Origin: Halomonadaceae bacterium T82-2 | Lineage (GTDB): Bacteria > Pseudomonadota > Gammaproteobacteria > Pseudomonadales > Halomonadaceae | Direction of reading: 5' to 3' | DNA: 64,000 bases | Assembly (NCBI GenBank): GCA_001577635.1 | Contig: LSBP01000001.1 | Span: 62,001 to 126,000 of the forward strand | In this document: positions 1 through 64,000 of the stretch, one piece after another | Numbering within the stretch: position 1 is the stretch's first letter | Layout: each line of letters starts with the position of its first letter | Translations under genes and position numbers: made by a program | Notes under the pieces: generated by a model | Databases searched by the model: none | What the model was told of the DNA's origin: nothing | What the model saw: only the letters and a program-made list of their open reading frames with translations

Positions 1-707
1 GGCGGCTCGTCGAAGGTCGAGGCCACCACCTCGCCGCGCACCGTGCGCGACATCTCGGTCACCTCTTCCGGACGCTCGTCGATCAGCAGCACGATCAGGT
101 GGCATTCGGGATTGTTGCGGGTGATGGAGGTGGCGATGTTCTGCAGCATCAGCGTCTTGCCGGCCTTGGGGGGCGAGACGATCAGGCCGCGCTGGCCCTT
201 GCCGATGGGCGCGGTCAGGTCGATGATGCGGGCGGTGAGATCCTCGGTGGAGCCGTTGCCCATCTCCATCACCAGGCGTTCCTGGGGGAACAGCGGCGTG
301 AGGTTCTCGAAGAGGATCTTGTGCTTGGCGTTTTCCGGCTTGTCGAAGTTGATCTGGTTGACCTTCAACAGCGCGAAGTAACGCTCGCCTTCCTTGGGCG
401 GACGAATCTTGCCCGAGATCGAGTCGCCCTTGCGCAGGTTGAAGCGGCGAATCTGCGAGGGCGAGACGTAGATGTCGTCGGGCCCGGCCAGATAGGAGCT
501 GTCGGCGCTGCGCAGGAAGCCGAAACCGTCCTGGAGGATTTCCAGGACACCATCGCCGTAGATGTCCTCGCCGCTCTTGGCGTGCTTCTTGAGGATGGCG
601 AAGATGATGTCCTGCTTGCGGGAGCGGGCCAGATTGTCGATGCCCATCTGCTGGGCGATCTCCAGCAGCTCCGGAACGGTCTTTTGCTTGAGTTCGGTTA
701 GATTCAT
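1..707 (-). CDS. rho: Transcription termination factor Rho (N-terminal part; gene runs off the left edge)
   Basis: Reverse-strand translation from the ATG at 707 gives [67 protein letters not shown]... and later [24 protein letters not shown], typical Rho. Absent from the ORF track because it is open at the edge. Confidence 0.97.
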
Positions 708-1070
708 CGTTTGTTCAGAAGTAGCTCGTGTCAGCGTGGCCGCTTGCGGGCCGATGGGACAGGAGGCGGAGACAGTGCGCCGCGCGGTGCGTTCAGTGCC
801 CGTCGAGCCTCTCGCGGATAGGACCCTCGCATGGCGGCTCCTGGCGGAGAACCATGGACACTATCGATATCGAGGGAGGCGCTGTTCCCTTCGCCTGGTT
901 GATGTTCCTGACTTTCCTTGGTCCCTGACGTTGCCTGGCAACCGGGATCGTCCCGGGATCTACACAACCGATGACAGGGGATGAACAGCGGGCTTTCTGA
1001 CGACTTGGCATGACCGCGTCGGTGGCACCGGGCGACGGTCGGGAAGCTTTCGGAACAGGCGAACGACTCG

Positions 1071-1099
1071 ATGTTAGTGAAGCCCGGCGGTAAACGCAA
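1071..1099 (-). promoter_or_regulatory. Putative sigma70 promoter for rho (TTGCGT-N17-TAACAT), implying a leader of about 350 nt
   Basis: Minus strand -35 TTGCGT (1094-1099), 17-nt spacer, -10 TAACAT (1071-1076), immediately downstream of trxA. Confidence 0.45.
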
Positions 1100-1117
1100 G
1101 TCCCGCCAGGGCCGGAT

Positions 1118-1450
1118 TCATCGCTCCCGGGCGCTGTCGAGCAGCTGCCGGAGCTGATCGTCGTCGAGTGCTCCGACCCGGGTGGCCACCAGGTCACCGT
1201 CGACGAAGAGCATCAGCGTGGGCATGCCGCGCACGCCGTACTTGCGCGCCAGCTCCGGTGCCTCGTCGACCTCCACCTGATAGGTCGCGAGAGGCGTCGG
1301 CTGGCGCTCGAGGGCCCGCGCCAGACGCGGCAGCAGGATCGAGCAGGGTTCGCACCAGTCGGCGACGAACACCACCAGCAGGGTGTCATGATCGGCGAGG
1401 CGCGCCTCGAGCGTGTCGCCGGAGATCGTTTCGAACGTGGTTTCGGCCAT
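1118..1450 (-). CDS. trxA: Thioredoxin (active-site motif WCEPC)
   Basis: MAETTFETISGDTLEARLADHDTLLVVFVADWCEPCSILLPRLARALE...RGMPTLMLFVDGD; thioredoxin fold with cis-Pro loop; next to rho as in many gammaproteobacteria. Confidence 0.88.
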   Translation of the reverse strand: MAETTFETISGDTLEARLADHDTLLVVFVADWCEPCSILLPRLARALERQPTPLATYQVEVDEAPELARKYGVRGMPTLMLFVDGDLVATRVGALDDDQLRQLLDSARER

Positions 1451-1579
1451 GGCCCATCCTTGTTGACGCATGCCGTCACGCGACGGCGGTTTTCCCTATT
1501 GGACGTCCCCGGCCGGCGATTGACAAGCCATGAGCGCCCCCGCAACCTTGCGCTAATCGTGCATCGACAGGGAAATCCC

Positions 1580-3103
1580 ATGAGCAGGACGCCCGCCGCC
1601 CAGGCCCCGCAGCGCCTGGCCGCCATCGACCTGGGATCCAACAGCTTCCACCTGCTGGTGGCCAACCGGCTCGGCGATCACCTGCAGGTGGTCGCCAAGC
1701 AGGGTGAAAAGGTCCAGCTGGCCGCCGGCCTCGGCGACGACGATCACCTCGACGAGCCGGCCATCCAGCGCGCGCTGGACTGTCTGGCCCGCTTCGCCCC
1801 CTTCGTCGAGGGCATCCCGGCCGACGCCATGCGCGTCGTGGGCACCAACGCCCTGCGCGCCGCCGCCAACAGCCGCGACTTCATCGAACGCGCCGAACGC
1901 GTGCTGGGCCACGAGATCGAGATCATCGCCGGCCGCGAGGAGGCCCGACTGATCTACCTGGGGGCCGCCCACGCCCTGGCCGACGTCCACGGCCGGCGGC
2001 TGATCGTCGACATCGGTGGCGGCTCCACGGAGTTCATCATCGGTGAACGCTTCGAGCCCGAGGCCCTGGAAAGCCTGCACATGGGCTGCGTGGCCTACAC
2101 CCGACGCTTCTTCGCCGACGACCAGATCACCGAGAAACGCTTCCGCCAGGCCGAACTGGCGGCACTCTCGGAACTGGCCAACATCCGCCGCCACTACCTC
2201 GCCCTGGGCTGGTCGGACCCGATCGGCTCGAGCGGCACCATCAAGGCGGCGGCCGCGGTGATCGCCGCCGCCGGCGACGCACCCGAGGGCACCATCACCC
2301 GTGAGGGCCTGGCGCGGTTGCGCAAGCGCCTGATCAAGTGCAAGCACCTCGACCGCGTCGAGATGGCCGGCCTCAAGGCCGACCGGGCCCGAGTCTTCCC
2401 GGCGGGCATCGCCATTCTCTGCGCGATTTTCGAAGCCTTCGAGCTCGAGCACATGCGCTTCGCCGACGGCGCCCTGCGCGAAGGCGTGCTCTACGACCTG
2501 ATCGGCCGCAACAGCGCCGAGGACCCGCGCCTGCCGGCCCTGAACGGCCTGACCCGCCGTTACGGGGTGGACCATCGTCAGGCCACCAACGTCGCCGCCA
2601 GCGCCGCCAGCGCCTTCGATCAGGTCCGTGACGCCTGGCAGCTCAGCGAGACGATACGCCCCTTCCTGCTGTGGGCCGCCGAGCTTCACGAGATCGGCCT
2701 GGCGGTCTCCCACAGCCAGTTCCATCGCCACGGCGCCTACCTGCTGGAAAACGCCGACCTGCCCGGCTTCTCGCGCCCCGAGCAGCAGCTGCTGGCGTTT
2801 CTGGTCCGCGCCCATCGCCGCAAGTTCGCAGTCAAGGAGCTCGAGGCCCTGCCACCGGCCTATCAGCGCCGCGCCACGCGTCTGGCAAGGCTGCTGAGGC
2901 TCGCCGTGGTGCTCAATCACTCGCGCCCGGAACACCCGCCGACGACCTTCCAGCTGCAGGCGGAAGGCGACGCCCTGCTGATGATGCTGCCGGATGCACT
3001 GGCCGAACAGTCGCTGCTGCTGACCGACCTCGAGCAGGAGATCGCCTACCAGCGCGCCGTCGGCTTTCGCCTGGCCGTGGATCCGCTCACCCTCGAGATC
3101 TAG
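1580..3103 (+). CDS. ppx: Exopolyphosphatase (Ppx/GppA family)
   Basis: MSRTPAAQAPQRLAAIDLGSNSFHLLVANRLGD...LIVDIGGGSTEFIIG; ASKHA phosphatase motifs and C-terminal HD-like region. Confidence 0.95.
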   Translation: MSRTPAAQAPQRLAAIDLGSNSFHLLVANRLGDHLQVVAKQGEKVQLAAGLGDDDHLDEPAIQRALDCLARFAPFVEGIPADAMRVVGTNALRAAANSRDFIERAERVLGHEIEIIAGREEARLIYLGAAHALADVHGRRLIVDIGGGSTEFIIGERFEPEALESLHMGCVAYTRRFFADDQITEKRFRQAELAALSELANIRRHYLALGWSDPIGSSGTIKAAAAVIAAAGDAPEGTITREGLARLRKRLIKCKHLDRVEMAGLKADRARVFPAGIAILCAIFEAFELEHMRFADGALREGVLYDLIGRNSAEDPRLPALNGLTRRYGVDHRQATNVAASAASAFDQVRDAWQLSETIRPFLLWAAELHEIGLAVSHSQFHRHGAYLLENADLPGFSRPEQQLLAFLVRAHRRKFAVKELEALPPAYQRRATRLARLLRLAVVLNHSRPEHPPTTFQLQAEGDALLMMLPDALAEQSLLLTDLEQEIAYQRAVGFRLAVDPLTLEI

Positions 3104-4374
3104 ACTCCAGGACCCTGGCGCCAGCCTTCCGCCACGGCCACCCCCAGCACGGCGACCAGGGTGTCGCCGTGCCAGGCCAGCAATTGGCGCTCACGCCGCC
3201 AGGGCGGTACTCCGGCCTCCTGGAGCAGCCGCTTGACGTCGCGCCGCCCACGTCCGGCAACACGCAGACTCTCACCGCCCCGGCGCACGGTAAGCGTCAG
3301 CGCGACCGGCTCCCCCGTCTCGCAGGCCAGCCTCCAGTCGACGTACACCCCGGGCTGCGCTTCCGTCGCGCCCACCCGGCCCGGCTGGCCGTTCCAGGAC
3401 GCACTCCAACCCGCCGGCAGCGGCTCGATGGGAGTCTGGAGATAGAGCGCCCCACGCCAGCGCCGCCCCTCGCCACCTGCCCAGCTCACGTGCACGGCGG
3501 CATCTTCCCGCGCCGCGAGCTGCCCGAGCAGCGTTTCGAGACGTACCGCCGGTGGCGTGGGCAGCGCCAGGCGCCGGCAGGCGTGGCGCACCAGCAGCCG
3601 CTGGCGCGGACGCGACAGGGCGACCAGCGCGGCGACGTCGAGTCGCGCCGGGTCACCGCCGGCAGCGGCCAGGTCGATCGCGGCCAGGTCGTCGAGCAGG
3701 GCATCGGCCTCCCCGGCGCGACGTGCCGCTTCGCCCAGCGAGCGCGCGGCACCGGGCCAGCGCGCCGCCAGCACGGGCAGCACGCAATGCCGCAGATAGT
3801 TGCGGTCGAGCGAGGTATCCGTGTTGGAGGGGTCATCGCACCAGCTCAGACCCAACTCGGCAGCGGCCGCCTCGAGCCGAGCCCGGCCAAGCCCCAGCAG
3901 TGGCCGCACCAAGTGTCGCCCTCGCCAGTCGCGACACTCGGGCATCGCCCCCAGCCCGCGTACCCCGCTGCCGCGCAACGCGGCGAGCAGGAAGGTCTCG
4001 GCCTGGTCGTCGGCGTGCTGGGCCAGCCACAGCGTCTCGCCCGGCGCCACCCGCTTGGCGAACGCCGCATAGCGCGCCTCGCGGGCCGCCGCCTCCAGCC
4101 CCCGGCCCACGGATTCGACCGCGACCGACTCGACGAACAGCGGGATGCCGTGGCGCGAGCAGGACCACCGGCAGTGACGCACGAAATCGGCGGCGGCGGA
4201 CTGCAGCCCGTGGTCGACGTGCAGGGCATGGATGGGGCGCGGATGACGCCGCGCGGCATCGGCGACGAGCGCCAGCAGCAGGCAGGAATCGAGACCGCCG
4301 GACAGCGCCACCCAGACGACACGCCCCGGCGGGGTCTCCGCCAGGGCGTCATCGATCACGGCTTGCAGCGACAT
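3100..4374 (-). CDS. tilS: tRNA(Ile)-lysidine synthase TilS
   Basis: MSLQAVIDDALAETPPGRVVWVALSGGLDSCLLLALVADA...; SGGxDS PP-loop motif; located next to accA. Confidence 0.95.
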   Translation of the reverse strand: MSLQAVIDDALAETPPGRVVWVALSGGLDSCLLLALVADAARRHPRPIHALHVDHGLQSAAADFVRHCRWSCSRHGIPLFVESVAVESVGRGLEAAAREARYAAFAKRVAPGETLWLAQHADDQAETFLLAALRGSGVRGLGAMPECRDWRGRHLVRPLLGLGRARLEAAAAELGLSWCDDPSNTDTSLDRNYLRHCVLPVLAARWPGAARSLGEAARRAGEADALLDDLAAIDLAAAGGDPARLDVAALVALSRPRQRLLVRHACRRLALPTPPAVRLETLLGQLAAREDAAVHVSWAGGEGRRWRGALYLQTPIEPLPAGWSASWNGQPGRVGATEAQPGVYVDWRLACETGEPVALTLTVRRGGESLRVAGRGRRDVKRLLQEAGVPPWRRERQLLAWHGDTLVAVLGVAVAEGWRQGPGV

Positions 4375-4381
4375 GAGGCCC

Positions 4382-5335
4382 TTATGCTGGCGCCCCATAG
4401 CTCATGAGCCTTTCATACCGCCGCGCCAGCAGCGCCTCGGTGTCCATGCTGCCCAGCCGGTCGAGACTCCCGAGCAACGATTCCTTGAGCCGGTCGGCGG
4501 TGGTCTGCGGATGGCGATGCGCCCCGCCCAGCGGTTCCCCGACCAGGTTGTCGACGAAGCCCAGTTCCTTGAGACGCTCGGCGGTGATGCCCATGGCCTG
4601 GGCTGCCTCGGAGGCCTTCTCGGCGCTCTTCCACAGAATCGAGGCACAACCCTCGGGCGAGATCACCGAGTAGGTGGAATACTGCAGCATGGTCAGCTCG
4701 TCGCACACGCCGATCGCCAGCGCGCCGCCGGAGCCACCCTCGCCGACCACGGTGGCAACGATCGGTGTCTTCAGGCGCGACATCACCGCCAGGTTGTAGG
4801 CGATCGCCTCGCTCTGGCCGCGTTCCTCGGCGTCGATGCCCGGATAGGCTCCCGGGGTGTCGATGAAGGTCAGCACCGGCATCCTGAAACGCTCGGCCAT
4901 CTCCATCAGGCGACAGGCCTTGCGGTAGCCTTCGGGGCGCGGCATGCCGAAGTTGCGACGCACCTTTTCCTTGACGTCGCGGCCCTTCTGGTGACCGATG
5001 ATCATCACCGGCTTGTCGTCGAGCCGGGCGACACCGCCGACGATCGCCGCGTCGTCGGCGAAGTGGCGATCGCCGTGCAGCTCGTCGAAGTCGCTGAAGA
5101 TCATCTCGAGGTAGTCGAGGGTGTAAGGGCGCTGCGGGTGACGGGAAAGCTGCGAGACCTGCCAGGCGGACAGGTCGCGGAAGATCGACTCGGTGAGCTT
5201 CTTGCTCTTCTCCTCGAGCTTGGCGATCTCGTCGCTGATGTTGATCTTGCTGTCGTTGCCGACCAGCCGCAGCTCCTCGATCTTGGCCTGCAGTTCGGCA
5301 ATCGGCTGTTCGAAGTCCAGATAGTTGGGATTCAT
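4382..5335 (-). CDS. accA: Acetyl-CoA carboxylase carboxyltransferase subunit alpha
   Basis: [28 protein letters not shown]...[23 protein letters not shown]; AccA. Confidence 0.98.
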
Positions 5336-5415
5336 AGCGCTTCAGCTTCTTGAAGTAGGCACGGCCAGCCTGGCGGCACGGCTGTCATGCGACGATGGGC
5401 GTGCAATGACCGGGC

Positions 5416-5443
5416 ATTATCGCAGCTTGACGAGCGCACGCAA
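5416..5443 (-). promoter_or_regulatory. Putative promoter upstream of accA (TTGCGT-N16-GATAAT)
   Basis: Minus strand hexamers TTGCGT (5438-5443) and GATAAT (5416-5421), 16-nt spacer. Confidence 0.5.
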
Positions 5444-5489
5444 GACAACCGCTCGGCCGGACCCGGCTAAGGATGAATAGTGACCAGAA

Positions 5490-5519
5490 GGCAAACACCC
5501 TGCTCGGAGGGTGTTTGCC
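5490..5519 (-). terminator. Hairpin between dnaE and accA, probable dnaE terminator
   Basis: Perfect 12-bp stem GGCAAACACCCT/AGGGTGTTTGCC with 6-nt loop; only a weak T-run follows on the minus strand. Confidence 0.65.
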
Positions 5520-5554
5520 AATTCGGGGAGCGCAGGCATGGTGTAAATACCCTC

Positions 5555-8500
5555 TCAGCCACGGTACTTGAGCCGGATGCCATCCTGCCCCTCGACATCG
5601 CGCAGCGCGGCGAGCAGCTCGTCGGCGGGCGCCACCTTCCACTCGCTGCCCAGCTCCAGCCAGCCGCTGGCGGCGGCGTTGCGATAACGCACGCGCACCG
5701 GCAGGCCGGCCTCGTTGCGCCACGGCGTGAGACTGTCGCGCAGGGTGGCGATGAAGCGGCCGTTGCAGCTCGAGCCGTCGACCGACAGCTCCACGGCCTC
5801 GCCGTAGCGGCTGCGCGCGTCGACCATGGCGGTCACCTCCTTGCCGCGCAGGCGCAGGCCGCCGGAGTAGTCGTCGCTCTGCACCTCGCCCTCGACGATC
5901 AGCACCTGGTCGGTATCCAGACGGCCGCGGACCTGGTCGAACAGCTCGCCGAACAGCGAGGCCTCGATGCGCCCGGTGCGATCATCCAGGGTGACGAAGG
6001 CCATGGTGTCGCCGCGCTTGGACTTCATGGTGCGCATGGCCACCACCAGCCCGGCGACCCGCTGCGGCTCACGTGACGGCTTGAGGTCGCGGACCCGTGT
6101 CGACACGAAGCGCGCCAGTTCCTGCTCGTACTCGTCGATCGGATGCCCGGTCAGGTAGAGCCCCAGGGTGTCCTTCTCGCCGGCCAGGCGCTCCTTGTCG
6201 CTCCAGTCGCGGACCCGATGGTAGTCGGCATAGACATCGCCGGCCTCGGGTTCGCTGAACGCCTCGCCGAACATGTCCATCATGCCCAGGTTGGCGTTGG
6301 TGGTGCTCTGCTGCGCCGCCTTGATGGCGTCGTCCAGCGCGGCGGCCAGCACCGCCCGGCTCGGCCCCAGGGTGTCCACGGCGCCGGACCGGATCAGTGC
6401 CTCCAGGGTACGCTTGTTCATGCGCTTGGCGTCGACCCGACGGCAGAAGTCGAACAGGTCGGCGAAGGCGCCGCCCTCGGTGCGCGCCTCGACGATCGCC
6501 TCGATCGGCCCCTCGCCGACGCCGCGGATCGCCCCCAGGCCATAGACCACGCGCCCCTGTTCGTCGACGGTGAACTTGTAGCCACCGACGTTGACGTCGG
6601 GCGGGGTCACCGTCAGGCCCAGGTTGCGGCATTCCTCGATCAGCGGCACCACCTTGTCGAGGTTGTCCATGTCGGTGGACAGCACCGCGGCCATGAAGGG
6701 CCCGGGGTAATGCGCCTTGAGCCAGGCGGTCTGGTACGAGACCAGGCCGTAGGCCGCCGAGTGCGACTTGTTGAAGCCGTAGCCGGCAAACTTCTCCACT
6801 AGGTCGAAGAGGTTGCCCGCCAGATCCTTGTCGATGCCGTTGGCCGCGCAGCCCTCCATGAAACCGACGCGCTGCTTGGCCATCTCCTCGGGCTTCTTCT
6901 TGCCCATCGCGCGGCGCAGCATGTCGGCCTGCCCCAGGCTGTAGCCGGCCAGCACCTGGGCGATCTGCATGACCTGCTCCTGGTAGAGGATCACGCCGTA
7001 GGTGGGCTCGAGGACCGGCTTGAGCAGCTCATGCTGGTAGTCGGGATGCGGGAAGGCCAGCTCGGCGCGGCCGTGCTTGCGGTTGATGAAGTCATCGACC
7101 ATCCCCGACTGCAGCGGCCCCGGACGGAACAGCGCCACCAGGGCGATCATGTCCTCCAGCGAGTCGGGCTGCAGGCGCTTGATCAGCTCCTTCATGCCGC
7201 GGGATTCGAGCTGGAACACCGCCGTGGTCTCGGCCTTCTTGAGCATGTCGAAGGTCGGCACGTCGTCGAGCGGGATGGTGTTGATGTCGAGCGGGCCCTG
7301 CCCCTGGCGCGCACGCACGGCATCGACCATCTCCAGCGCCCAGTCGATGATGGTCAGGGTGCGCAGGCCGAGGAAGTCGAACTTGACCAGCCCGGCATCC
7401 TCGATGTCGTTCTTGTCGAACTGCACCACCAGGCCGCTGCCGTCCGGCTCGCAGAGCAGCGGCGAGAAGTCGGTGAGCCGGGTCGGCGCGATCACCACCC
7501 CGCCGGCGTGCTTGCCGGTGCCGCGGGTGATGCCCTCGAGCTTGAGCGCCATGTCCCAGATCTCCTGGGCCTCCTCGTCACCGGCGAGGAAGTCGCGCAG
7601 CGCCTCCTCCTGCTCGTGGGCCTTGGCCAGCGTCATGCCGACCTCGAAGGGAATCAGCTTGGAGAGCTTGTCGCCCAGCGAGTAGGGCTTGCCCTGGGCA
7701 CGCGCCACGTCGCGCACCACCGCCTTGGCGGCCATGGTGCCGAAGGTGACGATCTGCGAGACGGCGTCGCGGCCGTAGCGCTCGGCGACGTAGTCGATCA
7801 CCCGGTCGCGCTTCTCCATGCAGAAGTCGACGTCGAAGTCGGGCATCGACACGCGCTCGGGATTGAGGAAGCGCTCGAACAGCAGGTCGTATTCCAGCGG
7901 GTCCAGATCGGTGATCTTGAGCGCATAGGCGACCAGCGAGCCGGCCCCCGAGCCACGCCCCGGCCCCACCGGGATGTCGTTGTCCTTGGCCCACTGGATG
8001 AAGTCCATCACGATCAGGAAGTAGCCGGGAAAGCCCATCTTGATGATGATGTCGAGCTCGAAGTCGAGGCGCTCGCGGTAGGCCGCCTCGTGATCGGCGC
8101 GGCGGCGATCCGGATAGATGGCGTCGTCGCCGTCGAACAGCTGGGTCAGGCGCTCGCCGAGGCCGTCGTGGGAGAGCTGGCGGAAGAACTCGTCGAGGGT
8201 CATGCCCTCGGGTACCGGGAACTCGGGCAGGAAGATCTCGCCGAGGCGCACGTCGACGCTGCAGCGCGCGGCGATCATCACCGTGTTCTCGAGCGCCTCG
8301 GGGATGTCGGCGAACAGCTCGGCCATCTCCTGGGGGCTCTTGAGGTACTGCTCCTCGCTGTACTTGCGCTCGCGGCGCGGGTCGTCGAGCGCCTTGCCCT
8401 CGCCGATCGACACCCGGGTCTCGTGGGCCCAGAAGTCCTCGCGGGTCAGAAAGCGCACGTCGTTGGTCGCCACCACCGGCGTGCCGGTCTCGGCGGCGAG

Positions 8501-9058
8501 GTCGACCGACAGGTGAACACATTCCTCGTCGTACTGGCGACCGGTGCGCTGCAGCTCGAGATAGAAGCGCCCGGGGAAGTGGCGCTGCCACTCGGCGAGC
8601 AGTTCGCGGGCCTCGTCGCCGTGCTCGGCGAGCAGGAAGCGGCCGACCTCCCCCTCCCGGGCGCCGGACAGCGCGATCAGCCCGTCGCTCTGGGCGAAGA
8701 TCCAGGCCTTCTTGAGCAGCGCGCTGCCCTGGCGCTGGCCTTCCTGCCAGCCCCGCGAGATCAGCTCGGTGAGGTTGCGATAGCCGACGTCGTTCATCGC
8801 CAGCAGCGTCAGCCGGTAGGGATGGCTCTCGTCGAACGGGTTCTCGAGCCACAGGTCGGCGCCGATGACCGGCTTGAGACCGGCGCCCAGCGCCGCCTTG
8901 TAGCTCTTGACCAGGCCGAACAGGTTGGCCTCGTCGGTCACCGCCAGGGCCGGCATGCCCGCCTCGGCGGTCGCGCTCACCAACGGCTTGAGGCGCACCA
9001 GGCCATCGACGAGGGAGTATTCGCTGTGCACGCGCAGATGAACGAAGGGAGTCGTCAT
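5555..9058 (-). CDS. dnaE: DNA polymerase III subunit alpha
   Basis: MTTPFVHLRVHSEYSLVDGLVRLKPLVSATAEAGMPALAVTDEANLFGLVKSYKAALG...; PHP domain and Pol C family catalytic region (PDFDVDFC). Confidence 0.98.
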   Translation of the reverse strand: MTTPFVHLRVHSEYSLVDGLVRLKPLVSATAEAGMPALAVTDEANLFGLVKSYKAALGAGLKPVIGADLWLENPFDESHPYRLTLLAMNDVGYRNLTELISRGWQEGQRQGSALLKKAWIFAQSDGLIALSGAREGEVGRFLLAEHGDEARELLAEWQRHFPGRFYLELQRTGRQYDEECVHLSVDLAAETGTPVVATNDVRFLTREDFWAHETRVSIGEGKALDDPRRERKYSEEQYLKSPQEMAELFADIPEALENTVMIAARCSVDVRLGEIFLPEFPVPEGMTLDEFFRQLSHDGLGERLTQLFDGDDAIYPDRRRADHEAAYRERLDFELDIIIKMGFPGYFLIVMDFIQWAKDNDIPVGPGRGSGAGSLVAYALKITDLDPLEYDLLFERFLNPERVSMPDFDVDFCMEKRDRVIDYVAERYGRDAVSQIVTFGTMAAKAVVRDVARAQGKPYSLGDKLSKLIPFEVGMTLAKAHEQEEALRDFLAGDEEAQEIWDMALKLEGITRGTGKHAGGVVIAPTRLTDFSPLLCEPDGSGLVVQFDKNDIEDAGLVKFDFLGLRTLTIIDWALEMVDAVRARQGQGPLDINTIPLDDVPTFDMLKKAETTAVFQLESRGMKELIKRLQPDSLEDMIALVALFRPGPLQSGMVDDFINRKHGRAELAFPHPDYQHELLKPVLEPTYGVILYQEQVMQIAQVLAGYSLGQADMLRRAMGKKKPEEMAKQRVGFMEGCAANGIDKDLAGNLFDLVEKFAGYGFNKSHSAAYGLVSYQTAWLKAHYPGPFMAAVLSTDMDNLDKVVPLIEECRNLGLTVTPPDVNVGGYKFTVDEQGRVVYGLGAIRGVGEGPIEAIVEARTEGGAFADLFDFCRRVDAKRMNKRTLEALIRSGAVDTLGPSRAVLAAALDDAIKAAQQSTTNANLGMMDMFGEAFSEPEAGDVYADYHRVRDWSDKERLAGEKDTLGLYLTGHPIDEYEQELARFVSTRVRDLKPSREPQRVAGLVVAMRTMKSKRGDTMAFVTLDDRTGRIEASLFGELFDQVRGRLDTDQVLIVEGEVQSDDYSGGLRLRGKEVTAMVDARSRYGEAVELSVDGSSCNGRFIATLRDSLTPWRNEAGLPVRVRYRNAAASGWLELGSEWKVAPADELLAALRDVEGQDGIRLKYRG

Positions 9059-9099
9059 GTCGCTCTCGTGATGGTTGTCGGGCGGCAGCGGCCGCCGCG

Positions 9100-9741
9100 T
9101 CAGAAGAGATCCAGCTGGCGTTTCACCGGAGCGAAGGAGCGGCGGTGCTCGGGCAGCGGCCCGAGGCGCTCCAGCGCCGCCAGGTGTTCCGGGGTCGGGT
9201 AGCCCTTGTGGCGGGCGAAACCGTACTCGGGGAAGCGCGCATCGAGGGCGACCATCTGCGCATCGCGAGCCACCTTGGCGAGGATCGATGCGGCACCGAT
9301 GGCCGGATGACGGGCGTCGCCCTTGACCACCGCCTGGCCGGGAACATGATGCCCGGGCAGGCGATTGCCGTCCACCAGCAGGTATTCGGCCGCCGGCGTC
9401 AGGGCGTCGATCGCCCGGCGCATCGCCAGGTGGGTGGCATGGTAGATGTTGAACTCGTCGACCTCGGCCGGCGTGGCCTCGGCCACGGCGAAGGCCAGCG
9501 CCCGCTCGCGGATCGCCGCGTCCAGCGCCCGGCGACGCGTCTCGCTGAGCGCCTTGGAGTCGCCCAGCCCGTCGATCGGCCGCTGCGGGTCGAGGATCAC
9601 CGCGGCGGCGACCACCGCGCCCGCCAGCGGGCCGCGCCCCACTTCGTCGACCCCGGCCAGCCGCTCGCCGGTGTAGTCGAGGACGATCTCGGCACTGCCC
9701 CGATAACCGGCGATGACATGGCGTCCTGCGACCGTGCTCAT
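9100..9741 (-). CDS. rnhB: Ribonuclease HII
   Basis: [21 protein letters not shown]...; between lpxB and dnaE as in E. coli. Confidence 0.97.
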
Positions 9742-10919
9742 GAGGTCTCCCCGGGCAGCGCCACCGGCGCCTCGGGCAGCGGCCGGCGCTCAGCCACCGC
9801 CAGTACCGCCTCGGCGGCGCGCTCGCTGGCGCCGCGCTGCAGCCCGGCGTGCAGGGTGGCAAAGCGCTGCTCCAGCGCCGCGCGCGAGGCCGGCTCGCAC
9901 AGCCAGGGACGCAGGTGCTCGCCGATCGCCGTCGGCGTGGCGGCCTCCTGGATCAGCTCGGGCACCAGCGTCTCGCGGGCGATCAGGTTGGGCAGCGAGA
10001 TCCACGTCGTCCTGACCAGCCGACGGGCCAGCCAGTGGGTGGTCGGCGCCATGCGGTAGGCGACCACCATCGGCCGGTGACAGAGCATCGCCTCCAGGGC
10101 CGCGGTCCCCGAGGTCAGCAGTACCGCATCGCTGGCCACCATCGCCTCCCGCGAGCGGCCGTCGAGCAGCCGGGTTCGTGCCTGCAGGCCGGGATGGGCC
10201 GCGAGCAGCGCCTCGAGCTCGCGCCGGCGTTCCGGCGAGGCCGCGGGAATCACCAGTTCGAGCCCGTCGACCGTGGCCAGCAGCCGTTCGGCGGCCGCCA
10301 GGAAGGTCGGGCCCATGAAGCGGATCTCGTTGCCGCGCGAGCCAGGAAGAATGGCCAGCACCGGCGTCTCGGTGGGCAGCTCCAGCGCCGCACGGGCCGC
10401 GGCCCGGTCGTTGACCAGCGGCAGCTCGTCGGCCAGCGGATGACCGACGAAGGCCACCGGCACCCGATGCTGGCGGTAGAAGCTCGCCTCGAACGGCAGG
10501 AAGGTGAGCATGGCGTCCACCGCCCGGGCGATACCCTTGATCCGCCCCTGCCGCCAGGCCCACACCGAGGGGCTGACGTAATGCACGGTGGGCACCCCCG
10601 CCTCGCGCAGCTGACGCTCGAGGCCCAGGTTGAAGTCGGGGGCGTCGATGCCGACCATCACGTCGGGTCGCCAGGCCAGGGCGTCGTGGCGCAGGTGGCG
10701 ACGGACCTTCACCAGCCCGGGCAGGTGCCTGAGCACCTCGACCAGCCCCATCACCGACAGCGTCTCCAGCGGGTAGAGGCTCTCCAGGCCCTCGGCGATC
10801 ATGCGAGGGCCGCCGATGCCGCGGAACTCGGCCTCGGGATGGCGGGCCTTGAGCGCGCGCATCAGCCCGGCGCCGAGCAGGTCCCCGGAGAGTTCGCCGG
10901 CGATCAGGTAGACGCGCAT
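9738..10919 (-). CDS. lpxB: Lipid-A-disaccharide synthase
   Basis: [40 protein letters not shown]; overlaps rnhB by 4 nt. Confidence 0.98.
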
Positions 10920-10923
10920 CGGC

Positions 10924-11694
10924 TCAACGGATGATGCCGCGGGTGGAAGCCTCGAGGGAGGCGATGAACACCGCCACCTCGGGCATCTCGCCGTAGCGCT
11001 CGTGCAGGTTCTCGAGCGCCTGCTCGACGGTCAGCCCCTGGCGATAGACGATGCGGTAGGCCTCGCTCAAGGCCTTGATCGCCTCGCGGGAGAAGCCGCG
11101 CCGCTTGAGCCCCACCAGGTTGAGGCCATGCGCCTCGCCCGGATTGCCGTTGACCATCAGGTAGGCGGGAATGTCCTTGGTGACGATCGAGCCACCGCCG
11201 CACATGGCATGCTCGCCGACATGACAGAACTGGTGGATGGCGGCCAGCCCGCCGAGGATCGCGAAGTTGCCCAGGGTGACGTGGCCGCCGAGGGTCGCCT
11301 GGTTGGCGAGGATGCAGTCGTCGCCGATCACGCAGTCATGGCCGACATGGGAATAGGCCATGAACAGGTTGCGGCTGCCGATGGTGGTCTCGCCGCGATC
11401 CTGGACGGTGCCGCGGTGCAGGGTCACGCCCTCGCGCACCACGTTGTCGTCGCCCATTTCCAGCCGGGTCGGCTCGCCGGCGTACTTCTTGTCCTGGCAG
11501 GCCTCGCCCACCGAGGCGAACTGGAAGATGCGATTGCGTCGCCCCAGCCGCGTCGGCCCGTTCACCACGACGTGCGGACCGATCCGGCACCCCTCGCCGA
11601 TTTCCACATCGGCGCCGATGATGCTGAACGGCCCCACCTCGACGTCATCGGCGAGACGCGCGCTGGGGTCGACGATGGCGGTTGGATGAATCAA
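10924..11694 (-). CDS. lpxA: UDP-N-acetylglucosamine acyltransferase
   Basis: [33 protein letters not shown]; hexapeptide repeats. Confidence 0.98.
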
Positions 11695-12134
11695 GCGACC
11701 TTCCTCTCGGCACAGATGATCTCGGCCTCGCAGGCCACTTCACCGTCGACGGTGGCGGAGCACTCGAACTTCCAGATGCCGCGCTTGGCACGAACCACCC
11801 GGGCTTCCAGGCGCAGCTGGTCGCCGGGCATCACCGGACGCTTGAAACGCACGTTGTCGCTGCCGACCAGGTAGTAGACGTAGCCGTCGGCCGGCAGCTT
11901 GTTGACGGTCTTGAAACCGAGAATGCCGCAGGCCTGAGCCATGGCCTCGATGATCAACACGCCCGGCATGATCGGATGATGGGGGAAGTGGCCGTTGAAG
12001 AATGGCTCGTTGATGCTGACGTTCTTGCGGGCAACGATGGATTCGCCGAGCTCGAGCTCCACCACCCGGTCGACCAGCAGGAAGGGATAGCGGTGGGGCA
12101 GATACTCTCGAATTTCGTTGATGTCCATTACCAT
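11691..12134 (-). CDS. fabZ: 3-hydroxyacyl-[acyl-carrier-protein] dehydratase FabZ
   Basis: [27 protein letters not shown]...[21 protein letters not shown]. Confidence 0.97.
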
Positions 12135-12157
12135 CGATGCGACCTCTGAAAGTACGT

Positions 12158-12180
12158 ATGCCTGCACGGAAGGCAGGCAT
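12158..12180 (-). terminator. Intercistronic hairpin between lpxD and fabZ
   Basis: 8-bp stem ATGCCTGC/GCAGGCAT, 7-nt loop; no clear U-tract, so attenuator or processing site is as likely as terminator. Confidence 0.35.
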
Positions 12181-12251
12181 CTCAGGCGGGGCATCCCGCC
12201 ACGTTGATGTTGGCGCGGGATTATACGTTTCCGCGCGCCGTCAGTCCCGTG

Positions 12252-13289
12252 TCAGGCGCTCGAATCCCGCTCGAGGCGCGACAGGCGCTTGGCGATGTCG
12301 TCGAGCTGCTTGAAGCGCACCGCGTTCTTGCGCCACAGCGCGTTGCTCATGGCACCGGTTCCCGACGAATAGACGCCCGGCTCGGTGATCGAGTTGGTCA
12401 CCAGGCTCATGCCGGTCACCTGCACGCCGTCACAGATCGTCAGGTGCCCGGAGAGCCCCACGCCGCCACCGAGCAGACAGTGGCGGCCCACCTTGGTGGA
12501 GCCGGCGATACCTACGCAACCGGCCAGTGCGCTGTGATCACCCACCTGCACGTTGTGGGCGATCTGCACCTGGCTATCGATCTTGACGTCGTCGCCGATC
12601 ACGGTGTCGCCCAGCGCGCCGCGGTCGATGCTCGAGCAGCTGCCCACCTCGACGTCGTCGCCCAGCACCACGCCGCCGAGCTGGGCGATCTTGTGCCAGC
12701 CGCCGCCGTCATGGGCGAAGCCGAAGCCGTCGGCCCCGATCACGCAACCGCTGTGCAGGATTGCCCGCTTGCCGACTACCACCCCGTGATAGAGCGTGAC
12801 ATTGGCATGCAGGCGCGAGCCGGCGCCGATGACTGAATCCGCGCCGACCACGCAACCGGGTCCGATGCGCACGCCGTCACCCAGCTCGACCCCGCTCTCG
12901 ACCACCGCGTTCGCCGCAATGGTCACGTCACGGCCCAGTACGGCGTCTCCGGCCACGACCGCGGAGGGGTGCACGCCGCCGGCATCCCGGCCGGCCATGG
13001 GGTCGAACAGGCGCGACAGCTCGGCGTAGGCCAAATAGGGATTGTCCAGCTCGAGGCGCGCCACCGGGCATTCGCCGCCATGAGCGGGGTGAATCAGCAC
13101 GGCGGCGGCCCGGGTCTGCGTCAGGTACTTCAGGTAGGCCTTGTTGGCCAGGAAGCTGACGTCATCCGGGCCGGCGTCGGAGAGGGTCGCCAGGCCACTG
13201 ACCCGGCGTTCGCCGTCGCCGACGAGGGTGGCGCCCAGGCGGTCAGCCAGCTCGGCCAGGGAGCAGGAAAAGGGCTCGGATTGTTTCAT
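12252..13289 (-). CDS. lpxD: UDP-3-O-(3-hydroxymyristoyl)glucosamine N-acyltransferase
   Basis: MKQSEPFSCSLAELADRLGATLVGDGERRVSGLATLSDAGPDDVSFLANKAY; hexapeptide repeats. Confidence 0.97.
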   Translation of the reverse strand: MKQSEPFSCSLAELADRLGATLVGDGERRVSGLATLSDAGPDDVSFLANKAYLKYLTQTRAAAVLIHPAHGGECPVARLELDNPYLAYAELSRLFDPMAGRDAGGVHPSAVVAGDAVLGRDVTIAANAVVESGVELGDGVRIGPGCVVGADSVIGAGSRLHANVTLYHGVVVGKRAILHSGCVIGADGFGFAHDGGGWHKIAQLGGVVLGDDVEVGSCSSIDRGALGDTVIGDDVKIDSQVQIAHNVQVGDHSALAGCVGIAGSTKVGRHCLLGGGVGLSGHLTICDGVQVTGMSLVTNSITEPGVYSSGTGAMSNALWRKNAVRFKQLDDIAKRLSRLERDSSA

Positions 13290-13324
13290 GGCATCGACGA
13301 GACGGGCGCCCGGCGCCCGATCCC

Positions 13325-13822
13325 TCACTTGGCGTTGAGAATCTTGGTGACTTCCTGGGTGATATCCAGACCGTCATTCATGTGAACGACCGCATCGCGG
13401 TCGATGACCAGGTCGGCACCGTGGCGATCGGCCGCCTGCTGGATCGCCTTGTCCAGCCGCGGCTTGGCGGTCTTGAGGAAGGCCTGCTGCTTCTTCTGCT
13501 GCACCTGCTTGAGCTGGGCACGCAGCCGCTGGAACTGACCGCCCTTCTGACGCAGTTCCTGCTGGACCTTCTTGCGCTCGGCATCGGACATCACCGCGCC
13601 ATCCTTCTGCAGACGCTGCTGAAGCTTCTGCAGCTCCTCGCTCAGGGACTTCGCCTGCTGGCGCTGCTCGCTGGTCTGGTTACGCAGCTCGTTCATCGAC
13701 CGCTGAGCGGCGTCGGACTGCATCAGGGCGGCACGCCAGTCGAGCACCACGACATCCGTGGCGTAGGCGGGGGCGGCGGCGAGCGCGCCCAGCAGGCACA
13801 GCGCTCCGGTCAGTTTGCGCAT
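13325..13822 (-). CDS. skp: Periplasmic chaperone Skp/OmpH family
   Basis: Signal peptide MRKLTGALCLLGALAAAPAYA, coiled-coil K/Q-rich body, adjacent to bamA and lpxD. Confidence 0.92.
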   Translation of the reverse strand: MRKLTGALCLLGALAAAPAYATDVVVLDWRAALMQSDAAQRSMNELRNQTSEQRQQAKSLSEELQKLQQRLQKDGAVMSDAERKKVQQELRQKGGQFQRLRAQLKQVQQKKQQAFLKTAKPRLDKAIQQAADRHGADLVIDRDAVVHMNDGLDITQEVTKILNAK

Positions 13823-13850
13823 GAATCACTCCTTTGCCGATCTCGGCGCC

Positions 13851-16184
13851 TCAGAAGGTCTGGCCGAGGGAGAACTGGAAGAACTGGGTGTCGTCACCCG
13901 ACTTGTCGTTGAGCGGCTGGGCGACGCTGAAGGTCAGCGGCCCCACCGGGGTCAACCACGACAGACCGAGGCCGGCGCTGTAGCGCAGTTGATCGAGCTG
14001 TACGCCGCTTTCGCAGCTGGAATCGTAGCCCGGCGGCACATCGTAACAGTCGGTGAGATAGGTGTTGCCGGCATCGAGGAACACGCTGGTCTGCAGGGTC
14101 CGGTGGTCATCGACGAACGGGAACGGGTAGATCAGCTCGGCCGAGCCCTCGACCAGCACGTTGCCGCCCAGGGTATCGTTGTTGCCGGAACCGCGTTGCG
14201 TGGTCTTCGGCCCCAGGGTGTTGCCGGAGAAGCCGCGCACCGAGCCCAGGCCCCCAGCGTAGAAGTTCTCGTAGAACGGATAGGGGTCGTTGCCGACGGT
14301 GTCCGCGTAGCCGAGCGTCGACGAGAACTTGAGCGACCAGTCGGTGGCAAGCTCGAAGAGTTTCTGGCCGCGATAGCGCAGCTTGTAGTACTGGGCGTCG
14401 GACCCGGGCACGGCGGTTTCCAGCGAAACCCGCTGATAGCTACCGTCAGTGGGCAGGATGCCGCGGTCGAGGTTGTTGCGCGTCCAGCTGGCGGTCAGCT
14501 TGTAGGCCAGCGCATCCTTGCCCTGGCCGTCGACGTACTCGATGATCTCGGCCGGGGTGTCGCTGTAGGTATTGATGCTCAGGCTCTCGAGGCCCACCCC
14601 GAAGTTCAGTCGGGTGATGTCGTTGACCGGATAGCCGAAGTTGATGTTGCCGCCGTAGGCATCGGTCGAATAGGTCGAGATGTCCGAGTTTTCGTAGTCG
14701 GTCTTGCGATAGAAGACGTTGAAGCCGCGGGAGATGCCGTCCAGCGTCCAGTACGGGTCGGTGTAGCCGAAGTTGAGCTTGGTATAGGTGTCGCTGCGCT
14801 GTGCACCGATGTCCACCTTGTTGCCGGTGCCCAGGAAGTTCTTCTGCGACAGCGAGGCACCATAGATCACCCCGGCGGTCTGCGAGAAACCGACGCTGGC
14901 CGAGATCGAGCCGGAGGGCTGTTCCTCGACGTTGTAGGTGACGTCGACCTGATCGGGCTCGCCCGGCACCGGGCGCGTTTCGACATCGACCTGCTTGAAG
15001 AAACCGAGGCGCTCGAGGCGCTGCTTGGACTGGCTGATCTTGTCGGTGGAGGCCGGCGCGCCCTCCATCTGGGTCATCTCGCGGCGCAGCACCTCGTCCT
15101 GAGTGGTGGTGTTGCCCTCGAAGTTGATGCGCCGCACATAGGCGCGCCGCCCCGGCTCGACCCGGAAGGTCACGTCGACGGTATCACCGTTCTCGTCAAC
15201 CTCGGGCACGCTGTCCACGTTGGCGAAGGCGAATCCCTCGGCGCCGAGCTTCTGGCGCAGCGCCTCGGCGGAAGCCGTCAGCGTGCTGCGCGAATAGATG
15301 TCGCCGGACTTGGCGGTGATCAGCTTGCGGGCCTGCGATTCGCTGATCTTGAGATCACCGGCGAACTTGATCTGGTCGATGCGGTAGCGTTTGCCTTCGT
15401 TGACGTTGATGGTCACGAAGATCTTCGACTTGTCGGGGCTGAGCGCCACCTGGGTGGAAGTGATGGCGAAGTTCACGTAGCCGCGATCGAGATACCAGGA
15501 GCGCAGGCTCTCGAGGTCGCCGGACAGCTTCTCGCGGGAATACTCGTCGTCGGAGAACCAGCCGAAGAACCAGCCGGGGCGGTCCTCGAGCTGCAGCAGG
15601 CCGCGCAGGGTGTCGTCGGAGAAGGCCTCGTTGCCGACGATGTTGATCTGGCGGATCTTGGCGACGGCGCCCTCGTTGACCTTGATGTTCACCTTGACCC
15701 GGTTGCGCTCCATCGGCTCCACCGAGGTCTCGATGCGGGCGCTGTAACGCCCCTGGGCGTGATAGAGCTGCTCGAGCTGGCGCTGCACGTCCTCGAGCGT
15801 GGCACGCTGCAGCACCTGCCCCTCGGCCAGGCCGGCGTCCTTCATCCCCTTGCGCAGATCGTCGTCGGAAATCTGCGAGTTGCCTTCGATGTCGATCCCG
15901 GCGATCGAGGGCCGTTCGACGACGTGAATGACCAGCACATCGCCGTCGCGTCCCAGCCGTACGTCCTCGAACAGGCCGGTGTCGAACAGCTTCTTGGCAG
16001 CGTCGGCCAGCTCCCGGTCGTCGACACGCTCGCTGGCGGAAACCGGGAAGGCGTTGAAGACCGAGGCGGCGGAGACGCGCTGAAGGCCCTCCACGCGAAT
16101 GTCGGAAACCGTGAAGGGGGCCGCGAAGGCCGTCGGGGTGCCGCACAGCAGCAGTGCCGCCAATCCTAGGGTCTTGAGTTTCAT
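13851..16184 (-). CDS. bamA: Outer membrane protein assembly factor BamA
   Basis: Signal peptide, repeated POTRA domains, C-terminal beta-barrel ending ...FFQFSLGQTF (terminal Phe). Confidence 0.98.
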   Translation of the reverse strand: MKLKTLGLAALLLCGTPTAFAAPFTVSDIRVEGLQRVSAASVFNAFPVSASERVDDRELADAAKKLFDTGLFEDVRLGRDGDVLVIHVVERPSIAGIDIEGNSQISDDDLRKGMKDAGLAEGQVLQRATLEDVQRQLEQLYHAQGRYSARIETSVEPMERNRVKVNIKVNEGAVAKIRQINIVGNEAFSDDTLRGLLQLEDRPGWFFGWFSDDEYSREKLSGDLESLRSWYLDRGYVNFAITSTQVALSPDKSKIFVTINVNEGKRYRIDQIKFAGDLKISESQARKLITAKSGDIYSRSTLTASAEALRQKLGAEGFAFANVDSVPEVDENGDTVDVTFRVEPGRRAYVRRINFEGNTTTQDEVLRREMTQMEGAPASTDKISQSKQRLERLGFFKQVDVETRPVPGEPDQVDVTYNVEEQPSGSISASVGFSQTAGVIYGASLSQKNFLGTGNKVDIGAQRSDTYTKLNFGYTDPYWTLDGISRGFNVFYRKTDYENSDISTYSTDAYGGNINFGYPVNDITRLNFGVGLESLSINTYSDTPAEIIEYVDGQGKDALAYKLTASWTRNNLDRGILPTDGSYQRVSLETAVPGSDAQYYKLRYRGQKLFELATDWSLKFSSTLGYADTVGNDPYPFYENFYAGGLGSVRGFSGNTLGPKTTQRGSGNNDTLGGNVLVEGSAELIYPFPFVDDHRTLQTSVFLDAGNTYLTDCYDVPPGYDSSCESGVQLDQLRYSAGLGLSWLTPVGPLTFSVAQPLNDKSGDDTQFFQFSLGQTF

Positions 16185-16231
16185 GCAGTCGCTTCGCTCG
16201 AGTTGTTTCCGCCAGCTCGCTGAACAGGCAC

Positions 16232-16259
16232 CTTATACATTTACTCGGCCCGCTGACAA
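16232..16259 (-). promoter_or_regulatory. Putative promoter upstream of bamA (TTGTCA-N16-TATAAG)
   Basis: Minus strand -35 at 16254-16259 and -10 at 16232-16237. Confidence 0.5.
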
Positions 16260-16292
16260 GGCTGGCGCACCGTGCGCCGGCACCGGCCGACG

Positions 16293-17648
16293 CTACAGCC
16301 GCATTAGATCGAAGTACAGCGCCATCAGCATCAGGGTGCCGACCAGCGCCATGCCGATCCGCAACCCCGCCGCCTGGGCGGCTTCCGAAACCGGGCGACC
16401 GCGCGCCGCCTCGATGAGGTAATAGAGCAGGTGGCCACCATCGAGCACCGGAATCGGCAACAGGTTGAGCACGCCGAGGCTGATCGACAGGTACGCCATG
16501 AAGGACACGAAACTTTCCAGCCCGCTGCGCGCGGTATCACCGGCGATGCGGGCGATGGTGATCGGCCCCGACAGGTTGCTCGGCGAGATCAGCCCGAGCA
16601 GCATCTTGCGGATCGAATCCAGGGTCAGCACGGTCATCTCGGTGGTGCGCGACACCGCCTGCCCCACCGCCGCCAGCGGCCCGTAGCGGATCTCGCGGCG
16701 ATAGGCGTCGGGCCAGGTGACCGGCGCCACGCCGGCGCCGATGTAGCCGATGCGCTCGCCGTCCTGCTCGTGAACCGCCGGGGTCAGCGATACCTCCCGC
16801 GTCTGCCCGTCGCGGGCCACCGTCAGGGTCATGGCCTGACCGGGGTGCGCGCGCACCGCCTCGACGAAGGCCATCCAGTCGTCGATGGCCCGACCGTCGA
16901 CCGCGACGATGCGATCCCCGGAGGTCAGCCCGGCACCGGCCGCCGCGCCGCCCTCGAGCACCTCGCCCAGTACCGCGGGCGTCGCCGGCCGCCACGGGGT
17001 GACCCCCAGCGTCTCCAGCGGTTGCGGCGGGTCCTGGCCGACCAGCCAGCGGTCGACCGGCACCGCGTGGCGCTGGGCGGGACCGCCCTGCTCGGCATCA
17101 CGGGTCTCGATCTGCAGCGGCTGGCGAGTGCCGATGGCCGACAGCAGGCGCAGGTTGACCGCTTCCCAGGACGGCGTGTTCTCGCCCTCCACGGCGACGA
17201 TCTCCTGGCCTGCCGCCAGCCCGCCTTGTGCCGCCGGCGAGTCGGGCGCCACCGTGCCGATTACCGGCGCCACCGTAGAGGTGCCGGCCACGAACAAGCC
17301 CCAGTAGACCACCAGGGCGAGCAGAAAGTTGGCCAGCGGCCCGGCGGCGACGATGGCGATGCGCTTGCCGACCGACTGCCGATTGAAGGCACGCGGCAAC
17401 TCCTCGGAGGGCACCTCGCCCTCGCGCTCGTCGAGCATCTTGACGTAGCCGCCCAGCGGGATCGCGGCGATGGCGTACTCGGTGCCGTGGCGGTCGAAAC
17501 GCGACCACAGCGGCTTGCCGAAGCCCACCGAGAAGCGCAGCACCTTGACGCCGCAACGACGCGCGACCCAGAAATGTCCGAATTCGTGGAAGGTGATCAA
17601 CAGCCCCAGCACCACGACGGCCGCCAGGATATTCTGAATCGCGTCCAT
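16293..17648 (-). CDS. rseP: RIP metalloprotease RseP
   Basis: HEFGH zinc motif near N-terminus, PDZ domains, NLLPIPVLDGGHLLYY motif. Confidence 0.97.
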   Translation of the reverse strand: MDAIQNILAAVVVLGLLITFHEFGHFWVARRCGVKVLRFSVGFGKPLWSRFDRHGTEYAIAAIPLGGYVKMLDEREGEVPSEELPRAFNRQSVGKRIAIVAAGPLANFLLALVVYWGLFVAGTSTVAPVIGTVAPDSPAAQGGLAAGQEIVAVEGENTPSWEAVNLRLLSAIGTRQPLQIETRDAEQGGPAQRHAVPVDRWLVGQDPPQPLETLGVTPWRPATPAVLGEVLEGGAAAGAGLTSGDRIVAVDGRAIDDWMAFVEAVRAHPGQAMTLTVARDGQTREVSLTPAVHEQDGERIGYIGAGVAPVTWPDAYRREIRYGPLAAVGQAVSRTTEMTVLTLDSIRKMLLGLISPSNLSGPITIARIAGDTARSGLESFVSFMAYLSISLGVLNLLPIPVLDGGHLLYYLIEAARGRPVSEAAQAAGLRIGMALVGTLMLMALYFDLMRL

Positions 17649-17663
17649 CTCGTCCCTCCTCGA

Positions 17664-18869
17664 TCAACGCAACAGCGACAATCGCTGGTCGGCCAGCCGC
17701 CGGGCGCGGGCGTCCTCGGCGAGAACCTGCTCCAGGCTGTCGGCGGGCACCGCCGGGCAGGCCTCGAGCACCGCCTCGACGACCTCGGCGATGGCCGTGA
17801 AGCCCAGCCGCCCGTCCAGAAACGCGGCCACCGCCACCTCGTTGGCGGCGTTGAGCACCGCCGGCGCCGTGCCGCCCGCACGCATCGCCTCGCGGGCCAG
17901 GCGCAGGCAGGGAAAGGCTCGTTCGTCGGCCGGCTCGAAGTCGAGCCGGGCCACCTGGAACAGGTCGAGCAGCTCGACACCGGCGTCGATGCGCTCCGGC
18001 CAGGCCAGGCCGTAGGCGATCGGCGTGCGCATGTCGGGGTTGCCCAGCTGGGCGATCACCGAGCCGTCGCTGTAGGCGGCCATGGAATGCACCACGCTCT
18101 GCGGATGCACCACCACCTGAATCTGCTCGGGACGCGCGGCGAACAGCCAGCAGGCCTCGATCAGCTCGAGCCCCTTGTTCATCAGTGTGGCACTGTCCAC
18201 GGAAATCTTGCGGCCCATCGACCAGTTGGGGTGGGCGCAGGCCTGCTCGGGGGTGACGCCGGCCAGCGCGTCCGGCGTCCAGCCGCGGAAGGGCCCGCCC
18301 GAGGCGGTCAGCAGCAGCTGCGTCACGCCGGCCCCGGCCAGGCCGTCGTCGCGGTCGGGCGGCAGGCACTGGTAGATGGCATTGTGCTCGGAGTCGATGG
18401 GCAGCAGCACGGCATCATGGCGCGCCACCGCGTCCATGAACAGCGCCCCGGACATCACCAGCGCCTCCTTGTTGGCCAGCAGCACGCGCTTGCCGGCGCG
18501 CACCGCCGCCAGGGTCGGCAGCAGCCCCGCTGCACCGACGATGGCCGCCATCACCACCTCGACCTCGCCGGCCTCGGCCACCTCGACCAGCGCCGCCTCG
18601 CCGGCGCGCACCTCGGTGGCGATGTCCGCCGCGGCCAGCCGCTCGCGCAGCCAGGCCGCATCGGCCTCGCGGGCGAGGACCGCCACGGCCGGCCGATGTA
18701 CCCGGCACTGCTCGAGGAGCGACTCGCGCCGGCTGCCGGCGGTCAGGGCGTGAACCCGATAGCGCTCGGGATGCCGGGCGATGACATCCAGGGTGCTGGT
18801 GCCGATGGAGCCCGTGGCCCCCAGCACGGTGACGCGCTGCGGAGTACGGACGGGGGAAGGTGCAGTCAT
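17664..18869 (-). CDS. dxr: 1-deoxy-D-xylulose-5-phosphate reductoisomerase
   Basis: [39 protein letters not shown]; ...NKEALVMSG. Confidence 0.97.
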
Positions 18870-18879
18870 CAGGGCCTCC

Positions 18880-19677
18880 TCACTGCCACAGCTTGAGCAG
18901 CGCGAACAGCGGCACGGCCGCGGTGAGGCTGTCGATGCGATCGAGAATGCCGCCATGCCCCGGCAGCAGGCGCCCGGAATCCTTGATGCCCCGCCAGCGC
19001 TTGAACAGGCTCTCGAGCAGATCGCCGAGTACCGAGGCCAGGGTCACCACCAGGGTGATCAGCATCAGCCACAGGCTCTCGCCGAGCGGCAGACCCAGGC
19101 CCAGCGCGTAGCCCAGGGCCAGCAGCGCGGTCACCGCCATGCCGCCGTAGACCCCCTCCCACGACTTGCCGGGACTCACCCGCGGCGCCAGCTTGTGGCG
19201 ACCGAAGCGCCGCCCGGCGAAGTAGGCACCGATGTCCGCCAGCCACACCAGCAGCAGCACGTAGAGCAGCCACTCGGCCCCGCTGGCGCGCAGCTGCACG
19301 AGCCCCGCCCAGCAGGGCACCAGCACCCAGAGCCCGGTCAGCAGGCGAGCCGGCGACGAGCGCCACTGCCAGCCGCGCTCGGGATACCCGGCGACCCAGT
19401 AGAAGCTCAGCAGCCAGCCGCCGAGCGCCAGCCACAGCGGCCAGGCCGCCGCCACCGCGCCGCTCTGCCAGCCGGCCAGCATCAGCACGGCGATCACCGC
19501 CAGGTAGGCCAGCCGCCCCAGCGGGGCGGCGACGCCGGAGAGGTTGGCCCATTCCCAGCCGGCGAGCAGCACGACGGCGCCGGTGAACAGCGCGAAGGGC
19601 GTGCCGGACAAGCCGAACAGGCCGGCCAGCATCAGCGGAGCGAGAATGACGGCGGTGAGGATCCGTTGCTTAAGCAC
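18880..19677 (-). CDS. cdsA: Phosphatidate cytidylyltransferase
   Basis: Multi-TM protein with [21 protein letters not shown] ... [33 protein letters not shown] signature. Confidence 0.97.
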
Positions 19678-20413
19678 CCTGTGCCTCGATCTGTTCCTGG
19701 GTCATGCCGAAGCGCCGCTGGCGATGCGCGAAATCATCGAGCGCCTCGTCGAGGGCATCCCCCCCGAAGTCGGGCCACAGACGCGGCGAGAAGAAAAGCT
19801 CGGCGTAGGCCAGTTGCCAGAGCAGGAAGTTGGAGATCCGCTGTTCGCCGCTGGTGCGGATGCACAGGTCGACCGGCGGCGCGCTGACCCGGGCGATCTC
19901 CTCGCCGAGCGCGTGCTCGTCGATCTCCCCGGCCTTGAGCTCGCCGGCCTCGACCCGTTCGGCCAGGCGCCGCGCCGCCAGGGCGATGTCGCGCTGCCCG
20001 CCATAGTTGGCGGCGATGATCAGGTGCAGCCCCTGATTGTCGCGGGTCAGCGACTCGGCCCGGGCGATGTACTGCTGGATGGTGTTCGAGAAGCGCTCCC
20101 GCTCGCCGATCACGCTCAACCGGATGCCATGCTCGTGCAGCTTGCCGACCTCGCGCTTGAGCACCATCAGGAACAGCTCCATCAGCGCGCGCACCTCGGC
20201 GGGCGGGCGCTTCCAGTTCTCGCTGGAGAAGGCGAACAGGGTCAGCGTCTCGACACCGCGTTCGGCGGCGCGCCGGATCACCGCCCGGACCGACTCGACG
20301 CCGGCCCGGTGCCCGCGCACGCCGGACAGGCCCCGCGCGCGTGCCCAGCGGTTGTTGCCGTCCATGATGATCGCCACGTGGCGCGGCAGATTGGATGACT
20401 GCGGTGAACTCAT
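19670..20413 (-). CDS. uppS: Undecaprenyl diphosphate synthase
   Basis: HVAIIMDGNNRWARARGLSGVRGHRAGVESVR...; cis-prenyltransferase. Confidence 0.97.
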   Translation of the reverse strand: MSSPQSSNLPRHVAIIMDGNNRWARARGLSGVRGHRAGVESVRAVIRRAAERGVETLTLFAFSSENWKRPPAEVRALMELFLMVLKREVGKLHEHGIRLSVIGERERFSNTIQQYIARAESLTRDNQGLHLIIAANYGGQRDIALAARRLAERVEAGELKAGEIDEHALGEEIARVSAPPVDLCIRTSGEQRISNFLLWQLAYAELFFSPRLWPDFGGDALDEALDDFAHRQRRFGMTQEQIEAQGA

Positions 20414-20440
20414 GGTCTCTCACGCGGGAGGAAAGGGGCT

Positions 20441-20462
20441 CCCGGGCGGCACGCCGCCCGGG
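20441..20462 (-). terminator. GC hairpin between frr and uppS
   Basis: CCCGGGCGGC/GCCGCCCGGG perfect arms; no U-tract. Confidence 0.35.
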
Positions 20463-20468
20463 CACGGC

Positions 20469-21026
20469 TCACACCTGCAGCAGGTCGTGTTCCTTGGTTT
20501 CCAGCAGCTTGTCGATCTCGGCGACGTACTTGTCGGTCAGCTTCTGGATGGCGTCCTCGCCCTGATGCTCTTCATCCTCGGTGATTTCCTTTTCCTTGAG
20601 CAGCGCCTTGATGTCGGCGTTGGCATCGCGGCGCACGTTGCGCACCGCCACGCGGGCGGTCTCGGCCTCGCCACGCGCCTGCTTGATGTAGTTGCGGCGC
20701 GTCTCCTCGGTCAGCGGCGGCATCGGCACGCGGATCACCGTGCCGGCCGTGGCCGGGTTGAGACCCAGGTCGGCGGTCATGATCGCCTTCTCGACCTTGG
20801 GCACCATGCTCTTCTCCCAGGGCACGACGGCCAGGGTCCGGGCATCCTCGACGTTGACGTTGGCCACCTGATTGATCGGCATCTGCGAGCCGTAGTACTC
20901 CACGGTCACCGCGTCCAGGATGCTCGGGTGGGCGCGCCCGGTACGAATCTTGTGGAAGTTGGCCTGCAGCGATTCCAGGCTCTTCTTCATGCGGGTTTCC
21001 GCATCCTGCTTGATCTCGTTGATCAC
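20469..21026 (-). CDS. frr: Ribosome recycling factor
   Basis: [38 protein letters not shown]. Confidence 0.98.
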
Positions 21027-21030
21027 GGTT

Positions 21031-21792
21031 TCAACCTCTGTCTATCAGCGTTCCTTCCTTACCACCCACGACCAGGTTGAGCAACGCTCCGGGCTTGGTC
21101 ATGTCGAACACGCGAACCGGCATGTCATGGTCCCGTACCAGACAGATGGCGGTCAAATCCATCACGCCCAGCTTGCGGTCGAGGGCCTCGTCGTATGCCA
21201 GGCGCTCGTACTTGACGGCATCGGGATGCAGCACCGGATCCTTGTCGTAGACGCCGTCGACCTTGGTGGCCTTGACCACCACGTCGGCATCGATCTCGAT
21301 ACCGCGCAGGCAGGCCGCGGAGTCGGTGGTGAAGAACGGGTTGCCGGTACCGGCGGAGAAGATCACCACATCGCCCGACGTCAGGTAACGAATCGCCGTA
21401 CGACGGTCATAATGCTCGACCACGCCGCTCATGGGAATCGCCGACATCACCCGCGAACGGATGTTGGAGCGCTCCAGGGCGTCGCGCATCGCCAGGGCGT
21501 TCATCACCGTGGCGAGCATGCCCATGTGGTCACCGGTCACCCGCTCCATGCCGGCCGCATGCAGGGCCGCGCCACGGAACAGGTTGCCACCGCCGATCAC
21601 CATGCCGATCTGAACGCCGATGCCGACCAGCTGGCCGATCTCCAGCGCCATGCGATCGAGCACCTTGGGGTCGATGCCGAACTCGCCGTCGCCCATCAGC
21701 GCCTCGCCGGAGAGCTTGAGCAGGATACGCTTGTACTTCGACTTCTCGTTGCGTTCCGGTGACGGGGTGTTGCGATCGGAAATGACAGGCAT
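21031..21792 (-). CDS. pyrH: UMP kinase
   Basis: [31 protein letters not shown]...; start assigned at MPVISDR. Confidence 0.97.
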
Positions 21793-21855
21793 GCGGGAAT
21801 CTCCTGGTAACGGCGGGATGTGGCTTGCCGGTGACATCCACCGGCCGGATACACG

Positions 21856-21881
21856 ATGGCGTGCGCCTGGGCGCACGCCAT
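21856..21881 (-). terminator. Hairpin between tsf and pyrH
   Basis: 11-bp stem ATGGCGTGCGC/GCGCACGCCAT; no U-tract. Confidence 0.35.
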
Positions 21882-21903
21882 GCGACAACCAGAAGCTAGG
21901 ACC

Positions 21904-22773
21904 TCAGCTACGGCGAGCCTGTTCCATCACTTCCTTGGCGAAGTCGACTTCTTCCTTCTCGATGCCCTCGCCCACCTCGAAACGGGTGAAGCCGACCACC
22001 TCGCCACCCTGCGACTTGGCGTAGTCGGCCACGGTGACGTTGGGGTCCTTGACGAAGGGCTGCTCGGTCAGGCTGTTCTCGGCCAGGTACTTCTTGAGAC
22101 GGCCCTGGACCATCTTCTCGGCGATGTTCTCCGGCTTGCCGGCCATGTCCGGCTGGGCCAGGATGATCGCCTTTTCCTTGTCGAGCTCTTCCTGCGGCAT
22201 GTCCTCGGGATGGGCCACGACCGGGTTGATCGCCGCGACATGCATGGCGACGTCCTTGGCCGCCTCGGCGTTGCCGCCCTTGAGCACGGTCAGCACGCCG
22301 ATGCGGCTGCCGTGGACGTAGGCGCCGACCACGCCGTCGGCCGGGGCCTCGACGACCACCGCACGACGCACGCTGATGTTCTCGCCGATCTTCTGGACCA
22401 GCTGCTCGCGGGCTTCCTCGAGCTCGCCGTCCATCAGGGCGGCGACGTCTTCGCTCTTGCTCTCGAAGACCTTGCCGACCACGCGCTCGGCGAAGGCGCG
22501 GAAGTTGTCGTCGCGGGCCACGAAGTCGGTCTCGGAGTTGACCTCGAGCATCACGCCGTAGCTGCCGTCCTCGGCGACACGGGTGATGACCGCGCCCTCG
22601 GCGGCGGTACGGCCGGCCTTCTTGGCGGCCTTGAGACCGGAGTTCTTGCGCAGGTTCTCGATGGCCTGCTCGATGTCACCGTCCGCCTCGGAGAGTGCCT
22701 TCTTGCACTCCATCATGCCGAGCCCGGTGCGCTCACGCAGTTCCTTGACCAGAGATGCGCTGATAGCTGCCAT
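21904..22773 (-). CDS. tsf: Translation elongation factor Ts
   Basis: [46 protein letters not shown]. Confidence 0.98.
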
Positions 22774-22858
22774 GGTGGTAAACCTCTGAAAAATTCGACG
22801 TCGGATAATACGAAGGGCAGAAGCTCTGCCGGAAGCGAAACGCCTGGCTGCGGCGCGA

Positions 22859-22882
22859 CGAAGGGGGCCGAGGCCCCCTTCG
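22859..22882 (-). terminator. rpsB-tsf intercistronic attenuator/terminator hairpin
   Basis: CGAAGGGGGC-CGAG-GCCCCCTTCG perfect stem in the rpsB-tsf gap, a position where an attenuator is known in E. coli. Confidence 0.55.
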
Positions 22883-22949
22883 CGCGCCCTGGCTGTCCGC
22901 GCTGCCAGTCTGGCCGACAGGGATGACAGTCAGGATAGGCGCGTCGCGA

Positions 22950-23681
22950 TCACTCGGCGACTTCGTTGTTCTCGGTCACCTCGACGAACTCGTCGGGACG
23001 GCCTTCCTTCGCCTTGGCGCAGGCGTCGGCGATCGCCTGGACGTAGATCTGGATGGCGCGGATGGAGTCGTCGTTGCCCGGGATGACGTAGTCGACGCCG
23101 TCCGGGTCGGAGTTGGTGTCGACGACACCGATGACCGGGATGCCCAGCTTGTTGGCTTCGTTGATGGCAATCCGCTCATGGTCGACATCGACCACGAACA
23201 GCGCATCCGGCAGGCCGCCCATGTCCTTGATGCCGCCGATGGCCCGCTCGAGCTTGTCCTGCTCGCGGGTGGCCATCAGGACTTCCTTCTTGGTCAGCTT
23301 CTCGAAGGTGCCGTCCTCGCGCATCGCTTCCAGTTCGCGCAGCCGCTTGATGGACACGCGAATGGTCTTGTAGTTGGTCAGCATGCCGCCGAGCCAGCGG
23401 TGGTTGACGAACGGCTGACCGGCGCGGGTGGCCTCTTCCTTGATGATCTTGCTGGCGGCGCGCTTGGTGCCGACGAACAGGATCTTGTTGTTGGCGGCCG
23501 CCATCTTCTCGACCACGCCGATGGCATCGTTCAGCGCCGGCAGGGTGTGCTCGAGGTTGATGATGTGGATCTTGTTGCGCGCACCGAAGATGAACTTGCT
23601 CATCTTCGGGTTCCAGTACTTGGTCTGGTGGCCGAAGTGGGCGCCCGCCTTGAGCAGGTCGCGCATGTTGACTTGCGCCAT
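22950..23681 (-). CDS. rpsB: 30S ribosomal protein S2
   Basis: [46 protein letters not shown]. Confidence 0.98.
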
Positions 23682-23941
23682 GGGATGTCTCCTGATGAAT
23701 CGGGTTAGGCCTCCATGTACCCCATGGATCCGACCGCGGCACGCATCGGCGTCGACCTCGGCACCCGGGACCATGTGACGGTACATGTGTGTTTTCAGGC
23801 AGTTGATGGACTTGCCGCTTGCCGCCGCCCGCCGGCGGGCGGATTGCAGTCAAGCGCGCGGCTTTATACCATAGAATGATGCCAGAATGAAGCCGATGCC
23901 CCGCGCCGCGCGGGCTTCCCACGCTCCCGATTCGAGACCCC

Positions 23942-24733
23942 ATGAACGCTCCCATCAAGACTCCCGACGAAATCATCAAGATGCGCGAGGCCGGCCGGCA
24001 GGCCGTCGCCGTCTTCGCGCTGCTCGACCAGCACGTGCGTGCCGGCGTCAGCACCGGCGAGCTCGACCGCCTGTGCCACGACTTCATCGTCAACGAACTG
24101 GGCTCGGTGCCCGCCCCGCTCAACTACCACGGCTTTCCCAAGTCGATCTGCACCTCGATCAACCATGTGGTGTGCCACGGCATCCCCGACGACGGCAAGA
24201 CCCTCCGGAAGGGCGACATCATGAATGTCGACATCACCGTCAAGACCGCCGACGGCTACCACGGCGACTCCAGCAAGATGTACGTGATCGGCGAGAGCAT
24301 CCAGGGCGAGCGGCTGTGTCGCGTCACCCAGGAATGCCTGTACAAGGGCATGGCGCTGGTGCGCCCCGGCACCCGGCTCTCCGAGATCGGCCGCGTCATC
24401 CAGCAGCATGCCGAGGCCAACGGCTACTCGGTGGTCCGCGACTTCTGCGGCCACGGCATCGGCAACGTCTTCCACGAGGAGCCGCAGGTGCTGCACTACG
24501 ACGGCTACGCCCCCGAGGCCGACATCGCGCTGGCCGAGGGCATGTGCTTCACCATCGAGCCGATGATCAACGCCGGCGGCTACCGCACCAAGGTGCTGCG
24601 CGACGGCTGGACGGCGGTGACCCGCGACAAGAGCCTCTCCGCGCAGTGGGAACACACCCTGGCGGTCACCGCCACCGGCGTCGAGGTGCTGACCGCCCGC
24701 CCCGAGGAAGACCTGTCCTTCCTGCAGGGCTGA
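23942..24733 (+). CDS. map: Type I methionine aminopeptidase
   Basis: MNAPIKTPDEIIKMREAGRQAVAVFALL...GHGIGNVFHEEPQVLHY. Confidence 0.97.
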   Translation: MNAPIKTPDEIIKMREAGRQAVAVFALLDQHVRAGVSTGELDRLCHDFIVNELGSVPAPLNYHGFPKSICTSINHVVCHGIPDDGKTLRKGDIMNVDITVKTADGYHGDSSKMYVIGESIQGERLCRVTQECLYKGMALVRPGTRLSEIGRVIQQHAEANGYSVVRDFCGHGIGNVFHEEPQVLHYDGYAPEADIALAEGMCFTIEPMINAGGYRTKVLRDGWTAVTRDKSLSAQWEHTLAVTATGVEVLTARPEEDLSFLQG

Positions 24734-24774
24734 TCGCCACACGCCGCGCCGCCCGTTTCGGAGAGCCATCGCGC

Positions 24775-27450
24775 ATGCTGCTGCACCACTACCGCTTCGT
24801 CCCGGACGAGACGCTGTTCGACGCCACGGCGTTCCGCGCCGCGCTCGACACCAGCCGCTCGCCGATCCCGGTCTACAAGCAGGCGCTGCGCGAGATCCAG
24901 GAACGCCTCGATGCCCGCTTCCGGGCCGGCGCCGACATCCGTGACCTGGTCCACGGGCGCGCCTGGTGCCTGGACCGGCTGCTGGCCATCGCCTGGGAAC
25001 GCCACGCCTGGCCCGACGACGGCGTGGCCCTGCTCGCGGTGGGCGGCTACGGCCGCGGCGAACTGCACCCGCACTCCGACATCGACCTTCTGCTGCTGCT
25101 CGAGCGCGACGACGACACCCCCTACCGCGAACCGCTGACCGCCTTCATCACCTTCCTCTGGGACATCGGCCTGGAGATCGGCCACAGCGTGCGCTCGCTG
25201 GCCGACTGCGAGCGCGAGGCCCGCAACGACGTCACGGTGATCACCAACCTGCTCGAGACGCGCACCCTGGCCGGTCCCGAGCGGCTACGCGAGGCGATGG
25301 GCGAGCGCCTGTCGAGTGCACGCATGTGGCCGCCGGACCAGTTCTTCGAGGCCAAGTGGCAGGAGCAGATCGCCCGCCACTACAAGCACAACAACTCCGA
25401 GTACCAGCTCGAGCCCAACATCAAGAGCTCCCCCGGCGGGCTGCGCGACATCCAGATGATCGGCTGGGTCGCCAAGCGCTACTTCGGCCCGCTGCGCTAC
25501 GAGGAGGTGGTCGCCCAGGGCTTCATGAACGACGCCGAGCTGCGCATCCTCAGCCAGGGCCAGGCCTTCCTGTGGCAGGTGCGCTACGCCCTGCACATGC
25601 TCACCGGACGCGCCGAGGACCGCCTGCTGTTCGACCACCAGCGGGCCATCGCCGAACTGTTCGGCTACCACGACTCGCCGGGGCGGCTGGGCGTCGAGCA
25701 GTTCATGAAGCGCTACTACCGTCACGTCACCGCCCTGGCCGGGCTCAACGACATGCTGCTGCAGCATTTCGACGAGATGATCCTGCGCGCCGACGAGGTG
25801 CTCGAGACCCGTCCGCTCAACGCCCGCTTCGAGGTCAAGGGCGGCTATATCCAGGCGCGCCATCCCCGCGTCTTCCTGCGCCGCCCCGGGGCGCTGCTCG
25901 AGCTGTTCCTGCTGATGGCCCAGCATCCCGAGATCGAGGGCGTGCGCGCCACGACCATCCGCCTGATCCGCGATCACCGTCACCTGATCGACGAGGGCTT
26001 CCGCGACGACCTGCGCCACCAGAGCCTGTTCATGGAGCTGCTGCGCAGCGGCGGCAACGTGGCCCGCCAGCTGCGGCGCATGAACCGCTACGGCATCCTC
26101 GGCAAGTACCTGCCCGAGTTCGGCCAGGCGGTGGGCCTGATGCAGCACGACCTCTTCCACCTCTACACGGTGGACGCCCACACCCTGCGCCTTTTGACCT
26201 TCATTCAGCGCTTCCGCGAGCCCGAGGGCCGCCAGGACTTCCCGGTCGCGGCCACCCTGGTCCATCAGTTGCCCAAGCTGGAGCTGCTGTGGATCGCCGG
26301 GCTCTTCCACGACATCGGCAAGGGCCAGGGCGGCGATCACTCGCACATCGGTGCCGGCCTGGTCACCGCCTTCGCCGAGCGCCACGGCCTGTCGCCCCGC
26401 GACACCCGGCTGGTCGCCTGGCTGGTCGAGCACCACCTGCTGATGTCGAAGACCGCGCAGAAGCGCGACATCTCCGACCCGGACGTGATCCGCGAGTTCG
26501 CCGGCCAGATGCGCGACGAGGTGCACCTCGACTACCTCTACGTGCTCACCGTCGCCGACATCACCGCCACCAACCCCTCGCTGTGGAACGGCTGGCGGGC
26601 CGCCCTGCTGCGCCAGCTGCACAGCGAGACCAAGCGCGCCCTGCGCCGCGGCCTGGAAAACCCCATCGACCGCGACGACTGGATCCGCGAGACGCGCACC
26701 GAGGCCCTGGCCCTGCTGCGCACCCTGGGCGTCGACGCGGAGCGCGTCGAGGCGCTCTGGGACACCCTCGGCGACGACTACTTCGTGCAGTACGCCCCCA
26801 GCGAGATCGCCTGGCACACCCAGGGCATTCTCGCCCACGGCGGCTCCGAGCTGCCCATGGTGCTGGTCAGCGCGCCGGCCGAGGGCACCAGCGAGGGCGG
26901 CACCAAGGTGTTCATCCACACCCCCTCGGTGGATGACCTGTTCGCCGCCACCGCCGCGGCGCTCGACCAGCTCGACCTGTCGATTCACGACGCGCGCATC
27001 GCCACCTCGAGCAACAACCGCACGCTCAACACCTTCATCGTGCTCGACGACAACAACGAGCCGATCCGCGAGCCCGCCCGGCTCGAGCGCATCCGCGAGC
27101 ACCTGATCGAGGAGCTCGACGACCCGGACGACTACCCGCAGATCGTCAACCGCCACACGCCGCGTCAGCTCAAGCACTTTCGCGTGCCCACCCAGGTGCT
27201 GATCGAGCCCGACGGCGCCAACGCCCGCACCATGCTGGAGCTGATCGCCCCCGACCGGCCGGGACTGCTGGCCCGCGTGGGGCGAATCTTCATGGAGCAG
27301 CACATCGCGCTGTCGGCGGCCAAGATCGCCACCCTCGGCGAGCGCGTCGAGGACGTGTTCTTCATCACCGACAAGAACGGCGAGCCGCTCACCGACCCCG
27401 AGCGCCAGGCCGAGCTGCGCCGCCGGCTGTGCGAGACCCTCGACGTGTGA
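24775..27450 (+). CDS. glnD: [Protein-PII] uridylyltransferase GlnD
   Basis: NTase motif GGYGRGELHPHSDIDLLLLL, HD domain (FHDIGKGQGGDHS), two C-terminal ACT domains. Confidence 0.97.
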   Translation: MLLHHYRFVPDETLFDATAFRAALDTSRSPIPVYKQALREIQERLDARFRAGADIRDLVHGRAWCLDRLLAIAWERHAWPDDGVALLAVGGYGRGELHPHSDIDLLLLLERDDDTPYREPLTAFITFLWDIGLEIGHSVRSLADCEREARNDVTVITNLLETRTLAGPERLREAMGERLSSARMWPPDQFFEAKWQEQIARHYKHNNSEYQLEPNIKSSPGGLRDIQMIGWVAKRYFGPLRYEEVVAQGFMNDAELRILSQGQAFLWQVRYALHMLTGRAEDRLLFDHQRAIAELFGYHDSPGRLGVEQFMKRYYRHVTALAGLNDMLLQHFDEMILRADEVLETRPLNARFEVKGGYIQARHPRVFLRRPGALLELFLLMAQHPEIEGVRATTIRLIRDHRHLIDEGFRDDLRHQSLFMELLRSGGNVARQLRRMNRYGILGKYLPEFGQAVGLMQHDLFHLYTVDAHTLRLLTFIQRFREPEGRQDFPVAATLVHQLPKLELLWIAGLFHDIGKGQGGDHSHIGAGLVTAFAERHGLSPRDTRLVAWLVEHHLLMSKTAQKRDISDPDVIREFAGQMRDEVHLDYLYVLTVADITATNPSLWNGWRAALLRQLHSETKRALRRGLENPIDRDDWIRETRTEALALLRTLGVDAERVEALWDTLGDDYFVQYAPSEIAWHTQGILAHGGSELPMVLVSAPAEGTSEGGTKVFIHTPSVDDLFAATAAALDQLDLSIHDARIATSSNNRTLNTFIVLDDNNEPIREPARLERIREHLIEELDDPDDYPQIVNRHTPRQLKHFRVPTQVLIEPDGANARTMLELIAPDRPGLLARVGRIFMEQHIALSAAKIATLGERVEDVFFITDKNGEPLTDPERQAELRRRLCETLDV

Positions 27451-27473
27451 CGCGTCGGGCCAATCCTGAGTAT

Positions 27474-27502
27474 TTGAGGGGGTCTCCTGGCTTCCCTATA
27501 AT
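27474..27502 (+). promoter_or_regulatory. Strong sigma70-like promoter for dapC (TTGAGG-N17-TATAAT)
   Basis: -35 TTGAGG 27474-27479, 17-nt spacer, perfect -10 TATAAT 27497-27502; supports the 27568 start codon over the 27505 ATG. Confidence 0.7.
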
Positions 27503-27567
27503 CGGTGGCTTCGCGCCGTACGGCACTCATAACGACATTCGCCCGCTCGCCGGGCCGCTGGCACCCC

Positions 27568-28767
27568 ATGAATCCCAATCTCGACGCGCTCAAGCCCTAC
27601 CCCTTCGAGAAGCTCGCCGCGCTCAAGGCCGGCCTGACGCCCCCCGACCGCTCGCCGATTCCGCTGACCATCGGCGAACCCCAGCACGCGCCGCCCGCGG
27701 CGGTGCTCGAGGCGCTCGCCCGCCACGAGGGCGACGTCGCCCGCTACCCGGCCACCGCCGGGCTGCCCGAGCTGCGCGAGACCCTCGCCGGCTGGGCGAC
27801 CCGGCGCTTCGGCCTCGCGCCGGCCAGCCTCGACCCGGAACGCCACGTGTTGCCGGTCAACGGCACCCGCGAGGCGATCTTCGCCTTCGTTCAGGCCGCC
27901 CTCGATCGCAGCCGTCCGGCGAAGGTGGCGATGCCCAACCCCTTCTACCAGATCTACGAGGGCGCCACCCTGCTGGCCGGCGGCACGCCGCTGTATCTCG
28001 ACTGCACCGCCGCCAATGACTTCCGCCCCGATCTCGATGCCGTGCCGGCCGAGGTCTGGCGCGAGGTGCAGCTGGTCTTCGTCTGCTCGCCGGGCAATCC
28101 CACCGGGGCGGTGACGCCGCTGGACGACTTCCGGCGGCTGATCGAACTCGCCGACGAGCACGACTTCCTGATCGCCTCCGACGAGTGCTACTCGGAGCTC
28201 TACCTGGACGAGGCCGCGCCACCGCCGGGGCTGCTCGAGGCCTGCCGGACGCTGGGCCGCGACGACTACCGGCGCTGCATCGTCTTCCATTCGCTGTCCA
28301 AGCGCTCCAACCTGCCGGGGCTGCGCTCCGGCTTCGTCGCCGGCGACGCCGCACTGATCGCGCCCTTCAAGCGCTACCGCACCTACCACGGCTGTGCCAT
28401 GCCGCTGCACGTGCAGAAGGCCTCGATCGTCGCCTGGAGCGACGAAGCCCACGTGCGCGCCAATCGCGATGCCTACCGCGAGAAGTTCGCCGCCGTCACC
28501 GCGATCCTCGCGCCGGTACTGGACTTCCCAGCCCCGCAGGCGAGCTTCTACCTGTGGCCGGCGGTGCCGGGCGGCGACGACGAGGCCTTCACCCGCGCGC
28601 TGTTCGCCGAGGAGCACGTCAGCGTGCTGCCCGGGCGCTACATGTCCCGCGACACCCGGGACGGCAATCCCGGCGCCGGGCGCATCCGCCTGGCGCTGGT
28701 CGCCGAGGTCGAGGCCACGGCCGAGGCCGCCCGGCGCCTCCGCGCCTTCATCGAACGCCGCCAGTGA
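27568..28767 (+). CDS. dapC: Succinyldiaminopimelate transaminase
   Basis: MNPNLDALKPYPFEKLAALKAGLTP...FHSLSKRSNLPGLRSGFVAGD; PLP aminotransferase next to dapD/dapE. Confidence 0.93.
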   Translation: MNPNLDALKPYPFEKLAALKAGLTPPDRSPIPLTIGEPQHAPPAAVLEALARHEGDVARYPATAGLPELRETLAGWATRRFGLAPASLDPERHVLPVNGTREAIFAFVQAALDRSRPAKVAMPNPFYQIYEGATLLAGGTPLYLDCTAANDFRPDLDAVPAEVWREVQLVFVCSPGNPTGAVTPLDDFRRLIELADEHDFLIASDECYSELYLDEAAPPPGLLEACRTLGRDDYRRCIVFHSLSKRSNLPGLRSGFVAGDAALIAPFKRYRTYHGCAMPLHVQKASIVAWSDEAHVRANRDAYREKFAAVTAILAPVLDFPAPQASFYLWPAVPGGDDEAFTRALFAEEHVSVLPGRYMSRDTRDGNPGAGRIRLALVAEVEATAEAARRLRAFIERRQ

Positions 28768-28784
28768 GAGGAAACCCCGCCCCG

Positions 28785-29132
28785 ATGATGACGCTCTACG
28801 GCATCAAGAGCTGCGATACCTGCCGCAAGGCCCGCAAGGCGCTCGACGCCCGCGGCATCGCCCATGGCTACCACGACCTGCGCGCCGACGGGCTCGACGC
28901 CGCGACGCTGGATCGCTTCATCGCGCTGGCCGGCCTCGAGACGCTGCTCAACACCCGCAGCACCACCTGGCGCGGGCTCGACGAGGCCGAGCGCCAGGCC
29001 GCCCGGGACGACGCCGGGCGCGCCCGGGCACTGATCCTGGCGCAGCCGACCCTGCTCAAGCGCCCGCTGCTCGACACCGGCGAGACGCTGATCGTCGGCC
29101 GAGCGCGCGACGACTATGCCGACCTGACTTGA
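28785..29132 (+). CDS. ArsC/Spx-family reductase-like protein
   Basis: MMTLYGIKSCDTCRKARKALDARGIAHGYHDLR; CxxC of ArsC/YffB family. Confidence 0.88.
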   Translation: MMTLYGIKSCDTCRKARKALDARGIAHGYHDLRADGLDAATLDRFIALAGLETLLNTRSTTWRGLDEAERQAARDDAGRARALILAQPTLLKRPLLDTGETLIVGRARDDYADLT

Positions 29133-29166
29133 ACCTGCCCTTCATCCACGTTTCAGGAGACTGCAC

Positions 29167-30192
29167 ATGCTGAGTTTCGCCCTCGGAATCGGCCATCAGA
29201 ACACCCAAGGCGACTGGCTGGACGTCTACTACCCGGCACCGCTGTTCCAGCCCGACGCCGCGCTGATCGATGCCGCCCGCCAGGCGCTCGACGCCCCGGC
29301 CGGCAACGCCGCGGTGAGCTTCCTGCCCGAGCACTGCGCGGCACTCGCCGAGGCGCTCAAGGCCGCCGGCCAGGCCGAACAGGCCGAGCTGGCCGCCAGC
29401 CTCGCCGCCAGCCAGCGTCCGCTGGTCGCCACCTTCCTCGAGGTGGACCAGCCGCCGCAGAGCGTCCCGGAGGTCTATCTCAAGCTGCACCTGCTCTCGC
29501 ACCGCCTGGTCAAGCCTCATGGCGTCGACCTCACCGGCATGTTCGGCCTGCTGCGCAACACCGCCTGGACCAGCGAAGGCCCGATCGACGTCGAGGAGCT
29601 GCCGGAGCGCCGCCTCAGGGCCCGCCTCGAAGGCCGCGTGCTGTCGGTGGACTGCGTCGACAAGTTCCCCAAGATGACCGACTACGTGGTCCCCCGCGGC
29701 GTGCGCATCGGCGACACCGCCCGCGTGCGCCTCGGCGCTCATCTCGGCGAAGGCACCACGGTCATGCACGAGGGCTTCGTCAACTTCAACGCCGGCACCG
29801 AAGGCCCGGGCATGATCGAGGGTCGCATCTCTGCCGGCGTGATGGTCGGCAAGGGCTCGGACCTGGGCGGCGGCTGCTCGACCATGGGCACCCTCTCCGG
29901 TGGCGGCAACATCGTCATCAAGGTCGGCGAGGGCTGCCTGATCGGCGCCAACGCCGGGATCGGCATTCCGCTGGGCGATCGCTGCACCGTCGAGGCCGGC
30001 CTCTACCTCACCGCCGGCGCCAAGGTCGTGGTGCTCGACGACCAGGGCCAGGAAGTGCGTACCGTGGCGGCCCGCGAGCTGGCCAACCAGAACGACCTGC
30101 TGCTGCGCCGCAACTCGCTCAACGGGCGCATCGAGTGCCTGACCAACAAGAGCGCCGTCGCGCTGAACGAAGCGCTGCACGCCCACAACTGA
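29167..30192 (+). CDS. dapD: 2,3,4,5-tetrahydropyridine-2,6-dicarboxylate N-succinyltransferase (long form)
   Basis: MLSFALGIGHQNTQGDWLDVYYP...; left-handed beta-helix region GTEGPGMIEGRISAGVMVGKGSDLGGG. Confidence 0.95.
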   Translation: MLSFALGIGHQNTQGDWLDVYYPAPLFQPDAALIDAARQALDAPAGNAAVSFLPEHCAALAEALKAAGQAEQAELAASLAASQRPLVATFLEVDQPPQSVPEVYLKLHLLSHRLVKPHGVDLTGMFGLLRNTAWTSEGPIDVEELPERRLRARLEGRVLSVDCVDKFPKMTDYVVPRGVRIGDTARVRLGAHLGEGTTVMHEGFVNFNAGTEGPGMIEGRISAGVMVGKGSDLGGGCSTMGTLSGGGNIVIKVGEGCLIGANAGIGIPLGDRCTVEAGLYLTAGAKVVVLDDQGQEVRTVAARELANQNDLLLRRNSLNGRIECLTNKSAVALNEALHAHN

Positions 30193-30198
30193 GATGGC

Positions 30199-30220
30199 GG
30201 CGCCCGCCCACGCGGGCGCC
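30199..30220 (+). terminator. GC hairpin between dapD and dapE
   Basis: GGCGCCCGC/GCGGGCGCC stem with 4-nt loop; no U-tract. Confidence 0.3.
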
Positions 30221-30246
30221 CCACCGGCCGACTACCAGGAATCCGC

Positions 30247-31404
30247 ATGTCTTCGTCCGACTCCCCCGCGTCGCTGTCGCCGACGCTCGAACTGGCCATG
30301 GCGCTGATGCGCCGCCCGTCGGTGACGCCCGACGACGCCGGCTGCCAGGCGCTGATGATCGAGCGCCTCGAGCGCCTGGGCTTTCGCGTCCAGCGTCTGC
30401 CATTCGGCGAGGTCGAGAACTTCTGGGCGGTGCGCGGGCATCACGGCCCGGTGCTGGCCTTCGCCGGCCATACCGACGTGGTGCCCAGCGGTCCCGCGGC
30501 GCAGTGGGACGCCCCGCCCTTCGAGCCGTGCATCAATGCCGTCGGCGAGCTGTGCGGGCGCGGTGCGGCCGACATGAAGGGCAGCCTGGCGGCGATGGTC
30601 ACCGCCGTCGAGCGCTTCGTCGCGGCGCACCCGGACCACCCCGGCCAGCTCGCCTTTTTGATCACCGCCGACGAGGAAGGCCCCGCGGTCGACGGCACCC
30701 GCGCGGTGGTCGAGCACCTGCGCGAGGCCCACGAGCGGCTCGACTACTGCATCGTCGGCGAGCCCTCGTCGAGCGAGCGCCTCGGCGACACCATCAAGAA
30801 TGGCCGCCGCGGCTCACTGGGCGGCGTGCTTCATGTGCACGGCGTGCAGGGGCACGTGGCCTACCCGCACATGGCGCGCAATCCCATCCACGAGGCGGCC
30901 CCGGCGCTCGACGCCCTGTGCCGCGAGCACTGGGACGACGGCAACGCCTTCTTCCCGGCGACCAGCTTCCAGATCTCCAACATCCGCTCGGGCACCGGCG
31001 CCACCAACGTGATCCCCGGCGAGCTGGAGGTGGTGTTCAACTTCCGCTACTCCACCGAGCTCACCCACGAGACGCTGCGCCGGCGCACCGAGGCGATCCT
31101 CGACGCCCACGGGCTCGACTACCGCCTCGACTGGACGCTCAACGGCGAGCCCTTCCTCACCGACCATGGCCCGCTCATCGACGCCACCGTGGCCGGGGTC
31201 GAGGCGGTGACCGGCCTGACGCCGACCCTGTCCACCGCCGGCGGCACCTCGGACGGGCGCTTCATCGCCACCCTCGGCTGCCAGGTGGTGGAACTCGGCC
31301 CGCTCAACGCCACCATCCACAAGGTGAACGAGCGCGTGCGCGCGGCGGATCTCGACACACTGAGCCGGGTCTACGAGTCGATTCTCGTCCGGCTGTTCAC
31401 CTGA
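30247..31404 (+). CDS. dapE: Succinyl-diaminopimelate desuccinylase
   Basis: [25 protein letters not shown]...[15 protein letters not shown]20 peptidase family. Confidence 0.97.
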
Positions 31405-31411
31405 GGCTGCC

Positions 31412-31798
31412 ATGGAACGCTACCCCGATATCGAAATCTATCTGGCCGGCGCCGACCTCGAGGCCCTCAACGCCTGGCTGGGGGAGCGCCTCGATGCCGC
31501 CCCGCTGCAGCCGGCCGGCAAGCGCAAGTGGCGCGGTCGCGGCTACTGCGCGGGAGAAGCGATCCCGGTGCTGCTGGTCGAGGGCGTGGCCGACGGCTTC
31601 GCCAGCCTGTGGCTCGACAGCCCCGCCACGCCCTGGCCGCGGGACATCGACCTCGCCCGCGAGGCCGTGCAGCGCCTGGGCTGCGAGGTGCGCTGCTCGC
31701 TGGGCGGCTGGCAGCCCGGCGACGACCCCGACCGCTTCTGGCAGGTCTGCCCGAACGGCCACGAAGGCCCCATCGACTGGCCGGACTCGGGCCAATAG
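31412..31798 (+). CDS. Conserved hypothetical protein, 128 aa
   Basis: Starts 8 nt after dapE stop; MERYPDIEIYLAGADLEALNAWLGERLDAAPLQPAGKRKWRGRG...CPNGHEGPIDW; no family recognised with certainty. Confidence 0.7.
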   Translation: MERYPDIEIYLAGADLEALNAWLGERLDAAPLQPAGKRKWRGRGYCAGEAIPVLLVEGVADGFASLWLDSPATPWPRDIDLAREAVQRLGCEVRCSLGGWQPGDDPDRFWQVCPNGHEGPIDWPDSGQ

Positions 31799-31859
31799 GC
31801 CATGCTGCGGGCACGTTGCTCGCTCTTCACTCTCCCCATGCCGACAAGGATGCGATGCC

Positions 31860-32813
31860 ATGGCGGAATCCAAGCCGGTCATCTATGCCGCCATGGGCGG
31901 CAATCTGCTGATCGCGATCACCAAGTTCGTTGCCGCCGCTTTCACCGGAAGCTCGGCGATGCTCTCCGAAGGCATTCACTCGGTGGTCGACACCGGCAAC
32001 CAGGGCCTGCTGCTGCTGGGCCTGAAGCGCGCCAGTCGACCACCCAGCGCGCAGTTTCCCTTCGGCCACGGCAAGGAGGTCTATTTCTGGAGCTTCGTGG
32101 TCGCGCTGCTGATCTTCGCCGTGGGCGCCGGCGTCTCGATCTACGAGGGCATCAACCACATCCTTCACCCCGAGCCGATGCAGTCGCCGTTGATCAACTA
32201 CATCGTGCTGGGACTGGGGATTCTCTTCGAGGGGGCGTCCTGGGCCTTCGCACTGAACGCCTTTCGCAAGACCAAGGGCAAGTGGGGCTATGTGCAGGCG
32301 GTGCGCCGTGGCAAGGACCCGACCATGTTCATGGTGGTGTTCGAGGACTCCGCCGCCCTGCTCGGTCTCCTGGTGGCGCTCGGCGGCATCTGGCTGAGCG
32401 AGTGGACCCACAACCCAATCTTCGATGGCATCGCCTCGGTGATTATCGGCCTGATCCTCGGCGGCACGGCGATCTGGCTTGCGGTCGAGACCAAGGGGTT
32501 GCTGATCGGTGAAAGTGCCAATCGCGGTGTGGTCGATGCCATTCGCCACCTGGCCGGCAACGCCGATGCCGTGGAATCGGTCAACGAGGTGCTGACCATG
32601 CACATGGGGCCGGACTTCGTCCTCGCCACGCTCAGCATCCGTTTCCGGCGCGGCACGCCCGCCGAGCGCATCGAGCGGGCCATCGCCACGCTGGACCGGG
32701 ACATCAAGGCCGAGGTGCCGACGGTCAAGCGGGTGTTCGTCGAGGCCGAGGCCCGCGCCGATGTGGACGAACGCCCGGATCACGGCGAGGAGCCGGCCAA
32801 CGCCCCGGCCTGA
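31860..32813 (+). CDS. Cation diffusion facilitator (CDF) family transporter
   Basis: MAESKPVIYAAMGGNLLIAITKFVAAAFTGSSAMLSEGIHSVVDTGNQGLLLLG...FPFGHGKEVYFWSF. Confidence 0.93.
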   Translation: MAESKPVIYAAMGGNLLIAITKFVAAAFTGSSAMLSEGIHSVVDTGNQGLLLLGLKRASRPPSAQFPFGHGKEVYFWSFVVALLIFAVGAGVSIYEGINHILHPEPMQSPLINYIVLGLGILFEGASWAFALNAFRKTKGKWGYVQAVRRGKDPTMFMVVFEDSAALLGLLVALGGIWLSEWTHNPIFDGIASVIIGLILGGTAIWLAVETKGLLIGESANRGVVDAIRHLAGNADAVESVNEVLTMHMGPDFVLATLSIRFRRGTPAERIERAIATLDRDIKAEVPTVKRVFVEAEARADVDERPDHGEEPANAPA

Positions 32814-32817
32814 ACGA

Positions 32818-32845
32818 CATCGCCCCGGCGAGGGCCGGGGCGATG
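32818..32845. terminator. Convergent terminator between CDF gene and CSD gene
   Basis: 12-bp stem CATCGCCCCGGC-GAGG-GCCGGGGCGATG between the two convergent stop codons. Confidence 0.6.
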
Positions 32846-32870
32846 GCGTTTCGGGAAGCGCGGGTGGGAC

Positions 32871-33335
32871 TCAGGTGATGACGGTGACGTCGTCGGCCTG
32901 CAATCCGCGCTCGTTCTGGACCACGTGGTAGCGCACCTTCTGCCCCTCGGCCAGGGTACGATGCCCCTTGCCGCGGATGGCGCGAAAGTGCACGAATACA
33001 TCCTCACCGCTCTCGCGAGTGATGAAGCCGTAGCCCTTGTTGACGTTGAACCACTTGACCTCGCCGGTCTCGCGATCATCGCTTTCGATGTCCGCCAGGT
33101 TGGCCAGCTGTGGGGTGAGAATGTTAACGGCCAGCGTCGCCACCAGTAGAATCACGAAGATCGCCACGGCGCTGGCCACGTAGATACGCTCGATACCATC
33201 GAGCTCCAGGGCCTTTTCCAGCTCGCCGGTCAATGCGCCATCGGCCAGCGAGGCAAACAGGGCGATCAGCAGCGGTGCGGGAGCGGCCAGCAGGAGACTG
33301 ATGATACTGCAACGCAGTAATACCTTTCGATTCAT
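32871..33335 (-). CDS. Membrane-anchored cold-shock-domain protein
   Basis: N-terminal hydrophobic segments ([43 protein letters not shown]) followed by complete [33 protein letters not shown] with RNP1/RNP2. Confidence 0.9.
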
Positions 33336-33419
33336 GGACCTCGGGTTCTCTTGTTGTCAACCAAAAACGGCCCGATCGCCGAGGCGACGGGCGATGTCAT
33401 GAAAAATCAAGGTGTCGCG

Positions 33420-33698
33420 ATGAACGGCAACACACAGCGCAGCGATTCTAGCATGATCGAAAATGGCACGCTTATCAGCCGCCTGGAGGCACACATCGAG
33501 GCGCTGGAGAGCCGGCTGGCCTATCAGGAGCACTGGCTGGACACGCTGGACCGCGCCGCCGTGCAGCAGGAACAGCGCCTGAGCCAGCTCGAGCGCATGA
33601 ACGAACTGATGCAGCAGCGCCTGCGCGATCAGAACCAGGCTCTGGAAAGCCTGTCTCCGGAGCCCGGGGCATCGGACGAGCGCCCGCCCCATTACTGA
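33420..33698 (+). CDS. slyX: SlyX family protein
   Basis: SRLEAHIEALESRLAYQEHWLDTLDRAAVQQEQRLSQLERMNELMQQRLRD... ending in PPHY. Confidence 0.85.
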   Translation: MNGNTQRSDSSMIENGTLISRLEAHIEALESRLAYQEHWLDTLDRAAVQQEQRLSQLERMNELMQQRLRDQNQALESLSPEPGASDERPPHY

Positions 33699-33777
33699 GG
33701 CCCACAAGGCGCGACGTGCCGACCGGACTCGAGGCGGCCGGCAAGGGCCGGGGGGACAGCGAAGGCGAAAACGAAAA

Positions 33778-33797
33778 GGAGCGCCGCATGGCGCTCC
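33778..33797 (-). terminator. Rho-independent terminator of trxB
   Basis: Minus strand GGAGCGCC-ATGC-GGCGCTCC followed by TTTTCGTTTT. Confidence 0.75.
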
Positions 33798-33843
33798 CTG
33801 AGTCGATCAGACTGCTGTCAGGCGCAGCCAGCCCGGCCAGCGA

Positions 33844-34965
<1,122 letters not shown>

Positions 34966-34981
34966 TCACACCCGGGAACCG

Positions 34982-35584
34982 TTACAGTTCCTTGGAGTGC
35001 TCGCCGAGGTACTTGGCGACACCTTCGGCGGTATCCTTCATGCCTTCCTGGCCTTCGTCCCAGCCGGCCGGGCAGACTTCGCCATGCGTCTGGTGATGCT
35101 TGAGCGCCTTGACCATGCGCAGCATCTCGTCGACGTTGCGGCCCAGCGGCAGGTTGTTGACGGTCTGGTGCTGGACCACGCCGTCCTCGTCGATCAGGAA
35201 GGAGGCGCGCAGGGCGACACCCGCTTCCGGATGCTCGATGCCGTAGGCCTGGACGATCTCGTGCTTGACGTCCGCCACGACCGGGAAGCCGACTTCACCG
35301 ATGCCACCGTTGTCCGGCGAGGTCTTGCGCCAGGCGTAGTGGGTGAACTGGGAGTCGATGGAAGCGCCGATGACCTCCACACCCAGCTCCTTGAACTGCG
35401 CCAGACGGTTGTCGTGGGCGATGATCTCGGAGGGGCAGACGAAGGTGAAGTCCAGCGGCCAGAAGAACAGCACGCGCAGCTTGCCGTTGCTGTCGGACAG
35501 CTTGAAGTTGTCGACGATGGTGCCATCGCCCAGAACGGCGGCCGCTTCGAAATCCGGTGCCTGACGTCCAACCAGTACGCTCAT
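34982..35584 (-). CDS. 2-Cys peroxiredoxin (AhpC/Prx1 type)
   Basis: MSVLVGRQAPDFEAAAVLGDGTIVDNFKL...FTFVCPSEIIA...EVCPAGWDEGQEG; peroxidatic and resolving Cys present. Confidence 0.94.
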   Translation of the reverse strand: MSVLVGRQAPDFEAAAVLGDGTIVDNFKLSDSNGKLRVLFFWPLDFTFVCPSEIIAHDNRLAQFKELGVEVIGASIDSQFTHYAWRKTSPDNGGIGEVGFPVVADVKHEIVQAYGIEHPEAGVALRASFLIDEDGVVQHQTVNNLPLGRNVDEMLRMVKALKHHQTHGEVCPAGWDEGQEGMKDTAEGVAKYLGEHSKEL

Positions 35585-35712
35585 GTAACGCTCCTTGAGA
35601 GTTGAGTGTGGTCGCTTGTGAATGATGACGAGGACGAGGTTACGATCGCCCCCGCGATCTGCCAATTTGATAACCCCAATGATCGATATAGGGCATGCCT
35701 ATCGGCCGTGCC

Positions 35713-35922
35713 CTACACGATGTCGTCGTCGCGCGCCACCGTCACCCGTTCGATGTCGCCGAGCACGCAAGAAACCTCCACGCCGACCTGCATCGGGGCA
35801 CAGCAGCGCGGACAATCCTCCCAGGTCACGTGACTGCCCTGGCTGGCATCGACCAGCAGGTCGAAGGCAGCCCCGCAATAGGGGCAGTGGGTCGCATGCG
35901 AGGTGAGCATCTCTTCATTCAT
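35713..35922 (-). CDS. CPXCG-motif cysteine-rich small protein
   Basis: MNEEMLTSHATHCPYCGAAFDLLVDASQGSHVTWEDCPRCCAPMQV; two CxxC pairs. Confidence 0.85.
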   Translation of the reverse strand: MNEEMLTSHATHCPYCGAAFDLLVDASQGSHVTWEDCPRCCAPMQVGVEVSCVLGDIERVTVARDDDIV

Positions 35923-36119
35923 GATCGGCTCCCACCCTGCGCGTCGATGCCATCTCTGAGATCAGGATTTGGGGGCATCGGCGCCAGCTTTCAAGGGGCG
36001 AATTGACGGTCCTGTTCAGGATAGTCGAGCCGGCGCCGAACACCCATCGCCGATTGGGCCCGCTTGAATTCTCGACCTATCATTGCCATGTGATGGATAA
36101 AGGCAATGCGGGCCAAGTG

Positions 36120-36147
36120 TCGACAATCCCGCCCCTGGGCGTAGTAT
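36120..36147 (+). promoter_or_regulatory. Putative acnA promoter (TCGACA-N16-TAGTAT) with upstream nested inverted repeat
   Basis: -35 at 36120-36125, -10 at 36142-36147; GGCCCGC (36057-36063)/GCGGGCC (36108-36114) enclosing CATTGCC/GGCAATG lies just upstream. Confidence 0.45.
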
Positions 36148-36271
36148 CGTAGCCCTAGTCAATCAGGAACCTGACCACTCGGGAGACGGTGACCGGCACC
36201 ACCGGCAGGCCGTTGAAGCCGGCAGTTCCGCCGCCCGAGTCGACGCCCAAGCAAGGCATGAGGAGGAGTCC

Positions 36272-39025
<2,754 letters not shown>

Positions 39026-39070
39026 AGCCGTGCCGGGGAAGCGCCCCGGGCATCACTCGGCGCAAACGGA

Positions 39071-39100
39071 AACGCCCTGCCAGCGAGGCAGGGCGTTTTC
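39071..39100 (+). terminator. Rho-independent terminator of acnA
   Basis: 11-bp stem AACGCCCTGCC-AGCGA-GGCAGGGCGTT followed by TTC. Confidence 0.75.
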
Positions 39101-39133
39101 ACGTCATGGCATAGTCGGCCGAGACAAGGCTAT

Positions 39134-39247
39134 GCGAGGGCGCTGTAGACCCTTCCCTGGGCGCTACTTTTGCCATCTGACCGCCATGGATGGCGGAAAT
39201 GCCGAAATGGAAGGGATCATTTTTCGGCCATGGCAAAAGACCCTCGC
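39134..39247. repeat. Multi-branched palindromic intergenic element
   Basis: Nested perfect arms: GCGAGGG 39134-39140/CCCTCGC 39241-39247; TTTTGCCAT 39168-39176/ATGGCAAAA 39230-39238; inside, hairpins CCGCCAT-GG-ATGGCGG (39181-39196) and GCCGAAA...TTTCGGC (39201-39228); direct repeat GGGCGCT at 39138 and 39159. Confidence 0.6.
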
Positions 39248-39274
39248 GTCGACTTGTCACTGCCTGCCATGACC

Positions 39275-39291
39275 CGCTTTTTAGAAAAGCG
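39275..39291 (-). terminator. Hairpin immediately downstream of malic enzyme
   Basis: CGCTTTT-TAG-AAAAGCG directly after the malic enzyme stop codon. Confidence 0.45.
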
Positions 39292-39292
39292 C

Positions 39293-40972
39293 TTAGAACG
39301 CGCGACGCCGATAACGCCGATAACGCGGATACCAGAAGTTGTGCTCGATCGCCTCCCACAGCACTTCATCGCTGGAGGACAGCGCCACGCCTTCCTCCTG
39401 GGCCTGCTTGGCGACATCGAAAGCGATCGACTTGCTGATCTCGCGGATATCCTTGAGTGACGGCAGCAGCGCGCCCTCGCCCTTCCTGACGATCGGCGCG
39501 CCGTTGGCCAGGGCGTTGGAAGCCGCCATCAGCATGCCGTCGGTGACCCGCGAGGCGTTGGACGCGACCACGCCGAGCCCCACGCCGGGGAAGATGTAGG
39601 CGTTGTTGCACTGGGCGATGGCGATCTCGCGCTCGCCGACCTTGACCGCCGGGAAGGGGCTGCCGGTCGCGACCAGCGCCTGGCCGTCGGTCCAGTCGGC
39701 GATTTCCTGGGGCGTCGCCTCGACCCGCGAGGTGGGGTTGGACAGCGGCATCACCACCGGGTTGGGGCAGTTCTCGTGCAACGTGCGGATCACCTCTTCG
39801 GTGAACAGGCCGCGTTGACCGGATACCCCGATCAGGATGGTCGGCCTGGCCGAGGCGATCACGTCGAGCAGCGAGCGACCCGGCCAGTCGGCCAGCTCCG
39901 CGGGGTCATGGGCCAGGCGCTGCTGGAAGTCGCGCAGGCCGTCCATGTCGCTGGTCAGCAGGCCGTGGCGATCCACCATGTAGACCCGCCGGCGTGCCTC
40001 GTCCTCGCTCAGCCCCTCGGCCTGCATGGCGACGATGATCTGCTCGGCGATGCCGCAGCCGGCGGAACCGGCGCCGACGAAGGCCACCCGCTGGTCGCCG
40101 AGCCGGGCATCGCGCGACTTGCAGGCCGCCAGCAGGGTGCCCACGCAGACCGCGGCAGTGCCCTGGATGTCGTCGTTGAAGCAGCACAGCTCGTCGCGGT
40201 AGCGTTCGAGCAGCGGCATGGCGTTGGTCTGGGCGAAGTCCTCGAACTGCACCAGGGCGTTGGGCCAGCGACGCTTGACCGCCTGCATGAACATGTCGAT
40301 GAACTCGGCGTACTCCTCGTCGCCGATGCGCTTGTGGCGCCAGCCCATGTACATCGGATCATCGAGCAGCTGCTGGTTGTTGGTGCCCACGTCGAGCATG
40401 ATCGGCAGCGTGTAGGCCGGGCTGATGCCGCCACAGGCGGTATACAGCGAGAGCTTGCCGATGGGAATGCCCATGCCGCCGATGCCCTGGTCGCCGAGCC
40501 CCAGGATCCGCTCGCCGTCGGTGACCACGATCACCTTGACCCGGTCCTTGGTGGCGCTGCGCAGGATATCGTCCATGTGCTCCCGGTCGGGATAGGAGAC
40601 GAAGATCCCGCGGTGGTTGCGATAGATATTGGAGAACTCCTCGCACGCCTCGCCCACCGTCGGCGTGTAGATGATCGGCATCATCTCCTCGAGATGCTCT
40701 TCCAGCAGGCGGAAGAACAGCGTCTCGTTGTCGTCCTGGATCGAGCGCAGGTAGATGTGCTTGTCCAGATCGGTCTTGCACAGGCGGTACTGACGGTAGG
40801 CGCGCTCCGCCTGCTCCTCGATGGTCTCGACATTCTGGGGCAGCAGCCCGATAAGATTGAAGTCGATGCGCTCCTTCAGGGTGAAGGCGCTGCCCTTGTT
40901 CAGCAGCGGCATCTCCAGCAGCGACGGACCGGCATAGGGGGTATAGAGGGGGCGCTTGGCGTTCTCGCTCAT
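39293..40972 (-). CDS. maeA: NAD-dependent malic enzyme
   Basis: [59 protein letters not shown]...; malic enzyme N and NAD-binding domains. Confidence 0.95.
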
Positions 40973-41191
40973 CTCTCGACTCGAGGTTGGTGTGACGACG
41001 TTCGCGCGGGCTGCGATGACGTTCAGCAAACGACGCGGCGAACACGGAAAAGCGACAGATACGATAACACAGCCGCCCGTTCGACCGCCTCGAAAGCACG
41101 GCGCTTTCCTGCGCTTCGACAGGAAGTGCATTGACCGGGGCATCGGGCTTTGCTCAACTGATGGCTCGCGATCGACGGCAAGAGACACAGC

Positions 41192-42388
41192 ATGGCAGCC
41201 CTTCCCCCGGTCCGGCGCAGCGCCGAGACGTCGGCCGCCGGAACGCCGGCCGCCGGATTCGCCTTCAACGGGCAGGAGATCAACGGCGCCCTGGGGGATC
41301 TGGGCACCCTGCTGCCGCTGACGCTGGGCATCCTGGCCCTGGGCGTCCTGCCCCCGGGGCCGGTGCTGTTCGGGTTTGCGGCATTCTATCTCGCCACCGC
41401 CTGCTGCTACCGTCTGCCGCTTCCCGTGCAGCCCATGAAGGCCGTGGCGGCGATGCTGCTGGCCACGGGCATGACGGCCCAGGCGGTGGCCCTGAGCGGC
41501 GTGATGATCGGGGGAGTGATGCTGATGCTCGGGCTGACGGGGTGGATCAATCGCCTGAGCCGCCCGATACCGCAGTCCGTGCTCGCCGGGCTGCAGCTCG
41601 GCCTGGGCGTGATGCTGGCCCGGGCCAGCCTGGCGCTGATGGCCGAGGCGCCCTGGCTGGGAGGCGTGACGCTGGCGGTTCTGCTGGTGAGCATGCGCCG
41701 GCCGCGCTGCCCCTCGGTGCTGATCACCCTGCTGGTCGCGGTGGGGCTGGGCCTGATGCAGGGCGGCGACAGCCCGATCGCCATGCCCGATTCCCACCCC
41801 CTGCTGGCGCTGGCCGCCTGGCCGGACCTCGGCACCATCGAGCACTCCCTGACGACGCTGGTGCTGCCCCAGCTGTCGCTGACGGTGACCAATGCCGTGG
41901 TGCTGACCGCCCTGGTGGCCGGCGACTACTTCGGCGAACGCGCGGCGCATGTCACGCCCGCGCGCCTGTCGATCACCACCGGCCTCGCCAACCTGGTGCT
42001 CGCGCCGTTCGGCGCCCTGCCGATGTGCCACGGCGCGGGCGGACTGGCGGCCCACTACCGCTTCGGCGCACGCACCGGTACGGCCCCCCTGCTGCTGGGC
42101 CTGGCCCTGCTCGTCATGGCCTGCCTGCCGGCACAGTGGGGGCTGGCGATGCTGGCCGCCATCCCCGCCGCCGGGCTGGGCGCCCTGCTGCTGGTGGCCG
42201 CCTGGCAGCTGGCCGTCACCCGGCGGCTGTTCGACAGCCGGCCCGACTGCTGGCCGGTGATCGCCGCGACCGCCGCGGTGACGGTCGCGGTGAATCCCTT
42301 CTGGGGGCTGGTCGCCGGTGCCGCCGCCGAATGGGGACGGGTCAGATGGACCCGGTACCGTCGCGCTCGCGACGCCTCAGCGCGGTGA
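41192..42388 (+). CDS. Putative sulfate/molybdate transporter (MOT1-like)
   Basis: [27 protein letters not shown]...[19 protein letters not shown]; repeated GDLGT / QPMK motifs of MOT1-type transporters. Confidence 0.82.
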
Positions 42389-42516
42389 CGCCGCGAAGAA
42401 CCACGGGCGCAGCCTGACACCCAGCATGTTGCCGGCGAAGGCGGCCAGCGAGGCCGCGAGGACCAGGCAGCCGGGCGCCCCGTCGTCGAAGCCGGCCCTG
42501 TGTGCGCTACCGGCCG

Positions 42517-43542
42517 CTAGATGAAGCGCCCCAGACCGACGGCGTGACGCAGCCTGTCCATCAGCGGCGCGGCTTCCGCCCGGGCTCGATCGGCCCCCTT
42601 GCGCAGCACGGCCTCGATATGGCCCGGGTCCTCCATCAGCGCCTGATAGCGCTCGCGAGGCTCGCGCAGGTGGGCGTTGAGGTACTCGAACAACTCGTTC
42701 TTGGCCTCGCCCCAGCCGATGCCCTCGGCGTAGCGCTGGCGCATCGCCGCACTCTCCTCGGCGCTGGCGAAGGCCGAGTAGATCTGGAACAGGGTGCAGC
42801 TATCCGGATCCTTGGGCTCGCCCGGCTCCAGGGAGTTGGTCTTGATCTTGCGCACCAGCTTGAGCAGCTTTTTCTCGGAGACGAACAGCGGAATGGTGTT
42901 GTTGTAGCTCTTGGACATCTTGCGTCCGTCGAGCCCGCCGAGCACTTCCACCTTCTCGTCGACCACCGCCTCGGGCAGCGTGAAGTACTGGCTCTTGTAG
43001 AGATGATTGAAGCGCCCGGCCATGTCGCGGGCCATCTCGATGTGCTGGATCTGGTCGCGCCCCACCGGCACCTTGTTGGCGTTGAACATCAGGATGTCGG
43101 CGGCCATCAGCACCGGGTAGCCGAACAGCCCCATGGTGATGCCGCGATCGAGGTCCTGGCTGCCGGCCGCCTCGTTCTCGGCGACCGCGGCCTTGTAGGC
43201 ATGGGCCCGGTTCATCAGCCCCTTGGCGCAGACGCAGGACAGCATCCAGGTCAGCTCGGGAATCTCGGGGATGTCCGACTGGCGGTAGAAGATCGCATTG
43301 TCGGTATCCAGCCCCAGCGCCAGCCAGGTGGCGGCGATCTCCAGGCGCGACTGCTGGACACGCTTGGGATCCTGACACTTGATCAGGGCATGCAGGTCGG
43401 CGAGGAAGTAGAACGACTGGACATCGGGGTTCTGGCTCTCGGCGATCGCCGGCTTGATCGCGCCGACGTAGTTGCCGAGGTGGGGCGTGCCGGTCGTGGT
43501 GATGCCGGTGAGCACGCGGGTCGTCTTGGCGGCTGTACTCAT
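42517..43542 (-). CDS. trpS: Tryptophan--tRNA ligase
   Basis: [27 protein letters not shown]...KMSKSYNN (class I KMSKS). Confidence 0.96.
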
Positions 43543-43653
43543 GGAAAGCGGACTCTGCTGTCGGAAATGCCCGCTATGGTAACGCGCGCCCCCGATCAAG
43601 GCGACCGACGCCCGACGGTCACGCCGGGCGTTCGGCGGGAAGGCCCCGGCCCG

Positions 43654-44772
43654 TCAGCTCGCGACCAGGCTGGCCGGGTCGACGCTGTCGAGGCCGAAGG
43701 CCTGAGCCACGGCACGGTAGGTGATCTTGCCGTCGTGGACGTTGAGGCCGGGCAGGAAGTGCGGGTCATCGGCCAGCGCCTGCTTCCAGCCCTTGTCCGC
43801 CAGGGCGATGATGAACGGCAGGGTGGCGTTGGTCAGCGCCTGGGTGGAGGTGCGCGCCACGGCACCCGGCATGTTGGCCACGCAGTAGTGCACCACGCCG
43901 TCGACCACGTAGGTGGGCTCGGCATGGGTGGTCGCCTTGCTGGTCTCGAAACAGCCGCCCTGATCGATGGCGACGTCGACCAGCACGCTGCCCGGCTGCA
44001 TGTCGGCCAGCTGGGCGCGGGTGATCAGCTTGGGCGCGGCGGCCCCCGGCACCAGCACCGCGCCGATGATCAGGTCGGACTCGCGAATCGCCTCTTCCAG
44101 GGAGTCGGCGGTGGAATAGACGGTACGCACCCGCCCTTGGTAGCGATGATCGAGCACCTCCAGGCGCGGCAGCGACTTGTCCAGCACGGTCACCTCGGCA
44201 CCCAGACCCAGCGCCATGCGCGCCGCGTTCTCGCCGACCACGCCGCCGCCGATTACCGTGACCTTGGCCGGCGCCACGCCGGGCACACCCGGCAGCAGCA
44301 CGCCGGAACCGCCCTGGGCCTTCTCGAGGCTGTGCGCCCCGGCCTGCACGGCCATGCGACCGGCCACACGACTCATCGGCGCCAGCAGCGGCAGGCCGCC
44401 CTGGGCATCGGTGATGGTCTCGTAGGCGATACAGGTCGCCCCGGAAGCCATCAGGCCCTTGGTCAGCGATTCCTCGGCCGCCAGGTGCAGGTAGGTGAAC
44501 AGGGTCTGGCCCGACGAGAGACGCGCGACTTCCTCGCGCTGCGGCTCCTTGACCTTGAGAATCAGCTCGGCCGCGCTCCACAGCACCTCGACATCGGACT
44601 CCAGGCTCGCCCCGGCCGCCTCGAAGGCGCTGTCGGCGAAACCGGAACCGTCGCCGGCCCCGGTCTGCACGATGACCTGATGACCGCGCTCGACCAGTTC
44701 ACGCACCCCGGTCGGGGTCAGCGCGACGCGATACTCGTGGTTCTTGATTTCCTTGGGAACGGCAATCTTCAT
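43654..44772 (-). CDS. ald: Alanine dehydrogenase
   Basis: [36 protein letters not shown]...[19 protein letters not shown]. Confidence 0.97.
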
Positions 44773-44893
44773 GACACCCTCCTGCGATGGACGTGTTGGA
44801 CAGGGCGAGCCCGTGGATTCACACGCCATTAGTACAGCAGCTTTGGGGGATCACGATAGGCAGCCGGCGCAAAACAAAAACTTCGCCCGGACA

Positions 44894-44950
44894 GCGGTTT
44901 TCTGCCAGAAAAAACCGCGGCAAGAGCGCATGACACGAAAAACTTTCGTG
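44894..44950 (-). terminator. Two tandem hairpins downstream of the thioesterase gene
   Basis: CACGAAA-AAC-TTTCGTG (44934-44950) and GCGGTTTT...AAAACCGC (44894-44918). Confidence 0.45.
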
Positions 44951-44952
44951 AC

Positions 44953-45393
44953 CTAGGCGGGCTCCATTACCAGGGCGCCGCCATAGGTGTCGCGAAAGGC
45001 GGCCGGCAGGCGCCGGGGGCGGCCGCTGGACAGCGCGACGCAAGCGAAGCGGGTGCGGGCCCGCAACAGCGTCGCGCCGTCACTCGGGCGGATCAGCTGG
45101 AAGCGCCGCGTCAGCGTCAGCCGGCCGTCGCAGGCCACGATCCAGGTCGCCAGGCGCAGCGCATCGCCGGCGAAGGCCGGCGCCAGGTAGTCCAGCTCAT
45201 GGCGATGCACCACCATGCCGCGGTCCAGCGCCCGATAATCGTCGAGGCTCAGCCCCAGCGAGCGGGAGTGCGCCCAGCTGGCCTGCTCGACCCAGCGCAG
45301 GTATTCGGCATTGTTGACGTGGCCGTAGTGATCGATTGCCGCCTCGTCGACGACAATCGTGATCGTGAAGGGGGCCGCCAGATCCCAGTCCAT
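44953..45393 (-). CDS. Hotdog-fold acyl-CoA thioesterase
   Basis: MDWDLAAPFTITIVVDEAAIDHYGHVNNAEYLRWVEQASWAHS; 4HBT-like DxxGHVNNxxYL motif. Confidence 0.85.
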   Translation of the reverse strand: MDWDLAAPFTITIVVDEAAIDHYGHVNNAEYLRWVEQASWAHSRSLGLSLDDYRALDRGMVVHRHELDYLAPAFAGDALRLATWIVACDGRLTLTRRFQLIRPSDGATLLRARTRFACVALSSGRPRRLPAAFRDTYGGALVMEPA

Positions 45394-45416
45394 GCCTTGC
45401 CTCCCGGCCGTCTCGG

Positions 45417-46607
45417 CTAGTCGCGGAACACGCGCACGCCCAGCGCCTTGAGGTAGGCCGTCTCGGGAATCGACGGGTGCACCGGGTGGTCCGGTCCCTG
45501 TCCGCCCTGATAGAGGATCTGACCGTGCCGGTCCTGGTGACGCACCGCACCGCGCACGCACTCCACCAGCCGCTCGGTAGCCAGATGCATCGAGCAGGAG
45601 GCGGAGAGCAGCAGGCCGTCGCGTCCCAGCAGGCGCATCGCCTCGCGGTTGAGACGCGCGTAGGCGCGCTCGCCGTTGGCGATGTCCTTGCGCCGCTTGA
45701 TGAACGCCGGCGGATCGAGAATCACCACGTCGAAATGCTCACCGTCGGCCTTGAGCGCGGCCAGGGCCTCGAAGGCATCGGCCTCGCCTACCGCCACCCG
45801 GTCGTCCACCCCGTTGAGCGTGGCGTTTTCGGCCACACGCTCCAGCGCCTCGGCGGAACGGTCCACGCACAGTACCTCGCTGGCGCCGTGCGCCGCCGCC
45901 TGCACACCCCAGCCACCGATGTAGCTGAACAGGTCCAGCACCCGCTTGCCCTCCACCAAGGCGTTGAGCCAGGCCCGGTTGGGGCGATGATCGTAGAACC
46001 AGCCGGTCTTCTGGCCGTCGAGCACCGGCGCGACGAAGCGCACACCGTTCTCCTCGAGCAGTACCTGCTCGGGCAGTTCGCCGTGGACCACCGCCACCTC
46101 GCTCTCGAGCTGCTCCTGGCGGCGCCCGGAGGTATCGTTCTTGAACACGATCGCCCGCGGCGAGAGCACCTTGTCCAGCGCCGCGATCACTTCCTCGGCC
46201 AGCCGCTCCATGCCCAGAGTATTGAGCTGGACCACCAGCACGTCCCCGAAGCGATCGACCACCAGCCCCGGCAGCAAATCGCCCTCGCCGTGCACCAGGC
46301 GATAGAACGGCTTGTCGAACAGCCGCTCGCGCAGCGCCAGCGCCTGGTTGAAGCGGTGCACCAGCAGCGAGCGATCCAGCCTCACGTTGACATCGCGGGA
46401 TACCACGCGGGCGCAGATCAGCGAGTGCGGATTGACATAGGCGATGCCCATCGGCTTGCCGTTGGCGGCCTCGATGATCGCCTGGCTACCCGGCTCCACC
46501 GTCTTGAGCGGCGTGGCCTGGATGTCGATCTCGTTGGAATAGAGCCAGAGATGACCGGCCTTGAGGCGGCGATCGGCGTTCTTCTTCAGGCGCAGGCGTT
46601 CGGTCAC
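45417..46607 (-). CDS. rlmI: Class I SAM-dependent 23S rRNA methyltransferase (RlmI-like); GTG start
   Basis: PUA-like N-terminus RLRLKKNADRRLKAGHLWLYSNEID, VLDLFSYIGGWGVQAAAHGA, DPPAF motif. Confidence 0.88.
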   Translation of the reverse strand: MTERLRLKKNADRRLKAGHLWLYSNEIDIQATPLKTVEPGSQAIIEAANGKPMGIAYVNPHSLICARVVSRDVNVRLDRSLLVHRFNQALALRERLFDKPFYRLVHGEGDLLPGLVVDRFGDVLVVQLNTLGMERLAEEVIAALDKVLSPRAIVFKNDTSGRRQEQLESEVAVVHGELPEQVLLEENGVRFVAPVLDGQKTGWFYDHRPNRAWLNALVEGKRVLDLFSYIGGWGVQAAAHGASEVLCVDRSAEALERVAENATLNGVDDRVAVGEADAFEALAALKADGEHFDVVILDPPAFIKRRKDIANGERAYARLNREAMRLLGRDGLLLSASCSMHLATERLVECVRGAVRHQDRHGQILYQGGQGPDHPVHPSIPETAYLKALGVRVFRD

Positions 46608-46707
46608 GGTAACTCCGGTTCAGATCATCGGGAATTGGCGGCATTTTAACGCGCTTGCAGGCCCCCGAGAAAAGTCCACGGGTCTTCATGCGCGGAGAAA
46701 CGCTGAA

Positions 46708-46809
46708 CAAATCGCCGAGCAGTGTAAAGCGCAAGGCGCACGGAGCACAGAAACCGGAGCCTATGAGTTATAGGTGAGGATTTCGAGCACCGCGCAACGC
46801 AGCGATTTG
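46708..46809. repeat. Structured intergenic element, copy A
   Basis: Outer arms CAAATCGC (46708-46715)/GCGATTTG (46802-46809); core GCAAGGC-N17-CGGAG-[CCTAT GAGTT ATAGG]-TGAG-GATTTCGAG-N8-AACGCAGC (46731-46803), homologous to copy B at 52669-52742. Confidence 0.7.
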
Positions 46810-46834
46810 CCTGCGCAGGCATTTGCGTTGTTAC

Positions 46835-47650
46835 TCAACTCTGGCAGCGCGGACAGAACACGCTGGCCCGCTGCCCCAGGGTGACGTTGCGCAGTTCACC
46901 GCCACAGCGGCGGCAGGGTTCGCCGGCGCGCCCGTAGACATTGAGGCGCTGGGCGAAGTAGCCGGGCTCGCCCACGCCGCTGACGAAGTCACGCAGCGTG
47001 GTGCCGCCCTGGGTGATGGCCGCGGCGAGCACCTCGCGGACGGCCTCGGCCAGTCGCGCGTAGCGCTCCCCCGCGATACGCCCGGCCGGTCGGCGCGGAT
47101 CGATGCCGGCCAGAAACAGTGCCTCGGCGGCATAGATATTGCCCACGCCCACCACCACGGCGTTGTCCATCAGAAACGGCTTGACCGCCAGGCGCCGGCC
47201 GCGGGACAGCCGATACAGACGTTCGCCGTCGAAGTCCGGCGACAGCGGTTCCGGCCCCAGCCTGGCCAGGCGCGGGTCATCGCTCACCCCGCCGCGCAAC
47301 CAGTCGACGAAGCCGAAGCGGCGCGGGTCGTGATAGCGCAGGATGACCCCGTCATCGACCACCAGGTCGACATGGTCGTGCTTCTTCGGCAGCTCGCCCA
47401 GCCGGGCGATGCGCAGGCTGCCCGACATGCCCAGATGCCACAGCAGGGTGCGCGTGCCCACGGGGATCGTCAGATACTTGGCGCGGCGACCCGGCTCGCC
47501 GATTTGGCGGCCGACGAGTGCGTCCTCGAGATCCACCGGCACCGGGGTGCGCAGACGGCGCTCGCGCACGATCACCTCGCGGATCTCGCGGCCTTGCAGG
47601 TACGGCGCGATGCCGCGGCGGGTAGTCTCGACTTCGGGCAACTCGGGCAT
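46835..47650 (-). CDS. mutM: Formamidopyrimidine-DNA glycosylase
   Basis: [23 protein letters not shown]...C-terminal zinc finger [25 protein letters not shown]. Confidence 0.97.
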
Positions 47651-47706
47651 GGAGAGACTCCGTCACGAACCGAGGAGAGGGCAAGTCATATAGCGAGCAG
47701 AGACGA

Positions 47707-47731
47707 AAAGACCCGGCAAGGCCGGGTCTTT
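47707..47731 (-). terminator. Terminator downstream of rpmG
   Basis: AAAGACCCGGC-AAG-GCCGGGTCTTT; minus strand continues as TTTTCGTCT. Confidence 0.75.
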
Positions 47732-47821
47732 CTCGGCAGGCGCAACACGCCTGCGGCGGAAGCACAGCTTCACGTGCCGGATCGCGCCACCGCAAAAGGC
47801 GCCGCGTTCGACGGCAACGCG

Positions 47822-47977
47822 TTACTTGATCTTGGCTTCCTTGTACATCACGTGCTTGCGGACCACCGGATCGTACTTCTTGAATTCGAGCTTGTCCGGG
47901 GTGTTCCGCTTGTTCTTGTCGGTGGTGTAGAAGTGGCCGGTACCGGCGCTGGACACCAACTTGATCTTGTCACGCAT
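47822..47977 (-). CDS. rpmG: 50S ribosomal protein L33
   Basis: [51 protein letters not shown]; below ORF-track size cutoff. Confidence 0.97.
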
Positions 47978-47992
47978 GAGTCTCGTCTCCCC

Positions 47993-48229
47993 TTAGATGC
48001 GCTCGCCGCGCTTGCGAATATCGGTCAGCACCGCCTCGATGCCCTTCTTGTCGATGATGCGCATGCCCTTGGAGGAAACACGCAGCTTGACGAAGCGCTT
48101 CTCGGCTTCCACCCAGAAACGGTGGGTGTGCAGGTTCGGCACGAAACGACGACGCGTCTTGCGCTGGGAGTGGGATACGTTGTTACCAGTCACCGGACGC
48201 TTGCCGGTAACCTGACATACTTTGGACAT
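47993..48229 (-). CDS. rpmB: 50S ribosomal protein L28
   Basis: [40 protein letters not shown]. Confidence 0.98.
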
Positions 48230-48422
48230 GAGAGCCTCCAACCGCTGGGCGAGTTGTTCAAAACCTGTCGGGCAAACCGGGAAGAGAGAATGGCAGGTAA
48301 CCGCCTTCCGCCCCTTAATTAACCCAAGGAAGTCAAAGGGCGTACTTTATACCAGAGACCCCGTCTTCCGGCAACCGGAAATGGCGACGAAAACGTCTGC
48401 CGGCTTCCCCTCGACGCCGACG

Positions 48423-49097
48423 CTACAGCCAGCCGCGCTCGGCGAACGACACCACCTCGCCGTCGCCGATCACGAAATGATCGAGTACGCGGATCTCGAA
48501 CAGCGCCAGCGCCTCCTGCAGCCGGGTGGTGATGCGCCGGTCGGCGTCGCTGGGCTCGGCCACCCCCGAGGGATGATTGTGGGCGAAGATCAGGGCGCCG
48601 GCCCCCAGCGCCAAGGCCCGTTTGGCGACTTCGCGCGGATAGACCGAGGCACTGTCCAGCGTGCCGCGGGACAGCGACTCGAAACGGATCACCCGATGCT
48701 GAGTATCCAGAAACAGGGCGGCGAACTCCTCGTGCCCGAGATGACGCAACTGCGACGCCAGGTAGCTGCGCACCAGCGACGGCGAGGTTAGCGCCCCGCC
48801 ACGCTCGAGCTGACTGGCCAGGTGCCGGCGGGACAGTTCGAGTACCGCCTGGAGCTGCACGTACTTGGCCTCGCCCAGGCCGTGCTCGGCGCAGAAACGC
48901 TGGCGATCGGCTTCCAGCAGCGGCCGCAGGCCACCGAAGGCGCCGAGCAGATCCCGCGCCAGATCCACCGCCGAACGCCCCTTCACCCCCACCCGCAGGA
49001 AGATGGCCAGCAGTTCGGCATCGCTGAGCGCATCCGCCCCCAGGCTCAGCAGCTTCTCGCGAGGGCGCTCGCCCTCCGGCCAGTCACGAATCCCCAT
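48423..49097 (-). CDS. radC: RadC family JAB-domain protein
   Basis: [48 protein letters not shown]...[14 protein letters not shown]. Confidence 0.95.
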
Positions 49098-49313
49098 CGG
49101 CTCCCTCCACTCCAGCTCCGGGTGTGTTCACGGCATCCTCACGCAGAATATCAGCAATGATGCATAAATAAATACACACCTCACCCAGGTGGCGTTGTCG
49201 GCGCTTCCGGCACGACAGGCCTGCTCCCGGGCAAGCGGCCTCTATACTGAGGCCGCCCACGGCCATCGCCTGGCATGGGATACGCGGCGACCAGCGCGAC
49301 AAGGAGTCAGGAG

Positions 49314-50759
49314 ATGGCACTTCACAGGGTGGGCAGCCAGTATGCAGACGCCCGGTCGGGTATCGTCCACCTCGGCCTGGGTGCCTTCCACCGCGCCCAC
49401 CAGGCGGTCTACGTCGAGCGCAACCTGGCGCGCCACGGCGGCGGGGACTGGGGCATCATCAGCGCCAACATCCGTTCCAACCGCCGGCTCGTCGAACTGA
49501 TGCGCCAGCGCGACCGGCGCTACCACGTCGCCGAATACGCCGACCGCGCGCATGTCACGCTGCGCGAGATCGGCGCGATCCGCGAGACGCTCTACGCCGG
49601 TCCCGACGGCGCCGACCTCGAGGCCCTGCTGGCCCGCATGAGCGAACCGGGCGTGCGCATCGTCACCCTGACCGTCACCGAGAAGGGCTACCATCTGAGT
49701 CCCGCCGACGGCCGTCTGCTCGTCGACGCCCCGCCGATCGCCCACGACATCGCCGAGCCCGCCATACCGCACAGCGCCCCGGGGATGCTCGTCGAGGCGC
49801 TGGCCCGCCGCCGTGCCGCCGGCACGCCGGCCTTCACGGTACTCAGCTGCGACAACATACCGGACAACGGCAGGCGCGTTCGCCGCGCGGTGATCGAGCT
49901 GGCGCGCCATCGCGACGAAGGCCTCGCCGAGTGGATCGCCGAGCACGTCGCCTTTCCCTGCAGCATGGTCGACCGCATCGTACCGGCGATGACCGACGAC
50001 GACGTCGCGCGCCTCGCGGCGCTGGGCGCAGACGACCCGGCGGCGGTGGTCTGCGAGGCCTTCAGCCAATGGGTGATCGAGGACGACTTCCCGCAGGGCC
50101 GTCCCGACTGGGAGCATGACGGCGTGCAGATGGTCGCCGACGTCGCGCCCTTCGAAGCCATGAAGCTGCGCCTGCTCAACGGCAGTCACTCGCTGCTCGC
50201 CTACCTGGGGGCGCTGGCGGGTATCGAGACCGTCAGCGAGGCCGTGGGTCGTCACCAGTTCGTCGGGCTGCTGCACCGCTACATGGGTGAGGAAGCCGCG
50301 CCGACGCTGACCCTGCCGGCGGGCACCGACCTCGATGCCTACGCGGCGAACCTGCTCGCGCGCTTCGCCAACGACAGCCTTCATCACCGCCTGCAGCAGA
50401 TCGCCATGGACGGCTCGCAGAAGCTGCACCAGCGCTGGCTCGCCGGTGCCCGGGCAAGGATCGACGCCGGCGGCGACGTCGCCTGCACGGCGCTCGGCGT
50501 GGCGGCCTGGATTCGCTACACCGCCGGCAACAACCTGGCGGGCGAGAGCCACCCGGTGAACGACCCCATGGCCGAGACCTTCGCCGCCCTGCACGAGGCA
50601 CACCAGGAACCGGCCGCATTGGTCGCGGCCTTTCTCGCCCTCGATGCCATCGTCCCGCGCGAGCTGGCCGGGAATACCCGCTTCTCCGGGGCGGTGCTCG
50701 ATGCCTACCGCGCACTGAACGAGAGCGGCGTGGAGGCCGCGATCCGCCGGCTGGGCTGA
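49314..50759 (+). CDS. Mannitol dehydrogenase family protein (polyol/uronate long-chain dehydrogenase)
   Basis: IVHLGLGAFHRAHQAVYVERNLARHG...; TVTEKGYHL; KLRLLNGSHSLLAYLG. Confidence 0.92.
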   Translation: MALHRVGSQYADARSGIVHLGLGAFHRAHQAVYVERNLARHGGGDWGIISANIRSNRRLVELMRQRDRRYHVAEYADRAHVTLREIGAIRETLYAGPDGADLEALLARMSEPGVRIVTLTVTEKGYHLSPADGRLLVDAPPIAHDIAEPAIPHSAPGMLVEALARRRAAGTPAFTVLSCDNIPDNGRRVRRAVIELARHRDEGLAEWIAEHVAFPCSMVDRIVPAMTDDDVARLAALGADDPAAVVCEAFSQWVIEDDFPQGRPDWEHDGVQMVADVAPFEAMKLRLLNGSHSLLAYLGALAGIETVSEAVGRHQFVGLLHRYMGEEAAPTLTLPAGTDLDAYAANLLARFANDSLHHRLQQIAMDGSQKLHQRWLAGARARIDAGGDVACTALGVAAWIRYTAGNNLAGESHPVNDPMAETFAALHEAHQEPAALVAAFLALDAIVPRELAGNTRFSGAVLDAYRALNESGVEAAIRRLG

Positions 50760-50827
50760 CGCCGACATTACGCACCGCGCCCCGCGAAATGGTAAAGTTG
50801 CCCTTTCATTCTCGAAGGTGAACCGTC

Positions 50828-52150
50828 ATGTCGGGTTTCGGGCCGCCCCTGGCCGGAAAGCGTATCCTGCTGGGCATCAGCGGCGGCATCGCCGCCTACA
50901 AGAGCGCCGTGCTCGCGCGCCTGCTCAAGAAGGCGGGCGCCGAGGTGCGCGTGGTGATGACCGAGGGCGCCCAGGCCTTCATCGCGCCGCTGACCCTCCA
51001 GGCGCTGACCGGCGAGGCGGTGCGCACCTCGCTGCTCGACCCCGAGGCGGAAGCCGGGATGGGCCACATCGAGCTGGCCCGCTGGGCGGAGCTGGTGCTG
51101 ATCGCACCCGCCACGGCCGACCTGATGGCGCGCCTGGCCCACGGCCACGCCGACGACCTGCTCACCACCCTGTGCCTGGCCACCGGCGCCGACTGCGTGA
51201 TGGCCCCGGCGATGAATCAGGCGATGTGGGCACACCCGGCGACCCGCGACAACGCCCGTCGCCTCGCGGGCTACGGCTGGCGCCTGCTGGGCCCCGACAG
51301 CGGCGACCAGGCCTGCGGTGACGTCGGCGCCGGGCGCATGCTCGAGCCCGAGACGATCGTCGAGCGGCTCCTTTCGACGCCCGACGACGTGCCTGACGTG
51401 TCGCCCGATGCCGTACCCACCGATCCGGCAGCCGGCGATACCGACGCGGCCGACCTGACCATCACCCTCACCGCCGGCCCGACCCGCGAGGCGCTCGACC
51501 CGGTGCGTTACCTCTCGAACCACAGTTCCGGCAAGATGGGCTATGCGCTGGCCGCCGCGGCGGCCGCCCGCGGCGCCCGGGTGCGCCTGATCAGTGGCCC
51601 GGTGGCCCTGGGAACGCCCGCCGGGGTCGAGCGCGTCGACGTCACCTCGGCCGAGGAGATGCTCGAGGCCACCCGCGAGGCCGTCGCCGACAGCGATGTC
51701 TTCATCGGCTGCGCGGCGGTTGCCGACTACCGTGCCGCCCGCCCCGCCGAGCACAAGATCAAGAAGACCGACGGCCAGGACACCCTGACCCTGGAACTGG
51801 TCAAGAACCCCGACATCATCGCCACGATCGCCGCCGAGACCCCACGCCCCTTCGTGGTCGGTTTCGCCGCCGAGACCCGCGACCTCGAGGCCTATGCCCG
51901 TGACAAGCTCGCCCGCAAGAACCTCGACATGATCGTCGCCAACGACGTCTCGCGCGCCGGACTGGGCTTCGGTTCGGACCGCAACGCCGCGCTGATGCTG
52001 TGGCGCGGGGCTCAGGGCAGCGAGGGGCGTCGCGAGCTGCCGGCCCAGTCCAAGGCCGCGCTGGCCGAGGCCGTGATCGACCAGGTCATCGCACGCTTTC
52101 GCGAGCGTGCTTCCACGAATGCTTCCGCGTCCCGACAGGACTCCCCATGA
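50828..52150 (+). CDS. coaBC: Bifunctional phosphopantothenoylcysteine decarboxylase/phosphopantothenate-cysteine ligase
   Basis: [43 protein letters not shown]...[28 protein letters not shown]. Confidence 0.97.
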
Positions 52151-52635
52151 ACGACACCGTTTCCCCGCCCCCGCAAGCCACCCGCCCGCAACTGGCCGTG
52201 AAGGTACTCGACGAGCGCGTCCACGCCTACCCGCTGCCGCACTACGCCACCACCGGCAGCGCCGGCATGGACCTGCGCGCCCTGCTCGACGCGCCTCTCG
52301 AGCTCGCGCCGGGCGACTGCGAACTGGTGCGCACCGGCCTGGCCGTGCACATTGCCGATCCCGGGCTCGCCGGCATGATCCTGCCGCGCTCGGGGCTGGG
52401 CCACAAGCACGGCATCGTGCTGGGCAACCTGGTGGGGCTGATCGATTCCGACTACCAGGGCGAGCTGATGGTCTCGGTCTGGAACCGTGGCCGCGAGCCC
52501 TTCGTGCTCGAGCCCGGCGAGCGCCTGGCCCAGTTCGTGCTGGTGCCGGTCGTGCAGGCCGACGTCACGGTGGTCGACGACTTCGCCGCCAGCCAGCGCG
52601 GCGAGGGGGGCTTCGGCCACTCCGGCCGACACTAG
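52147..52635 (+). CDS. dut: dUTP diphosphatase
   Basis: [13 protein letters not shown]...[28 protein letters not shown]; overlaps coaBC by 4 nt. Confidence 0.97.
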
Positions 52636-52778
52636 GGTTTGTCCGAAAAGTCGGCGAGCGACGACCAGGCAAGGCAAAAATCAGCGAAAAAGCGGAGTTT
52701 ACGGGGTGTAAATGAGCATTTTGAGATGATTTTTAACGCAGCATGGTCGAGCGCAGCCAGTTTTCAGACAAAGCCTAG
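52632..52778. repeat. Structured intergenic element, copy B, bounded by 18-bp imperfect terminal inverted repeats
   Basis: CTAGGGTTTGTCCGAAAA (52632-52649) vs reverse complement of TTTTCAGACAAAGCCTAG (52761-52778): 16/18 identical; internal stems CGACCA/TGGTCG, AAAAATCA/TGATTTTT and TTTAC/GTAAA; core homologous to copy A. The left arm overlaps the dut stop codon. Confidence 0.75.
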
Positions 52779-52864
52779 GCAGACCGGGCCGCCGAGGGCG
52801 GCCCACCACCGGCGGACGACCATCCGCCTCGTTCGTTTTGCATCCCATGACCAAGGAGGGACCC

Positions 52865-54247
52865 ATGAGCGATATCACCCCATCCATCTTCCGTGCCTAC
52901 GACATCCGCGGCACCGTCGATGACACCCTGACCGAGGCCAATGTCGAGCTGATCGGCCGGGCCATCGGCAGCGAGGCCGCCGAGCGCGGCGAGCAGACCG
53001 TCATCGTCGCCCGCGACGGCCGCCATTCGGGGCCGCGCCTGCAGGCCGCACTGATCAAGGGACTGACCGCCGCCGGCCGCGACGTCATCGACATCGGCAT
53101 GGTGCCCACGCCAGTGCTCTACTTCGCCACGCACACCCTCGAGGGCAGCGCTTCCGGCGTGATGGTCACCGGCAGTCACAACCCGCCCGAGTACAACGGT
53201 TTCAAGATCGTGCTGGGTGGCGAGACGCTCTCCGGCGACGCCATCACCGCGTTGTACCAGCGCATCGTCGACGACAACCTGACCCACGGCGAGGGCAGCG
53301 TTCGCGAGCACGACGTGCGTGACGCCTATCTCGATCGTATCCTCGGCGACGTCAAGCTGGCCGGCCCGATCAAGGCGGTGGTCGATTGCGGCAACGGCGT
53401 GGCCGGCGAGCTGGGGCCCCAGCTGGTCGCGCGCCTCGGCGCCGAGACCGTGACCCTGTTCGACGAGATCGACGGCGACTTCCCCAACCACCACCCGGAC
53501 CCGGGCAAGCTCGAGAACCTCGAGGACGTGATCCGCACCGTCAAGGAGACCAACGCCGACATCGGCCTGGCCTTCGACGGCGACGGCGACCGCCTCGGCG
53601 TGGTCACCCCCAAGGGGGAGGTGATCTATCCCGACCGGCTGATGATGGCCTTCGCCGAGGACATGCTCACCCGCAATCCGGGCGCCAAGGTGATCTTCGA
53701 CGTCAAGTGCACCGGCAACCTCGCCAAGGTGATCGACGAGGCCGGGGGCGAGCCGGAGATGTGGCGCACCGGCCACTCGCTGATCAAGGCGCGCATGAAG
53801 GAAACCGGCGCGCAGCTCGCCGGTGAGATGAGCGGGCATATCTTCTTCAAGGAGCGCTGGTACGGCTTCGATGACGGCCTCTACGGCGCCGCGCGACTGC
53901 TGGAAATTCTCTCCAAGCAGTCCGGCGACGCCGATGCCTTCTTCGCGCACTTCCCGCAGGATCTCGGCACCCCGGAACTCAACGTCAAGGTCACCGACGA
54001 CAACAAGTTCGCGATCGTCGACAAGCTGGCGCGCGAGGGCGACTTCGGCAACGACGGCGTCAAGACCACCCTCGACGGCATCCGCGTCGACTACCCGGAC
54101 GGCTGGGGTCTGTGCCGCGCCTCCAATACCACGCCGGTGCTGGTGCTGCGCTTCGAAGGCAAGAGCCAGGAAGCGCTCGAGCGCATCCAGGGGTGCTTCC
54201 GCGACGCCCTCAAGCAGGTCGCCCCGGACGCCGAACTGCCGTTCTGA
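52865..54247 (+). CDS. algC: Phosphomannomutase/phosphoglucomutase
   Basis: SIFRAYDIRGTVDDTLTEANVELIGRAIG...VMVTGSHNPPEYNGFKI; AlgC-type, in the coaBC-dut-algC-argB order. Confidence 0.94.
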   Translation: MSDITPSIFRAYDIRGTVDDTLTEANVELIGRAIGSEAAERGEQTVIVARDGRHSGPRLQAALIKGLTAAGRDVIDIGMVPTPVLYFATHTLEGSASGVMVTGSHNPPEYNGFKIVLGGETLSGDAITALYQRIVDDNLTHGEGSVREHDVRDAYLDRILGDVKLAGPIKAVVDCGNGVAGELGPQLVARLGAETVTLFDEIDGDFPNHHPDPGKLENLEDVIRTVKETNADIGLAFDGDGDRLGVVTPKGEVIYPDRLMMAFAEDMLTRNPGAKVIFDVKCTGNLAKVIDEAGGEPEMWRTGHSLIKARMKETGAQLAGEMSGHIFFKERWYGFDDGLYGAARLLEILSKQSGDADAFFAHFPQDLGTPELNVKVTDDNKFAIVDKLAREGDFGNDGVKTTLDGIRVDYPDGWGLCRASNTTPVLVLRFEGKSQEALERIQGCFRDALKQVAPDAELPF

Positions 54248-54257
54248 TCCCCACCCC

Positions 54258-54281
54258 GCCGCCGGCCTGAGGGCCGGCGGC
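54258..54281 (+). terminator. GC hairpin between algC and argB
   Basis: GCCGCCGGCC-TGAG-GGCCGGCGGC; no U-tract. Confidence 0.35.
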
Positions 54282-54294
54282 GCCCCCATCCTGA

Positions 54295-55227
<933 letters not shown>

Positions 55228-55280
55228 CACACCGCCCGACGGCAGGATGACCGCTGCTGCCGAAAACGCCTGAGCATGGT

Positions 55281-55309
55281 TTGCTACCAGGCAGACCCGC
55301 CAGTACGAT
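55281..55309 (+). promoter_or_regulatory. Putative slmA promoter (TTGCTA-N17-TACGAT)
   Basis: -35 at 55281-55286, -10 at 55304-55309, 17-nt spacer, 32 nt before the slmA start. Confidence 0.45.
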
Positions 55310-55341
55310 TGGGGACATCATAAAATATTAGAAGAATCCTC

Positions 55342-55959
55342 ATGACGCAGGTAACCACCAAGCAGAACCGCCGCGAGCAGATCCTCCAGGCGTTGGCGCT
55401 GATGCTCGAGGAGGACAGCGGCAAGCGCATCACCACGGCCTCGCTGGCCCGCCAGGTCGGCGTCAGCGAAGCCGCGCTGTACCGCCACTTTCCCAGCAAG
55501 GCGCGGATGTTCGAGGGGCTGATTGAATTCATCGAGTCGACCCTGTTCGAGCGCATCCGGTTGATCCTCGACGACACTCAGGAGGCCCTGCCCCGCTGTC
55601 AGCATATCCTCATGCTGCTGCTGGGCTTCGCCGAGAAGAACCCGGGACTGTGCCGGCTGCTCAACGGCGACGCCCTGACCGGCGAGACCGCCCGGCTGCG
55701 GGTACGCATGGGCCAGCTCTTCGAGCGCCTGGAAACCCAGCTCAAGCAGGTACTGCGCGAGGCCGAGCTGCGCGAGGGGATGCGCCCCTCGATGCCGGTC
55801 CCCGCCGCCGCCAACCTGCTGCTGGCCTACGCCGAGGGGCGTATCGGCCAGTACGTGCGCAGCGACTTCCGGCGCCGCCCCACCGAACAGTGGGACACCC
55901 AGTGGGCACACCTGTCCCGAGAGCTGCTGGCCGGCGTCGCCCAGCCCCAGGCCGGCTGA
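55342..55959 (+). CDS. slmA: Nucleoid occlusion factor SlmA (TetR family)
   Basis: [57 protein letters not shown]. Confidence 0.95.
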
Positions 55960-55976
55960 TCAAGATCCTGAAAACG

Positions 55977-56005
55977 ACGACGCCCGGCCTGGAGCCGGGC
56001 GTCGT
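55977..56005. terminator. Bidirectional terminator between convergent slmA and rpoH
   Basis: 12-bp stem ACGACGCCCGGC-CTGGA-GCCGGGCGTCGT flanked by AAAA on the left and TTC on the right. Confidence 0.7.
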
Positions 56006-56035
56006 TCATCATGCGGGGCAACACGGAAGCCGGAA

Positions 56036-56905
<870 letters not shown>

Positions 56906-57074
56906 GCAAGATGTCTCCATGTTGCCCTTGAAGGATCGATGCCGCGTGACCTCGATCCGGTAACCGTTAGTGTTCTAACCTTGTTTCCCCAACCTCGGAC
57001 CCTCAGCGTAGAAAGAAGTTCAACTTTCGTGCAAGCCGCCGGGGCACCTGTACAGGGAGTTTCTTGATCCGAGT

Positions 57075-58061
57075 CTAGCGTGGGCGCATGTCGGCCAGGT
57101 GACGATGCACGGCGATCCAGCCGCCCAGCCAGCCCACCAGTGTACTCGAAAGCAGGAGCATTGTTGAGCCTTGCCAGCCCAGGGCGGGCATGCCGAAGTG
57201 CGCGCCGTAGCTCTGGGCCAGCTCGTGCAGCGGCGCCGCCAGCCAGCGCCCGCCCAGCGCCAGCAGCAGCCAGGCGACCACGCCGCCCCCCAGGCCGTAC
57301 CAGGCACCGCTGTAGAGGAAGGGGCGGCGCACGAAGGCATGGGTGGCGCCGATCAGCGTCACCACCTCGATCTCCCGGCGGCGGCTCTCCACCGACAGGC
57401 GAATCGTATTGCCCACCACCAGCAGAGCACCGAGCCCGAACAGCCCCCCAAGCGCCAGCGTCAGCCGACGCCCGAACGCCGCCAGCCGCCGCAGACGCTC
57501 CAGCCAGGCCAGGTCGACACGCACCTCGTCGACTCCCTCGACCGCCTCGAGCTGGTCACCGAGGTCCCGCACCGCCGCGGGCGAGGTATCGACGGGCGAA
57601 ATCACCACGCTGGCCGGCAGCGGGTTGTCGTCGAGCTCGGCCAGGGCGTCCTCGAGCCCCAGCGCCTGCTGGAATTCGGCCGCCCCCTCGGCGGCGGTGA
57701 TCAGCCGGGCGCTCGCCACGTCGGGGTGGCGTCTCAGGGTGTCGGCGACTGTCATGGCCCGGCTCTCGCTGACCGAGGGTGACAGGTAGACGGTGAGTGT
57801 GGCGCTGTCCTGCAGCCGCCGGCCGACGTCGTCGGCACCGGACAGCGTCAGCCACAGTCCGGCCGGCAGCACCAGGGCGATGCCGATGGCGAGCATGGTC
57901 AACAGGCTGCTCAGTGGATGGCGCAGCAGGCGCCGGGCGCTGTCGAGCCCCACGGCCCGATGATGGCGCAGCCAGGCACGAGCGCGACTGTCGATACCCG
58001 CTCGCCGGCTGCGCGCCCCGCGCCGCGGCGGCGACTGACGAGACCCCGATGCCTTCTTCAT
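57075..58061 (-). CDS. ftsX: Cell division protein FtsX
   Basis: HPLSSLLTMLAIGIALVLPAGLWLTL...; permease next to ftsE; 4-nt overlap. Confidence 0.95.
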   Translation of the reverse strand: MKKASGSRQSPPRRGARSRRAGIDSRARAWLRHHRAVGLDSARRLLRHPLSSLLTMLAIGIALVLPAGLWLTLSGADDVGRRLQDSATLTVYLSPSVSESRAMTVADTLRRHPDVASARLITAAEGAAEFQQALGLEDALAELDDNPLPASVVISPVDTSPAAVRDLGDQLEAVEGVDEVRVDLAWLERLRRLAAFGRRLTLALGGLFGLGALLVVGNTIRLSVESRRREIEVVTLIGATHAFVRRPFLYSGAWYGLGGGVVAWLLLALGGRWLAAPLHELAQSYGAHFGMPALGWQGSTMLLLSSTLVGWLGGWIAVHRHLADMRPR

Positions 58062-58741
58062 GCGCCCTCCCCGTCGCCGACCTGCTCATCGCTGACCAGG
58101 CGCCCTTCCCGCAGGCGCAGCACGCGATGCCGCAACCGCGCGATCAGCGCCAGGTCGTGACTGGCCACCAGCACCGTGGTGCCGATGCGATTGAATTCCT
58201 CGAACAGGCGCATGATATCGGCGGACAGCTGGGGATCGAGATTGCCGGTGGGCTCGTCGGCGAGCAGCAGCGGCGGCTTGTTGACCACCGCCCGGGCGAT
58301 GCCCACGCGCTGCTGCTCGCCCGTGGAGAGCTCGATGGGCAGGGCCCGCTCGCGGTGCAGCAGGCCCACCTTGTCGAGCGCCGCCCGGACCCGCCGGGCC
58401 GACTCGTGCGGCTCGACCCCCTGGATCGCCAGCGGCAGGGCGACATTGGCAAAGACATCGCGATCGAACAGCAGCTGGTGGTCCTGGAAGACCACGCCGA
58501 TCTGGCGCCGGTAGTAGGGAATCTGGCTGGCGTGCAGGCGGTCGATGTCGTGCCCGGCCACCAGCAGCCGCCCCCGGGACGGCCGTTCGAGGCGCATGAT
58601 CAGCCGCAGCAGCGAGCTCTTGCCGGCCCCGGAGTGACCGGTCAGGAACAGCATTTCGCCGCGGGTGATGCGGAAGTTGATGTCGGCGAGCGCCTCGTAG
58701 CGCCCGCCGTAACGCTTGCCGACGTGTTCGAAGGCGATCAT
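58058..58741 (-). CDS. ftsE: Cell division ATP-binding protein FtsE
   Basis: [50 protein letters not shown]. Confidence 0.97.
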
Positions 58742-58745
58742 GCGT

Positions 58746-60227
<1,482 letters not shown>

Positions 60228-60316
60228 GGGCAGTCAAAACCTGGACGGAAACAATCGCCGTATCCTAACACCCCCCGCTACCACTGTGGACACGGCGCGC
60301 GTACAATCCGCCGGTC

Positions 60317-60949
60317 ATGAGCCGTCATCGTCACCGCAAGCCCGCGTCGCGCCGCAACGCCCGGGCCTCGTCCCCGCACAGCGGCAAGCTGCGCCTGATC
60401 GGCGGGTGCTTCAAGCGCCGCCTGCTGAGCGTGCCCGACAGTCCCGGCCTGCGCCCCACCCCCGACCGCGTCCGCGAGACGCTGTTCAACTGGCTGGCCT
60501 TCGAGCTCGCCGGGCGCCGGGTGCTGGACCTCTATGCCGGTACCGGCGCGCTGGGCTTCGAGGCGCTGTCCCGCGGTGCGGCCGAGGCGGTGTTCGTCGA
60601 GGCGCAGCCTGCCGTGGCCCGGGCCCTGCAGGCCAACATCGACACGCTCGGCGTGACGGCACGGCTGGTCAGCGCCACGACCGAGTCCTTCCTGGCCGCT
60701 CCCGCCGAAGCGCCCTTTGCGCTGGTGTTTCTCGACCCGCCGTTTCGTCAGGGGCATGTCGCGCCGACCTGCAGGGCCCTGGAGGAAGGCGGCTGGCTGA
60801 GCGAGGACGCCTGGATCTACGCCGAGCACGAAGCCGAGCTGGCACCGGAAGTGCCCCCCACCTGGAGGCTGTATCGCGAGGTCCGCGCGGGCGACGCGCA
60901 CGGCCGTCTCTACCGCCGCACGCCGCCGCCCGCCGGCGGTGCTTGCTGA
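60317..60949 (+). CDS. rsmD: 16S rRNA (guanine(966)-N(2))-methyltransferase RsmD
   Basis: LRLIGGCFKRRLLSVPDSPGLRPTPDRVRETLFNWL...VLDLYAGTGALGFEALSRGA...FLDPPF; divergent from ftsY. Confidence 0.95.
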   Translation: MSRHRHRKPASRRNARASSPHSGKLRLIGGCFKRRLLSVPDSPGLRPTPDRVRETLFNWLAFELAGRRVLDLYAGTGALGFEALSRGAAEAVFVEAQPAVARALQANIDTLGVTARLVSATTESFLAAPAEAPFALVFLDPPFRQGHVAPTCRALEEGGWLSEDAWIYAEHEAELAPEVPPTWRLYREVRAGDAHGRLYRRTPPPAGGAC

Positions 60950-61016
60950 GCCCCGCGCCACGGCGTAGTCTGCGCAGACACGGCCCCCGAACGCGATCAG
61001 CGACCAGGAGAAACGG

Positions 61017-61220
61017 ATGAGTAGCGAACTTTTCAATCAGCTCGAACAGAAGGTGACCCATGCGGTCGAGTCGCTCGAGATGCTGAAGATGGAAGCCGAG
61101 GAACTGCGCGAGGAAAACGCCCGCCTCAAGCAGCAGCACGACGAGTGGGAACGCCGCCTGAGCGGCCTGCTGGAGAAGTTTCGCGAGATGGAAGGCAGCG
61201 AGACGTCTTCCGTTTCCTGA
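61017..61220 (+). CDS. Small coiled-coil protein, ZapB-like
   Basis: MSSELFNQLEQKVTHAVESLEMLKMEAEELREENARLKQQHDEWERRLSGLLEKFREMEG; continuous heptad pattern. Confidence 0.75.
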   Translation: MSSELFNQLEQKVTHAVESLEMLKMEAEELREENARLKQQHDEWERRLSGLLEKFREMEGSETSSVS

Positions 61221-61236
61221 GCCGCGCCGCGGCCGC

Positions 61237-61692
61237 TTACAGCGGCCGCGACATCAATACGGCCGCCTCCCGCCGCCCCGCCTCGGCAGGATAATAGTTC
61301 GGCCGCCGCCCGTCCTCCCGAAAGCCCATCGCCGCATACAGCGCCAGCGCCGCCGCGTTGGAGGCGCGCACCTCGAGCAGCAGGCGTTCGCTGCGCCAGG
61401 CGGCCGCCCGCACCAGCAGTCGCTCGATCAGGAGTCGGGCGATGCCCCGGCGTCGCGCACCGGGCGCCACGGTGATCGCCTGCAGTTCCGCCTCGAAGGG
61501 CAGCCGATACAGCGCGGCATAGCCGAGCAGTTCCGTGCCCGTCGCCGAGTCGTACGCCCCCCAGAGTTCGTACGCTGATGATGCCAGCGCGTCGGCCAGC
61601 GCCGCCTCCGACCAGGGATGCGCCTGGCCGGCGCGCTCGACGGCGACCAGCGCCTCCCGCGCCGCCGGGGTCAGCCGTTCGAGTACCAGCAT
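61237..61692 (-). CDS. rimI: Ribosomal-protein-alanine N-acetyltransferase
   Basis: GNAT: LQAITVAPGARRRGIARLLIERLLVRA...LEVRASNAAALALYAAMGF. Confidence 0.93.
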   Translation of the reverse strand: MLVLERLTPAAREALVAVERAGQAHPWSEAALADALASSAYELWGAYDSATGTELLGYAALYRLPFEAELQAITVAPGARRRGIARLLIERLLVRAAAWRSERLLLEVRASNAAALALYAAMGFREDGRRPNYYPAEAGRREAAVLMSRPL

Positions 61693-62573
61693 CACGACAC
61701 GACTCCCTCCAGCGACCGCCAGGCCGCCCGCCATTCGGCAAGGCGCGGCCACAGGGCGCGCTTGGCCTCGGCCGACGTCGCCAGGGCCGGCAGCGTCTCG
61801 CCCTGCCACAATGGCAGATCCAGCAGCCCGCTGTGTTCCGCGTCGCTCGCCAGCACCCGCTTCAGCACGGGGTCGTCGCCGAACAGCAGGACCCGTTCAG
61901 GCTGCCAGCCCCGCCGACGACGCCCGTCGATAAAGGCCCGCAGCCCGTCCTGCGCCTCCTGCAACGGTGATTCGACACTCGGCCCGTCCATCAGCGGCCA
62001 GCGGAACGCCTGGAATGCCGGCATCTCGACCTCGATGCCGGCGGCCTGCAGCAGGTTGCCGAGCAGGCGCAGGGCCCGGGCATCGGGAGGCGTTTCGCCG
62101 GGCAGCAGGATCAGCCAGCGCCCCTCCAGCGCCGCCACCTGCAGGGCGAAGCGCAGCGCCTCCTGAGGCGCCTCAGGCGTCGGAGCGGCGTCCGCCTGCG
62201 TGGCAGCGGGGGCGGCTTGCGGTGTCTCGGGCTCGGCGGGCTCATCGTCAGGGCCCAGCAGGGCCCGGGCCCGCCGGGCGTGCGTGCGCGGCGCCACCGG
62301 GGCTTCGTCGCTCGCCACCGCCAGGCGTGGCTCGGACGCGGCCTCGTCGAGCAGGGCGTGCAGGCGTTGCGCCGGCGGACGCGCCGGTTCGCGCGACGGC
62401 TCCGGCCAGTCGCAGGCCTGGCTCTCGCGGGCATTGGGCAGGCGATAGCGGCCGACCCAGGCGGTCAGCCCCATGGCCTCCAGATACTGCGAGCGCTGCG
62501 GCTCGCCGAGCGGCTCAGCGACCACCGCCGCCTCGGCAGTTGGGCGAGTCGGGGCGCTGGCTGCCGCGGGCAT
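61692..62573 (-). CDS. Hypothetical protein upstream of rimI; HolD (DNA pol III psi)-like candidate by position
   Basis: RSQYLEAMGLTAWVGRYRLPNA... and C-terminal ...GDDPVLKRVLASD; low-complexity Ala/Pro middle. Start uncertain (62573 or 62474); stop overlaps rimI start (TGATG). Confidence 0.6.
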   Translation of the reverse strand: MPAAASAPTRPTAEAAVVAEPLGEPQRSQYLEAMGLTAWVGRYRLPNARESQACDWPEPSREPARPPAQRLHALLDEAASEPRLAVASDEAPVAPRTHARRARALLGPDDEPAEPETPQAAPAATQADAAPTPEAPQEALRFALQVAALEGRWLILLPGETPPDARALRLLGNLLQAAGIEVEMPAFQAFRWPLMDGPSVESPLQEAQDGLRAFIDGRRRRGWQPERVLLFGDDPVLKRVLASDAEHSGLLDLPLWQGETLPALATSAEAKRALWPRLAEWRAAWRSLEGVVS

Positions 62574-62826
62574 CCCACTCGGCCGGGGTGTAGAGGTGCA
62601 GCGCCAGGGCATGGACCGGCCCGGACAGCTCCTCGGCCAGCAGCGCATAGATCTGCTGGTGGCGTTTGACCGGCATCAGCCCCTCGAAGCGCGTCGACAC
62701 CAGCGTCACCTTGAAGTGCGTCTCGGAGTTCGGCGGCACGTGATGCTTGTGACTTTCGTTCTCCACACTCAGATGCACGGGCTCGAGGGTGTGCAGCTTC
62801 TCTTCGATGCGTGCCTGAACACTCAT
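62515..62826 (-). CDS. BolA family protein
   Basis: MSVQARIEEKLHTLEPVHLSVENESHKHHVPPNSETHFKVTLVSTRFEGLMPVKRHQQIYALLAEEL. Confidence 0.95.
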   Translation of the reverse strand: MSVQARIEEKLHTLEPVHLSVENESHKHHVPPNSETHFKVTLVSTRFEGLMPVKRHQQIYALLAEELSGPVHALALHLYTPAEWDARGSQRPDSPNCRGGGGR

Positions 62827-62890
62827 GACCACTCCTCCTGGCAAGAATACAGCCATTGTAACGTCTGGCGGCGACCCGCGATAAGCCGGG

Positions 62891-64000
62891 TCACCGAGCA
62901 TGGCGGGCCAACGGTATCCGCCGCAGGCTCAAGGCCAGGGCCAGGCTCACGGTGACGACACCGAGCCACAGCGCCAGCGTCAGCGAGCCGATCGGCGACT
63001 CGGGTGCGCCGAGCGACAGCGCCAGGACCAGCCCCACCAGCGCGGTGCCCACCGCCTGGCCGAAGGTGCGTACCGACGCCATCACCCCGGAGGCATTGGC
63101 ACTGTAGGCCATCGGCACGCCCCCCAGCAGCTCGCGGTTGTTGGGCGCCTGGAAGATACCGTAGCCGATGCCGCACAGCGCGACCCGCCAGATGATATGA
63201 CCGAGGGTGGTGTCATCGCCCAGCAGCGCCAGCGACAGCATACCCGCCAGAAACAGCGCCAGCCCCAGCGACGAGATCACCGCCGGATTGAAGCGGTCCG
63301 CCAGGCGGCCGGCAAAGGGGCCGGTGACCATCAGCGCCAGCGGCCAGGGCGTGAACAGCATCGCCGATTCGAGGGGACTGCGCCCCATGACGCTCTGGAA
63401 CAAAAACGGCAGACCGACGAAGGCCGCCCCCTGGGCGATGAAGGCACACATCGAGATCGTCGCCGCGTAACTGAAACGGGCCTCGTGGAACATCGCCAGT
63501 GGCACCAGCGGGGTCGCCGCCCGACGCTGGCGCCGGATGAAGCCCGCCAGGCAGGCCAGGCTCACCACCAGCGGCACCAGGGCGATCAGGCGCATCCCGC
63601 CGTGCCCCAGCTGGTCGAGCGCCAGAACGAAGGTGGAGACCATGCCGGCGGAGAGCAGCGCTCCCGGCCAGTCGAAGCGCCCCGCCTCGGGCGCCTCGCG
63701 GGGCAGCGCCCTGAGCGCCAGCAGCAAGGCGGCAATGCCGATCGGCACGTTGATGGCGAACAGCCAGGGCCAGCTGGCCAGATAGAGGATGCCGCCGCCC
63801 AGCGACGGGCCGAAGGCGATGCCGAAGGCCACCACCAGCGCACCGATACCGATCGCCGAGCCCAGCAGCCGCGGTGGGAAGATCACCCGGTACATCGACG
63901 GACCGATGGACAGCATCGCCGCTGCGCCCAGCCCCTGGACGACCCGCGCCCCCACCAGCCAGGCAAAGCTCGGCGCCAGCGCACAGGCCAGCGAGGCCAC
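62891..64000 (-). CDS. MFS transporter (DHA2-like drug efflux family), 5' end outside window
   Basis: Multi-TM; ARVVQGLGAAAMLSIGPSMYRVIFPPRLLGSAIGIGALVVAFGIAFGPSLGGGI. Confidence 0.85.
   Translation of the reverse strand: MASLACALAPSFAWLVGARVVQGLGAAAMLSIGPSMYRVIFPPRLLGSAIGIGALVVAFGIAFGPSLGGGILYLASWPWLFAINVPIGIAALLLALRALPREAPEAGRFDWPGALLSAGMVSTFVLALDQLGHGGMRLIALVPLVVSLACLAGFIRRQRRAATPLVPLAMFHEARFSYAATISMCAFIAQGAAFVGLPFLFQSVMGRSPLESAMLFTPWPLALMVTGPFAGRLADRFNPAVISSLGLALFLAGMLSLALLGDDTTLGHIIWRVALCGIGYGIFQAPNNRELLGGVPMAYSANASGVMASVRTFGQAVGTALVGLVLALSLGAPESPIGSLTLALWLGVVTVSLALALSLRRIPLARHAR

Follow-up and report, generated by a model that had tools for sequence, protein, structure and literature searches.

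In a 64-kb stretch of Halomonadaceae DNA (hereafter the window), the convergent genes for aconitate hydratase (acnA) and malic enzyme are separated by a cluster of nested palindromic arms, and the question that this locus raises is what such an element is and why its pairing is kept. The initial annotation, made from the sequence alone, had described four complementary arm pairs within 114 bp, a three-way junction and a 7-bp direct repeat, and had taken the whole, which it judged dispensable for termination, to be an interspersed palindromic repeat or a structured RNA.

Architecture of the element between acnA and the malic enzyme gene

The element in the window consists of two nested three-way junctions, in which an outer stem (P1) encloses a hairpin (P2) and a second stem (P3) that itself opens into two hairpins. 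Two of these hairpins carry CANGGANG, the published RsmA/RsmE/CsrA site (PMC6849547). The features of the locus are as follows.

36272-39025, + strand: acnA (aconitate hydratase), convergent gene upstream of the element
39070-39098, + strand: acnA terminator-like hairpin with a 12-bp perfect stem, outside the element and also present in relatives with an empty site
39113-39270, + strand: inserted element, 158 bp, delimited by comparison with the empty site of a relative (G011)
39119-39264, + strand: family core matched by the covariance model (80.3 bits, E 5e-17)
39134-39140, + strand: P1 5' arm GCGAGGG, pairs with 39241-39247
39139-39167, + strand: P2, imperfect hairpin GGCGCTGTAGACCCTTCCCTGGGCGCTAC, near-invariant across the family
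39152-39159, - strand: CANGGANG motif, read CAGGGAAG, in the P2 loop (CCC-AGGGAA-GGG hexaloop)
39167-39176, + strand: P3 5' arm CTTTTGCCAT, pairs with 39230-39239 (10 bp)
39177-39229, + strand: P3 expansion in place of the short tip ("long1" form, 71-nt P3), common to nearly 30 fetched copies
39181-39196, + strand: tip hairpin CCGCCATGGATGGCGG (CCGCCAT-GG-ATGGCGG), with the CANGGANG motif CATGGATG at 39185-39192 (+)
39201-39228, + strand: third hairpin, GCCGAAA (39201-39207) with TTTCGGC (39222-39228)
39230-39239, + strand: P3 3' arm ATGGCAAAAG, pairs with 39167-39176
39241-39247, + strand: P1 3' arm CCCTCGC, pairs with 39134-39140
39275-39291: CGCTTTT/AAAAGCG hairpin on the malic enzyme side
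39293-40972, - strand: malic enzyme gene (oxaloacetate-decarboxylating malate dehydrogenase), 3' end at 39293, 5' end approximate

All four arm pairs were found where the initial annotation had placed them, but the inner pair is one base pair longer than it had said. The direct repeat GGGCGCT also held (copies at 39138 and 39159), and it bounds the imperfect hairpin P2, which had been overlooked; the three-way junction held as well and, once P2 is counted, extends to the nested pair described above. Folding of both strands, which had been proposed as a check, gave better structures than dinucleotide shuffles in either case: the minus-strand RNA had a z score of -3.8 (0 of 200 shuffles as good) and the plus-strand RNA one of -2.5 (4 of 200). 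The corresponding value for a DNA fold was -3.75.

A role as a terminator was rejected because no U tract follows the element and both flanking genes have hairpins of their own, as had been claimed. In two relatives (L086 and L090) the intergenic regions between acnA and the malic enzyme gene contain tandem arrays of GCTTCGG and of GCCTGAATAGGTTCG. Elsewhere in the window, a t44 RNA (RF00127) was detected at 23704-23809 on the minus strand (69.9 bits). A separate repeat that the initial annotation had mentioned at 46.7 and 52.7 kb was not recovered, either as ungapped repeats of at least 25 bp (seed 12) within 46400-53200 or by blastn between the two places.

Apart from the motif in the tip hairpin, no CANGGANG motif in the entire window sits on a stem of at least 5 bp. 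Unlike the short copies of the family described below, the window copy carries about one motif on each strand. Because it lies beyond the terminators of both convergent genes it may be little transcribed, and it is possible that it is silent or nearly so, with little effect of its own. Its main interest is less in itself than in the repeat family to which it belongs.

A dispersed family of mobile repeats

A 162-bp query recovered from the 3.42-Mb genome of this halophilic bacterium, besides itself, ten long and some 25 partial copies, and a short-form consensus query raised the total to about 45 places. The interspersed-repeat side of the initial reading is thus supported; the annotation would have been refuted by a single-copy element not conserved in any relative, and this is not the case, since the element is multicopy and has matches in other genomes. 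Matches were present in 29 of 58 sampled genomes, on many contigs of Halomonas, Billgrantia, Vreelandella, Onishia, Salinicola and Chromohalobacter, and among 369 Gammaproteobacteria genomes they were confined to Halomonadaceae and one other family (genome G493). No phage match to the Halomonadaceae repeat was found, and plasmid carriage was limited to one Halomonas megaplasmid. Rfam contained no family that reached its gathering score for the element; sub-threshold matches (sX6, Ysr224, miRNAs) were taken as chance. We found no earlier description in the open-access literature searched (covering Halomonas repeats, the letters of the motif, and CsrA together with MITE or REP), the subscription literature being outside our scope, and a survey of GTAG/CGTC repeats does not mention Halomonas or Chromohalobacter (PMC3733652).

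Copies are ~105-245 bp long and have no transposase gene inside. In most of them P3 is a plain 20-nt hairpin (119 of 184 in a first tally), and the remaining forms keep P1 and P2 unchanged but have a longer P3 of about 71 nt (as in the window copy), 101 nt or 128 nt. We considered whether the CTGA...GAAA strands of the expanded P3 might be hammerhead-like and dropped the idea, by inspection, because the core letters do not fit CUGANGA. There are at least two types of outer end, CAGGGCTATCGCAGTTAG (subfamily B) and TTAAGAGCTCATTTCCAAACC (subfamily A), the latter being unrelated to the former and placed around the same core (L021-L025, L161). The window copy has neither and retains inner arms only; it is a family member with shortened arms and an expanded P3.

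The plan recurs outside the Halomonadaceae. In genome G493 a repeat built on the same three-way plan occurs in at least 40 copies; its 25-bp outer stem is unrelated in sequence, its P3 tip is CATGGATG and its P2 reads CCCANGGACGGGTTTACGGCG. This parallel family was seen on contigs L311 and L313-L324. Four IMG/VR contigs (L325, L327, L328, L329) show the plan again, with A+T-rich stems (CGAAAACATGGATGTTTTCG) in L325 and L329. A covariance model built from Halomonadaceae copies only finds the G493 and viral copies mostly at E 1e-8 to 4e-14 and the weaker ones at 5e-6 to 5e-4; none of the 12 ISAs1 control loci gave a match. The loop letters are kept even in L322 and in the second L327 copy, which deviate from the P2 search pattern. 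A further contig, L326, matched the P2 pattern and was rejected as chance, having no such structure and no model match.

That these repeats have moved is shown by empty sites. In relative G011 the same intergenic region measures 109 bp rather than 267 bp and reads TTTTCACGTCATGGCAT^GACCCGC at the junction, and the window element is an insertion because exactly 158 bp (39113-39270) are lacking there. Other relatives have intergenic regions of their own at this locus, without the element, and a further apparent empty site was seen on comparing L211 with L214. The 3-bp CAT at 39110-39112 and 39268-39270 is a possible duplication, so that the window copy has at most a 3-bp target site duplication (TSD).

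Full-length subfamily B copies are ~165 bp long and have CAGGGCTATCGCAGTTAG at both ends as terminal inverted repeats (TIRs). Direct repeats of at least 8 bp lie exactly at these ends in 16 of 181 copies, as compared with 1.9 in flank shuffles (maximum 6), and those of at least 10 bp in 7 as compared with 0.16 expected; no excess was found at other offsets from the ends. Exact examples of such TSDs are:

GGGCGCGAGC, L037
CTCGCTGCCG, L030
CAGCCGTGGG, L044
GCCTGGCGCG, L121

TSDs of about 10 bp together with CAGGG ends pointed to ISAs1, transposases of which occur in 34 of 201 genomes of the family. One such insertion sequence (IS), L264 in genome G166, is 1197 bp long, matches NF033564, has a 10-bp TSD and ends in CAGGGCTATCGCAGTTGAGC and CAGGGCTATCGCAGTTAGAT, with terminal CAGGGCTATCGCAGTT(G/A). 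Its 17-bp ends are identical to those of subfamily B, and copies of the repeat are present in its host genome too. The ends of other ISAs1 copies within the family are CAGGGAAAACGCATGA or CAGGGCAATCGCACGT. Derivatives of ~80 bp that lack the core keep ISAs1-type ends and TSD-like flanks (L246, G000 C54:14649-14727; L231, C53:32409-32489).

The family thus has the marks of miniature inverted-repeat elements (MITEs), namely dispersed copies without transposase and empty sites, with TIRs and TSDs in subfamily B, which in addition shares its ends and TSD length with an autonomous IS. It is therefore well supported that the family consists of MITEs and that, in subfamily B, these are non-autonomous partners of insertion sequences of the ISAs1 family. 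The window copy itself is not an ISAs1 MITE, ISAs1-type outer ends being absent from it. Because its genome lacks an ISAs1 transposase, the subfamily B copies there are now probably immobile. No clear TSD was found for subfamily A, nor an autonomous partner, as a pattern search of 38 genomes returned no pair of TTAAGAGCTCATTTCCAAACC ends about 1 kb apart. Neither the identity of the family, its link to ISAs1 nor the CsrA-type loops had been part of the initial annotation.

Stem pairing, hairpin tips and orientation

The pairing of the stems is maintained. In a non-redundant set of 55 short cores, changes on both sides were seen at 22 of the 30 pairs, and compensated cells numbered 252 as compared with 82 in shuffles. 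The paired fraction was 94% as compared with 34-46% in slid registers, and when all column pairs were compared, covariation was strongest in those of P3 and P1. Compensation at the RNA level normally passes through G.U, and G.U occupied only 1 in ~715 cells of the P1 and P3 stems. Because it is nearly absent, the covariation may stem from replication template switching or DNA-level pairing, and correction of palindromes by template switching remains a possible cause. One set of orthologous copies (L213 compared with L134/L158) fits an in-place compensatory change; this was not used as evidence because many other pairs in the same intergenic regions looked like separate insertions.

The tips of P2 and P3 are fixed. 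On the strand opposite to P2-forward, both read CANGGANG, P2 as CCC-ANGGAN-GGG and P3 as GCC-ANGGAN-GGC. In 97 copies the letters of the P3 tip were C97 A97 N G97 G96 A97 N G97, and the fixed letters of P2 were likewise kept in 96-97 of 97; the first N varies freely in P2 and P3 alike, and the second does so in P2 but is mostly T in P3. A P2 pattern had served to fetch most of the GTDB copies, which makes the conservation of P2 among them partly a matter of construction. P3 was absent from every search pattern. Both motifs were also fixed in 20 copies from the own genome, which were fetched by whole-element similarity. A distance of 22 nt separates the two motifs in every one of the 95 cores. 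The C-G pair that closes the loop has a mean probability of 0.97 in P3 and 0.80 in P2, and the P3 stem around the motif comprises 19 different 5' hexamers. The loops of CsrA/RsmA-binding RNAs are ANGGAX hexaloops directly on a stem (PMC4005645), and both tips, on C-G-closed stems, meet this form.

The motifs and the copies are also oriented. Short copies have 1.93 motifs on the sense strand and 0.02 on the other, and the 101-nt form has 2.0 and 0.06, respectively. By location, 126 copies lie in tandem, 25 in convergent and 10 in divergent intergenic regions, and for 88 of the 126 tandem copies the strand that bears the motif is also the one transcribed (88:38, p 1e-5). This bias is carried by copies other than subfamily B (78:29), subfamily B itself being unbiased (10:9). 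Genes were called with a simple codon model that had been trained on this window, and each copy was treated as independent, so the p-values are optimistic. The structured-RNA side of the initial reading is thus supported to the extent that pairing is maintained by covariation and that the tips bear a protein-binding consensus on the strand biased towards transcription.

A proposed mobile CsrA/RsmA docking site and its rivals

On balance, and with moderate confidence, we favor the view that this MITE family spreads a dual docking site for CsrA/RsmA, an inference drawn from the exact consensus in two hairpins, their spacing, the strand bias and the recurrence of the module. In this view, the cargo is a three-way junction in which P2 and P3 would each present an ANGGAN hexaloop on the strand usually transcribed with the neighboring genes, at a spacing of 22 nt. 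Within an mRNA, a single CsrA/RsmA dimer would dock on both loops; one CsrA dimer bridges sites 10-63 nt apart, with an optimum above 18 nt (PMC7652899). In cis, docking may tune the stability or translation of the flanking cistrons, and in trans, dozens of transcribed copies may titrate CsrA/RsmA as a dispersed decoy. Binding and regulatory effect are inferred, there being no binding or expression data, and csrA was not searched for in this genome; a csrA gene 89% identical to that of E. coli at the protein level was present in a Halomonas sp. PR-M31 locus fetched by chance. Weighing against docking are the near-zero G.U, the lack of orientation bias in subfamily B and the single motif per strand in the window copy, as well as the length of the P3 stem, since high-affinity SELEX ligands have stems mostly of 4 bp or less (PMC7652899).

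The most serious rival, which remains possible, is a plain DNA MITE or palindromic repeat with no RNA role, whose arms are kept by template switching or cruciform-linked repair and whose tips are fixed because the DNA hairpin matters or the family is young. It is favored by the scarcity of G.U in P1 and P3, the clear TSDs and ISAs1 ends, the DNA fold, the unbiased subfamily B and the core-less derivatives that keep TIRs and a TSD. However, it leaves unexplained why two separate hairpins have the same tip and vary only at the consensus N positions, a pattern common to Halomonadaceae, G493 and viral contigs whose stems are unrelated, and it accounts neither for the fixed 22-nt spacing nor for the overall 88:38 orientation bias. 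We regard as unlikely a transcribed, ERIC-like element that works without CsrA, by influencing mRNA decay or the stability of 3' ends, either through RNase III/E or by forming a 3' barrier. The preference for tandem and convergent over divergent sites, the strong hairpins and the precedents of ERIC and Correia elements (PMC10969869) speak for it, but decay roles need stems rather than a fixed 6-nt loop consensus, and here it is the stems that vary and the loops that are constant.

Mobilization as a REP/REPIN-type element by a RAYT (Y1 tyrosine transposase) is very unlikely. On the sense strand P2 is immediately preceded on its 5' side by GTAG, an arrangement that resembles GTAG-tagged REPs (PMC3733652), and the genome has one Y1_Tnp gene, but the ~10-bp TSDs and ISAs1 ends indicate a DDE transposase, no copy of the element flanks the RAYT gene, and GTAG is not kept in the G493 or viral relatives. 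The single RAYT-like gene (G000 C49:180-506, L071) is surrounded by GCGACTTCAGTCGC palindromes unrelated to the element.

Returning to CsrA/RsmA docking, a bolder form of the proposal, which in our judgment is as apt to be wrong as right, is that transposition both recruits new operons to the Csr/Rsm regulon and accumulates a dispersed decoy for CsrA, with the module recurring with unrelated stems across several gammaproteobacterial lineages; binding is inferred here too. Csr/Rsm regulons differ between species, and how mRNAs acquire CsrA sites is largely unexplained. If the proposal is true, a MITE with a complete two-loop site would be a direct route for regulon rewiring, transcripts of dozens of copies would impose a decoy load on free CsrA, and the upkeep of pairing and loops in some bacterial palindromic repeats would have a biological explanation.

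Compared with known systems, the element resembles GTAG-tagged REPs/REPINs in being a short intergenic palindrome with, in Halomonadaceae copies, GTAG beside a hairpin, but differs from them in its DDE-type TSD and TIR, its longer branched structure and the lack of a link to the RAYT of the genome. With ERIC/RU-1 of Enterobacteria it shares the form of an imperfect palindrome of ~130 bp, tens to hundreds of copies and an intergenic location, which for the element is inferred to be mostly transcribed; although no direct sequence comparison was made, it has another host family, a branched core rather than a single stem, fixed CANGGANG tips and, in subfamily B, a 10-bp TSD. The ANGGAN hexaloops, C-G-closed stems and dimer-bridgeable spacing are those of the CsrB/CsrC/RsmX/Y/Z sRNAs and of CsrA/RsmA sites in mRNAs, whereas the element, for which binding is only inferred, exists as dispersed, mobile intergenic copies with two sites each and no identified promoter or terminator of its own. 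Finally, subfamily B resembles ISAs1 insertion sequences and their MITEs in its terminal CAGGGCTATCGCAGTT, 10-bp TSD and 17-bp ends identical to those of L264, but at 165 bp and without an ORF it has only the TIRs in common with the IS, to which its three-way junction is unrelated.
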